Origin: a virus
Direction: 5' to 3' (one strand)
Length of the DNA: 34,017 bases
Virus record (IMG/VR): IMGVR_UViG_3300009506_000136
Span: 1 to 34,017 of that record
Shown here: positions 1-34,017 of the stretch, in pieces
Layout: every line of letters starts with the position of its first letter
How positions within the stretch are numbered: position 1 is the stretch's first letter
Program-made: the position numbers and the translations under genes
The notes under the pieces: generated by a model
Told to the model about the DNA's origin: nothing
The model's input: only the letters and a program-made list of their open reading frames with translations
Database searches by the model: none

Positions 1-272
1 AGCATAAAAGTCATTTAGACCGTTTGTGATAGGGGTTTATTATGTACCCCTGTCTACAGGACAGATCGTCTAAGTCCTCGCGCCTACAAGTATCAGCATT
101 GTCCTTCACGGTTTTAGGGCTTGTGATAACCCTGGGAACCGCCATCCTAACCCATCACATAACGAAGGTTTTAATGGCCTCGCCGGTCTCAAGCGAGTGA
201 TACAGGTTTGTTTAGCACGTGGATTTCCCGCCACCGTTGTTTCCCCGTTCGGGGTCTGGCGGGCATTAATCG

Positions 273-320
273 AAAAAACTGATTGACAGGATAGAATTGA
301 TTGGTAGAATTAATCCTGTC
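273..320 (-). terminator. Promoter-proximal hairpin plus U-tract, leftward (tR'-like)
   Basis: On the minus strand an 8-bp stem (313-320 pairing with 285-292, with a possible inner AATT/AATT pairing) is followed five or six bases later by six Ts (273-278). It lies some 20 to 65 nt after the predicted start. A terminator this close to a late promoter is the architecture of lambdoid tR', where an antiterminator is needed. That role is inferred from position only. Confidence 0.45.
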
Positions 321-345
321 TAGGCCGCTAAACCAGACACAAAAA

Positions 346-374
346 ATCATAATCGTAAACTCCCTTGTTTGCAA
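346..374 (-). promoter_or_regulatory. Leftward sigma70-like promoter in leader repeat copy 1
   Basis: On the minus strand a TTGCAA box (369-374) is separated by exactly 17 bp from TATGAT (346-351). Both boxes and the spacing are the same in the second copy of the repeat. The start would fall near 339, giving a long structured leader. It probably drives the late operon of the unit lying left of the window. Confidence 0.6.
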
Positions 375-383
375 GTGATTTAG

Positions 384-408
384 CCCCGCCTTATCAGCGG
401 GGTTTTTT
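384..408 (+). terminator. Rightward intrinsic terminator at repeat edge
   Basis: CCCCGC (384-389) pairs with GCGGGG (397-402) and is followed by six Ts. It ends plus-strand transcripts. No plus-strand gene is visible in the repeat, so it may end a small RNA or block antisense transcription. Copy 2 has the same element. Confidence 0.65.
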
Positions 409-592
409 ATTTCCAGACAACCGGAATATCCGTCCATTCAGAAAATTTATGAATGCGTTCATTTGCATTAATCACAGTCTCAAACTCCCTGTATTGTAAC
501 TGGTAATACATTGGACAATTCGGAGAGCCAACCATGATAGATGATATACCCACTGGCATTGTATCTGCTAAAAATCGAAATTCTATTTTCAT
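407..592 (-). CDS. Hypothetical protein, 61 aa, coupled to the HTH gene
   Basis: I do not recognise this small protein. Its ATG overlaps the stop of the upstream HTH gene as ATGA, so it is probably translated by coupling and is likely real. Its stop lies in the T-tract of the terminator that edges the leader repeat, making it the last gene of the leftward early operon. Residues 25-36 are rich in Cys, Pro and Tyr, and the C-terminus is aromatic (SEWTDIPVVWK). The second copy of this locus, at the right end of the window, lacks the gene and joins the HTH stop directly to the repeat, so it is an optional cargo gene. Confidence 0.6.
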   Translation of the reverse strand: MKIEFRFLADTMPVGISSIMVGSPNCPMYYQLQYREFETVINANERIHKFSEWTDIPVVWK

Positions 593-804
593 CTCAGTAC
601 ATACCTCGCATATCTCACCTGATGCCCATAGCGGTTCTGGCCCGCCTCCATCACGGTTTCTATGTTATGGCCGGCTTGACGCAAATCCAAAATACGCGCC
701 CCTAGCCGATAAATCCCTAACTTATTCACAGCATCCATGGCCGTTAATCCGGCTTTTTTGCGGCGTTTTAGCATTTTTAAAACTTGGTTAGCCCCATGGT
801 TCAT
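589..804 (-). CDS. Small helix-turn-helix protein (HTH_39-like), copy 1
   Basis: A 71-residue basic protein. The pattern LKRRKKAGLTAMDAVNKLG, then YRLGARILDLRQAGHNIET, ending in YARYVLR, matches the small phage HTH_39 type: two helices that select and dock, then a short beta wing. It probably binds DNA. A good ribosome site (AAGGTGA) precedes the ATG. A diverged copy at 33502-33720 shares about 65% of residues. It lies immediately upstream of the late-leader repeat, the place where lambdoid phages carry their late antiterminator. That role is only a positional inference, because the protein is much smaller than Q and shows no zinc motif. Confidence 0.75.
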   Translation of the reverse strand: MNHGANQVLKMLKRRKKAGLTAMDAVNKLGIYRLGARILDLRQAGHNIETVMEAGQNRYGHQVRYARYVLR

Positions 805-821
805 TTTGATTCACCTTTTTG

Positions 822-1208
822 TTAAAAACCTAAAATTTTATGAGCCAATGCTAATTTAGGATTAAAAATAGCCACCCAATTCCATATCTCAAATAATTCT
901 GAAACTGCAAATAATGCAATAAAACCAGTAACAATACCGCCACCAATATATCCAATTGCAATCCCAAATTCCCAATCGCTCATATATCCATCTTCTTGTT
1001 TTTTATTTCTAGAATATTGAGTAAAATGCGTTGCTATCCACCAGAAGCCATAAGCGCAAAAGCAACCAATTACACCCCAAATTAATGAACCAATTGCAGA
1101 AACTTGGACAGCAGAAATAGCCGCATTAATAGCGTCTGGAGTATATTGAGTCGCTAATTTGTCAAATTTATCTAACAATTCTATTGTTTTTTGCTCTAAA
1201 TCACTCAT
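822..1208 (-). CDS. Two-helix membrane protein, 128 aa, unknown function
   Basis: Two hydrophobic stretches (about residues 33-60 and 82-105) separated by a polar, charged loop (RNKKQEDGYMSDWE) predict an inner-membrane hairpin. The N-terminal 27 residues are amphipathic (LLDKFDKLATQY). No family recognised. A strong GAGG site stands before the ATG. The gene is visibly more AT-rich than the structural genes. It sits between the HTH gene and a secreted repeat protein. In the diverged copy of this locus a different, 65-residue membrane protein occupies the slot, so the position seems to exchange membrane proteins. Superinfection exclusion is a plausible but unsupported role. Confidence 0.65.
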   Translation of the reverse strand: MSDLEQKTIELLDKFDKLATQYTPDAINAAISAVQVSAIGSLIWGVIGCFCAYGFWWIATHFTQYSRNKKQEDGYMSDWEFGIAIGYIGGGIVTGFIALFAVSELFEIWNWVAIFNPKLALAHKILGF

Positions 1209-1287
1209 TTTGATTTCCTCTCTTTAGGCGGGAGCCGGTGCAGTAGGCCCTGATAGCAATACCGCACCCCCGGCGGCTCCCATTAAC

Positions 1288-1575
1288 TTAATTACCGATA
1301 CGATACCCTGGCGCCGAATAATCGCGGATATTCGTTCCCGGCAAGGTCTGATACATCGAGCCATTATCAATCCGGTAGCCGGGTGCGGAATAATCCCGGA
1401 TGCTGGTTCCCGGTAAAGTCTGGTAGATGCTATTGCCTTCCTGGATATAGCCGGGCCGGGAAAAATCTTGAATGCTGGTGCCAGGCAAGGTAGGCGTAAT
1501 GTATTGGTCATAGGCATACGTCTGCTCAATCCCAATGGCCATAGTAAGTAGTATGGTGTACAGGATATATTTCAT
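1288..1575 (-). CDS. Secreted protein with 24-residue LPGT repeats
   Basis: A 95-residue protein with an N-terminal signal peptide (residues 1-21, ending in the QTYA cleavage region), followed by three tandem repeats of about 24 residues built on YQTLPGTSIRDYSAPGYRI. It should be exported to the periplasm or cell surface. The function is unknown; Tyr, Pro and Gly richness suggests an extended surface or wall-associated protein. The start has a GGAG site and lies inside the upstream gene (50-bp overlap). The last bases of the window encode another, partial member of the same family, again minus strand and in the same gene order. Confidence 0.7.
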   Translation of the reverse strand: MKYILYTILLTMAIGIEQTYAYDQYITPTLPGTSIQDFSRPGYIQEGNSIYQTLPGTSIRDYSAPGYRIDNGSMYQTLPGTNIRDYSAPGYRIGN

Positions 1576-1774
1576 CGTTTTTTCTCCATCGTTGGTTAAG
1601 AATCGCTTGAAAAGCCACTATTTCAGGATCTATGGTATGGTATTGTTCTTGCCATAATGCCTTTTTCCTGGCTTTTTCACATCGTTTACAGATCCCTTTT
1701 CTTGGATAAAAATCATCAATAGGTAACAAGGCGCCTATTCCGCCATTATGCGTTTTGCACCATTTAGCCTGCAT
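1526..1774 (-). CDS. Small Cys-rich protein, probable zinc-binding
   Basis: An 82-residue protein with the pattern C-x-T-H near residue 6 and C-x2-C at about 30-33 (KGICKRCEKARKK), then a basic run. This resembles the small zinc-ribbon or truncated HNH proteins common in phage early regions, with only one clear Cys pair plus Cys/His. Its start overlaps the end of the exonuclease C-terminal fragment and its end overlaps the secreted repeat gene, fitting a tightly packed operon. No catalytic HNH triad is visible, so I would not call it a nuclease. Confidence 0.6.
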   Translation of the reverse strand: MQAKWCKTHNGGIGALLPIDDFYPRKGICKRCEKARKKALWQEQYHTIDPEIVAFQAILNQRWRKNDEIYPVHHTTYYGHWD

Positions 1775-2009
1775 AGCCTGCAGCCTTCAGTTTTTCGCGT
1801 TTTTCAAGCATTTCACCAATGAATGCCTCAATCTCATCGGATAGCAGCTTGATATATTTATCATCCCGGTTGACCCGGATAATAAAAGGCTTCATTTGGG
1901 GGTGATAGCATGTAAAGTCCGTCCATTCACGGCCTGTTACCCATAACTGGCCTTGTACCTGGGGCTTGTAAGTAGCAGGCAGTTTGTTAGATAGCATATA
2001 TTCGATCAT
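1764..2009 (-). pseudogene. YqaJ-type exonuclease, C-terminal fragment
   Basis: This 81-residue frame is the C-terminal half of a YqaJ/lambda-Exo family nuclease: MIEYMLSNKLPATYKPQVQGQLWVTG followed by a DF-x-YHP core matches the family's region after the catalytic E-x-K motif, including the Gln-containing helix. Its ATG overlaps the stop of the N-terminal fragment as ATGA. Between the halves the usual loop and the L-E-x-K-C-P segment are missing or shifted. Either the gene is broken by a small deletion plus frameshift, or two peptides are made by coupled reinitiation. I favour a decayed gene. Confidence 0.7.
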
Positions 2010-2356
2010 CGTCGAGCCTTTATACCAATGAAGCCATCCGGGCTGGCGCCGACTAGTTTGCGCTCATCAAGAAAACAGAAATTAGCCGGTTCTACCTCAT
2101 TGCCTGAGATAAAAGCATAGGTTTCGCGGGCTTCGGCTTCCAGGTCATTGCCCCGCTGCATCCAGTGGGACGTTTCAATCTTATCTATTGGCCCATCAGC
2201 GCAAAATTCAGCCAGTAATTGATTCATATAGCCTTTGGCTTGCGTGGAGGCTTTGCCAGTGCTGGTTAGAATCTTGCCAAATTCTGAGGCAGTCGGGATG
2301 CCGGCCCGATCTTTAAACCAGCCATCAGATCCCTGTGGATGTTCACTGATAATCAT
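2006..2356 (-). pseudogene. YqaJ-type exonuclease, N-terminal fragment
   Basis: The 116-residue N-terminal half of a YqaJ viral recombinase. It has SDGWFKDRAGIPTASEFGKI at the start, RGNDLEAEAR (68-77), and the metal-ligand motif SPDG (105-108, Asp107). In lambda Exo the next catalytic residues lie in an E-L-K motif. Here the frame instead reads GIKARR and stops, so the Lys is kept but the Glu position appears as Gly. The intact enzyme would resect DNA 5'-3' to feed the annealase encoded next door, with which it overlaps by ATGA. The split suggests exonuclease function is lost or supplied by the host or another phage gene. Confidence 0.75.
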
Positions 2357-3087
2357 TTTTCCACCTTGCGCGCTTCAATGGCTAAATTCAGCTTATCTTG
2401 CACAAACTTAAACTTATCAGCCCGGATTTCCGCCAAAGTATTAACCTTTAGCGTAGATTTTATCCACTTCATAAAGTTATCTAGTACCTCAGCTTCAGTG
2501 GCGGCGGCATGGAGTTCATTAACTTGCGCCTCGGTTAGTAATGCGGCGGGTTCTGCGCCTGCTCCATCATCATCCATTTCCTTAGAAGCCAGCCCTAAAA
2601 TGGCAAATAAGGTATAGCGTTCCAGATAGGCCACGGTTGATCCGACTGCCTGAATGCTGTTTTTGCTGCCTGATTTGTCAGGCTCGGCAGTCAAGGAGGT
2701 ACATTCTGAATGCCCGGCAATATGGGTGATGCAGCATGTGACTTTGATTTGAGCACCTTCCTGTTCAGTTTTCCATGAATGAGATAGCCCATGATCGGCC
2801 ATCAATCCCTTGATTTCGTCAATCGTTTCAGCCAGGCCGGCATATTTATTGTTATGCCCGGCCCTGGTACGGGAAATAATAGGGCAATTTTCACGAAAGG
2901 CAGCCATAGCAGCGTTATAGGCTTTTTTCGCCTCGTTAGCTTCCCATCGTTCCTGTAAGGCCATTAACTTTTCCAGCTTATCCAAATCCGCATTTTGCTG
3001 GACTGCCATCTGCAGCATGTCCATAGGCGTGATGCTTGGCGCTATGGCAGCATCAGCCTTTTGTGTGAGTTCTTTCTTGTCATTCAT
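2353..3087 (-). CDS. erf: ERF-family single-strand annealing protein
   Basis: A 244-residue protein of the Erf family (P22 Erf type), which forms rings and pairs single-stranded DNA for phage recombination and genome circularisation. The family core is visible at about residues 55-170: an AKKAYNAAMAAFRENCPII segment, the NNKYAGLAETIDEIKGLMADHGLSHSW block, and GSKNSIQAVGSTVAYLERYTLFAILGLA. The C-terminal third is charged and probably binds partners. It overlaps the exonuclease (ATGA) downstream and a 37-residue gene (ATGA) upstream, so it is translated within a coupled operon. Its companion exonuclease is broken, but Erf proteins can work without a cognate exonuclease. Confidence 0.9.
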   Translation of the reverse strand: MNDKKELTQKADAAIAPSITPMDMLQMAVQQNADLDKLEKLMALQERWEANEAKKAYNAAMAAFRENCPIISRTRAGHNNKYAGLAETIDEIKGLMADHGLSHSWKTEQEGAQIKVTCCITHIAGHSECTSLTAEPDKSGSKNSIQAVGSTVAYLERYTLFAILGLASKEMDDDGAGAEPAALLTEAQVNELHAAATEAEVLDNFMKWIKSTLKVNTLAEIRADKFKFVQDKLNLAIEARKVEK

Positions 3088-3197
3088 TCTGATTGACTCC
3101 GTATGTAGGATGGATATTGATAGGTTCTTGTGGCCATTGGCCCTTTGTATCGGCGTTTGATGCCTAATCGTTTATAGGCTTCCAGTAAAATATTCAT
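3084..3197 (-). CDS. Microprotein, 37 aa, basic
   Basis: A short frame, MNILLEAYKRLGIKRRYKGP at the start and IRSQSE at the end, fills the gap between its neighbours exactly. Its ATG overlaps the upstream stop as ATGA and its own TGA overlaps the erf ATG in the same way. This double coupling is strong evidence that it is translated. It is basic with an amphipathic first helix. No function is recognised. Confidence 0.6.
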   Translation of the reverse strand: MNILLEAYKRLGIKRRYKGPMATRTYQYPSYIRSQSE

Positions 3198-3394
3198 GGC
3201 TTTCTTCCAAGGCCGCAATAGCCTTTAGCTGGCCCATAACCGCATTGTTCTTGTCCCGGTGTGGTTGCCCACTGCCACATCATACAGTCAGAGGCGATGC
3301 ACTTAGCTCCCTCATTTCCCCCGCTGCACTCACCCGGCCATACTGGATACCGCACCATCGGACACCATTTCGTTCTGGCTTCGGCTTCGGTCAT
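3194..3394 (-). CDS. Cys-rich phage early protein, 66 aa
   Basis: The protein begins MTEAEARTKWCPMVRYPV and continues with CIASDCMMW...CGYGPAKGYCGLGRKP, giving about six cysteines and repeated Trp. This pattern (KWCP, C-x-x-S-x-C-x-x-W, GYCGL) is common to small phage early-region proteins of unknown function and suggests zinc or metal binding. It is coupled by ATGA on both sides. No enzymatic motif is visible. Confidence 0.7.
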   Translation of the reverse strand: MTEAEARTKWCPMVRYPVWPGECSGGNEGAKCIASDCMMWQWATTPGQEQCGYGPAKGYCGLGRKP

Positions 3395-3669
3395 TCCTTA
3401 CCCTCCGCTTTGGCTAGAGCCTTTCTTGCTCCATCAATTGGATCGCAATCCGCCCAATTTCCATCCATTCCGCCAGTTAAATGACCAAGGCATATATTCA
3501 AAGCCTCATACATTTCCGGTGCAGCCGCGATTAGGCGGGCGTTGGCCTCATCTGGTTCGCCTGTCGCAAGGTGCCCTATCCCAATATTTGAACCGTCGCT
3601 CATTTCTACAAACCACGGCCCCTCTGGAGCTCTTTCTTGCCATGCTTTCCATGGCCCTTTCGTAAACAT
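3391..3669 (-). CDS. Phage hypothetical protein with AAAPEMYEAL motif
   Basis: A 92-residue protein. The segment DEANARLIAAAPEMYEAL is characteristic of a widespread family of small phage proteins of unknown function, usually in early or recombination regions. I place the start at MFTKGPWKAW because the upstream 55-residue gene stops there with a TAATG overlap; a longer frame would run through that gene in another frame. The first half, with GPWFVEMSDGSNIGIGHLATGE, looks like a small beta fold. The end is helical and charged. Confidence 0.7.
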   Translation of the reverse strand: MFTKGPWKAWQERAPEGPWFVEMSDGSNIGIGHLATGEPDEANARLIAAAPEMYEALNICLGHLTGGMDGNWADCDPIDGARKALAKAEGKE

Positions 3670-3836
3670 TATTGCACCCTCGATGCGGCGATTGCAGCGG
3701 CCAGCCTTTCTTCCTTTTCGGCCCACAGACAATTTTCAATCGTCTTGATGTGTTGATAGCATTTTTCGATTGATTCATCGTTATCAATCGCTTCTACCAA
3801 TTCATTTACGGCTTGTTTGATATTGTCGCGGCTCAT
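3669..3836 (-). CDS. Small helical protein, 55 aa
   Basis: This frame begins MSRDNIKQAVNELVEAIDND and is predicted helical throughout, acidic first and Ala/Arg-rich at the end. It is coupled by ATGA to the upstream gene and by TAATG to the downstream one. No homology recognised. The coupling and the absence of any other reading of this gap support it as a real gene. Confidence 0.6.
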   Translation of the reverse strand: MSRDNIKQAVNELVEAIDNDESIEKCYQHIKTIENCLWAEKEERLAAAIAASRVQ

Positions 3837-4039
3837 TTCGTTTCCTCGTATTTTATGTTTAGCGCTCGGTGAGCGCGTAAATTGACATGAAGTGTTACGC
3901 TCATGCAGTCAGGTTCTGGTAAGCCCTTTTCAAAATGCGCGGCTTCTGCCTGTTTGTAGGCTTTATCGGCGCTTTCGGCTTCCTGTGGGTAGCTGAACTT
4001 CTCGATGCCGATGTAAAGTTGAACAAGATAACGATTCAT
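3833..4039 (-). CDS. Hypothetical protein, 68 aa
   Basis: Residues 1-40 (MNRYLVQLYIGIEKFSYPQE, then DKAYKQAEAAHFEKG) look like a small alpha/beta protein: a strand, then a helix carrying regularly spaced Ala. The layout resembles short phage proteins with an AxxAxxxA helix, but I cannot assign a family. It is linked to its neighbours by TAATG upstream and ATGA downstream, so it belongs to the leftward early operon. Confidence 0.6.
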   Translation of the reverse strand: MNRYLVQLYIGIEKFSYPQEAESADKAYKQAEAAHFEKGLPEPDCMSVTLHVNLRAHRALNIKYEETK

Positions 4040-4320
4040 TAGCGCAGCCCCATTTTTTCGTAAACGGCAGTGGTGGCAATATCATCAAGATAGGTTTCAA
4101 GGCGTTCGGCAAACAGTTCCTTCACCGCGTCCATGCCGCCATCCAGCCAGGCAAGGCGCAATTCATCAGGATCAAGAATATCGGTTAGAAAATCTTTTAG
4201 ATATTGTTCAATGTCGTACTCAGCCCGTTCGTACTTTGTACCACGGCCAACCGTTTCAAAATTCGTGAACAGGAATTTAAGGTAATCTTCCTGTGCCTGT
4301 TCTAATGCGCCATCTTCCAT
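4039..4320 (-). CDS. Acidic protein, 93 aa, first gene of the leftward operon
   Basis: A strongly acidic, mostly helical protein: EYDIEQYLKDFLTDILDPDELRLAWLDGGMDAVKELFAERLETYL. It is the first gene behind the leftward promoter. Acidic early phage proteins of this size often inhibit host nucleases or mimic DNA, but nothing here proves that. Family unknown. The downstream gene starts inside its stop codon (TAATG). Confidence 0.65.
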   Translation of the reverse strand: MEDGALEQAQEDYLKFLFTNFETVGRGTKYERAEYDIEQYLKDFLTDILDPDELRLAWLDGGMDAVKELFAERLETYLDDIATTAVYEKMGLR

Positions 4321-4344
4321 TTTTCTGCCCTCAATTCAATAAAA

Positions 4345-4386
4345 ATAATTATGTTCGCTAATTTGAAGATAGTATAATTGTGTTCG
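4345..4386. promoter_or_regulatory. Two 13-bp direct repeats, candidate operator
   Basis: ATAATTATGTTCG (4345-4357) and ATAATTGTGTTCG (4374-4386) match at 12 of 13 bases with a 29-bp period, nearly three helical turns, so a protein would see both on one face. They flank and overlap both divergent promoters. This suggests an operator for an early regulator, possibly the winged-helix protein encoded immediately to the right. Confidence 0.55.
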
Positions 4387-4392
4387 TATCAT
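4363..4392 (+). promoter_or_regulatory. Rightward early promoter
   Basis: TTGAAG (4363-4368) and TATCAT (4387-4392) are spaced by 18 bp, just before the winged-helix gene. It overlaps the leftward promoter on the other strand, so the two probably compete or are co-regulated. Confidence 0.5.
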
Positions 4393-4399
4393 TGTTCAA
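4371..4399 (-). promoter_or_regulatory. Leftward early promoter
   Basis: On the minus strand TTGAAC (4394-4399) stands 17 bp from TATACT (4371-4376), close to the sigma70 consensus. It would transcribe the leftward early operon starting at 4320. One of the two direct repeats overlaps its -10 region. Confidence 0.7.
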
Positions 4400-4419
4400 G
4401 TTTTTAGGAAAAATAATTT

Positions 4420-4695
4420 ATGTCAACAATAGCTAAGAAAATCAAGGCTTTATACATAATCAAACAGTTTGGGCCGATAAATAAAGCACTTTTCACCCGG
4501 AAAATGTATCAATCTTTCGATGATTTAAGCCTTGCCAGGCTCCGCAAACTGGTTAATAATTTAGCCAATGCCGGGTTGATTTGTGTTCAGATTAATAAGC
4601 ATCCTGGGCAGCCTGGGCCGGCGCCAACCACTTTTAGCATCACACGAAAAGGCCGGGAATGGTTTAATATAATGGTGAAGCATGGGAAAAGCTGA
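4420..4695 (+). CDS. Winged-helix DNA-binding protein, 91 aa
   Basis: The layout is that of a winged helix: helix 1 (AKKIKALYIIKQFG), helix 2 (NKALFTRKM), a recognition-like helix (SLARLRKLVNNLANAGLICV), then a wing (PTTFSITRKGREWFNIM) with the usual T-x-K-G turn before the last helix. It probably binds DNA. It is the first rightward gene, next to the divergent promoters and the 13-bp repeats, so autoregulation or control of both early operons is a reasonable inference; a replication-initiation role is possible too. AGGAAA stands upstream of the ATG. It overlaps the nuclease gene by 14 bp. Confidence 0.7.
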   Translation: MSTIAKKIKALYIIKQFGPINKALFTRKMYQSFDDLSLARLRKLVNNLANAGLICVQINKHPGQPGPAPTTFSITRKGREWFNIMVKHGKS

Positions 4696-5029
4696 AAGGG
4701 AAACAGTGCAGGATAAATGCATGGAGTTTTTAGGCTTTCATCCTATGGTTGCCTGGGTGCATACCACGACAACAGGGACGTTTCCCATACATGGTAAACG
4801 ATGGATCAAAGTCGGCTATCCTGGCATGGGTGACATTATCGGTCAGCTCCGTGATGGACGTTTGCTATCGGTTGAATGTAAAACGCCTGGGAATGTCCCT
4901 GATAAAATTCAATATGATTTTATTAATATGGTAAATGATAACGGCGGATTGGCTTTATGGTGTGATTCCGTGGAAATGTTAGCTAAATTATTTAATCAGC
5001 ATGTACACGATAGAAAAAATAACAGATAA
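4682..5029 (+). CDS. VRR-NUC domain nuclease
   Basis: A 115-residue stand-alone VRR-NUC domain, a PD-(D/E)xK fold nuclease found in many phages and in FAN1. The catalytic set is visible: GMGDIIGQLRDGRLLSVECKTP supplies Asp51, Glu65 and Lys67, followed by the helix with Gln (DKIQYDFINMVNDNGG) and the ALW strand. Stand-alone members are thought to cut branched DNA such as Holliday junctions. In this operon, ahead of NinB and Ref, a junction-processing role fits: phages with this module often lack RusA or Rap. Confidence 0.85.
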   Translation: MGKAERETVQDKCMEFLGFHPMVAWVHTTTTGTFPIHGKRWIKVGYPGMGDIIGQLRDGRLLSVECKTPGNVPDKIQYDFINMVNDNGGLALWCDSVEMLAKLFNQHVHDRKNNR

Positions 5030-5165
5030 AAAAGGCCGCAATGCTTGGATTGTCCGTTGTCCTGATGGCGGCATAGCTAATCAGTATCAGCATCCGTCTA
5101 AACAATCAGCGGATCGGCATTGTGAAATTTGCAATGTATTTTTTGGAGAAAGTAATGGAGAATGA
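5001..5165 (+). CDS. Small Cys/His protein, 54 aa, probable zinc binding
   Basis: The protein starts MYTIEKITDKKGRNAWIVRCP and has Cys at about 20, then HCEIC near residues 41-45, and ends FFGESNGE. It overlaps the end of the VRR-NUC gene by 29 bp and the start of the PAPS-reductase-like gene by 11 bp. Such overlaps are the norm in this genome. It looks like a short zinc knuckle; function unknown. Confidence 0.55.
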   Translation: MYTIEKITDKKGRNAWIVRCPDGGIANQYQHPSKQSADRHCEICNVFFGESNGE

Positions 5166-5916
5166 TAGAACACAAATATGGTCTTGTGGCGGCGGCGTCC
5201 AATCCACAGCTATTGCGGCGCTTATTTGTCTTGGTGAATTAAAGCCAGATTTGGCTGTTATTTCTGACACAGAAAGAGAAGGATCGGCTACATGGGCCTA
5301 TTTGGATAACTATATTATTCCATCATTACAAAAAGTTAATATTATTCTACATAGAATAAAAAAAAGCGATTATGCCACAGTTGATTTATTTGGCGGAAAG
5401 GAAAAACAAGATTTATTAATCCCTGTTCATTTTGTTACCGATGGAAAACCAGGAAAATTACCAATATTTTGCAGTAATGAATGGAAAACACGAGTAATTC
5501 ACAGGTGGGCATCAGATCAAGGCGTTAAAAAGGCCGATATATGGATCGGATTTACAATTGACGAATTAAAAAGAGTAAAAACGCCAATAGGAAAATGGCA
5601 GCACAAATTCCCATTAATTGAAAAAAGAATGACACGCGGCGATTGCATAGCTCTTGCCGATAGAATGGGTTGGCCAGAACCTCCTAGATCATCATGCTGG
5701 ATGTGCCCAAATAGAACACATACTGATTGGAGGTGGCTAAAAGAAAATTCGCCAGCGGATTTTATTAAGGCTATAGAATTTGAGAAAGAAATACGGAAAC
5801 ATGATCCTGATTTTTATTTAACAGATAAAATGACCACATTAGATAATGCTGATTTATCTAAAGAGGATGATCTTTTTGATACTGGAAAATGTGACTCTGG
5901 AATGTGTTTTGTATGA
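5155..5916 (+). CDS. PAPS-reductase/DndC-like ATP-pyrophosphatase-fold enzyme
   Basis: A 253-residue protein of the phosphoadenosine-phosphosulfate reductase superfamily. The nucleotide-binding PP motif is SCGGGVQST (10-18), followed by DLAVISDTEREGS. Further conserved patches are FCSNEWKTRVI (Cys106), GFTIDELKR and RSSCWMCPNRTHTDWRWLK (Cys181, Cys184), and the C-terminus carries C-x4-C. Four or more cysteines could hold an iron-sulfur cluster, as in DndC. Phage members are common, but their substrate is unknown; sulfur metabolism or nucleic-acid thiolation are the usual guesses. I chose the inner ATG, which has GGAG before it. The gene is clearly more AT-rich than its neighbours, suggesting a recent cargo insertion. 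Confidence 0.8.
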   Translation: MENDRTQIWSCGGGVQSTAIAALICLGELKPDLAVISDTEREGSATWAYLDNYIIPSLQKVNIILHRIKKSDYATVDLFGGKEKQDLLIPVHFVTDGKPGKLPIFCSNEWKTRVIHRWASDQGVKKADIWIGFTIDELKRVKTPIGKWQHKFPLIEKRMTRGDCIALADRMGWPEPPRSSCWMCPNRTHTDWRWLKENSPADFIKAIEFEKEIRKHDPDFYLTDKMTTLDNADLSKEDDLFDTGKCDSGMCFV

Positions 5917-6362
5917 AGCAGCGCACAGCAACAAATCAGGCACAGCTTGACGAAATAGCCGATAAGATACGCGGCCTGGGCGAATATCTGCCTTTAGTTA
6001 TCACGGTAACAGAGGGCACTAAAATCAGATCGACCGGGCAAAATGCCCGCTATTGGGCTGAAATTACCTATTTCATGGAACAGATTGCAGAGGCCGTTAG
6101 CAAGGTTTCCGAATATACTGGCTTCACGGAATTAGAAGTAAAACGGCTATTGGCGGCAGACTTGCCAGTAGAACAGGCCGTTATTTTATTTGCCCGCATT
6201 CCTGAAGCGGTACATGATCAACTCAAACAGATATGCGGCATTCCGACCAGTACGCGACTCGGCACCAAGGCATTTATGAAATTTGAGGATCGCATGGCGG
6301 CGGTCATGGCGGAAATATTAGGAAATGTTAATAATCTAACTATGCTGGCGGTATCAAAATGA
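5913..6362 (+). CDS. ninB: NinB-like recombination protein
   Basis: A 149-residue protein close to the length of lambda NinB (Orf, 146 aa), which helps load annealing proteins on single-stranded DNA in place of host RecFOR. Visible family features are LPLVITVTEGTKIRSTGQNARYW near residues 29-50 and the C-terminal STRLGTKAFMKFEDRMAAVMAEI block. The ATG used overlaps the upstream stop as ATGA. Together with Erf, VRR-NUC and Ref-like proteins it forms the phage recombination set. Confidence 0.8.
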   Translation: MKQRTATNQAQLDEIADKIRGLGEYLPLVITVTEGTKIRSTGQNARYWAEITYFMEQIAEAVSKVSEYTGFTELEVKRLLAADLPVEQAVILFARIPEAVHDQLKQICGIPTSTRLGTKAFMKFEDRMAAVMAEILGNVNNLTMLAVSK

Positions 6363-6646
6363 AAGGCCGGACACCAAATAAAGAGGAAAAGGCATGGCTC
6401 GATGCAATCTGTCAGATTGGATGTTGTGTTTGCCGGAATGAATTTCAGCTATTCTCGCCGGCCTGTCCTCATCATATAGACGGCAAAACCAAGCTAGGCG
6501 CCCATTTCCTCACGATTCCATTATGCGGCCAGCATCACCAGACAGGCGGCCCTGGCGTGGCTTTTCATGCTACTGGGAAGAAAGTTTGGGAGGCTAAATT
6601 ATTAGAGCAATGTAAAAAATTAATAAATGGTGAATTAAATGACTGA
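6359..6646 (+). CDS. Ref-like HNH nuclease
   Basis: A 95-residue protein with CCVCRNEF, PHHIDGKTKLGAH and PLCGQHHQTGGPGVAFH, a cysteine-supported HNH core like that of P1 Ref and the related phage DUF968 group. P1 Ref is a RecA-dependent nuclease that cuts within a displacement loop. The Cys pair and His cluster here would bind metal ions. It is coupled to ninB by ATGA. It lacks the long basic N-terminus of P1 Ref, so it is a minimal version. Confidence 0.8.
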   Translation: MKGRTPNKEEKAWLDAICQIGCCVCRNEFQLFSPACPHHIDGKTKLGAHFLTIPLCGQHHQTGGPGVAFHATGKKVWEAKLLEQCKKLINGELND

Positions 6647-6773
6647 TCCGTTTTGGCTTACTATGTCAATAATAACATTAATATTTTCTGTTTTTCTTAT
6701 GTTTATGCCTGTTTGGGTGGTTTCAATTGTTACAATATGGATATCATGGGAATATTGGAAAATAGCAACATGA
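6639..6773 (+). CDS. Single-span membrane microprotein, 44 aa
   Basis: A frame rich in Ile, Phe, Val and Trp (MTDPFWLTMSIITLIFSVFL at the start), one long hydrophobic segment and a short polar tail. Its ATG overlaps the end of the Ref-like gene by 8 bp. It probably sits in the inner membrane. Function unknown. Confidence 0.55.
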   Translation: MTDPFWLTMSIITLIFSVFLMFMPVWVVSIVTIWISWEYWKIAT

Positions 6774-6855
6774 TATAATCACTAATATTCTAATATTGCA
6801 TTTTGCACGATTTACGCTATATTCACACTAAAGTATTAGCCAAATGGTGGCCGAT

Positions 6856-7050
6856 ATGTGTGAAAAATACGAAGAATACAAAACCCTGACCAAACAGGCC
6901 ATGGCCGCTAAAATGCGCGGCGAACATGATTATTCCCTGGAATTGCTGCAGGCGCGTGAATTACCGGATGCTGTCAGTTTGGGTGCCTTTGGATTTATCA
7001 AAGGATCGCATGGTTCCGATCCCAAGCATGCCGGTAATCATGGCGAATAG
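6856..7050 (+). CDS. Possible small protein overlapping the holin gene antisense
   Basis: A 64-residue frame (MCEKYEEYKTLTKQAMAAKM at its start) whose first 40 residues look like ordinary helical coding sequence, while the last third lies antisense to the holin C-terminus and may be a read-through tail. A start 12 bp further upstream is also possible. A weak promoter (TTGCAT, 16 bp, TATATT) lies at about 6798-6825. No terminator separates the two converging operons. Family unknown; moderate doubt that it is real. Confidence 0.4.
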   Translation: MCEKYEEYKTLTKQAMAAKMRGEHDYSLELLQARELPDAVSLGAFGFIKGSHGSDPKHAGNHGE

Positions 7051-7419
7051 CGCCCCTGTCTCAAGGATAGGTGGCGGCTCAATGCCTGTCGGTAGCTTAC
7101 CCATGGCCTCAGCCGCTTTCCAGCCCCACATCAGCATAGGATAGGCCACAAACTGCCAAGCCAGAGCAACGCCACCAACCCATCCGATAAAAGGGCGCCA
7201 GCCAGCGACGAAAATGGATTTATGCTGAGCCTCAGCCTTATTGACCTCCAATTGACCAAGCATCAATTGAACATGGGCATTAAGCTGTGCCAGATCGCCT
7301 TTTTGGCGCAATTCTTCCAGTTTCCTGACTTCCTCAGCCCGGCGAATCGGATCGGGCCAAATACGTTCAATGGCTGTTTTTCCAAGATCGAAGGCGGCAC
7401 TAATAGGATCAAAGGCCAT
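6961..7419 (-). CDS. Holin, 3-TM type
   Basis: A 152-residue protein of the gene-transfer-agent/3TM holin family: N-terminal MAFDPISAAFDLGKTAIERIWPDP, a charged coiled stretch (EEVRKLEELRQKGDLAQLNAHVQLMLGQLEVNKAEA), then hydrophobic segments (FIGWVGGVALAWQFVAYPMLMW and LETGALFAMITGMLGIGTMR). Holins of this family open the inner membrane so the endolysin can reach the wall. The start has GGAG and overlaps the upstream stop (TGATG). It is the last gene of the leftward late operon. Confidence 0.85.
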   Translation of the reverse strand: MAFDPISAAFDLGKTAIERIWPDPIRRAEEVRKLEELRQKGDLAQLNAHVQLMLGQLEVNKAEAQHKSIFVAGWRPFIGWVGGVALAWQFVAYPMLMWGWKAAEAMGKLPTGIEPPPILETGALFAMITGMLGIGTMRSFDKSKGTQTDSIR

Positions 7420-7724
7420 CAGTGAAACTCCTTTATGTGGTCTGCCATAATTGCCCGGCATTCATCGGCGCAACGATTAATATAAATCGTTTTTTCAATC
7501 GGTTTTTCGGCCGGCTTTGCTGGTTTTATATCCATTTTCTGATAGACAAGTGTGGCGTAGCTTTCGCCAACAACTTTCAAATCCTTGTTTTTTTTCTGAA
7601 TATCAAAAGCCTGACTAACGTTCGTACCTGCGCTGATTAAAAAACTGACAGCCGCAATAATCAGCCCTTTATTATCAAGCGCCAACTTCACCCAATCATA
7701 TTTATCGTGTTTAGAATCGCCCAT
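7419..7724 (-). CDS. Membrane-anchored lysis-cassette protein, 101 aa
   Basis: One N-terminal transmembrane segment (GLIIAAVSFLISAGTNVSQAF, about residues 19-39), then a polar, Lys/Pro-rich stretch (KPAKPAEKPIEK) and a C-terminus with two cysteines. Position between the holin and the endolysin and the single anchor suggest an inner-membrane spanin or a second holin-like factor. No Rz-type coiled coil is clear, so the call stays open. Confidence 0.6.
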   Translation of the reverse strand: MGDSKHDKYDWVKLALDNKGLIIAAVSFLISAGTNVSQAFDIQKKNKDLKVVGESYATLVYQKMDIKPAKPAEKPIEKTIYINRCADECRAIMADHIKEFH

Positions 7725-8103
7725 TGATTCCTATCCCGTAGGCAGTTGAATCAGATTCGTGACTGATTGACCCGTTAATCACGGCCCGATCAATGCGCTT
7801 ACCAAGGCCAAAAGATAACGCCTCGCAACCCTCCCCGTTTTTGTCCACATAAGCCGCACCGGCCGCCCATTGCCAGCTATGCGTACCGAAATCAAACTGA
7901 TGTTGTGCGGCGGCTACCCCCAATGCTGAACCGTCACAGCCTGTTTTTTCTGTGGTCGTATTGGCTGTTGTATAGGTGTAGGGTTCGATCGGAAGATAGG
8001 CATGATCATGGTGCGGGTTTTCTGCCCTGGCACTGGCAATCACTAATAGGCCGCCAACACATAACCCAACAATAAAAGCCGCAATATTTTTGATTATTCT
8101 CAT
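7711..8103 (-). CDS. Exported protein with YadA-anchor-like C-terminus
   Basis: A 130-residue protein with a signal peptide or anchor (residues 1-27, ending in SARA) and a C-terminal region, ALGVAAAQHQFDF through LSFGLGKRIDRAVINGSI to GIGINGRF. This resembles the last strands of outer-membrane adhesin anchors, ending with the aromatic residue expected for BAM recognition. It may reach the outer membrane and act in lysis or cell-surface change. The start overlaps the amidase stop (ATGA); the frame extends three residues further upstream. Confidence 0.6.
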   Translation of the reverse strand: MRIIKNIAAFIVGLCVGGLLVIASARAENPHHDHAYLPIEPYTYTTANTTTEKTGCDGSALGVAAAQHQFDFGTHSWQWAAGAAYVDKNGEGCEALSFGLGKRIDRAVINGSISHESDSTAYGIGINGRF

Positions 8104-8603
8104 AAACCGCAATCCTTTTTAAATTGTTCCCATGGGAATCCGTCACCTGGATCTTTTTTACGTGTCGGATCTAAATCACTGTGCCGATCTATTTTCTCAA
8201 TCTGGAAATGATTGGCCCATTGCTTAACCTGATCCACCCCTTTTTGATACTGCTCAGCCGACAAATAAGGGCGCTTGATTGCTTCAAGAAAAGAACCATA
8301 GTCATGCAATCCCGGCACCAGAAATTCATAGCCCAAGCTGCCCGTATTATGCCCCCTGGCGTGCCAAGCTATTTCGTTGTCATAGCGGCACCGGATATTC
8401 ACCCCGGATGGCGTACCTAAAATGTGAGCAGACAAGCCAGATACATCCAAAAACTCAAAAGCATGATAATCGCCAGCAGGAATATTAAGCGCAACAGACG
8501 CAGCCTGATCGATATGGATATATTCAGCCATGGAATGAATTACAATAGATGAAGGCACATTATGTAATGCGCCATGCTCTAAATGTTTCAACACATCATT
8601 CAA
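8100..8603 (-). CDS. Endolysin: N-acetylmuramoyl-L-alanine amidase
   Basis: A 167-residue Amidase_2/AmpD-type zinc amidase that cuts the bond between muramic acid and L-alanine in peptidoglycan. Likely zinc ligands are His23 (in SSIVIHSMAEYI), His141 (DRHSDLDPTRKKDPG) and Asp151. The spacing of 10 between the last two matches AmpD. The AWHARGHN-x-x-SLGYEF block (79-94) is also typical. There is no signal peptide, so it needs the holin for release. It is coupled by ATGA to genes on both sides. Confidence 0.92.
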   Translation of the reverse strand: MNDVLKHLEHGALHNVPSSIVIHSMAEYIHIDQAASVALNIPAGDYHAFEFLDVSGLSAHILGTPSGVNIRCRYDNEIAWHARGHNTGSLGYEFLVPGLHDYGSFLEAIKRPYLSAEQYQKGVDQVKQWANHFQIEKIDRHSDLDPTRKKDPGDGFPWEQFKKDCGL

Positions 8604-8959
8604 TGCTGTTTCCCCATATAATCCATTAAAATTTTCATCAATTCATCAATCCGCCGATGGACTGCGCTGATTTTCTCGCCCTGGCTCAATGAGCTTTCAG
8701 AATGCTTCCGTAATTCCTCATAAAGCCGGCGCTGATCTTCCTGAATAGATTGCTGGCACCTCAGCATTTTTGCCTCGATGTCTGAAATAGATTTTTCATG
8801 TGCCGTTTGGTGCACATAATTTTCCATGACCTCATCAAATTTCTGTATCTGTCTTTTACCGACCCATACAAACATGGCTATTATCCCTGCCGCTAAATAT
8901 CCCCAAAAGTCAAAAATAAGATTGAGAATCGAATTAAGTAAATCTGGATTATCATGCAT
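8600..8959 (-). CDS. Membrane-anchored coiled-coil protein, 119 aa
   Basis: A hydrophobic segment near the N-terminus (ILNLIFDFWGYLAAGIIAMFVWVG, about 11-34) is followed by about 80 residues of heptad-like helix (KFDEVMENYVHQTAHEKSISDIEAKMLRCQQ to IDELMKILMDYM). Such N-in anchor plus coiled coil proteins are common in phage lysis cassettes and could be a spanin-like or holin-accessory factor. Coupled to the amidase by ATGA. Confidence 0.6.
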   Translation of the reverse strand: MHDNPDLLNSILNLIFDFWGYLAAGIIAMFVWVGKRQIQKFDEVMENYVHQTAHEKSISDIEAKMLRCQQSIQEDQRRLYEELRKHSESSLSQGEKISAVHRRIDELMKILMDYMGKQH

Positions 8960-8984
8960 TTTTTCATAGTCTTATAGTTATTGC

Positions 8985-10274
8985 TTATTCCATATATGCA
9001 GCCATTTGCCAAACATAACCAAAAGAACCTCCGTTACGATAGGCTTCAATAGTAAATTCTGTCCATCCAGATGCGCCGCTAATATCGATTGTTTCTATTT
9101 CTGTATCCCAACCAGTCGCAGTTGATGTTGTGGTTGTTCCGGTTGCTGGCCCTGTTAATCTGGCATATATTGTCCCATCCGTGCTCAAATGAAATCGATA
9201 ATTAAGCGTTGTTGCTTCTGGAGGAATATATAAATAAAATGTTTCTTCTGCTGAAAAAGATCCAGTCCCTACGTTATTAGTAGCGGTATAATTTGACCAT
9301 AAATATTGAAAAAGCCCCGGATAATTTGCAATTATATTTGCCCAATCAATTGCGGCACTTTGTATTAATCCGCCTGCTTGCGTTATCTCAGGATTAAGCA
9401 GCACCATATTTGTGCCGTTATAGAGAAAATAATGCACAAATCCATTTTTTAATGCGCCAGCATGAGGATCATTGCCATCAAATAGCTTGATATTTTTTGT
9501 ACCAAGGCCACTGATATTAATGGTTGACGCGCCAGTATTATCCGCTTGAATCTGACAGCTATAAACACGGCCAGAAACATAAGCAGTTTCTTTCAAGTCA
9601 ACCGTATAAGCATCCGCCGCACCGCCACAGGTAGCCGGCAAAGTAATGACATTTTCAAGCGTTGGAATATTGGCCGGGATAGCATTATTTTCAGACGATA
9701 ATAGGCTGTAGGAAACCGCAGACAAACCACTATCCAGGGAACTGGTATCATTGCGTACCGTGACAGTGGTTAATGTGGTATAGGCAACAGCCGTAATTGT
9801 GCCGTAAACGGTTCCGCCTGAATTGGTTGTTTTAACCCTGCGACCAACATGAAAGGTTGAGGATTGATCACCAACTAAAGTAAAAGAGGTAGCATTCACA
9901 TAGGTCGGCGTTGGGCCTTCAACCCATTCAGACGCACCACCCGATCCGACTGTATCATTAATGCCTTCAATGTTATCCCAAGAGGCAATGGCAGAAGCAG
10001 GTGGATCGGTATCATCGGAAGGAGCTAAAACCAGCTTGATCGCTGTTCCGTCAGGCTGCCAGATAGCTTGTGCTGAACCGCCGGAATCAGCCGGCTCGCC
10101 CTTACTGTTCAGGATAATCGGATTCGTGTGATTCGATGATCCGGCTTCGTCCTTTGTTACCGTCTGCTTTGTGCTGGTGCCTTCCAGATAGGTGAATAAT
10201 TTAGCGCCTGAATACGGATCGCCATTAGCATCCAGAAACTGGCGGCCTGAAAATGGGTTGAGTTTTTGTGTCAT
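8985..10274 (-). CDS. Tail fibre/spike protein
   Basis: A 429-residue protein. Residues 1-90 (KLNPFSGRQFLDANGDPYSGAKLFTYLEGT and onwards to IWQPDGTAIKLVLAP) form the short virion-binding head domain found on many podovirus fibres. A Thr/Ser/Gly-rich middle and a beta-rich C-terminus (FSAEETFYLYIPPEATTLNYRFHLS, then WTEFTIEAYRNGGSFGYVWQM) follow. It should recognise the cell surface. No depolymerase catalytic pattern or chaperone domain is evident. It follows the ejection-protein genes, the usual place for P22-type tail genes. The start directly follows the upstream stop (TAAATG). Confidence 0.8.
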   Translation of the reverse strand: MTQKLNPFSGRQFLDANGDPYSGAKLFTYLEGTSTKQTVTKDEAGSSNHTNPIILNSKGEPADSGGSAQAIWQPDGTAIKLVLAPSDDTDPPASAIASWDNIEGINDTVGSGGASEWVEGPTPTYVNATSFTLVGDQSSTFHVGRRVKTTNSGGTVYGTITAVAYTTLTTVTVRNDTSSLDSGLSAVSYSLLSSENNAIPANIPTLENVITLPATCGGAADAYTVDLKETAYVSGRVYSCQIQADNTGASTINISGLGTKNIKLFDGNDPHAGALKNGFVHYFLYNGTNMVLLNPEITQAGGLIQSAAIDWANIIANYPGLFQYLWSNYTATNNVGTGSFSAEETFYLYIPPEATTLNYRFHLSTDGTIYARLTGPATGTTTTSTATGWDTEIETIDISGASGWTEFTIEAYRNGGSFGYVWQMAAYME

Positions 10275-12200
10275 TTATTTTTGCCTTTTCAATAATGCGT
10301 CCAGAGATTCAAATGCGTTAAAGTCATTAATCCCTCTGGCTTTTTCTGCAGCCTTGCCCGCCACTTCAGCACCTTTTTCCCACATTGACCGCGTTGGCCC
10401 TTCACGCACAGCGCGCGCCGTGGCTTGCTCAACCTGACCGGCCAATGAAGTTTTTGCCACAGCCCCAAATCGTCGATCCAACTCATTAGCAAACATGTTC
10501 AAATCATAGAGGTTATCATTGAAATTGCCGCCCAAGTCTTTAACCGTGTTGTCGATAGCTTCAAGCGCATTTTCTAGCTTTTGCCGGCTGGCGTAGTTGC
10601 TTGTCAGGGTGCGTAATCGCGTACCCAGGGCCGCATCTGACCGCGCCCCGAATATATCAATCGTGCCAACCGCATCATCCAGCTGGCCAAAAGCATCTAG
10701 GGATTTTGCCAGCGTATCATTGACTGCCGCATAATCTTTATCCACAGCCCGGATCGATTGGTTCAGCTCGGATCGCATCCGTTTTAAGACATTGCGCCCG
10801 GCATCGGTCAGCCCTTCAGATGATTTCTTGTTAAAATCAATCAGTTCATCAAGCTGGCGTTTCAAGTTATGCGCCCGCAAGGCATCCGGTTTACCGCCTT
10901 CCGCCATGAGATCAATCAGATCATTAATCGCCCGATGAGCATTCGGGTTTTTTGAAATCTGCGAACCTTCATAAATAGGCTTTGGTATCCCATTTTGCAT
11001 TTCAACCTGGATATTCAAATTGTCTAATTCTTCCTGCAAGGCGCGATTGACTTGGTTTATATCAATCGCCTTGCCTTTCAGCTTGAGCCGGGCAATTTCG
11101 TTCAGTTTTTTACGTGCAATATCTGCTTTATCCCGGATAAATTTAATCCGTTGCGTCAGGGAATCCCCCACAATATCAGACGGCCTATTTCTGGCGGCAC
11201 TCGCACTTTTCTTGATGGCCCGCATGCGATTGACCATCTGGATCATGCGTGATTTCGTTTCCGGGGTAGAAGTTTTAACCATTTGCACAATGCCAGGTTC
11301 AAAGCCTTGCCGCATGGCTTCTTTTCCCAGTTTATCAATAACCACTTTTTCACCGGATATCCGCAATGGCGCCAACGCATCGGAGCGCCCGCCTGATTTA
11401 ATCTGCTCTCTTAGCGCTTCCTCTGAAAAGTCTTTTGGCAGATTGGCACCCGATCCAAGGCTGGAATCCGCAATTGGCGGGATGCTGGCGCGGGCCTCCG
11501 GCGTCAAATCTTCATATATAAGCCCTTGCTTATCCAGCGCCTTACGTAGTGCCTTGGTAGGCTGTCCGGCTTCGTCAAGCAGCCGCGTTCCCTGGCGAAT
11601 CGAGCGCAGCCCTTTTAATCCAAAAATTTCCATGACAGCCGCCGGAATAGTAGCGCCAATGGTTCCACCAACAGGGCCGGCCGCTTCATAGCCCAGTTCG
11701 CCAAGCCCGGTTTCCATTCCCTTCAATTCTTCGGTTGCATATTGCAATACAGGATTTTCAGCTGCCTGCTGCAAAGCCGCCGCACCAGCGACCGTTCGCG
11801 GCTGATAAGTGCCCGCCTCACGAATATCCGAAATCATTTCTCCTGCCTTCTCTGGGCCAACAACAGGCAAGGAAGCCAATCCAGCGAGACCCGCCACAGG
11901 CTCAATAGCGGCACCAGATAGCGCGGTCGCCTCTGCTTCCAGTTTGCCAGGCTCTAAAATCGCTTTCATGCCTGACCCGCCCAAGGCTTCAAGCAGGGTT
12001 TTCGGGATGCGCAAGCCAGCGCGCGCATATTTTTCAATCAGGGACGGCGATTCAAGCGGCATAGGGGTCGGTTCGGGGATAGGGACGTAATCTGATGGCA
12101 TAGGCTGAATTTCTGGCGTTTCAGCATATTGATTCCATGGCCCGGCCTCTGCTGGCATAGGCTTAGATACAGGCTGCTGATATTTTTCCCATGGCTTCAT
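10275..12200 (-). CDS. Large ejection (internal virion) protein, gp16-like position
   Basis: A 641-residue, largely helical protein. The N-terminus has the repeated short motif PW-x-x-Y (PWEKYQQ, PWNQYAE) and Pro-rich linkers. Residues 85-200 are Ala/Gly-rich and partly hydrophobic (AGLAGLASLPVVGPEKAGEM; GTIGATIPAAVMEIFGLKG), and the rest is long amphipathic helix. Its place as the third of three consecutive genes after a gp7-like protein matches the P22 ejection set (7, 20, 16), whose products pass into the cell with the DNA. The sequence itself is not diagnostic of gp16, so the name is by position. Confidence 0.65.
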   Translation of the reverse strand: MKPWEKYQQPVSKPMPAEAGPWNQYAETPEIQPMPSDYVPIPEPTPMPLESPSLIEKYARAGLRIPKTLLEALGGSGMKAILEPGKLEAEATALSGAAIEPVAGLAGLASLPVVGPEKAGEMISDIREAGTYQPRTVAGAAALQQAAENPVLQYATEELKGMETGLGELGYEAAGPVGGTIGATIPAAVMEIFGLKGLRSIRQGTRLLDEAGQPTKALRKALDKQGLIYEDLTPEARASIPPIADSSLGSGANLPKDFSEEALREQIKSGGRSDALAPLRISGEKVVIDKLGKEAMRQGFEPGIVQMVKTSTPETKSRMIQMVNRMRAIKKSASAARNRPSDIVGDSLTQRIKFIRDKADIARKKLNEIARLKLKGKAIDINQVNRALQEELDNLNIQVEMQNGIPKPIYEGSQISKNPNAHRAINDLIDLMAEGGKPDALRAHNLKRQLDELIDFNKKSSEGLTDAGRNVLKRMRSELNQSIRAVDKDYAAVNDTLAKSLDAFGQLDDAVGTIDIFGARSDAALGTRLRTLTSNYASRQKLENALEAIDNTVKDLGGNFNDNLYDLNMFANELDRRFGAVAKTSLAGQVEQATARAVREGPTRSMWEKGAEVAGKAAEKARGINDFNAFESLDALLKRQK

Positions 12201-13300
12201 TATTGTTTTTTCCAGCTTTTCGGATCGGCAGGATCGCCGCCAATAAATACATAACCATCCTGTATTTCACCGATTTTTGGTGTTTCTTGCTGTGTTCCAC
12301 GTGAAACCTCTGATTGCTGCTGAAACCAGCCAGCAACCGTATTACCTGGCTGACTCAAATAATTGATCTGCTGTTGGAAATAATCGCGCAATTTTTCTTG
12401 AGCATTTTTCTTACGTTTTGCCCAATCGACTAATTGCGGGCCTTTTAATTGAGTTGGTAGCGCCTTTGATAGCGCCAGATCCAATTCGCCTTTTGATAAG
12501 GCGCCAAAAGTCACGGCCCCGATCACATCAAGACCTAATTCTTTTTGCAAGTTTTCCAGTTCTACGGATGATGTGCGGAAACTTGGGAAAAGCCCAACTA
12601 CCGGGCCAGTTACCGCGCCCTCTTGCTCAATCAGTCGCACAACTTCATCCAGATTGTTAATATTCCGGCTGATTTTCGGAATAGTCTCAACTGCAGTTTT
12701 TATCTGGCCTGCGGCTAATGCGCCCAATTTCCCGGCTTTTTCTTCCTCTGCGGCTGCGCCTAATTCCGCCTTGAAAGTCGATAATGGAATTGAAGGAAGC
12801 CCCGGTACGGTGCTAACCAATGTTGGCACGCCTGCAACGTCCTGAATGCTATAGCCTTGACGTTTTACGGTCTGATACTGGCGCTGTTCTTCCGGCGTCA
12901 ATGTCTGATAAAACTGATATTCACGTACTGCAGCGGGCGCCTGTCCTTTTGCCGTCAACATACTTTTTTCGTATGCCATAGCCTCCGGGCCTAACCCTTG
13001 CCGGTACATTTCCTGGATGGCTTCCGGCATCTGACCACCGGGCGCCTGCGCGGCTATGGGTGCTTGTTCCGGATAAGCGGGCAACGGTTCTGCGCCAGGC
13101 TGTAATGGCCCCATAGCAGGCGCTTCCGGCAAGCCAGGGATAGCCTCTACGCCAGGCCGGTAGGCTCGCGCCAGGATGTTCCGCATCAAGTCTTTTTTCT
13201 GCTTTTCTTCCAGTGCTTGCTGTAACAATAAAGCATTACGGCCCTGTTCACCGCCAAATTGCTGGCCGGACATATAGGATTGAAAGATATTATTAGCCAT
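12200..13300 (-). CDS. Ejection protein, gp20-like position
   Basis: A 366-residue protein. The first 40 residues (GGEQGRNALLLQQALEEKQKKDLMRNIL) are helical and Gln/Lys-rich. Residues 48-100 are Pro/Ala/Gly-rich, then helices and a Gly/Pro/Gln C-terminus ending in DPADPKSWKKQ. It lies between the gp7-like and the large ejection protein, and shares the QxxxGxxQGxxAL-type start seen in many internal virion proteins. Assigned to DNA ejection by context. Its stop overlaps the next ATG (TAATG). Confidence 0.6.
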   Translation of the reverse strand: MANNIFQSYMSGQQFGGEQGRNALLLQQALEEKQKKDLMRNILARAYRPGVEAIPGLPEAPAMGPLQPGAEPLPAYPEQAPIAAQAPGGQMPEAIQEMYRQGLGPEAMAYEKSMLTAKGQAPAAVREYQFYQTLTPEEQRQYQTVKRQGYSIQDVAGVPTLVSTVPGLPSIPLSTFKAELGAAAEEEKAGKLGALAAGQIKTAVETIPKISRNINNLDEVVRLIEQEGAVTGPVVGLFPSFRTSSVELENLQKELGLDVIGAVTFGALSKGELDLALSKALPTQLKGPQLVDWAKRKKNAQEKLRDYFQQQINYLSQPGNTVAGWFQQQSEVSRGTQQETPKIGEIQDGYVFIGGDPADPKSWKKQ

Positions 13301-13311
13301 TGATAATACTC

Positions 13312-14118
13312 TTATGGAGAAGCATAAGGATTAATACCGGGATTCCGGTACTGATCCAAAAAATCCTGCCATTGTTTTTGCCCGGCATATTGCCCTGCAA
13401 AGCCCGCAAGGTTATTCAGGGTGCTTTGCCATGCCTGTCCAGGGGCAGCTGCAGCAGCGGCCATGCCTGGCGCCATGCCGGCAGTAATTCCGGCGCTTCC
13501 GGCGGCGGCAGATTGCCCGACATTAACAAGTCCAAGCCGTTGTGCCAGTTCCTGATAACGCTGATTCTGTAAGGATTGAACACCAGTTGGCGCGACTTCC
13601 TGAAGTACCCTTCGAAGTGCATTACCAGATTGTAATCCGCCCCGTGCGGCCATATCATTTTGCATCGAGGTCATAGCCGTTTGATAGGTAGGGGAAGCTA
13701 TGACATCCTGCGCAGTAATCGGCTGAAAGGCGCCGGTAGGGCCAGCTAGCCAGTTTTTCAGGCTAGTCAGCTCTTGCCCCCCAAATTTACGATACGGTGC
13801 AAGCTGGCGCTGTGTCTCCCTGAACATTTCCATTTGCTGCGCGGCGGCTTTATCGGCTGCACTCGATCCCATTAAACCACTGGCCAAAGAAAGACCACCA
13901 CCGATCAATGCTGAGGTGCCAGGCCCAATAACAAACGGCCCTTCCTCATCATTTTTGAGATGCGCGATTTCATGATCCAGCACTTTGCGCTTGAGCTTTC
14001 CAGCCAGCCCCTTACGCAGCAAAATCAAATCTTTTTTGGGGAAGGTATATCCCAGGGCATTACGTACCCCGGTTCGGCGTGTCATTTCATTTTCGGAAAC
14101 ATGCTGTATTTGTGTCAT
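13312..14118 (-). CDS. gp7-like DNA transfer protein with HEXXH N-terminus
   Basis: A 268-residue protein in two parts. Residues 1-62 hold LDHEIAHLKNDEEGPF, with an HEXXH zinc-metallopeptidase motif (His49, Glu50, His53) and acidic residues 57-59 that could supply a third ligand. Residues 65-268 look like a P22 gp7-type ejection protein: a hydrophobic Gly/Ala segment (SALIGGGLSLASGLMG), a Gln-rich helix, a GLQSGNALRRVLQEVAPTG block and an Ala/Gly-rich stretch before QKQWQDFLDQYRNPG. It may be carried in the virion and injected. An unusual hairpin holds its ribosome site (14121-14138). Confidence 0.7.
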   Translation of the reverse strand: MTQIQHVSENEMTRRTGVRNALGYTFPKKDLILLRKGLAGKLKRKVLDHEIAHLKNDEEGPFVIGPGTSALIGGGLSLASGLMGSSAADKAAAQQMEMFRETQRQLAPYRKFGGQELTSLKNWLAGPTGAFQPITAQDVIASPTYQTAMTSMQNDMAARGGLQSGNALRRVLQEVAPTGVQSLQNQRYQELAQRLGLVNVGQSAAAGSAGITAGMAPGMAAAAAAPGQAWQSTLNNLAGFAGQYAGQKQWQDFLDQYRNPGINPYASP

Positions 14119-14120
14119 TT

Positions 14121-14138
14121 TGCTGTCTCCCGACAGTA
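14121..14138 (-). promoter_or_regulatory. RBS hairpin upstream of the gp7-like gene
   Basis: On the minus strand CTGTC-GGGA-GACAG forms a 5-bp hairpin whose loop and 3' arm carry the GGGAG ribosome site, 8 nt before the ATG at 14118. The same sequence (19 identical bases, ttgctgtctcccgacagta on the plus strand) precedes the coat gene. It suggests shared translational control. Confidence 0.6.
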
Positions 14139-14139
14139 T

Positions 14140-14311
14140 TTAATTATATGAAAAATTCAAATACGCATATTTTCCATATAATTCTTTTGCTTTAATATCA
14201 TATGCTAATGCGGCATTAATTTCATTATCATTGTGATAAATAATCATAATCTTCAATAGAAACAATAGCATATTCCTTTTCATTGCTAACTGGAATTAAT
14301 TTATAATTCAT
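14140..14311 (-). pseudogene. Remnant of an AP2/HNH homing endonuclease
   Basis: A 27-residue frame, MNYKLIPVSNEKEYAIVSIE then DYDYLSQ, starts with an ATGA overlap at the preceding stop. It resembles the N-terminus of HNH/AP2 homing endonucleases (I-P-L-x-x-x-x-x-A-I-V-D-x-E-D-Y). After its stop the next frame reads NDNEINAALAYDIKAKELYG then KYAYLNF, which resembles the end of the AP2 DNA-binding domain of the same proteins (EAA-x-AYD-x-AAKE-x-x-G-x-x-A-x-LNF). The HNH core between them is absent. I infer an internal deletion with a frame shift. The region is AT-rich compared with its neighbours. Confidence 0.65.
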
Positions 14312-14541
14312 ACTGAAGCCCCAGATGCATCGATCCATCCGTTAGAATAATACCAGATTGGTTTCCCTAGCGTTGTATCCATCATCCAATCTCCATCCTT
14401 CAGGCCATTGGTTGGCCGGTTCGCGGTAGTAAATTCGCCCTTATATTTGGCCTGTTTCGCCAGCTCGGTCAGGAAATCCGTCCAGGCTTTATCGTTGCCA
14501 TTTTCATCCATGAAAAGCCGCTGAATCGGCGCAATCAGCAT
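14308..14541 (-). CDS. Small tail-region protein, 77 aa
   Basis: The protein has a helical first half (KAWTDFLTELAKQAKYKGEF) and a small beta half with GDWMMDTTLGKPIWYYSNGWIDASG. The pattern T-x-L-G-K-P-I-W-Y-x-N-x-x-W-x-D-A-x-G is typical of short structural proteins that follow the gp10-type tail factor in podoviruses, probably an attachment or fibre-joining piece. Its ATG overlaps the gp10-like stop by one base. Function not proven. Confidence 0.7.
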   Translation of the reverse strand: MLIAPIQRLFMDENGNDKAWTDFLTELAKQAKYKGEFTTANRPTNGLKDGDWMMDTTLGKPIWYYSNGWIDASGASV

Positions 14542-15953
14542 CAGTGATACCCCTCGTCGATATATAGCGTAGCATCGGTTAAAACTCGCTTGACGTTATC
14601 TGTGATCGTGACTTCAGGCACAATATCCCGGCCAGATCCCAATTTCCGGAAAATACAGCGCCGGGTATATTCGCCGGTATTGCCCATCGGTGAAAATTGT
14701 TGCGTACCATAAGAATGGCCCGCGTCCTTGGAAACGCGCAACATAGCCACCGGATCATCATCATCCCCGACACCTGCCTCCAGGCCCAATTCAAGGCGCG
14801 TGAATCGCACTTTTTTCTTATCCTTGAAAATATGCCTGCCCCGGCAAATGGTATGAATTTCGGCTCCGTTATCGGTATAAACGCCTTCCTGGAGTTTATA
14901 TAATTTCCCATTGGTATGATCGGCTACGATTGTTTGATTCACGAAATCAACTGCCATTTCTGCGCGGTGTCGATTATCGGCGCCATATCGCAACTCTGAC
15001 CAGTATTGCGTTGAACCATCATAGAGCCAGGATTTATTGGCTGTGGGGAAATTAAGCTGAAACATGGGATGTCCACCCAACATATACCCGAAACCGGTTG
15101 CATCCAGCACCGTAGAATAATTATTAATCAAGTGATCCAGCTCAGAATTAGAGATTTTTTGCGGCGGGCTATAGCCATTTAAAGCGGCAACAAATACTTG
15201 TCCCTCTCGATTTTTAGCCAGGAAAGCATAAGTTCCCGCAAAGCGCCCTACCGACCACCGTGCCGCCAGGCCGTATTCTACATCCGCACCCAAAATCCGC
15301 GCATAAGGGAAACCCGATCCGCCGACATTTTGCCAAAATTCTGTTATGTAATCCCCAAACAGGACAACAGTACCACGATAATTCACAATTCGCTTCAGAT
15401 TATCAGGATTAGACTCAGCGGTAGCGTAGTCCGTGGCGCTCCATGCGGTAGGGTCATAATTGCCACCGCCTTTAAATTGCCCGGTGCCGTCCTCATCGGT
15501 CAGAATCCGTGCGCCTTGGAAAATGCAGGTATTCGGTGAAGTCGGCCGATCCGCATCAGAAACGGCGGCCCAGGTATCCGTACCGGTGTGATAGGTATAG
15601 ATTTCCGTGCCATCGACAACCACGATATACGTGCCATCGTCGCAAATATCCACCCGTCCATTAGAAGTTGATAATGAACCGATGGAGGTTATAACCCCGG
15701 CATTATTGATGGAATAAAAGGTATCTCGATGGACACCATAAATCAGCTCAGTGCCGGGAAAGACATGCAATCCACGCCAGGGCGTAGCGCCATTATCGAC
15801 AAATTCAGTTAAGCCAGGTGTGCCATGAATAGAAACGGACGTGCGATCTTTTTCCGGATGAAATTCATAATAGGCATTGATCAGGGTGTTGGCCGTGATA
15901 TTCGGGCTTTTCCCCTGTAATCCTAATCCAAATAAAGGCGCCTCAATGATCAT
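14541..15953 (-). CDS. P22 gp10-like tail hub / DNA-stabilising protein
   Basis: A 470-residue protein matching the P22 gp10 family at its N-terminus (PLFGLGLQGKSPNITANTLINAYYE, then a GTPGL-x-x-F block and RGLHVFPG), with repeated beta-strand blades rich in Gly, Asp and aromatic residues. In P22 this protein plugs the portal-gp4 tail assembly and keeps the packaged DNA in. The length (P22: 472 aa) fits. It lies directly after the gp4-like gene and overlaps it by ATGA. Confidence 0.88.
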   Translation of the reverse strand: MIIEAPLFGLGLQGKSPNITANTLINAYYEFHPEKDRTSVSIHGTPGLTEFVDNGATPWRGLHVFPGTELIYGVHRDTFYSINNAGVITSIGSLSTSNGRVDICDDGTYIVVVDGTEIYTYHTGTDTWAAVSDADRPTSPNTCIFQGARILTDEDGTGQFKGGGNYDPTAWSATDYATAESNPDNLKRIVNYRGTVVLFGDYITEFWQNVGGSGFPYARILGADVEYGLAARWSVGRFAGTYAFLAKNREGQVFVAALNGYSPPQKISNSELDHLINNYSTVLDATGFGYMLGGHPMFQLNFPTANKSWLYDGSTQYWSELRYGADNRHRAEMAVDFVNQTIVADHTNGKLYKLQEGVYTDNGAEIHTICRGRHIFKDKKKVRFTRLELGLEAGVGDDDDPVAMLRVSKDAGHSYGTQQFSPMGNTGEYTRRCIFRKLGSGRDIVPEVTITDNVKRVLTDATLYIDEGYH

Positions 15954-16684
15954 TGTCCGGTATAAATATCTGAACGGCCCCGACCATGCAGGACATAGGC
16001 GGTTTCCGTTTGTGACATGACAGGGATATGGTTATTTCGTTTGATTGCGGCTTTGCTCTGGCCGGCAATCTGCGCGGCACGTGGCGGGCATATTAAACCG
16101 GTTTCGCTTTCCAGGTGAACCGCCAGATTATTTTCAATCATTGTCTGATAGCCTGGCGGTAAAGCAAGCTGCTCTGTGGCTGTTTCAAATATCTGCAGCG
16201 GATTCCATTGGTTCAGGTACAGGGTTAGCGCCTGGTTCGGGACGGGATAGACATAGAGTGTCCCCAGCGGATACCCGGGAACATACATCAGAATTTCAGG
16301 ATAAGAGGATTGAACGGTTTTATCCTCAATCCGATCATAAACCTCCCGGTTCCTGACAATATCCACCGGGTAGGTGATACCATTGGAATCCTTGAAAAAG
16401 GCGCTTTCAATCCAATCCGGCCGGCGAGTATCAAAATCCCCGCTAGCGCCAATGGTGCGGCTGGCCGTGGTCGTAGGCCAAGTTTGCGTATTCTGAGCAA
16501 GTTCATAAATGGCCAGCTTTTCAATCGAAAACAGATCCAGCATACTATTCAGCACGCGTAGGCCGGTCGATTGCTGATCGGCGGTCAGAGCTTCCCCGAT
16601 CCCTAAATCACCCAGGATCTGATAGGCCCGCTTGATCATATCGCCAGCGGTCGTAGTGGGCAGTGTTCCGGCTTCAATCGTCAT
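15950..16684 (-). CDS. P22 gp4-like tail accessory factor
   Basis: A 244-residue protein. The start (TTTAGDMIKRAYQILGDLGIGEALTADQQSTGLRVLNSMLDLFS), the AIYELAQ segment, and YPEILMYVPGYPLGTLYVYPVPNQALTLYL followed by LALPPGYQTMIENNLAVHLESE are hallmarks of podoviral head-to-tail adaptor proteins of the gp4/TAF type. It would bind the portal ring and recruit the gp10-like hub. P22 gp4 is 166 aa and also degrades peptidoglycan; no lytic motif is evident here. Overlaps the upstream gene by 11 bp and the downstream one by ATGA. Confidence 0.82.
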   Translation of the reverse strand: MTIEAGTLPTTTAGDMIKRAYQILGDLGIGEALTADQQSTGLRVLNSMLDLFSIEKLAIYELAQNTQTWPTTTASRTIGASGDFDTRRPDWIESAFFKDSNGITYPVDIVRNREVYDRIEDKTVQSSYPEILMYVPGYPLGTLYVYPVPNQALTLYLNQWNPLQIFETATEQLALPPGYQTMIENNLAVHLESETGLICPPRAAQIAGQSKAAIKRNNHIPVMSQTETAYVLHGRGRSDIYTGQ

Positions 16685-16985
16685 TTAATTTGGCCTTGAT
16701 GGTGGCGTCTTTCATGCGATGGTGCGGCTTCTCGCCATACCTGGCTTCATATAATTCTTCCAGTACCGCACGCGGGATTTCTTCTAATACTTCTTCCCCG
16801 GCTTCTTCCGGCTCGGCTTCATGGGCTTTTTCGGCTTCATCCGATTTTTCCTCTCTTTTTGGAATATCACCATAAAATTCCGTTTCCGTGACTGTTTTCC
16901 AGCCGTTTTTTTCATTCAACTCCGCTTCCATCAGCGTATTTGCCATATGTTTTCCGTGTTCTTTATGAATTTGGTAAATAATCAC
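16674..16985 (-). CDS. Acidic head-region protein with GTG start
   Basis: A 103-residue protein. I use the GTG at 16985 because it overlaps the upstream stop as GTGA and because the residues it adds (IHKEHGKHMANTLMEAELNEKNGWKTVTETEFYG) form one coherent motif seen in small phage head proteins. Starting at the inner ATG would cut it. The middle (residues 46-70) is very acidic (EEKSDEAEKAHEAEPEEAGEE) and probably disordered; the end is helical. Possibly a head-completion or scaffold-interacting protein. Confidence 0.7.
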   Translation of the reverse strand: MIIYQIHKEHGKHMANTLMEAELNEKNGWKTVTETEFYGDIPKREEKSDEAEKAHEAEPEEAGEEVLEEIPRAVLEELYEARYGEKPHHRMKDATIKAKLNDD

Positions 16986-18250
16986 GCTGCCCTCCGAATC
17001 AATGCAGATCGTTCAATGAAGTTGATTTCACGGTCATGGCTGGATGCCCATAAAGATAATGCTTCGCCATAGCCTGGATCATCGGCATCATCGGCAATAA
17101 TCGTTTCGGTATCAGGGAAATGCTCAAAAAAGCCCATCCGATAACCCTGATCCCGTGGCGGCCCATCATTTAACCCTAATGCAAAAGTAGTAGGCATATT
17201 CTCCGGCAAGTCGTACCAGCCATCTTTAATTTTACAGTTTACGATATGAATATTAGCCATATCCACGTCAGCCACAAGCGCCATAGCCTCTAATTTCTTC
17301 GCATATTCGGCATCATGTTCCAGACAGTATATCGGCTGATCCGTCACGGCGGCCATGAGAATTGTGGAAAGCCCTGAGCCGGTTTCGATAATCGGCCCCT
17401 GTGCCTTTTGAGCTTCCAGAATTGCCAGGGATAAAACGTCCTCAATCGCACCCCATGGATTATTGATATATTGCCGGGCCTCGATTAGATGATTGATTGT
17501 GGCTTGCGTAAACGGCTCGGTGCGCAACTTATCCACAACGTATTTCAGCGTATTATGGGAATTACGGCGCATCATGGCTCCAAGGCTGTCTGTGATAATC
17601 ACTTTGGCGGCATGGCCTAGCCGTAATTCAGGCAACGCATACATTTTTCCGCCTAACTTGTGCCATTTGCGGCAAAACGTAATATCTCCGCCCCACCGGG
17701 CGCCGCCTTCAAACGTGCGCTCAAACAGGATCGGCACCTTGGATCGACGTTCAGCCCGGTTCACATAATGATCGGCCGTTTCCGCCATTTTTTCGAGGAC
17801 GTGACGGCGTATTTTCATAAAGCCGGTTGGTAATCCGGCAACCTGCAGTAAACCATTCGGCTCCGGTTCCTGGTCAGGGATCAGGAAAACCGGCATCTTT
17901 TCCGCCATGCCCTCGCGGCGATAGGGATAAATCCCGCCACATAAATCGGCGTCAGCATTGCATAATGCAATTAAATCGGCAGGTTGCCAGGAAACATCAG
18001 CATCAAGAAAAATCAGATCGTCGCAATCGGATAAAAGGAACTGCTGAATGACGTTATTTCGCGCATCGTCTACATGACAATTACCCTGCAATAAAAGATA
18101 GGCTGTTTCAATGCCAGCCTTATGTAATGCTTCGCGGGATCGTTGTATTGCGAAAGTATAAGCGGCAGCCGGCACATCATAGGCCGTTGTCGCCAGCAGG
18201 ACTTTATGGCCCTGTTTCGGCTGCCCCTCATCGAAAAAGAGATTGCTCAT
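16982..18250 (-). CDS. Fused glycosyltransferase and SAM-methyltransferase-like protein
   Basis: A 422-residue two-domain protein. Residues 1-225 form a GT-A fold: nucleotide-sugar DXD motif at 81-85 (FLDAD), the acceptor-side GGDITFCRKWHKLGGK (187-202), and LRLGH. Residues about 235-422 look like a class I methyltransferase: motif I IIETGSGLSTIL (287-298), then YCLEHD (308-313) binding the cofactor ribose, and DDADDPG later. It could modify a virion protein or sugar. It lies between the head-fibre and the gp4-like genes. Coupled on both sides by ATGA/GTGA. The DXD favours an active transferase; the methyltransferase half lacks an obvious substrate motif. Confidence 0.75.
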   Translation of the reverse strand: MSNLFFDEGQPKQGHKVLLATTAYDVPAAAYTFAIQRSREALHKAGIETAYLLLQGNCHVDDARNNVIQQFLLSDCDDLIFLDADVSWQPADLIALCNADADLCGGIYPYRREGMAEKMPVFLIPDQEPEPNGLLQVAGLPTGFMKIRRHVLEKMAETADHYVNRAERRSKVPILFERTFEGGARWGGDITFCRKWHKLGGKMYALPELRLGHAAKVIITDSLGAMMRRNSHNTLKYVVDKLRTEPFTQATINHLIEARQYINNPWGAIEDVLSLAILEAQKAQGPIIETGSGLSTILMAAVTDQPIYCLEHDAEYAKKLEAMALVADVDMANIHIVNCKIKDGWYDLPENMPTTFALGLNDGPPRDQGYRMGFFEHFPDTETIIADDADDPGYGEALSLWASSHDREINFIERSALIRRAA

Positions 18251-18474
18251 TTATCTACCCAATCATAGGATTTTTCAAATATTTCCTTATCACATATATA
18301 TAATTCGCCATTAATTCCTCGAATTAAATAATCACCTGGCTTTCCTTGCTTATAATTACCCTCTAAACTTTCAACGCGAAATAGTTCATTTATTTGTTTA
18401 GCATGGACGATAATCGGCCGTTTCATACATGGATTCATATCATATTCTTCTTCGTAAGTAGTCCATGTTTTCAT
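18247..18474 (-). CDS. Small protein with PGDYLIRGINGELYICDKEIFEKSY motif
   Basis: A 75-residue protein. The C-terminal motif, G-K-P-G-D-Y-L-I-R-G-x-x-G-E-L-Y-x-C-x-x-x-I-F-E, marks a widespread small family found in bacteria and phages, with unknown function. I start it at MKTWTTYEEEYD; a TTG four codons upstream is possible but less likely. The gene is AT-rich. Coupled to the glycosyltransferase gene by ATGA. Confidence 0.7.
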   Translation of the reverse strand: MKTWTTYEEEYDMNPCMKRPIIVHAKQINELFRVESLEGNYKQGKPGDYLIRGINGELYICDKEIFEKSYDWVDK

Positions 18475-18502
18475 AAAAGATCCCAAAGAAAAGGCGCAAG
18501 CA

Positions 18503-18521
18503 ATCCCCGGAAACCGGGGAT
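18503..18521 (-). terminator. Strong 8-bp hairpin without a U-tract
   Basis: ATCCCCGG (18503-18510) and CCGGGGAT (18514-18521) pair perfectly around a 3-nt loop, between the head-fibre gene and the next gene. Neither strand has a run of Ts right after the stem. It may slow RNA decay or lower expression downstream of coat and head fibre; full termination is unlikely. Confidence 0.5.
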
Positions 18522-18541
18522 CGCATTACGCCGTTATGGGC

Positions 18542-18769
18542 CTAGCCCCCGGTATTAATCAAACCAAGCGTAGCGAGCGCGGCGTAAAGCCGATCAATCT
18601 TGGTTTCATTCAGGGCAGTAGTGGCGGTAGTGGTTCCAACGGCCGTAATCGCAGCCTGTACAACTGGCGTTGCGCCGAAAAAGCCAACCTTTTCAGTGGC
18701 GGAATTTCCGACTTGCAAGCCATCAGGGCTATTATAACCGGCCTGTTCATATTCAGTAGGTTGAGTCAT
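18542..18769 (-). CDS. Head fibre / decoration protein, N-terminal type
   Basis: A 75-residue protein with the motif GLQVGNSATEKVGFFGATPVVQ, typical of proteins encoded right after podovirus coat genes and often labelled head fibre. The rest (TTTATTALNETKIDRLYAALATLGLI) is a short helix. It probably decorates the capsid surface. It follows the coat gene by a short gap with its own GGAG site. Confidence 0.78.
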   Translation of the reverse strand: MTQPTEYEQAGYNSPDGLQVGNSATEKVGFFGATPVVQAAITAVGTTTATTALNETKIDRLYAALATLGLINTGG

Positions 18770-18798
18770 ATTACTTTCTCCTTATACCGTTAAGCCGG

Positions 18799-20004
18799 TT
18801 AGTTAGTGATACGGCATGCCCAATCCGGCCGGATGGTTTTGTAGCCGTACAGAATATCAATACGGGTCAAAAGCTCATCATTCCGAATATCAGACGCTTG
18901 CCATACGCGCAGGCTCAGGCCGTCAAAGGTCTGAACCACACAGCGGGACGCATCAGCCATCAGCGGCAGTTCACCAGTAGCAAAAGTGAAAGCATCCTGA
19001 TGATACATCAGGTTTTGCTGATAGGTGGTAGATGCGCTGCCATGAAAGACCAGTGCAGCGGTAGTCAGGCCAGATGGGGTAATATCAGATCCATCAGCAG
19101 CCGCGACATTCTTACGCGCACCAGTGATCCGGATAGCCGGACTGAAGGTAATCGCGCTGGTCGTTGCCGATACCACCACAAATTGCTTCAAATGGCTATA
19201 GGCGGCCTTGGTTTCCGGATGGCAGTCATATACCCCGGCAATGGTGAATACCATACCGGCTGTGGGTGCGGCTGAGGCGCCAGTAATGTTAATGTCCTCG
19301 TCACCTTCCACGATGGTATAGGTATTGAGCGTAACGCCGGTCACATCCGCACTGTTGGTCATGGCCCAAGTGCGTTCATTTTCATAGAAATCCGCCATGG
19401 CGGTGCGTCCGATCATGCCTTCGCGGTACTGTTCCTTGATCTGACTGCTATCCTGGAAAAGTCCTTTGAGGCCATTGACCATAGTACCCATGGTAACGGA
19501 ATCCATCTGAACGAAGCGGTTGCCGTCTTTCGGGGCCAGGCCCTGATTCAGCTTAGCGCGGGCTGCACCCACGGCGGCCAAATCAGCCGGGACGGTGCCT
19601 GCAGTGCCGGCGACCTTATAAACGTCCTTGGTCATGCCCTGCAAGGCATCGGATTCAATGCCCGATACCAGAACGGCCATTGCCGGTTCAAGATGCTGTT
19701 TAGAGAAGTTTTGCAGATCCAGGGACAATTCACGGCTATTAAACCGCATATCTACCCCATCCTGCGTTGCAGCCACCAATGATACCTGCTGCTCGGTCGC
19801 ATCCTGAACATCCATCACGCGAGAGCCTTGACGGCGGGTATATTGGGAAGGCAGACGGATACGCAAGGTATCCCCGATTTTGCCATCGCCTCGATAAGAA
19901 CTATCGAATTGACGGTTGATAGTCCCAAGGAAAGACGCCTTTTCGTGCGCAAGACGCAATGCTTCCTTGGTAATATCACTGATTGTTAAAAGGCTATTGG
20001 CCAT
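18799..20004 (-). CDS. P22 gp5-like major coat protein
   Basis: A 401-residue HK97-fold coat of the P22 gp5 family. Recognisable are the N-arm (MANSLLTISDITKEALRLAHEKASFLGTINRQF), GDTLRIRLPSQYTRRQGSRVMDVQDATEQQVSL, the RFNSRELSLDLQNFSKQHLEPAM block, and RIDILYGYKTIRPDWACRI at the end. P22 gp5 is 430 aa. Residues about 225-320 may hold an inserted domain. It would assemble around the scaffold encoded just upstream. Its ribosome site sits in a hairpin shared with the gp7-like gene. Confidence 0.92.
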   Translation of the reverse strand: MANSLLTISDITKEALRLAHEKASFLGTINRQFDSSYRGDGKIGDTLRIRLPSQYTRRQGSRVMDVQDATEQQVSLVAATQDGVDMRFNSRELSLDLQNFSKQHLEPAMAVLVSGIESDALQGMTKDVYKVAGTAGTVPADLAAVGAARAKLNQGLAPKDGNRFVQMDSVTMGTMVNGLKGLFQDSSQIKEQYREGMIGRTAMADFYENERTWAMTNSADVTGVTLNTYTIVEGDEDINITGASAAPTAGMVFTIAGVYDCHPETKAAYSHLKQFVVVSATTSAITFSPAIRITGARKNVAAADGSDITPSGLTTAALVFHGSASTTYQQNLMYHQDAFTFATGELPLMADASRCVVQTFDGLSLRVWQASDIRNDELLTRIDILYGYKTIRPDWACRITN

Positions 20005-20007
20005 AAT

Positions 20008-20026
20008 TGCTGTCTCCCGACAGTAA
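20008..20026 (-). promoter_or_regulatory. RBS hairpin upstream of the coat gene
   Basis: Identical hairpin to that before the gp7-like gene: minus-strand CTGTC-GGGA-GACAG, stem 20010-20014 with 20019-20023, GGGAG in the loop, ATG 9 nt on. Exposure or blocking of the loop would set coat output; binding by a CsrA-like or phage protein is possible (loop GGA) but unproven. Confidence 0.6.
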
Positions 20027-20035
20027 GATTAATAA

Positions 20036-20869
20036 TTATGCCCTTCCAAGTTGTTTATTGCGTTTTGCAATAAATGTGGCCATATCATCATCCGGATTAA
20101 TTTGGTTTGAGCTGGTTCTGCTTCCACCTACCGGCTTGATTGGTTTTGGCGCCCTGGAAGGCCGCTTTACCGGTTTTGCCCGCTTCGCTTCAATTTTGGC
20201 GCTTAACTTGGCAATCTCGGCTATCTGTCGAATAGGAGAGAGTTTAGCAATACGGCTGGCTTCTTTTGGATTAGTCCCTAAGTAGTAGGCCGTATCCACC
20301 TGGAGATCCGTATCGTCGATTTCAACCAAGGCGTTCGCCATTGCCAGCGAAATATCAACATCCTCAGCCAGTACCACATCCTCAAAATCAGGATGCTTGG
20401 CGATCCCATTGGCGATCATATCTTCGCGGGCGACTTCAAATTCAGCAATATCAGCTGTATTATCGGCGGCCTGGGTCGGTTGTGGCTTGCTTTGCTGGTT
20501 TAGTTTCCAGTCCAGCTTGGCGTCCACATATTCGTCAATGGTTTCAAAATCTTCCAGTTTCGGCGGCTGTGGCGCGCTTGCTTGCTGGTTTCTGGCTTCC
20601 TGTTGCTCCAGGAGCCGCAAGATACGGGCGTTTTGCCGCTTTTGTTCTCTCAGCTTGTACGACAGTTCGGCGGCTTTTTGCTTGGCAGATTTCAGATCAG
20701 GATCTTCCTGTTCTTCATCCTCAGCGGGTTCGCCATCCTCCGCATCCGGTTCCCCGGTTTCTTCTTCGGCTTCGTCCTCGGTTATTTCCTCGGCTTCGCC
20801 TTCAATTACTTCTTCTTCAGCGGGAGCATCAGCACTTTCGGCGGCTGTGGCCATTTCTTCGTCAGTCAT
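20036..20869 (-). CDS. Scaffolding protein
   Basis: A 277-residue, highly charged protein directly upstream of coat. Residues 1-60 are nearly all acidic (runs of Glu, Asp, Ala). Residues 64-125 form basic helix (SAKQKAAELSYKLREQKRQNARILRLLEQQ), and the C-terminus is Lys/Arg/Pro-rich (AKRAKPVKRPSRAPKPIKPVGG), as expected for coat binding. This composition and position match P22 gp8 (303 aa). It directs procapsid assembly and leaves before DNA packaging. It has its own promoter upstream. Confidence 0.82.
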   Translation of the reverse strand: MTDEEMATAAESADAPAEEEVIEGEAEEITEDEAEEETGEPDAEDGEPAEDEEQEDPDLKSAKQKAAELSYKLREQKRQNARILRLLEQQEARNQQASAPQPPKLEDFETIDEYVDAKLDWKLNQQSKPQPTQAADNTADIAEFEVAREDMIANGIAKHPDFEDVVLAEDVDISLAMANALVEIDDTDLQVDTAYYLGTNPKEASRIAKLSPIRQIAEIAKLSAKIEAKRAKPVKRPSRAPKPIKPVGGSRTSSNQINPDDDMATFIAKRNKQLGRA

Positions 20870-20928
20870 TTAGACCTCTTATAAAATCAGGGCGTCTCAC
20901 GACGAGCCATCCGTCTCCGGTTATTTAT

Positions 20929-20956
20929 ATAATAATACTATATGCTTAGTTGTCAA
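20929..20956 (-). promoter_or_regulatory. Internal leftward promoter for scaffold and coat
   Basis: On the minus strand a perfect TTGACA (20951-20956) is followed after 16 bp by TATTAT (20929-20934). It lies in the 76-bp gap before the scaffold gene, where the late operon otherwise runs nearly without gaps. It would boost scaffold and coat, the most needed products. Confidence 0.6.
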
Positions 20957-21380
20957 TCAGAGAAAACAGCAAAATCATTTCCTCATCCTGTCTCTGGCGT
21001 TTTTTCTTTATCGCATGCTTAACCTCCCGTTTCAGTTCATTGCGCTGGCGTTGCAGCCAGGTAAGATAAAGTTTTTTGTATTCCAGTCCCGCCAATCGTA
21101 ACCGCATCCTCAAGATAATTTCCAGATCCCGATTATCCGCATCCGGTTCGATCCGTTCGGCAATATCTTCCAGGATCGGTTTGGCTTCTTTTTCCTTTTT
21201 GCCAACGGCCCGGAATTTGACTGGCGGCCGGTCTGGAAAATCGAAGAAAAACCCGCCGGTATAGGTTTCTTCCTGGGTAACGATTTCGGCGCCTGGCGCA
21301 TAGCCACGTAAGACTACATCCGCAATCGCACCGTTAAAGGTGCCATTACCATATCCCCGCGTAATAATTGTTTGAATCAT
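20946..21380 (-). CDS. Structural-region protein, 144 aa, unknown
   Basis: The first half is beta-like (IQTIITRGYGNGTFNGAIADVVLRGYAPG), typical of short phage head proteins that begin with an I-x-T-R-G-Y-G motif. The second half is basic helix (LEIILRMRLRLAGLEYKKLYLTWLQRQRNELKREVKHAIKKKRQ). It follows the Ig-like protein gene by ATGA overlap and ends close to the scaffold promoter. Role unknown. Confidence 0.65.
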   Translation of the reverse strand: MIQTIITRGYGNGTFNGAIADVVLRGYAPGAEIVTQEETYTGGFFFDFPDRPPVKFRAVGKKEKEAKPILEDIAERIEPDADNRDLEIILRMRLRLAGLEYKKLYLTWLQRQRNELKREVKHAIKKKRQRQDEEMILLFSLIDN

Positions 21381-22516
21381 GTAGCTCGCGTCAGGCTGGT
21401 CGGATTGGTGCCATCATCCAGCGTAAAGGTTGCTTTCACGGTTGACCCATCCAGCCCTTTTACAGAAAGCGTGGTGCCGGCTATCGCAAAATCGGTCAAC
21501 ATTTGCTGAATCAGATAAATCGCCTGCAGCAAGGTCGGCGCGGTGCCATCGGCGGCATAATCTTCCGCCATTTGAGTATTCAGGACAGCACTGGCAATGG
21601 CGGCAGCGGTAGGGTCATTCAGGGCCGCAAAAGCGGCGACCATTTCGGTATATGTCGGCGCATCATAGTCCGTCAGGGCCGTATCACAGGCGGCATTGGC
21701 CTCTGCCTGGCTCAAATTATTCAGCGCCGCAATCAGGCCAGGAACATCATCCGTTTGCAATTCATTCGTATCGGCTAATATATCAATAATCGCCTTGCCT
21801 ACGGTTCCAGCCGTGGTATGTCCGGATGTGGCTTCATTCAGGACACTATTGACGATTTGCTGTTTAGGGTGAACATGAGTCACGATGATCGCCACACGAT
21901 CCCCAGATGCGGGGGTAGTCGCAAAGGCTTCGTCAGCGGTTATCACTTTTGTCGTACCGTTATAGCTTAATACTGGCCTGACTTGGCCGATCCCGGTGCC
22001 ACTCAAAATATAAAGCAACTGATCGGCATAGAAATCATCTACAGACGATCCGGCAGTCAATTGAATTGTGGTGCTGGTCGGCGTACCGGTAATTGTTGTG
22101 TCCGCAATAGCGGCGCTACCTAAAGCAGACGCCAATCCTAATGTGCCGGCCGTTAAATGGCTGGCAATCGCTTCATCCCATACCTTGCTGATGCAGGCTG
22201 CATCTTCAACCGTAAACGACCAAACGACTTCGCCAACGACAGACACCCCGCCCACGGTTCCTGTCGTTATCACTACATCATAGGATTTTCCAGCTTCATA
22301 GCCATTGCCTGATGTGGCTATAATCGTGACCTGATTCAGCCCTGTGACCGTATCATAATCAACCGAAAGACTGACGCCTGATGTGATCTGCGTAGTATTA
22401 TTTTGCTCATAAACTGACAATACTGGCGTGCCTGATAACGTGGCCGGCGCCCCTGTTGAAAAGGATCGCGTTGTAAATAGTTTATAGACGGTATCGCCTA
22501 GATTTATATCTCTCAT
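21377..22516 (-). CDS. Ig-like, beta-rich structural protein (decoration-like)
   Basis: A 379-residue protein. I start it at MRDINLGDTVYKLFTTRSFST, where the ATG overlaps the upstream stop as ATGA. Residues 1-100 look like an Ig-type beta sandwich (ATLSGTPVLSVYEQNNTTQI, then VDYDTVTGLNQVTIIAT and YDVVITTGTVGG). The middle is Ala/Thr-rich and repetitive with A-x-L-N-D-x-T-A-A-A-I-A patterns, and the end (LSVKGLDGSTVKATFTLDDGTNPTSLTRAT) is a beta motif common on phage virion proteins. A capsid decoration or fibre role is likely. Confidence 0.65.
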   Translation of the reverse strand: MRDINLGDTVYKLFTTRSFSTGAPATLSGTPVLSVYEQNNTTQITSGVSLSVDYDTVTGLNQVTIIATSGNGYEAGKSYDVVITTGTVGGVSVVGEVVWSFTVEDAACISKVWDEAIASHLTAGTLGLASALGSAAIADTTITGTPTSTTIQLTAGSSVDDFYADQLLYILSGTGIGQVRPVLSYNGTTKVITADEAFATTPASGDRVAIIVTHVHPKQQIVNSVLNEATSGHTTAGTVGKAIIDILADTNELQTDDVPGLIAALNNLSQAEANAACDTALTDYDAPTYTEMVAAFAALNDPTAAAIASAVLNTQMAEDYAADGTAPTLLQAIYLIQQMLTDFAIAGTTLSVKGLDGSTVKATFTLDDGTNPTSLTRAT

Positions 22517-23256
22517 CCTGCCAATCCTCCCCCAATTCCAGCTAATCCGCCACACCCGGCTAGGCCGGCATCACCTGCTAATTTACCCATAATGCGCCCG
22601 CTTGGCCCGGCTCCAGCCGGATGAACCGCAACCGTATGCGCTGTCCATGGCCGATTTACATTAATGGTAAATGTGCCAGGGTTTATTGTTGCTGCTGTAA
22701 TTGCATCATTACAATCGCCAAGCGTGACTCCATTGCTGGTATTCGATCCGCTTTGCGATATATTGTTATTCGCATAAGGCCATACTGATACTGTTAAATT
22801 TCCTGTATCCGCACCAAATCCAGCAAGGATCAAGTAATCTTTTGATCCGCCTGTTGGCGTAATGCTTGGCGGATCGGGATTCGCATTATTGCTTGGGCTA
22901 TCTGCTGCCTGCAATTCTGGTGCTTGTGTCGAAGGATTTTCATGTCCCGTTATGCGCCAAACAGAATAACGGCTTTCTTCATTTGCGTCTGTACTATAGG
23001 TGATCGAAGCCCCTTCCGTACCATCAGCCTGCTTATACCAAACGCAAGTATGAACATTTCCGCCGCTATGTGTTGCATTATATAATTCAGTAAAGCCACT
23101 TGGCCCGGTAACACTGCTGGCTGTATCCCAATCAACAACGGCCCGTATAACAAGCAAATCGCCGCTTGACGGGGATGAATCAAACGTAACGGTATGCGTT
23201 GTGGTGGCCGTTGTCTCTCCGCCACTATTAACGCCTGCAACGGCCGGCGCGGTCAT
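22513..23256 (-). CDS. Beta-sandwich virion-surface protein
   Basis: A 247-residue protein rich in Thr, Ser, Gly and Asn. VTFDSSPSSGDLLVIRAVVDW...GPSGFTELYN and VWYKQADGTEGASITYS resemble a jelly-roll/lectin-like domain found in phage and secreted proteins. The last 28 residues are a Gly-Leu-Ala repeat tail (GLAGCGGLAGIGGGLAG), unusual and probably flexible. It lies among head genes, so a decoration or host-adhesion role is reasonable. Confidence 0.62.
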   Translation of the reverse strand: MTAPAVAGVNSGGETTATTTHTVTFDSSPSSGDLLVIRAVVDWDTASSVTGPSGFTELYNATHSGGNVHTCVWYKQADGTEGASITYSTDANEESRYSVWRITGHENPSTQAPELQAADSPSNNANPDPPSITPTGGSKDYLILAGFGADTGNLTVSVWPYANNNISQSGSNTSNGVTLGDCNDAITAATINPGTFTINVNRPWTAHTVAVHPAGAGPSGRIMGKLAGDAGLAGCGGLAGIGGGLAG

Positions 23257-23257
23257 A

Positions 23258-23704
23258 TTATATCACCTGCGCAATAGCCGCTGTGATCAATCCTCGCAAT
23301 GTCGAAAGTTGAACGCCTGTAAATATCCGAAATTCATAAGTGCCATCAACAAGCAGCTTTTTTTCCAGCAAAAAATTATTCGCATCTTTTGGAAATGAGG
23401 AATAGATATTAGTTATCACAGCCTCGATTGCCGTGATCATGGCATTAAACTCCGTTACCACATCATAAGTCTGATCGTTTTCCTGATCCCTGGCATATTG
23501 AGCAATCCCCGGAATATCCCGATAGCTTAAAAACTCATCCCTGTATCGCTTCAGATCGTTGAATGTGGCTAGAACTACGTCCGCATTCGTATCCGAAAGA
23601 AACTGATTTTCTCTGACAGAGAGGTAATTTTTAACCTGCAAAGCCAGCTTTTTTGATCTGTTCAATCCCTCTTCCGGCAAAATATTAGACGCAAAAAATG
23701 CCAT
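23258..23704 (-). CDS. Head-region protein, 148 aa, unknown
   Basis: Mostly helical: LNRSKKLALQVKNYLSVRENQFLSDTNADVVLATFNDLKRYRDEFLSY, then a variable middle and a short beta C-terminus (DGTYEFRIFTGVQLSTLRGLITAAIAQVI). A strong AGGGGG ribosome site precedes the ATG. I do not recognise a family; position after the portal suggests a virion protein. Confidence 0.6.
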   Translation of the reverse strand: MAFFASNILPEEGLNRSKKLALQVKNYLSVRENQFLSDTNADVVLATFNDLKRYRDEFLSYRDIPGIAQYARDQENDQTYDVVTEFNAMITAIEAVITNIYSSFPKDANNFLLEKKLLVDGTYEFRIFTGVQLSTLRGLITAAIAQVI

Positions 23705-23712
23705 ATTTCCCC

Positions 23713-23838
23713 CTATAGCGTTCGTCGTTCAAATTTGAAGAAATCGTACAAAGTTTTTACCTTGCGGTTTTTCTGTCCTTGCGCGGCATGGGCCGCCCTT
23801 GGCTTTGGCCGGATCAGTTTTTCAAGTTTGAATATCAT
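23713..23838 (-). CDS. Basic microprotein, 41 aa, coupled to the portal
   Basis: Starts MIFKLEKLIRPKPRAAHAAQ and ends LYDFFKFERRTL. Its ATG overlaps the portal stop as ATGA, and it fills the only gap before the next gene. Strongly basic. Likely a real small protein; function unknown. Confidence 0.5.
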   Translation of the reverse strand: MIFKLEKLIRPKPRAAHAAQGQKNRKVKTLYDFFKFERRTL

Positions 23839-26327
23839 TGCAAGGTTTCCGGCGGCTCTTCCAGGCCAATCATCCCGCCCTTGGTATTGCGGATAATCTT
23901 ACGGCCATTAAAAGAAATGATGTTTCCATCGTCGTCATATTCAATATTTAAATCCGGTTTTTGCATTTTGAGATCCTTCAGGGATTCGACCTCACCAACC
24001 ATGCGGTTGACTGCATCTACTATCGCATCCTCATGCGGATGCTCCCCGATCCCTTCCTTCAACTCTTTCAGCCTCATTTCGCGTTTGAAGCGTACATCCT
24101 TGCGATCTTCCTCGATCAGCTTCAATAGCAGCTTGATTTCATCATCATCAGTCTTATTGGCCATGCCCTCAATAGCGTCTTTCAGCTTCAGGGCTTCCAC
24201 CTGCATATTGGCCAGTTCTTTTTCCATTTCCATCATGAATACTTTACGATCTGAGGCCAGCTCTTTCTTCATGGCTTCCACGGCCGTCTTATCATTGGCG
24301 GTTTTATTAGCTTCCTCATTGATCTTTTGCTCGGCCTGTTGCAATAAGGCGGCCCGCTCTTCGAGCTGTTGTGCGGCTTGCTCAACCTGGCCCATCAATG
24401 CGGTAAAGCGCGGATCTTCATCTTCAGCCGCTTCCATTTTCTGGATTTCAGGCGGTAACAGGGTTTTCAGGCGTTCCGATATTTCTTCAGATCCAGGCGC
24501 ATCCATATTCTTGAATAGAATATCACCCATCAAATTCATCAATTCCGGCCGCGCATCGATCAACCTGGACTGCATTTCTACGGCTTCCTGACGTTTAGCG
24601 CTATAACTTGGCCCGGTGAATACAGATACGTCATATTTACCCACATTCAGATTATAGATTTTGCCGATTTCTTTCTCGTATTCATCGGTTTCCGGCATGA
24701 TCGCGGCTTGCTGTTCAGGGTTGATTTTTACCTTATCTTCCTCGCCATCCTCGCCAATAATGCGCACGACTCGCGGCGTATCGTAATATTTCGGTATCCA
24801 TTCCAGCAAAATCCGGCCGGTATGCTGAATAGATCGGGCCAGATTATCCGGGAAATGATAATTGACTGTCATGCCCCTGGCTTCCTGCTTACCTAAAGCC
24901 ACCCCGGACACGGTAGGAAATTGTACGCCCTGAGCAGCTTCCATCATGCCCGGCGCCATCATGCCGACCGCGGCAGCGACACCATGCTCGGTATTAGCCA
25001 GCATCTGTTGCCATGCGCTGTCCAGGCCCGCTTTCGGAATGCGTTGTGGTGGCGGAATAGGATGCCCATCCTCGCCACTGATCGCCTTGTACTTCAAGAC
25101 GGAAATGGGCTTGCGGTTCGCATCGGCATAATCCTGTTCATAGTTCTCAATCGAGCTTTCCTCTGCAATCCAGGGGGCCCGGGGCGCCAAGGCCACATCC
25201 TCGATAAAGCCGGCATGGGCATAGTTATGCAGGCGCTGAGAATCCATCATATCCTCAATCATGCCGGATAATCGGGATTTGCCATCAGGCATCACAATCT
25301 CATTACCTGTGACTTTCACTATCGGGATATAAGTCCCTACTAAGTCCCGTTCTTCAAGAATCTCGGCGGCGGTCAACTTGCACCATTTCACTTGACGGAT
25401 CACGGTTTCCCGGCTGTCTTTTGGTTCGGGTAGCTGCACCGGCTCAGGCATCGGTGGCTGAATCATAACGGGCTGGCCAGTCGCCGGATCAGGCACCGTG
25501 ACCGGCTCAGGCGGCGGCATACTCATCAGCATCTGGTTATGTTCTTCTATACGGCCAATAAGCTCCTTGAATTTCTCATCAGTCAGCACAGAATCATCAT
25601 CCATCAAATGGATTTTGGTCGGCTTATGCTCGATATAGAAATATTCGGCAATGCGGATCGTGTCCTTTGAAGTCCAGCTTTCCCCGGCTTCAATTCCGAC
25701 CTCTTTGGCATTGGGGTATTTAGCCTTGAATGACTTTTTATCCATATCCTCCCATATCATGGCTTCCTCAGCATCAGAGCCATCCACTTCGGTATGCGGC
25801 CCCAAGGCCACAGAAAAGCGGTTAGGGATGCGCTTGATACGTATATCCTGGTCGAATGACAGGGGATCGGAATAATCGGCCAGAATCCGCCAATAACCAA
25901 AACCACCATCAATGGCATGCTCCCCGGCTGTGGTATAGGCTTCAATCGCTTCGGATTTGTCCTCAATATGGCGAATAATGCCATTAAAGATTTCAGCCGT
26001 TTCCGGGTCGGCATCATCATCAACCGGCCGGATACGGATAGCAGCGCGGTTCTGGCGCTCCTCATTAATGACCTGGCGAACATATTGATTCGTTTTATCG
26101 AGCACCGGACAAGGGCGCGGGCCGCCGTCCTGGTTCGGATCTTCCCGATCACGGCGGATCATTTCAGGCCATTGCATCCCGGCCCTAAATTCAATGGCTG
26201 CCTTGGCGCGTTCGATATTATCGTTATGTACATCCTCATAATTAGTGAGGCAATCCATAGCGCGCTGGATCAATTCTTTTTCTTCCTCATTCGCGCTCTC
26301 AGTTTCTGTTGCTTCATTTTCTGCCAT
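23835..26327 (-). CDS. P22-like portal protein
   Basis: An 830-residue portal of the P22 gp1 type (P22: 725 aa), the 12-fold ring through which DNA enters and leaves. Typical are RAGMQWPEMIRRDRE, PCPVLDKTNQYVRQVINEERQNRAAIRIRPV, AIDGGFGYWRILADY, and the later VALGKQEARGMTVNYHFPDNLARSIQHTGRILLEWIPKYYD. Residues 615-760 are long coiled helix (the barrel region), and the extreme C-terminus has DDDGNIISFNGRKI. It follows the ADP-ribosyltransferase gene by 5 bp. Confidence 0.92.
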   Translation of the reverse strand: MAENEATETESANEEEKELIQRAMDCLTNYEDVHNDNIERAKAAIEFRAGMQWPEMIRRDREDPNQDGGPRPCPVLDKTNQYVRQVINEERQNRAAIRIRPVDDDADPETAEIFNGIIRHIEDKSEAIEAYTTAGEHAIDGGFGYWRILADYSDPLSFDQDIRIKRIPNRFSVALGPHTEVDGSDAEEAMIWEDMDKKSFKAKYPNAKEVGIEAGESWTSKDTIRIAEYFYIEHKPTKIHLMDDDSVLTDEKFKELIGRIEEHNQMLMSMPPPEPVTVPDPATGQPVMIQPPMPEPVQLPEPKDSRETVIRQVKWCKLTAAEILEERDLVGTYIPIVKVTGNEIVMPDGKSRLSGMIEDMMDSQRLHNYAHAGFIEDVALAPRAPWIAEESSIENYEQDYADANRKPISVLKYKAISGEDGHPIPPPQRIPKAGLDSAWQQMLANTEHGVAAAVGMMAPGMMEAAQGVQFPTVSGVALGKQEARGMTVNYHFPDNLARSIQHTGRILLEWIPKYYDTPRVVRIIGEDGEEDKVKINPEQQAAIMPETDEYEKEIGKIYNLNVGKYDVSVFTGPSYSAKRQEAVEMQSRLIDARPELMNLMGDILFKNMDAPGSEEISERLKTLLPPEIQKMEAAEDEDPRFTALMGQVEQAAQQLEERAALLQQAEQKINEEANKTANDKTAVEAMKKELASDRKVFMMEMEKELANMQVEALKLKDAIEGMANKTDDDEIKLLLKLIEEDRKDVRFKREMRLKELKEGIGEHPHEDAIVDAVNRMVGEVESLKDLKMQKPDLNIEYDDDGNIISFNGRKIIRNTKGGMIGLEEPPETLQ

Positions 26328-26332
26328 TGTAT

Positions 26333-27424
26333 TTACTCAGCTTGTGCTTTAAACATTGCAGGGATATTTCCAGCCTTAGTTTTCTGTTTAGCTTCTCTAG
26401 CTATTTGGGCCTCGATTTCAGGGGAGAAGCCAGCTTGCGGCCTTAGCGCATTAATAACGGGTTCATTATTACGTTCTAACATTTGAATAATCTTATCATC
26501 GAATACGACGAAATTGCGCGAGCCTTCTCCGGCTGCGCGAGAGCCTTGATCGAGATAGCGGATGCCTTTTATTCCGGCCTCATTCAATCCTTCACTAGCA
26601 AATTCAGCCGTTCCGCCTCTATGCTGGCGGTATAATTGATAAATTCCTTCGCCAGTAATATCTGGATTATCAGCATACTCAGGGAATGATTTTCTAATTT
26701 GCTTTCGTATTGGCTCTAGTGCTTTTTGCACTGTTTCCGGCTGTTCACTTAGCGGCTTATCCCAATCAAGGAAATTATTGATATATTTGTCGGGGATGTC
26801 TACTTTGTAGATGTGACCTTTTCCTCTTGAGGCAAATTCATTTAAAGCCGATTGATATGCTTTACCATATTTCTCTTTGCTTATTTCTTGCCCGTTTTTC
26901 AGATATTTCCCATAGTCTTTGCTAAATGCACTGCCTTCTAAATCAAAACGAATTGGTAAAGGTTGCCCAAGATTACCACTCAATTTTGCCTGATAAAATT
27001 TTGCTGTTTCAGGGCTTTCAGCAAAATACAGCCCATGCCCATAGGCTTGCGCGCCTTCACCTGTGCCAATTTTTCCAAGGCTGAATTTCTCGAATAGATG
27101 CGGCGAACCATGAAAGGCTGTGATACCGGCCAATCCGGCACCCGGGAAAACATCCATTAGCGCGGCCTCAGCTTCAGGCGGTAACGGTTGACCAGTTATA
27201 CCAGCTTGGGCTGTCTGAAGCAGTGCGTTTCGGTAATTTTCCAGCCCTTGGCGCAAGTTCTCGCCTGTGACCACATCACGCAGATAGTTGGCTGTGGCCT
27301 GACCTGCCGGGCCTAGGATGGGGCGCGGGGGCATATGGGTCATAGCCAGGACATTGGCCGGGATACGCTGTGGCCGGCCTTCCATCAGAGCATTTCTAAA
27401 TATGGGGTTAGTTAGCCCATCCAT
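26333..27424 (-). CDS. ADP-ribosyltransferase-fold protein (ART-PolyVal-like)
   Basis: A 363-residue protein. Residues 1-95 are helical linker. The ART core starts at ITAFHGSPHLFEKFSLGKIGTGEGAQAYGHGLYFAESPETAKFY (about 101-145), with the His (105) and Tyr (133) of the H-Y type NAD-binding pair. It ends with GIKGIRYLDQGSRA...SRNFVVFDDKIIQMLERN (around 297-325), as in domains found in phage polyvalent proteins. It may modify host proteins after injection. I chose the ATG that overlaps the terminase stop region, with AGGGAG before it; a longer frame has no such site. The gene is AT-rich in its middle and separates terminase from portal, an unusual place. Confidence 0.8.
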   Translation of the reverse strand: MDGLTNPIFRNALMEGRPQRIPANVLAMTHMPPRPILGPAGQATANYLRDVVTGENLRQGLENYRNALLQTAQAGITGQPLPPEAEAALMDVFPGAGLAGITAFHGSPHLFEKFSLGKIGTGEGAQAYGHGLYFAESPETAKFYQAKLSGNLGQPLPIRFDLEGSAFSKDYGKYLKNGQEISKEKYGKAYQSALNEFASRGKGHIYKVDIPDKYINNFLDWDKPLSEQPETVQKALEPIRKQIRKSFPEYADNPDITGEGIYQLYRQHRGGTAEFASEGLNEAGIKGIRYLDQGSRAAGEGSRNFVVFDDKIIQMLERNNEPVINALRPQAGFSPEIEAQIAREAKQKTKAGNIPAMFKAQAE

Positions 27425-28764
27425 GCCCCACTCCCTGAATAGTGCGATCGTCGTGGTGTGCGTTCTTTCATTTCCGTTTCTTCTTTTACCAGCCCAGGAA
27501 ATAATGAGGACATAGCCCAAATGAAGGCATCAGCCCGGTTAGGCGACTGCTCCCCGATATAACCCTGCGTCGTAAATGAGTATAACTCATCCTCAAGTTC
27601 TGGAAAGTCACCGGCAAACCGTATCTTACCTTGTTCCTGCAGGCTGGCGATAGGCTCGGCTCTGACTTGCTTGCCCCTGGTTGCTGTGACCTTGCGGAAA
27701 GGGACGCGGGGCTTGGCGGTTCTTACCACGAATTTTACCATCTCCCCGCCATAATTGGTTTCAGCCACGATTGCATCAGCGTTATGGTTATCATAGGCGT
27801 CTGTAGCCACTTTACCCCAGGTTGCCGGGCCTGCCTTCACGGTCAGATCGTCCAGCACATAGCCATTTCCATCGGTGCCCAATCCGGCCACGACAATCCC
27901 TATGGCGTCATTGTGGGCGTTGTCATTGTCTCCTGAGCCTGATGGGTCAACCGCCACCACGACGCGCACCATATCCGGCAAATCATCCATAGCGCGCCAT
28001 TTATCAATGGTCTCATACGTCCACAGGGCGTTTTCAGTGGTATCAGCGTATTTGCCCTCGTAGAACCGCTTACGCATCCTGGCCGGCATGTTCTTAAGCA
28101 TATTCAGATAGGTCGCCGGTAGATTTTCCTCATTATCAGACGGGTTAATCTGCATAGAGGCATAATCATCGGGGTCGGGCAGGGGCTTATTCGTTTCCGG
28201 GTCGCGCTTTTGCTCGAACAGTTTAAATGACCAATGAGCCTGGGATGGCGGGTTACAGTCAAAAAACATCTTGAGGCGTAAAGTGCCTTTCTTACCTTCA
28301 AGCTCATAATCACAGACTTGGGCCAGGCGGGTTTGTGCCAGCATGACCGATGACCAGGGGATCTGACTGGATTCATTGAGATAAATAGTGGCGTATTCCT
28401 GGCCTAATATCTTCTCAGTGCGTTCTTTGTCATCCAGTCCACCAAACCAGATTTGGCTGCCATTGGGAAATTGTACAAACCAGTCTGTTTTGTCGAGCCG
28501 GCAGGGAACATCAGGGAAGCATAGGGCCATGACCTTGGGAAAGGTATCGTGGACTATAGAGGCTTTAACGTGATTGAACCGGAAACGCAGGATGGCATGA
28601 CGTGAATGTGCTGCGGCCAAGGCTCTAACAACAACGGCCCGGACAATGATAAACGTCTTACCTGACCGAGAACCGCCAAACAGCATCACATAGATGGCGG
28701 CCAATGCAAACAAAGCCATAGCCTGGCCTTGCTTGGCGGTCAGTTTAAAGGATTTCCGCGTCAC
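27412..28764 (-). CDS. terL: Terminase large subunit
   Basis: A 450-residue packaging motor. ATPase: Walker A GGSRSGKT (30-37), Walker B ATIYLNE (125-131). Nuclease: RVVVAVDPSGSG (Asp273), DAIVAETNYGG (Glu335), NRADAFIWAMSS (Asp412), a complete RNase-H-like set. It pumps DNA into the procapsid through the portal and cuts the concatemer. It overlaps the small-subunit gene by 20 bp. Whether it packages by headful or from fixed ends cannot be told from the sequence alone. Confidence 0.95.
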   Translation of the reverse strand: MTRKSFKLTAKQGQAMALFALAAIYVMLFGGSRSGKTFIIVRAVVVRALAAAHSRHAILRFRFNHVKASIVHDTFPKVMALCFPDVPCRLDKTDWFVQFPNGSQIWFGGLDDKERTEKILGQEYATIYLNESSQIPWSSVMLAQTRLAQVCDYELEGKKGTLRLKMFFDCNPPSQAHWSFKLFEQKRDPETNKPLPDPDDYASMQINPSDNEENLPATYLNMLKNMPARMRKRFYEGKYADTTENALWTYETIDKWRAMDDLPDMVRVVVAVDPSGSGDNDNAHNDAIGIVVAGLGTDGNGYVLDDLTVKAGPATWGKVATDAYDNHNADAIVAETNYGGEMVKFVVRTAKPRVPFRKVTATRGKQVRAEPIASLQEQGKIRFAGDFPELEDELYSFTTQGYIGEQSPNRADAFIWAMSSLFPGLVKEETEMKERTPRRSHYSGSGAWMG

Positions 28765-29035
28765 TTTGCAGCAGCTTTACAATGATTTCGCCATTATCGC
28801 CAGTACCCTCGATAATTTGGGCCGGCTTGCCATCTATCCTGTCGCCCAGTTCCTTGATAGCCCACTGGTCACCATTGACAGCAGCATTTACAAATTCATC
28901 AGCTACCAAGTCCAACCCGCCATCAATATTGCTATCAGCCTTACGAGCGAGCGCCCGCTTAATGGCCTGTTCCCATAGTTTGGCCTTTTTAGCGTTGCTG
29001 TTGCCTGTTGGCGCGCCTGCTTTTCCGTGTGCCAT
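28745..29035 (-). CDS. Terminase small subunit (putative)
   Basis: A 96-residue protein with GAPTGNSNAKKAKLWEQAIKRALARK, VADEFVNAAVNGDQWAIKELGDRIDGKPAQ, the pattern of small terminase-like proteins beside this type of TerL: a basic DNA-binding start, helices, and a GDRxDGKPAQ turn. It would recognise the packaging start. An AT-rich leader without a good Shine-Dalgarno site precedes it. Confidence 0.78.
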   Translation of the reverse strand: MAHGKAGAPTGNSNAKKAKLWEQAIKRALARKADSNIDGGLDLVADEFVNAAVNGDQWAIKELGDRIDGKPAQIIEGTGDNGEIIVKLLQSDAEIL

Positions 29036-29066
29036 ATTATATTAATATTTAAGTATTTGATTATAT

Positions 29067-29264
29067 TTATATTGCGTAATGTAACGATACAAGAAAAATA
29101 TAAAAACAAACCCATATCATTAATACGTAAAAAGCATTAATTAATGCTTCTTTTGCAGAATAATACAATGATTTATACCATTTAGGCTTAATTATGGTTA
29201 ATTTAGCTGCATATTCTGGCCGTATAACTTTTAAGCCATATCTGATATTTACTAATTCAGGCAT
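29067..29264 (-). CDS. C-terminally anchored membrane protein, 65 aa
   Basis: From MPELVNIRYGLKVIRPEYAA to a single C-terminal membrane segment (ALINAFYVLMIWVCFYIFLVSL). I take the inner ATG because the upstream Cys-rich gene ends across it and GAGG stands before it. A Lys/Tyr-rich cytoplasmic part faces a tail-anchored helix. Function unknown. Confidence 0.55.
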   Translation of the reverse strand: MPELVNIRYGLKVIRPEYAAKLTIIKPKWYKSLYYSAKEALINAFYVLMIWVCFYIFLVSLHYAI

Positions 29265-29424
29265 TTCGCATTCCCTCCATAAAGTTATCATCTGCCCCTG
29301 GTTCCCGTAGAAAATCATCACAGGTACAAGTGGGGCAGGTTTTAGAATGATCCTTGTCACATTTTAGCCCAAAACCTTCCCAATAGGAGTGGCTGCACCA
29401 TTGGCATTTTCGATTATTAGACAT
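29257..29424 (-). CDS. Cys-rich protein, 55 aa, zinc-binding
   Basis: The protein begins MSNNRKCQWCSHSYWEGFGL and continues KCDKDHSKTCPTCTCDDF. Seven Cys/His-rich positions (C-x2-C, then C, H, C-x2-C-x-C) suggest one or two zinc sites. It overlaps the next gene's ATG by a few bases. Similar small proteins are widespread in phages; the role is unknown. Confidence 0.6.
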   Translation of the reverse strand: MSNNRKCQWCSHSYWEGFGLKCDKDHSKTCPTCTCDDFLREPGADDNFMEGMRNA

Positions 29425-29427
29425 AGA

Positions 29428-29697
29428 TTAATCGTTATTGGCGATTAATAGCCGCACCTTGATTGCCTGCTTTTTCAACTTCATCATATTATTAGGCGAG
29501 GCAATCATATTATTACCAATCATTAAAAAATATGGCCTTGTTCCGAATAGCCGCAAATATAGTGAATTACACTTTGCGCGAAATTCTGGCGATACATCCA
29601 CATTATAAGATAATTCTAATACTGGCGTTTCATCAGGTATGCATGGTGATATATGCACTGGAAATCCCATAAAAGTTAATTCGCCTGCTTGATTCAT
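29428..29697 (-). CDS. Hypothetical phage protein, 89 aa
   Basis: MGFPVHISPCIPDETPVLELSYNVDVSPEFRAKCNSLYLRLFG then PYFLMIGNNMIASPNNMMKLK. The pattern G-x-P-V-x-x-S-P ... F-G-x-x-x-x-x-x-M-I-G-x-N-x-x-x-S-P-x-N is that of a small phage family seen in morphogenesis-adjacent regions; function unknown to me. Coupled to the upstream gene by ATGA. Confidence 0.65.
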   Translation of the reverse strand: MNQAGELTFMGFPVHISPCIPDETPVLELSYNVDVSPEFRAKCNSLYLRLFGTRPYFLMIGNNMIASPNNMMKLKKQAIKVRLLIANND

Positions 29698-29903
29698 GCC
29701 AGCATATTCCTTTTTTTCGGAATTTTGGCGCCACGTTTGCGGGCCTGGGAAATATTAACAGCAGCGGCTTGTTTTTGCGCTCCGGATTGCGAAGCATGCC
29801 CACCTCCATCAAGCGCGGTGCCGGATGCGTTTTTGGCGATGGCACCGGTATCAACTTCAACCACACGCCATTTTTTCTTAATTTTTTTGGTTGTCAGAGG
29901 CAT
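29694..29903 (-). CDS. Basic protein, 69 aa
   Basis: Starts MPLTTKKIKKKWRVVEVDTG and is Lys/Arg-rich throughout, with a low-complexity Ala/Gly/Gln middle. The ATG lies inside the end of the upstream gene, which favours this start over a longer frame. Could bind nucleic acid. No family recognised. Confidence 0.55.
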   Translation of the reverse strand: MPLTTKKIKKKWRVVEVDTGAIAKNASGTALDGGGHASQSGAQKQAAAVNISQARKRGAKIPKKRNMLA

Positions 29904-30169
29904 TCTGTTTGTCTCATCGGGTTCCAATCAATCCCGTTATCATTCAAATCCTGCCATGTGCATTTTCGATGATCTGATAATGGTTTTAAATGGCTTTCAT
30001 GCCAGCAGCAATTCGCACCTATTATGTTTTTTTCTGCGCCTTCCACATGCCAATGATTCTCACGGTATAATTCAGGGCGAATAATTCTTCCAATAGTGCC
30101 TATATGATGTTTCATGCGGGCATTATTGCAAGCTATTATTTCGACCAATATCCCTGTATCTATTTCCAT
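29894..30169 (-). CDS. Hypothetical protein with His/Cys cluster, 91 aa
   Basis: Residues 1-48 (EIDTGILVEIIACNNARMKHHIGTIGRIIRPEL...HWHVEG) resemble a small beta barrel. The second half has CCWHESHLKPL and DHRKCTWQD, a possible metal site. It follows, by 49 nt, the structured RNA element at 30218-30330, which would form part of its leader. Confidence 0.6.
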   Translation of the reverse strand: MEIDTGILVEIIACNNARMKHHIGTIGRIIRPELYRENHWHVEGAEKNIIGANCCWHESHLKPLSDHRKCTWQDLNDNGIDWNPMRQTECL

Positions 30170-30217
30170 TACATAAAATATACCGGCTTGGCTATATTAC
30201 GGCGTCAAATGGTTGCC

Positions 30218-30330
30218 TGGCCGCCCGCTTTTACCCATTTTCCAGGATAAATAAATAAGGGGCATCCTGGAAATGAGATATAGCCCCTTCGCTATCTAAC
30301 CGGCCGATAGCTTTGGAGGGAAGGCGGCCA
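30218..30330 (-). ncRNA. Candidate pseudoknotted leader RNA
   Basis: No gene fits in this 190-bp gap. A closing 8-bp helix (30218-30225 with 30323-30330) encloses a 10-bp stem (30239-30248 with 30264-30273) and a 7-bp stem (30257-30263 with 30283-30289) that interleave as an H-type pseudoknot with no unpaired base at their junction. A further 6-bp hairpin follows (30291-30296 with 30306-30311). Both strands could fold, but genes lie only on the minus strand, so I infer a leader for the gene at 30169. It matches no riboswitch or ribozyme consensus that I can recall. Confidence 0.5.
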
Positions 30331-30359
30331 CCCCAATTTATTACAGTGTAGCATAGAAA

Positions 30360-30581
30360 TTAATCCGGTAAATCATCCCATATTTCCTTTATTTCCGCTA
30401 CTTTATCGATCCAGCCGGCCATTAAAGCCAGCATTACGATTTCCATAATGCCATATGACAATGGATTAATCGGCAGATCATGGAAATGCCATAAATACAT
30501 AAACGTATAGACCGTCAGCCAGAACATGACAAACGCCTCAAAAAAACTGATAAATATGGTGCCGTATTTATCCTGGAACAT
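30360..30581 (-). CDS. Two-helix membrane protein, 73 aa
   Basis: Two hydrophobic segments (IFISFFEAFVMFWLTVYTFMYLW, about 9-31, and YGIMEIVMLALMAGW, about 43-57) followed by an acidic tail (VAEIKEIWDDLPD). Probably an inner-membrane protein with both ends on the same side. Unknown function; lies directly upstream of the structured RNA. Confidence 0.6.
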   Translation of the reverse strand: MFQDKYGTIFISFFEAFVMFWLTVYTFMYLWHFHDLPINPLSYGIMEIVMLALMAGWIDKVAEIKEIWDDLPD

Positions 30582-30584
30582 AAA

Positions 30585-30845
30585 TCACCTGTGACAGATT
30601 TGGAAATAGCCTCTCGGTTTATTAATAACATCAGGAAAATAAAAATAATTCTTGAATGTTCGAATATCGAGCAATGCCGGGAAAATAGACACGTAATCCA
30701 TACCGCAAGCCAAGCAGGTTAAATAAGTGCGATTATCTTGATAGTTGGCAACATGAACCGCAAAAGCGGTCGATTTTCTGCAGACAGGGCAATTATACCG
30801 GTGCTGCAGCGGAATAAGCTGAAAACTGGGAAATTGTAGCTGCAT
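30585..30845 (-). CDS. Zinc-ribbon protein, 86 aa
   Basis: Two C-x2-C knuckles (YNCPVCRKSTAFAVHV at about 18-33 and YLTCLACGMDYVSIFP at 41-56) form a classic zinc ribbon; the remainder is aromatic. It may bind DNA or RNA. It sits right behind a terminator-like hairpin, so its expression may be damped. Confidence 0.6.
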   Translation of the reverse strand: MQLQFPSFQLIPLQHRYNCPVCRKSTAFAVHVANYQDNRTYLTCLACGMDYVSIFPALLDIRTFKNYFYFPDVINKPRGYFQICHR

Positions 30846-30852
30846 GTTAGAA

Positions 30853-30878
30853 AAAGCCCGCCAAAATCAGCGGGCTTT
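30853..30878 (-). terminator. Leftward intrinsic terminator
   Basis: AAAGCCCGC (30853-30861) pairs with GCGGGCTTT (30870-30878); on the minus strand the stem runs into a short T-tract. It follows the stop of the secreted-protein gene at 30891 and would reduce read-through toward the zinc-ribbon gene unless transcription is antiterminated. Confidence 0.6.
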
Positions 30879-30890
30879 ATTACCGTTTGC

Positions 30891-31160
30891 TTATTTAATG
30901 ACAATCAAGTTGTCTTTTTTGGCCTGATAATCACAGCCAGCCACTTCGAAGCTGTATCCAGGGGCAGACTTCCATTTTACAAGCCGTACAGGTTCATTAT
31001 AACAAGCGCCAGGCTGACCAGACGCATCACGCGAACCCGCCAGATAGCCAGTACCGCCTGCGGCCACACCAAAAATCATAGGCCCTAAAACAGGTACTGC
31101 GGCACTTGCGCTGATACTAATCACCATCATTGACATTATTGCAAAAATCACTTTCTTCAT
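30891..31160 (-). CDS. Exported small protein, 89 aa
   Basis: A clear signal peptide (MKKVIFAIMSMMVISISASA, about 20 residues) precedes a Gly-rich stretch (VLGPMIFGVAAGGTGYLAGSR) and a C-terminal domain with two Cys (ACYNEP, AGCDY) that could form a disulfide. Good GGAG before the ATG. Periplasmic; perhaps envelope-modifying. Family unknown. Confidence 0.65.
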   Translation of the reverse strand: MKKVIFAIMSMMVISISASAAVPVLGPMIFGVAAGGTGYLAGSRDASGQPGACYNEPVRLVKWKSAPGYSFEVAGCDYQAKKDNLIVIK

Positions 31161-31212
31161 GGGTTTATCTCCTTTATTTCCTGGTTCCGCCAGGCCGGAT
31201 TTAGCCTATTGG

Positions 31213-31491
31213 CTATAATTCGATTAATTTGAGAATACGGTCTGCTTTGATTTCGCTGATAGTCATGCCTTGCTCCATTTGTGCCTTTTCTTCCTCTGTT
31301 GGTCTATCCAGCGGTTCTTTTACAATCTTCGCCGCTTCCTCCAATCCCTGTTTCCGTCCTTCCTTCATGGCGGCGTTCCTAATGGCATGAAACTCCTCAA
31401 CAAGAGTTAATACATCTATACCACCAGATTGCCCAAAATCTGAATATATTAAATCCAATACTGCTTTTGCTTTCTCCTCAAAGTTCATCAT
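31213..31491 (-). CDS. Helical acidic protein, 92 aa
   Basis: Mostly helix: NFEEKAKAVLDLIYSDFGQS, VLTLVEEFHAIRNAAMKEGRKQGLEEAAKIV, then EEEKAQMEQGMTISEIKADRILKLIEL. AGGAGA stands close to the ATG pair; either Met could be first. It overlaps the coiled-coil gene by 14 bp. Unknown function. Confidence 0.6.
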   Translation of the reverse strand: MMNFEEKAKAVLDLIYSDFGQSGGIDVLTLVEEFHAIRNAAMKEGRKQGLEEAAKIVKEPLDRPTEEEKAQMEQGMTISEIKADRILKLIEL

Positions 31492-31801
31492 TGCTCTCCT
31501 TGAATGTTTCTTCTTTGCGCCTCATCTTCATCCATTCAGTTACATAATAAGCGCAATTAGCGGTTAATTTTTCGTTTTCCTCCCGCAACCGGGTGATTTC
31601 TTTTCCCTGCTCCGCTATAGTCTTATTCATAGCAAAGTTTTGTTCTCTCAAAACCTCATTTAAGGCAATTTCTTCCTCGGCGGCTACCATGTAATTATTA
31701 ATAATTCTCGCGGCATCATCGGCGGATTCATCATCCTCGCAATGGGTAAATTCATTTAATAATTCTTGAATTTCTGCTTTCGCTTTTTCCCTCTTGTTCA
31801 T
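31478..31801 (-). CDS. Coiled-coil protein, 107 aa
   Basis: Starts MNKREKAKAEIQELLNEF, where a 29-residue gene ends with ATGA; an ATG five codons upstream is less likely. Heptads run from about 45 to 80 (LNEVLREQNFAMNKTIAEQGKEITRLREENEKL), so it likely forms a dimer. No enzymatic motif. Confidence 0.65.
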   Translation of the reverse strand: MNKREKAKAEIQELLNEFTHCEDDESADDAARIINNYMVAAEEEIALNEVLREQNFAMNKTIAEQGKEITRLREENEKLTANCAYYVTEWMKMRRKEETFKESNDEL

Positions 31802-31887
31802 TTCTTCACCCCCCATACCGCCTCAATTACGGCTTGGTTAAGGGTTTTCAGTTTATCCAAGCCCATCATTCGCTCCCTCGTATTCAT
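31798..31887 (-). CDS. Microprotein, 29 aa
   Basis: MNTRERMMGLDKLKTLNQAV, ending VIEAVWGVKK. It starts with an ATGA overlap to the lipoprotein stop and ends with an ATGA overlap to the coiled-coil gene. No other frame explains the gap. Helical, basic. Confidence 0.5.
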   Translation of the reverse strand: MNTRERMMGLDKLKTLNQAVIEAVWGVKK

Positions 31888-32015
31888 AAATCCCTCCCGC
31901 ATTGGTGTTCAGCCCAATCCATCACATACTCTCCCTTGCACCACATCCCTACCTTGATCGGTTCAGCCTGCGGGGTACAGGCGGATAGCAGGAGGATGAG
32001 GGGGAGGAGTTTCAT
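31884..32015 (-). CDS. Small lipoprotein, 43 aa
   Basis: Signal peptide MKLLPLILLLSAC with a lipobox (LSAC, lipidated Cys13) followed by a 30-residue mature part with two more Cys (WCKGEY, HQCGRD). Asp is not at +2, so outer-membrane sorting is expected. Overlaps the upstream stop as ATGA. Could be a small o-spanin-like or exclusion lipoprotein, but it lies away from the lysis cassette. Confidence 0.65.
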   Translation of the reverse strand: MKLLPLILLLSACTPQAEPIKVGMWCKGEYVMDWAEHQCGRDL

Positions 32016-32257
32016 TTTCGTTGCTGAATAGTAAATTTTAAAGTTGTAATATCATAATTACGATGTTCCAGTTCCTGCCGTAAATTGCGATCATCAAAGT
32101 AAGTTACTCGTTCAAAAAAATGACTAAGCATCCTAGAGTCTGCAGAATCTGCGCCATTACCACCAAAGCAATAAAATAAATCTATTTCTCCGGCAGCTTT
32201 GCCAAAAGCCACTTTTAGTTCGCCCGGTTTAGCTTTTGGTGTTCTCCATTTTTTCAT
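32012..32257 (-). CDS. Hypothetical protein, 81 aa
   Basis: Basic start (MKKWRTPKAKPGELKVAFGK), then FYCFGGNGADSADSRMLSHFFERVTYFDDRNLRQELEHRNYDITTLKF. It looks like a small alpha/beta protein; no family recognised. The ATG may be coupled to the small frame upstream (ATGA). Confidence 0.6.
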   Translation of the reverse strand: MKKWRTPKAKPGELKVAFGKAAGEIDLFYCFGGNGADSADSRMLSHFFERVTYFDDRNLRQELEHRNYDITTLKFTIQQRK

Positions 32258-32349
32258 AATCTCTCTCCAATAAGGAGGATAGACAGGGGATCAAACCCTG
32301 CACGAATCAGGCGATTACTCTTAATGACAGTGACGATCCTCGTTGCCAT
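32254..32349 (-). CDS. Possible microprotein, 31 aa
   Basis: MATRIVTVIKSNRLIRAGFD, ending LSILLIGERL, with GGGA before the ATG and an ATGA overlap to the next gene. It lies inside the tRNA-like fold described separately, so either the RNA or the peptide (or both) may be real. Confidence 0.35.
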   Translation of the reverse strand: MATRIVTVIKSNRLIRAGFDPLSILLIGERL

Positions 32350-32408
32350 AGTCCCTCTCTACCTAAGTGATTCGCTGTACTTGCCGAGTTCCGCAAGCCA
32401 ATCTATCC
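32277..32408 (-). ncRNA. tRNA-like cloverleaf with enlarged central arm
   Basis: On the minus strand a perfect 7-bp acceptor-like helix (GGATAGA/TCTATCC, 32402-32408 with 32277-32283) closes three arms: a hairpin (CTTGC/GCAAG, 32393-32397 with 32380-32384), a long central arm opened by a 7-bp stem (32368-32374 with 32303-32309), and a T-arm-like hairpin CAGGG-TTTGATC-CCCTG directly abutting the acceptor with tRNA geometry of 5, 7, 5 and 7. T56 replaces the conserved C, no CCA follows, and at 132 nt it is too long for a normal tRNA. It could be a degenerate intron-bearing tRNA or a new tRNA mimic. Confidence 0.4.
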
Positions 32409-32555
32409 ATTGTTGGGTGGAATGATGGCCGGCTGGATCTGCTTTCCGGCGGCCCTAGATTTATGACTGGAGGGCCCAAAACCCTCGGGTTCCGCTTTCG
32501 GTCTTTTCGCTTCACACTACCAACCACCATCCCATTACTCAAAATACCGCCATTT
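32409..32555. other. Intergenic stretch with hairpins, no convincing gene
   Basis: Together with the tRNA-like element this is the longest stretch without a clear gene (about 300 bp). A Pro/Arg/Ser-rich 55-codon frame (minus, 32363-32530) exists but has no good ribosome site. Hairpins are visible on both strands: GGCCCT/AGGGCC with a 14-nt loop (about 32451-32476) and AACCC/GGGTT (about 32480-32491). It could be the 5' part of a longer structured RNA. Confidence 0.4.
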
Positions 32556-32927
32556 CTACCCGGCTCTTAAAATCCTTTCCCCTGGCCGGGCCTGTAAACC
32601 ATGCTGCGCGCCTAACACGATCCATTCGTGATCGGATTTAGGGCGTTTGATCACTTTCTTTTCGTCTTGCTCCCGCTTTTCCCATTGCCGGACAGCGGCT
32701 TTAAAATCCTTCATCTTGTTTTTACCGATCATCCAGCCTTTCGATTCGTAAAAATCATAAAAGGCTTCAGCGTCCACGGTATTACCACGTTCTTTGCAAT
32801 AGGCTTTGATTTCTGCCAGCGTTGGCTTGATAAATCGCCCGCCTTTTGTCTCATACTTTTTTCGTAGATATTCCTCTAATGAATCCATGCGTTCTTTCAG
32901 TTCCTGAATTTCTGCAACCATATCCAT
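32556..32927 (-). CDS. Replication-module-like helical protein, 123 aa
   Basis: A coiled-coil N-terminus (MVAEIQELKERMDSLEEYLRKKY) leads to PTLAEIKAYCKERGNTVDAEAFYDFYESKGWMIGKNKMKDFKAAVRQWEKRE. That second block is the C-terminal module found on many phage and Firmicute replication proteins (DnaD/replisome-organiser type). Here it stands alone without an initiator domain, so it may recruit host replication factors. It overlaps the stop of the zinc-ribbon gene (TAATG). Confidence 0.65.
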   Translation of the reverse strand: MDMVAEIQELKERMDSLEEYLRKKYETKGGRFIKPTLAEIKAYCKERGNTVDAEAFYDFYESKGWMIGKNKMKDFKAAVRQWEKREQDEKKVIKRPKSDHEWIVLGAQHGLQARPGERILRAG

Positions 32928-33067
32928 TATCTTTTCCCTTTAAATTTATCAGATTTCCACCAAACATAAATTTGTCCACAAGCAATACAGCGCGCATACT
33001 TAACAACAACCTGTTTATTTTCAACAGTTTGCCTATCTTGTGTGCTTCCACCGCATTTACATTGCAT
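32927..33067 (-). CDS. Zinc-ribbon protein, 46 aa, first gene after the leader repeat
   Basis: MQCKCGGSTQDRQTV, then YARCIACGQIYVWWKSD: C-x-C near the start and C-x2-C near 27-30 form a small zinc ribbon of a kind common in phage early regions. It is the first gene after the leader repeat, about 365 nt from the predicted transcription start, so the whole structured leader would precede it. Confidence 0.65.
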   Translation of the reverse strand: MQCKCGGSTQDRQTVENKQVVVKYARCIACGQIYVWWKSDKFKGKR

Positions 33068-33364
33068 TTACCTCATCCTTTTTTTAGAGCATAAAAGTCA
33101 TTTAGACCGTTTGTGATAGGGGTTTATTATGTACCCCTGTCTACAGGACAGATCGTCTAAGTCCTCGCGCCTACAAGTATCAGCATTGTCCTTCACGGTT
33201 TTAGGGCTTGTGATAACCCTGGGAACCGCCAGCCACCCTAACCCATCACATAACGAAGGTTTTAATGGCCTCGCCGGTCTCAAGCGAGTGATACAGGTTT
33301 GTTTAGCACGTGGATAGCCCGCCACCGTTGGTATACCCGTCCGGGGTCTGGTAGGCTTTAATCG

Positions 33365-33412
33365 AAAAAACTGATTGACAGGATAGAATTGATTGGTAGA
33401 ATTAATCCTGTC
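33365..33412 (-). terminator. Promoter-proximal hairpin plus U-tract, copy 2
   Basis: Stem 33405-33412 with 33377-33384 on the minus strand, then six Ts (33365-33370). Same sequence as copy 1. If it ends transcription, the late genes need an antiterminator. Confidence 0.45.
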
Positions 33413-33437
33413 TAGGCCGCTAAACCAGACATAAAAA

Positions 33438-33466
33438 ATCATAATCGTAAACTCCCTTGTTTGCAA
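33438..33466 (-). promoter_or_regulatory. Leftward sigma70-like promoter in leader repeat copy 2
   Basis: TTGCAA (33461-33466) and TATGAT (33438-33443) on the minus strand with 17 bp between. Predicted start near 33431. It is placed to drive the long leftward late operon that begins with the zinc-ribbon gene at 33067. Confidence 0.6.
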
Positions 33467-33475
33467 GTGATTTAA

Positions 33476-33500
33476 CCCCGCCTCATCAGCGGGGTTTTTT
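33476..33500 (+). terminator. Rightward terminator at repeat edge, copy 2
   Basis: CCCCGC (33476-33481) pairs with GCGGGG (33489-33494), then six Ts. The loop differs by one base from copy 1 while the stem is intact. Confidence 0.65.
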
Positions 33501-33501
33501 A

Positions 33502-33720
33502 TTACCTGAGGACATATCTTGCATAGCGCACTTTATGACCCCGGCGGTTCTGGCCGGTCTCGTTTACTGTTTCGATATTGTGGCCCATCTGCCGTAGCTC
33601 ATGGATTCTGGCACCTAAGCGGTACAGGCCAAGCTTATTTAGCGCATCCCAATGGGTAACGCCTGATTTTTTACAGCGTTTCAGCAACTTCAAAACTTCT
33701 TTTTGTCCGTAATTTAACAT
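33502..33720 (-). CDS. Small helix-turn-helix protein (HTH_39-like), copy 2
   Basis: A 72-residue homologue of the protein at 589-804, about 65% identical: LLKRCKKSGVTHWDALNKLGLYRLGARIHELRQMGHNIETV and the invariant YARYVLR end. Strong GAGG site before the ATG. Here its stop touches the leader repeat directly, without the extra 61-residue gene seen in copy 1. It belongs to the next phage unit. Confidence 0.75.
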   Translation of the reverse strand: MLNYGQKEVLKLLKRCKKSGVTHWDALNKLGLYRLGARIHELRQMGHNIETVNETGQNRRGHKVRYARYVLR

Positions 33721-33729
33721 TTTATTTCC

Positions 33730-33927
33730 TCATTTTATTGAAAACAGTTCGCCCCATATATCAGCACAATAACCAGCAAAAAATTTACCAGTAATTGCCA
33801 CGATATAACCCCATGCCATAGACCATGAACGCGCATTAAATTCAAAATAATAATCTGCTAGCGCGCAACCAAGTATCCATATACACATAAAAGAAATAAT
33901 AAAAATAATAAAATTTAATATTTTCAT
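33730..33927 (-). CDS. Membrane protein, 65 aa
   Basis: An N-terminal hydrophobic helix (LNFIIFIISFMCIWILGCAL) and a second, weaker one (AWGYIVAITGKFFAGY). It occupies the slot held by the unrelated-looking 128-residue membrane protein in copy 1. AT-rich. Function unknown. Confidence 0.55.
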   Translation of the reverse strand: MKILNFIIFIISFMCIWILGCALADYYFEFNARSWSMAWGYIVAITGKFFAGYCADIWGELFSIK

Positions 33928-33937
33928 TATTGAATGC

Positions 33938-34017
33938 TTAATAGTTATTAATCCGATACCCAGGCCGTGAATAATCGCGGATATTCGTGCCGGGCAGCGT
34001 TGGGTACATATTGCCGT
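33938..34017 (-). CDS. LPGT-repeat secreted protein, C-terminal part (window edge)
   Basis: The last 80 bases encode, on the minus strand, GNMYPTLPGTNIRDYSRPGY then RINNY and a stop. This is one repeat unit of the family found at 1288-1575. The N-terminus lies outside the window. Its place after the HTH and membrane genes shows that gene order is kept in the second unit. Confidence 0.7.
   Translation of the reverse strand, partial: GNMYPTLPGTNIRDYSRPGYRINNY

Follow-up and report, generated by a model that had tools for sequence, protein, structure and literature searches.

The gap between two small genes at about 30.2 kb of the virus record IMGVR_UViG_3300009506_000136 very probably holds a functional, structured, non-coding RNA of the minus strand. 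Judged from its sequence, this element is a previously uncatalogued folded RNA and probably a control leader of the gene that follows it. Its organisation as a closed minus-strand domain, in which a helix (P1) encloses two hairpins (P2 and P3), is shown by comparison with one relative. Throughout, the window is the whole stretch of DNA analysed, all 34,017 nt of this 34-kb record.

The locus and its gene neighbourhood

Every gene near 30.2 kb is encoded on the minus strand, and the series of genes that follows the element leads to terS/terL/portal in a phage that also has Erf, NinB and P22-type head genes. The relative used for comparison, IMGVR_UViG_3300010413_000323 (L039), came from a search of viral contigs with the large terminase (TerL), which returned 24 loci; its TerL is 99% identical, it has the same small-gene neighbourhood and it carries the element in the same gap. 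In the order of minus-strand reading, the features of the locus are:

30360-30581, minus strand: upstream 73-aa ORF, 56% protein identity to its counterpart in L039
30170-30359: intergenic gap of 190 nt between two minus-strand ORFs, holding the element
30350-30355, minus strand: -10-like TATGCT in a conserved block, TCTATGCTAnACTG, a possible promoter of the leader; conserved in L039
30218-30330 (~113 nt), minus strand: structured RNA element with P1, P2, P3 and a possible pseudoknot
29894-30169, minus strand: downstream 91-aa gene, ATG at 30169, the likely cis target; 58% identical in L039
29694-29903, minus strand: gene for a DUF6496 protein (Pfam match)
28745-29035, minus strand: probable small terminase, assigned from its position; no family match
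27412-28764, minus strand: TerL (PHROG match)

Two further ORFs lie between the DUF6496 gene and the probable small terminase. The 91-aa protein has no match in Pfam or PHROG and its predicted structure, with a mean pLDDT of 46.6, is too poor for use. No Shine-Dalgarno match of note precedes its gene, which is no special sign because this is common in this phage.

Several other features of the window and its relative were recorded alongside. The terminase pair (27412-29035, against 4848-6468 in L039) is 98–99% identical between the two phages and both proteins flanking the element are below 60%; L039 also has ~2 kb of other genes between its DUF6496 gene and terS. On the sequences compared, this contrast, together with the additional ~2 kb, is a mosaic junction. 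Within the same gene run, a small protein (30585-30845, minus strand) shows weak zinc-ribbon similarity (Elf1-like, E 2e-4, under the Pfam cut-off). Among the head genes, a 422-aa protein (16982-18250, minus strand) matches phrog_1574, a PHROG of unknown function, and is one that we take, by sequence impression only, to be glycosyltransferase-like. The protein encoded between TerL and portal (26333-27520, minus strand) matches part of a very long PHROG, phrog_873, annotated as endolysin; its HGSPHLFEKF...GLYFAE stretch recalls, again as our impression only, ADP-ribosyltransferase-like phage domains. Near both ends of the record lies a direct repeat, 96% identical (1-411 and 33088-33503), which suggests that the genome is circular or terminally redundant and was assembled from close variants.

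The domain and its conservation

The helices of the domain are distributed as follows:

30323-30330, minus strand: 5' strand of the closing helix P1, UGGCCGCC; 8 bp with 30218-30225, one C-G pair becoming U-G in L039
30218-30225, minus strand: 3' strand of P1, GGCGGCCA, pairing with 30323-30330
30291-30311, minus strand: hairpin P2, loop GGCCGGUUA; 6 bp, 30306-30311 with 30291-30296
30264-30277, minus strand: 5' strand of hairpin P3; 10-bp stem (30264-30273) and 4-bp extension (30274-30277)
30234-30248, minus strand: 3' strand of P3; 30239-30248 and 30234-30237, with a bulged base at 30238

An initial sequence-only reading of the window had proposed four stems here, of 10, 7, 8 and 6 bp, and all four lie where it put them, including the 7-bp stem (30257-30263 with 30283-30289) that abuts the 10-bp stem (30239-30248 with 30264-30273) with zero spacer. 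What that reading had lacked are the four further conserved pairs by which P3 is lengthened beyond its 10-bp stem. An interleaved pair of 7 and 10 bp with zero spacer occurs once in the window and is absent when the full 34-kb sequence is dinucleotide-shuffled (30 shuffles); chance is no explanation for the stems. On either strand, the fold of the 141-nt region is better than those of its shuffles (z about -2.4 to -2.5).

The element had also been placed in a gap without a gene, shortly before a start codon, and this holds: P1 ends 48 nt ahead of the ATG at 30169, and no reading frame across the gap is open in both the window and L039. A coding explanation was rejected on the same grounds, with gap frames interrupted in one or both phages. 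Minus is the strand to read because the element ends just ahead of the ATG of a minus-strand gene and the flanking ORFs are on the minus strand; the plus-strand reading was rejected on gene direction and on the G-U changes described below.

The gap is 81% identical between the window and L039 (80.5% for the element), against 62–67% (DNA) and 56–58% (protein) for the flanking genes, and this non-coding sequence is therefore better conserved than the genes on either side of it. When the nested pairs (P1, 8; P2, 6; P3, 10+4) were scored on a sequence-only alignment of the two, all 28 were standard in both sequences, with 13 of the 56 paired columns differing. Four pairs have undergone double compensatory change: two in P2 (A-U to G-C and U-A to C-G), which also has one G-C to G-U change, and two in P3 (U-A to A-U and G-C to A-U), which also has three wobble changes. 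By simulation, with the same substitutions placed at random on the paired columns 200,000 times, the probability of all 28 pairs surviving by chance is ~5e-4. In controls with slid partners, paired cells fall from 100% to 35–50% and at most one double change is seen; a shuffle control, which is weak with two sequences, reaches the observed value in 28 of 500 cases. Loss of the stems in relatives had been named in advance as the outcome that would count against the structure; in the one relative, L039, each of the 8-, 6- and 10-bp stems is intact.

Read on the minus strand, all five one-sided changes are to or from G-U, whereas a plus-strand reading turns them into A-C mismatches. These bear on whether the element acts at the level of DNA, as protein-binding inverted repeats or as a packaging or replication site, a notion for which one might cite the inverted repeats themselves and their position ~1.2 kb from the terminase genes. 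We consider it highly improbable: five of five changes in the sense favouring RNA would be expected in 1 of 32 cases were strand irrelevant, and the element comprises several interleaved and nested helices. The initial proposal of a compact structured RNA in an intergenic leader is thus supported by compensatory changes, by a gap better conserved than its neighbouring genes and by the absence of an Rfam match, and a conserved minus-strand RNA structure is the only good reading of the combined evidence.

A possible pseudoknot and its nested competitor

Three segments are concerned in the proposed pseudoknot:

30283-30289, minus strand: GGGGC hub, the 5' strand of the proposed pseudoknot stem (AAGGGGC); invariant in L039 except at 30288 (A to U)
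30257-30263, minus strand: 3' strand of the proposed stem (GCCCCUU), in the P3 apical loop; invariant in L039
30315-30320, minus strand: CCCUCC of J1/2, the nested competitor for GGGG; pairs with the hub in both nested ensembles

The earlier description of the element as a classic H-type pseudoknot stands in part: the interleaved stems are present and are absent from shuffles, but as the defining fold the pseudoknot is no more than a possibility, with a nested rival, which the initial reading had not noted, favoured by nearest-neighbour energies. Its core of five G+C pairs, GGGGC (30283-30287) with GCCCC (30259-30263), is unchanged in L039, so that covariation speaks neither for nor against it; the two outer A-U pairs of the 7-bp stem have fared differently, one being kept and the other becoming U-U. 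The CCCC of the P3 loop is unpaired with a probability of ~1 in the nested ensembles, and such conservation within a loop suggests some role for these residues. Nested folding pairs the G residues of the hub with CCCUCC in both sequences, in different registers.

A rough sum for the knotted domain, made from helix energies with a duplex-initiation term of about 4 kcal/mol removed, comes to about -51.5 kcal/mol for the window and -42 kcal/mol for L039 before any pseudoknot penalty, and the nested minima lie near -50 kcal/mol in both sequences. The usual pseudoknot penalty is 7–10 kcal/mol and, once this is added to the knotted sums, the nested fold is the favoured ground state. The knot and the 4-bp extension of P3 are probably mutually exclusive, because only 5 nt are left to cross 14 bp once the extension has formed.

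A possible switch ahead of the start codon

In both phages the hub segment GGGGCUAUAU is also complementary, over 8 bp, to a stretch that lies ~20 nt ahead of the start codon. Conserved complementary segments that run on toward the start codon had not figured in the initial reading; they are:

30278-30285, minus strand: GGCUAUAU, candidate switch strand, complementary to 30190-30197 at all 8 positions; unchanged in L039
30190-30197, minus strand: AUAUAGCC, counterpart of the candidate switch strand, ~20 nt short of the ATG; same sequence in L039
30182-30188, minus strand: AGCCGGU, able to form 7 pairs with the P2 loop (30298-30304) in either phage

Through two differences in the loop, the pairing of AGCCGGU with P2 has two wobbles in the window and is entirely Watson-Crick in L039. 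In the nested ensemble of L039 the hub pairs with 30190-30197 at P ~0.77 and P1 is opened; the ensemble of the window keeps P1. A switch is only suggestive, because an 8-nt complement between the downstream segment and the element arises in ~4% of shuffles; between the only two sequences the switch helix, like the pseudoknot core, shows no change and so no covariation.

From these features we propose, at about even chances of being right, that the element is a bistable structured 5' leader governing translation of the 91-aa gene; as only two members are known, this function is something that we infer. On the minus-strand transcript, the leader would lie downstream of the promoter-like block and upstream of the ATG of the 91-aa gene. 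In one state, GGGGCUAUAU would be kept within the closed domain, its partner being either CCCUCC, which lies upstream, or GCCCC of the P3 loop; the latter pairing would make an H-type pseudoknot. In the other, GGCUAUAU would pair with AUAUAGCC and P1 would be opened. On the analogy of T4 gp32, a ligand would tip the balance toward one of the states; it is most likely a protein, whether the 91-aa product itself or a different one made by the phage. Translation of the 91-aa gene, and perhaps of the following genes, would thereby go up or down. More speculatively, the element may represent a hitherto undescribed class of phage leader able to switch: its G-rich hub would pick pseudoknot, nested helix or start-codon-adjacent pairing, perhaps in response to a metabolite or protein, upstream of the packaging genes; this broader idea is tentative and less likely than not.

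The sequence upstream of the domain bears on other functions. The exact block TCTATGCTAnACTG occurs once in the window and has no -35 consensus; no terminator-like site was found in the gap, with one nearby against 2.0 expected. Because this conserved -10-like block precedes the element, and because the gene run enters the packaging and head genes, the strongest rival is a put-like or late-operon leader RNA that would act on the polymerase transcribing those genes and bring about read-through of terminators. The element sits directly behind the block and heads the long same-strand run to terS/terL/portal, much as HK022 putL lies just behind its promoter and works as a folded RNA acting alone (PMC9378689). 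The two are alike as compact phage leader folds close behind a promoter, which here is only a possible one. HK022 put RNA, however, is ~70 nt, folds as two stem-loops in a V shape and serves early operons, with neither a closing helix nor start-codon pairing, whereas the element is a 113-nt domain closed by the 8-bp P1; by architecture it was not accepted as a put RNA. The missing -35 also tells against a put-like role, which would leave the conserved complementarity toward the start codon unexplained, and we regard such a role as unlikely.

One might equally suppose that the promoter-like block gives rise to an independent small RNA acting in trans on host or phage RNA or protein, a supposition with which the compact domain behind the block and the unpaired, invariant apical GCCCCUU are consistent. 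The gap has no terminator with which to end such a transcript, however, and conservation extends beyond the domain toward the start codon, which makes this decidedly doubtful.

Relation to known RNAs and extent of the family

The initial reading had recognised no known class, and a search of the window against Rfam 15 agrees, with 0 matches at gathering score; up to E = 10 there were only two chance-level matches, the best in the region reaching 14–15 bits against gathering scores of 33.8 and 55. In HDV topology, P3 is flanked by the 5' strand of P2 on one side and the 3' strand of P1 on the other; the corresponding arms abut here, and an HDV-like topology was rejected from structural knowledge rather than a model search. 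A K-turn at the AAA/GA internal loop beside P2 was likewise rejected, the bulged strand having no GA. A new kind of self-cleaving ribozyme or of metabolite riboswitch would accord with a compact domain, a possible pseudoknot and the failure of known Rfam classes to match, yet it is improbable: there is no recognised catalytic or ligand core, no metabolic gene lies downstream, only two members are known and nothing specific supports either activity.

The proposal of a translational leader finds a counterpart in the gene 32 operator of T4 and RB69, a phage mRNA leader in which a pseudoknot precedes the start codon (PMC535899), a position shared by the H-type pseudoknot proposed here. The T4 pseudoknot is ~28 nt and is followed by UUAAA repeats, whereas here a 113-nt closed domain carries extra hairpins and no UUAAA/UAAA repeats of that type occur between 30217 and 30170. 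T4 gene 32 encodes a single-strand-binding protein; here the gene downstream is the unrecognised 91-aa gene. Membership of the gene 32-type autogenous operators was rejected on the missing repeats and on a downstream protein that matches no family. The T4 gene 32 operator and HK022 put RNA are the nearest functional models, the element belonging to neither on the features compared.

The known members of the family are the window and L039. DNA searches of phages and plasmids gave no match, nor did searches of phages with the downstream, upstream and DUF6496 proteins or of plasmids with the downstream protein; in viral contigs, the downstream and upstream proteins found only the contig of L039. 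Four DNA-pattern scans of the viral collection gave only L039/L071 as real. A covariance model, narrow because it was built from two sequences, found no further member at the loci of TerL relatives in the viral and genome collections, some of which have no upstream region. Run on ~1,460 genomes selected around the TerL relatives (three bacterial orders and one class), it gave only two weak hits, which were taken as chance because every helix was skipped.

Implications

Structured leaders outside Rfam are hard to detect by similarity in uncultivated phages because their families are tiny. The present element was spotted in a single sequence and was later supported by compensatory changes in a relative. 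Should it prove to be only an ordinary leader, it would be a small new RNA family; if the switch is true, it would be a defined and testable RNA control point just ahead of the phage packaging genes.
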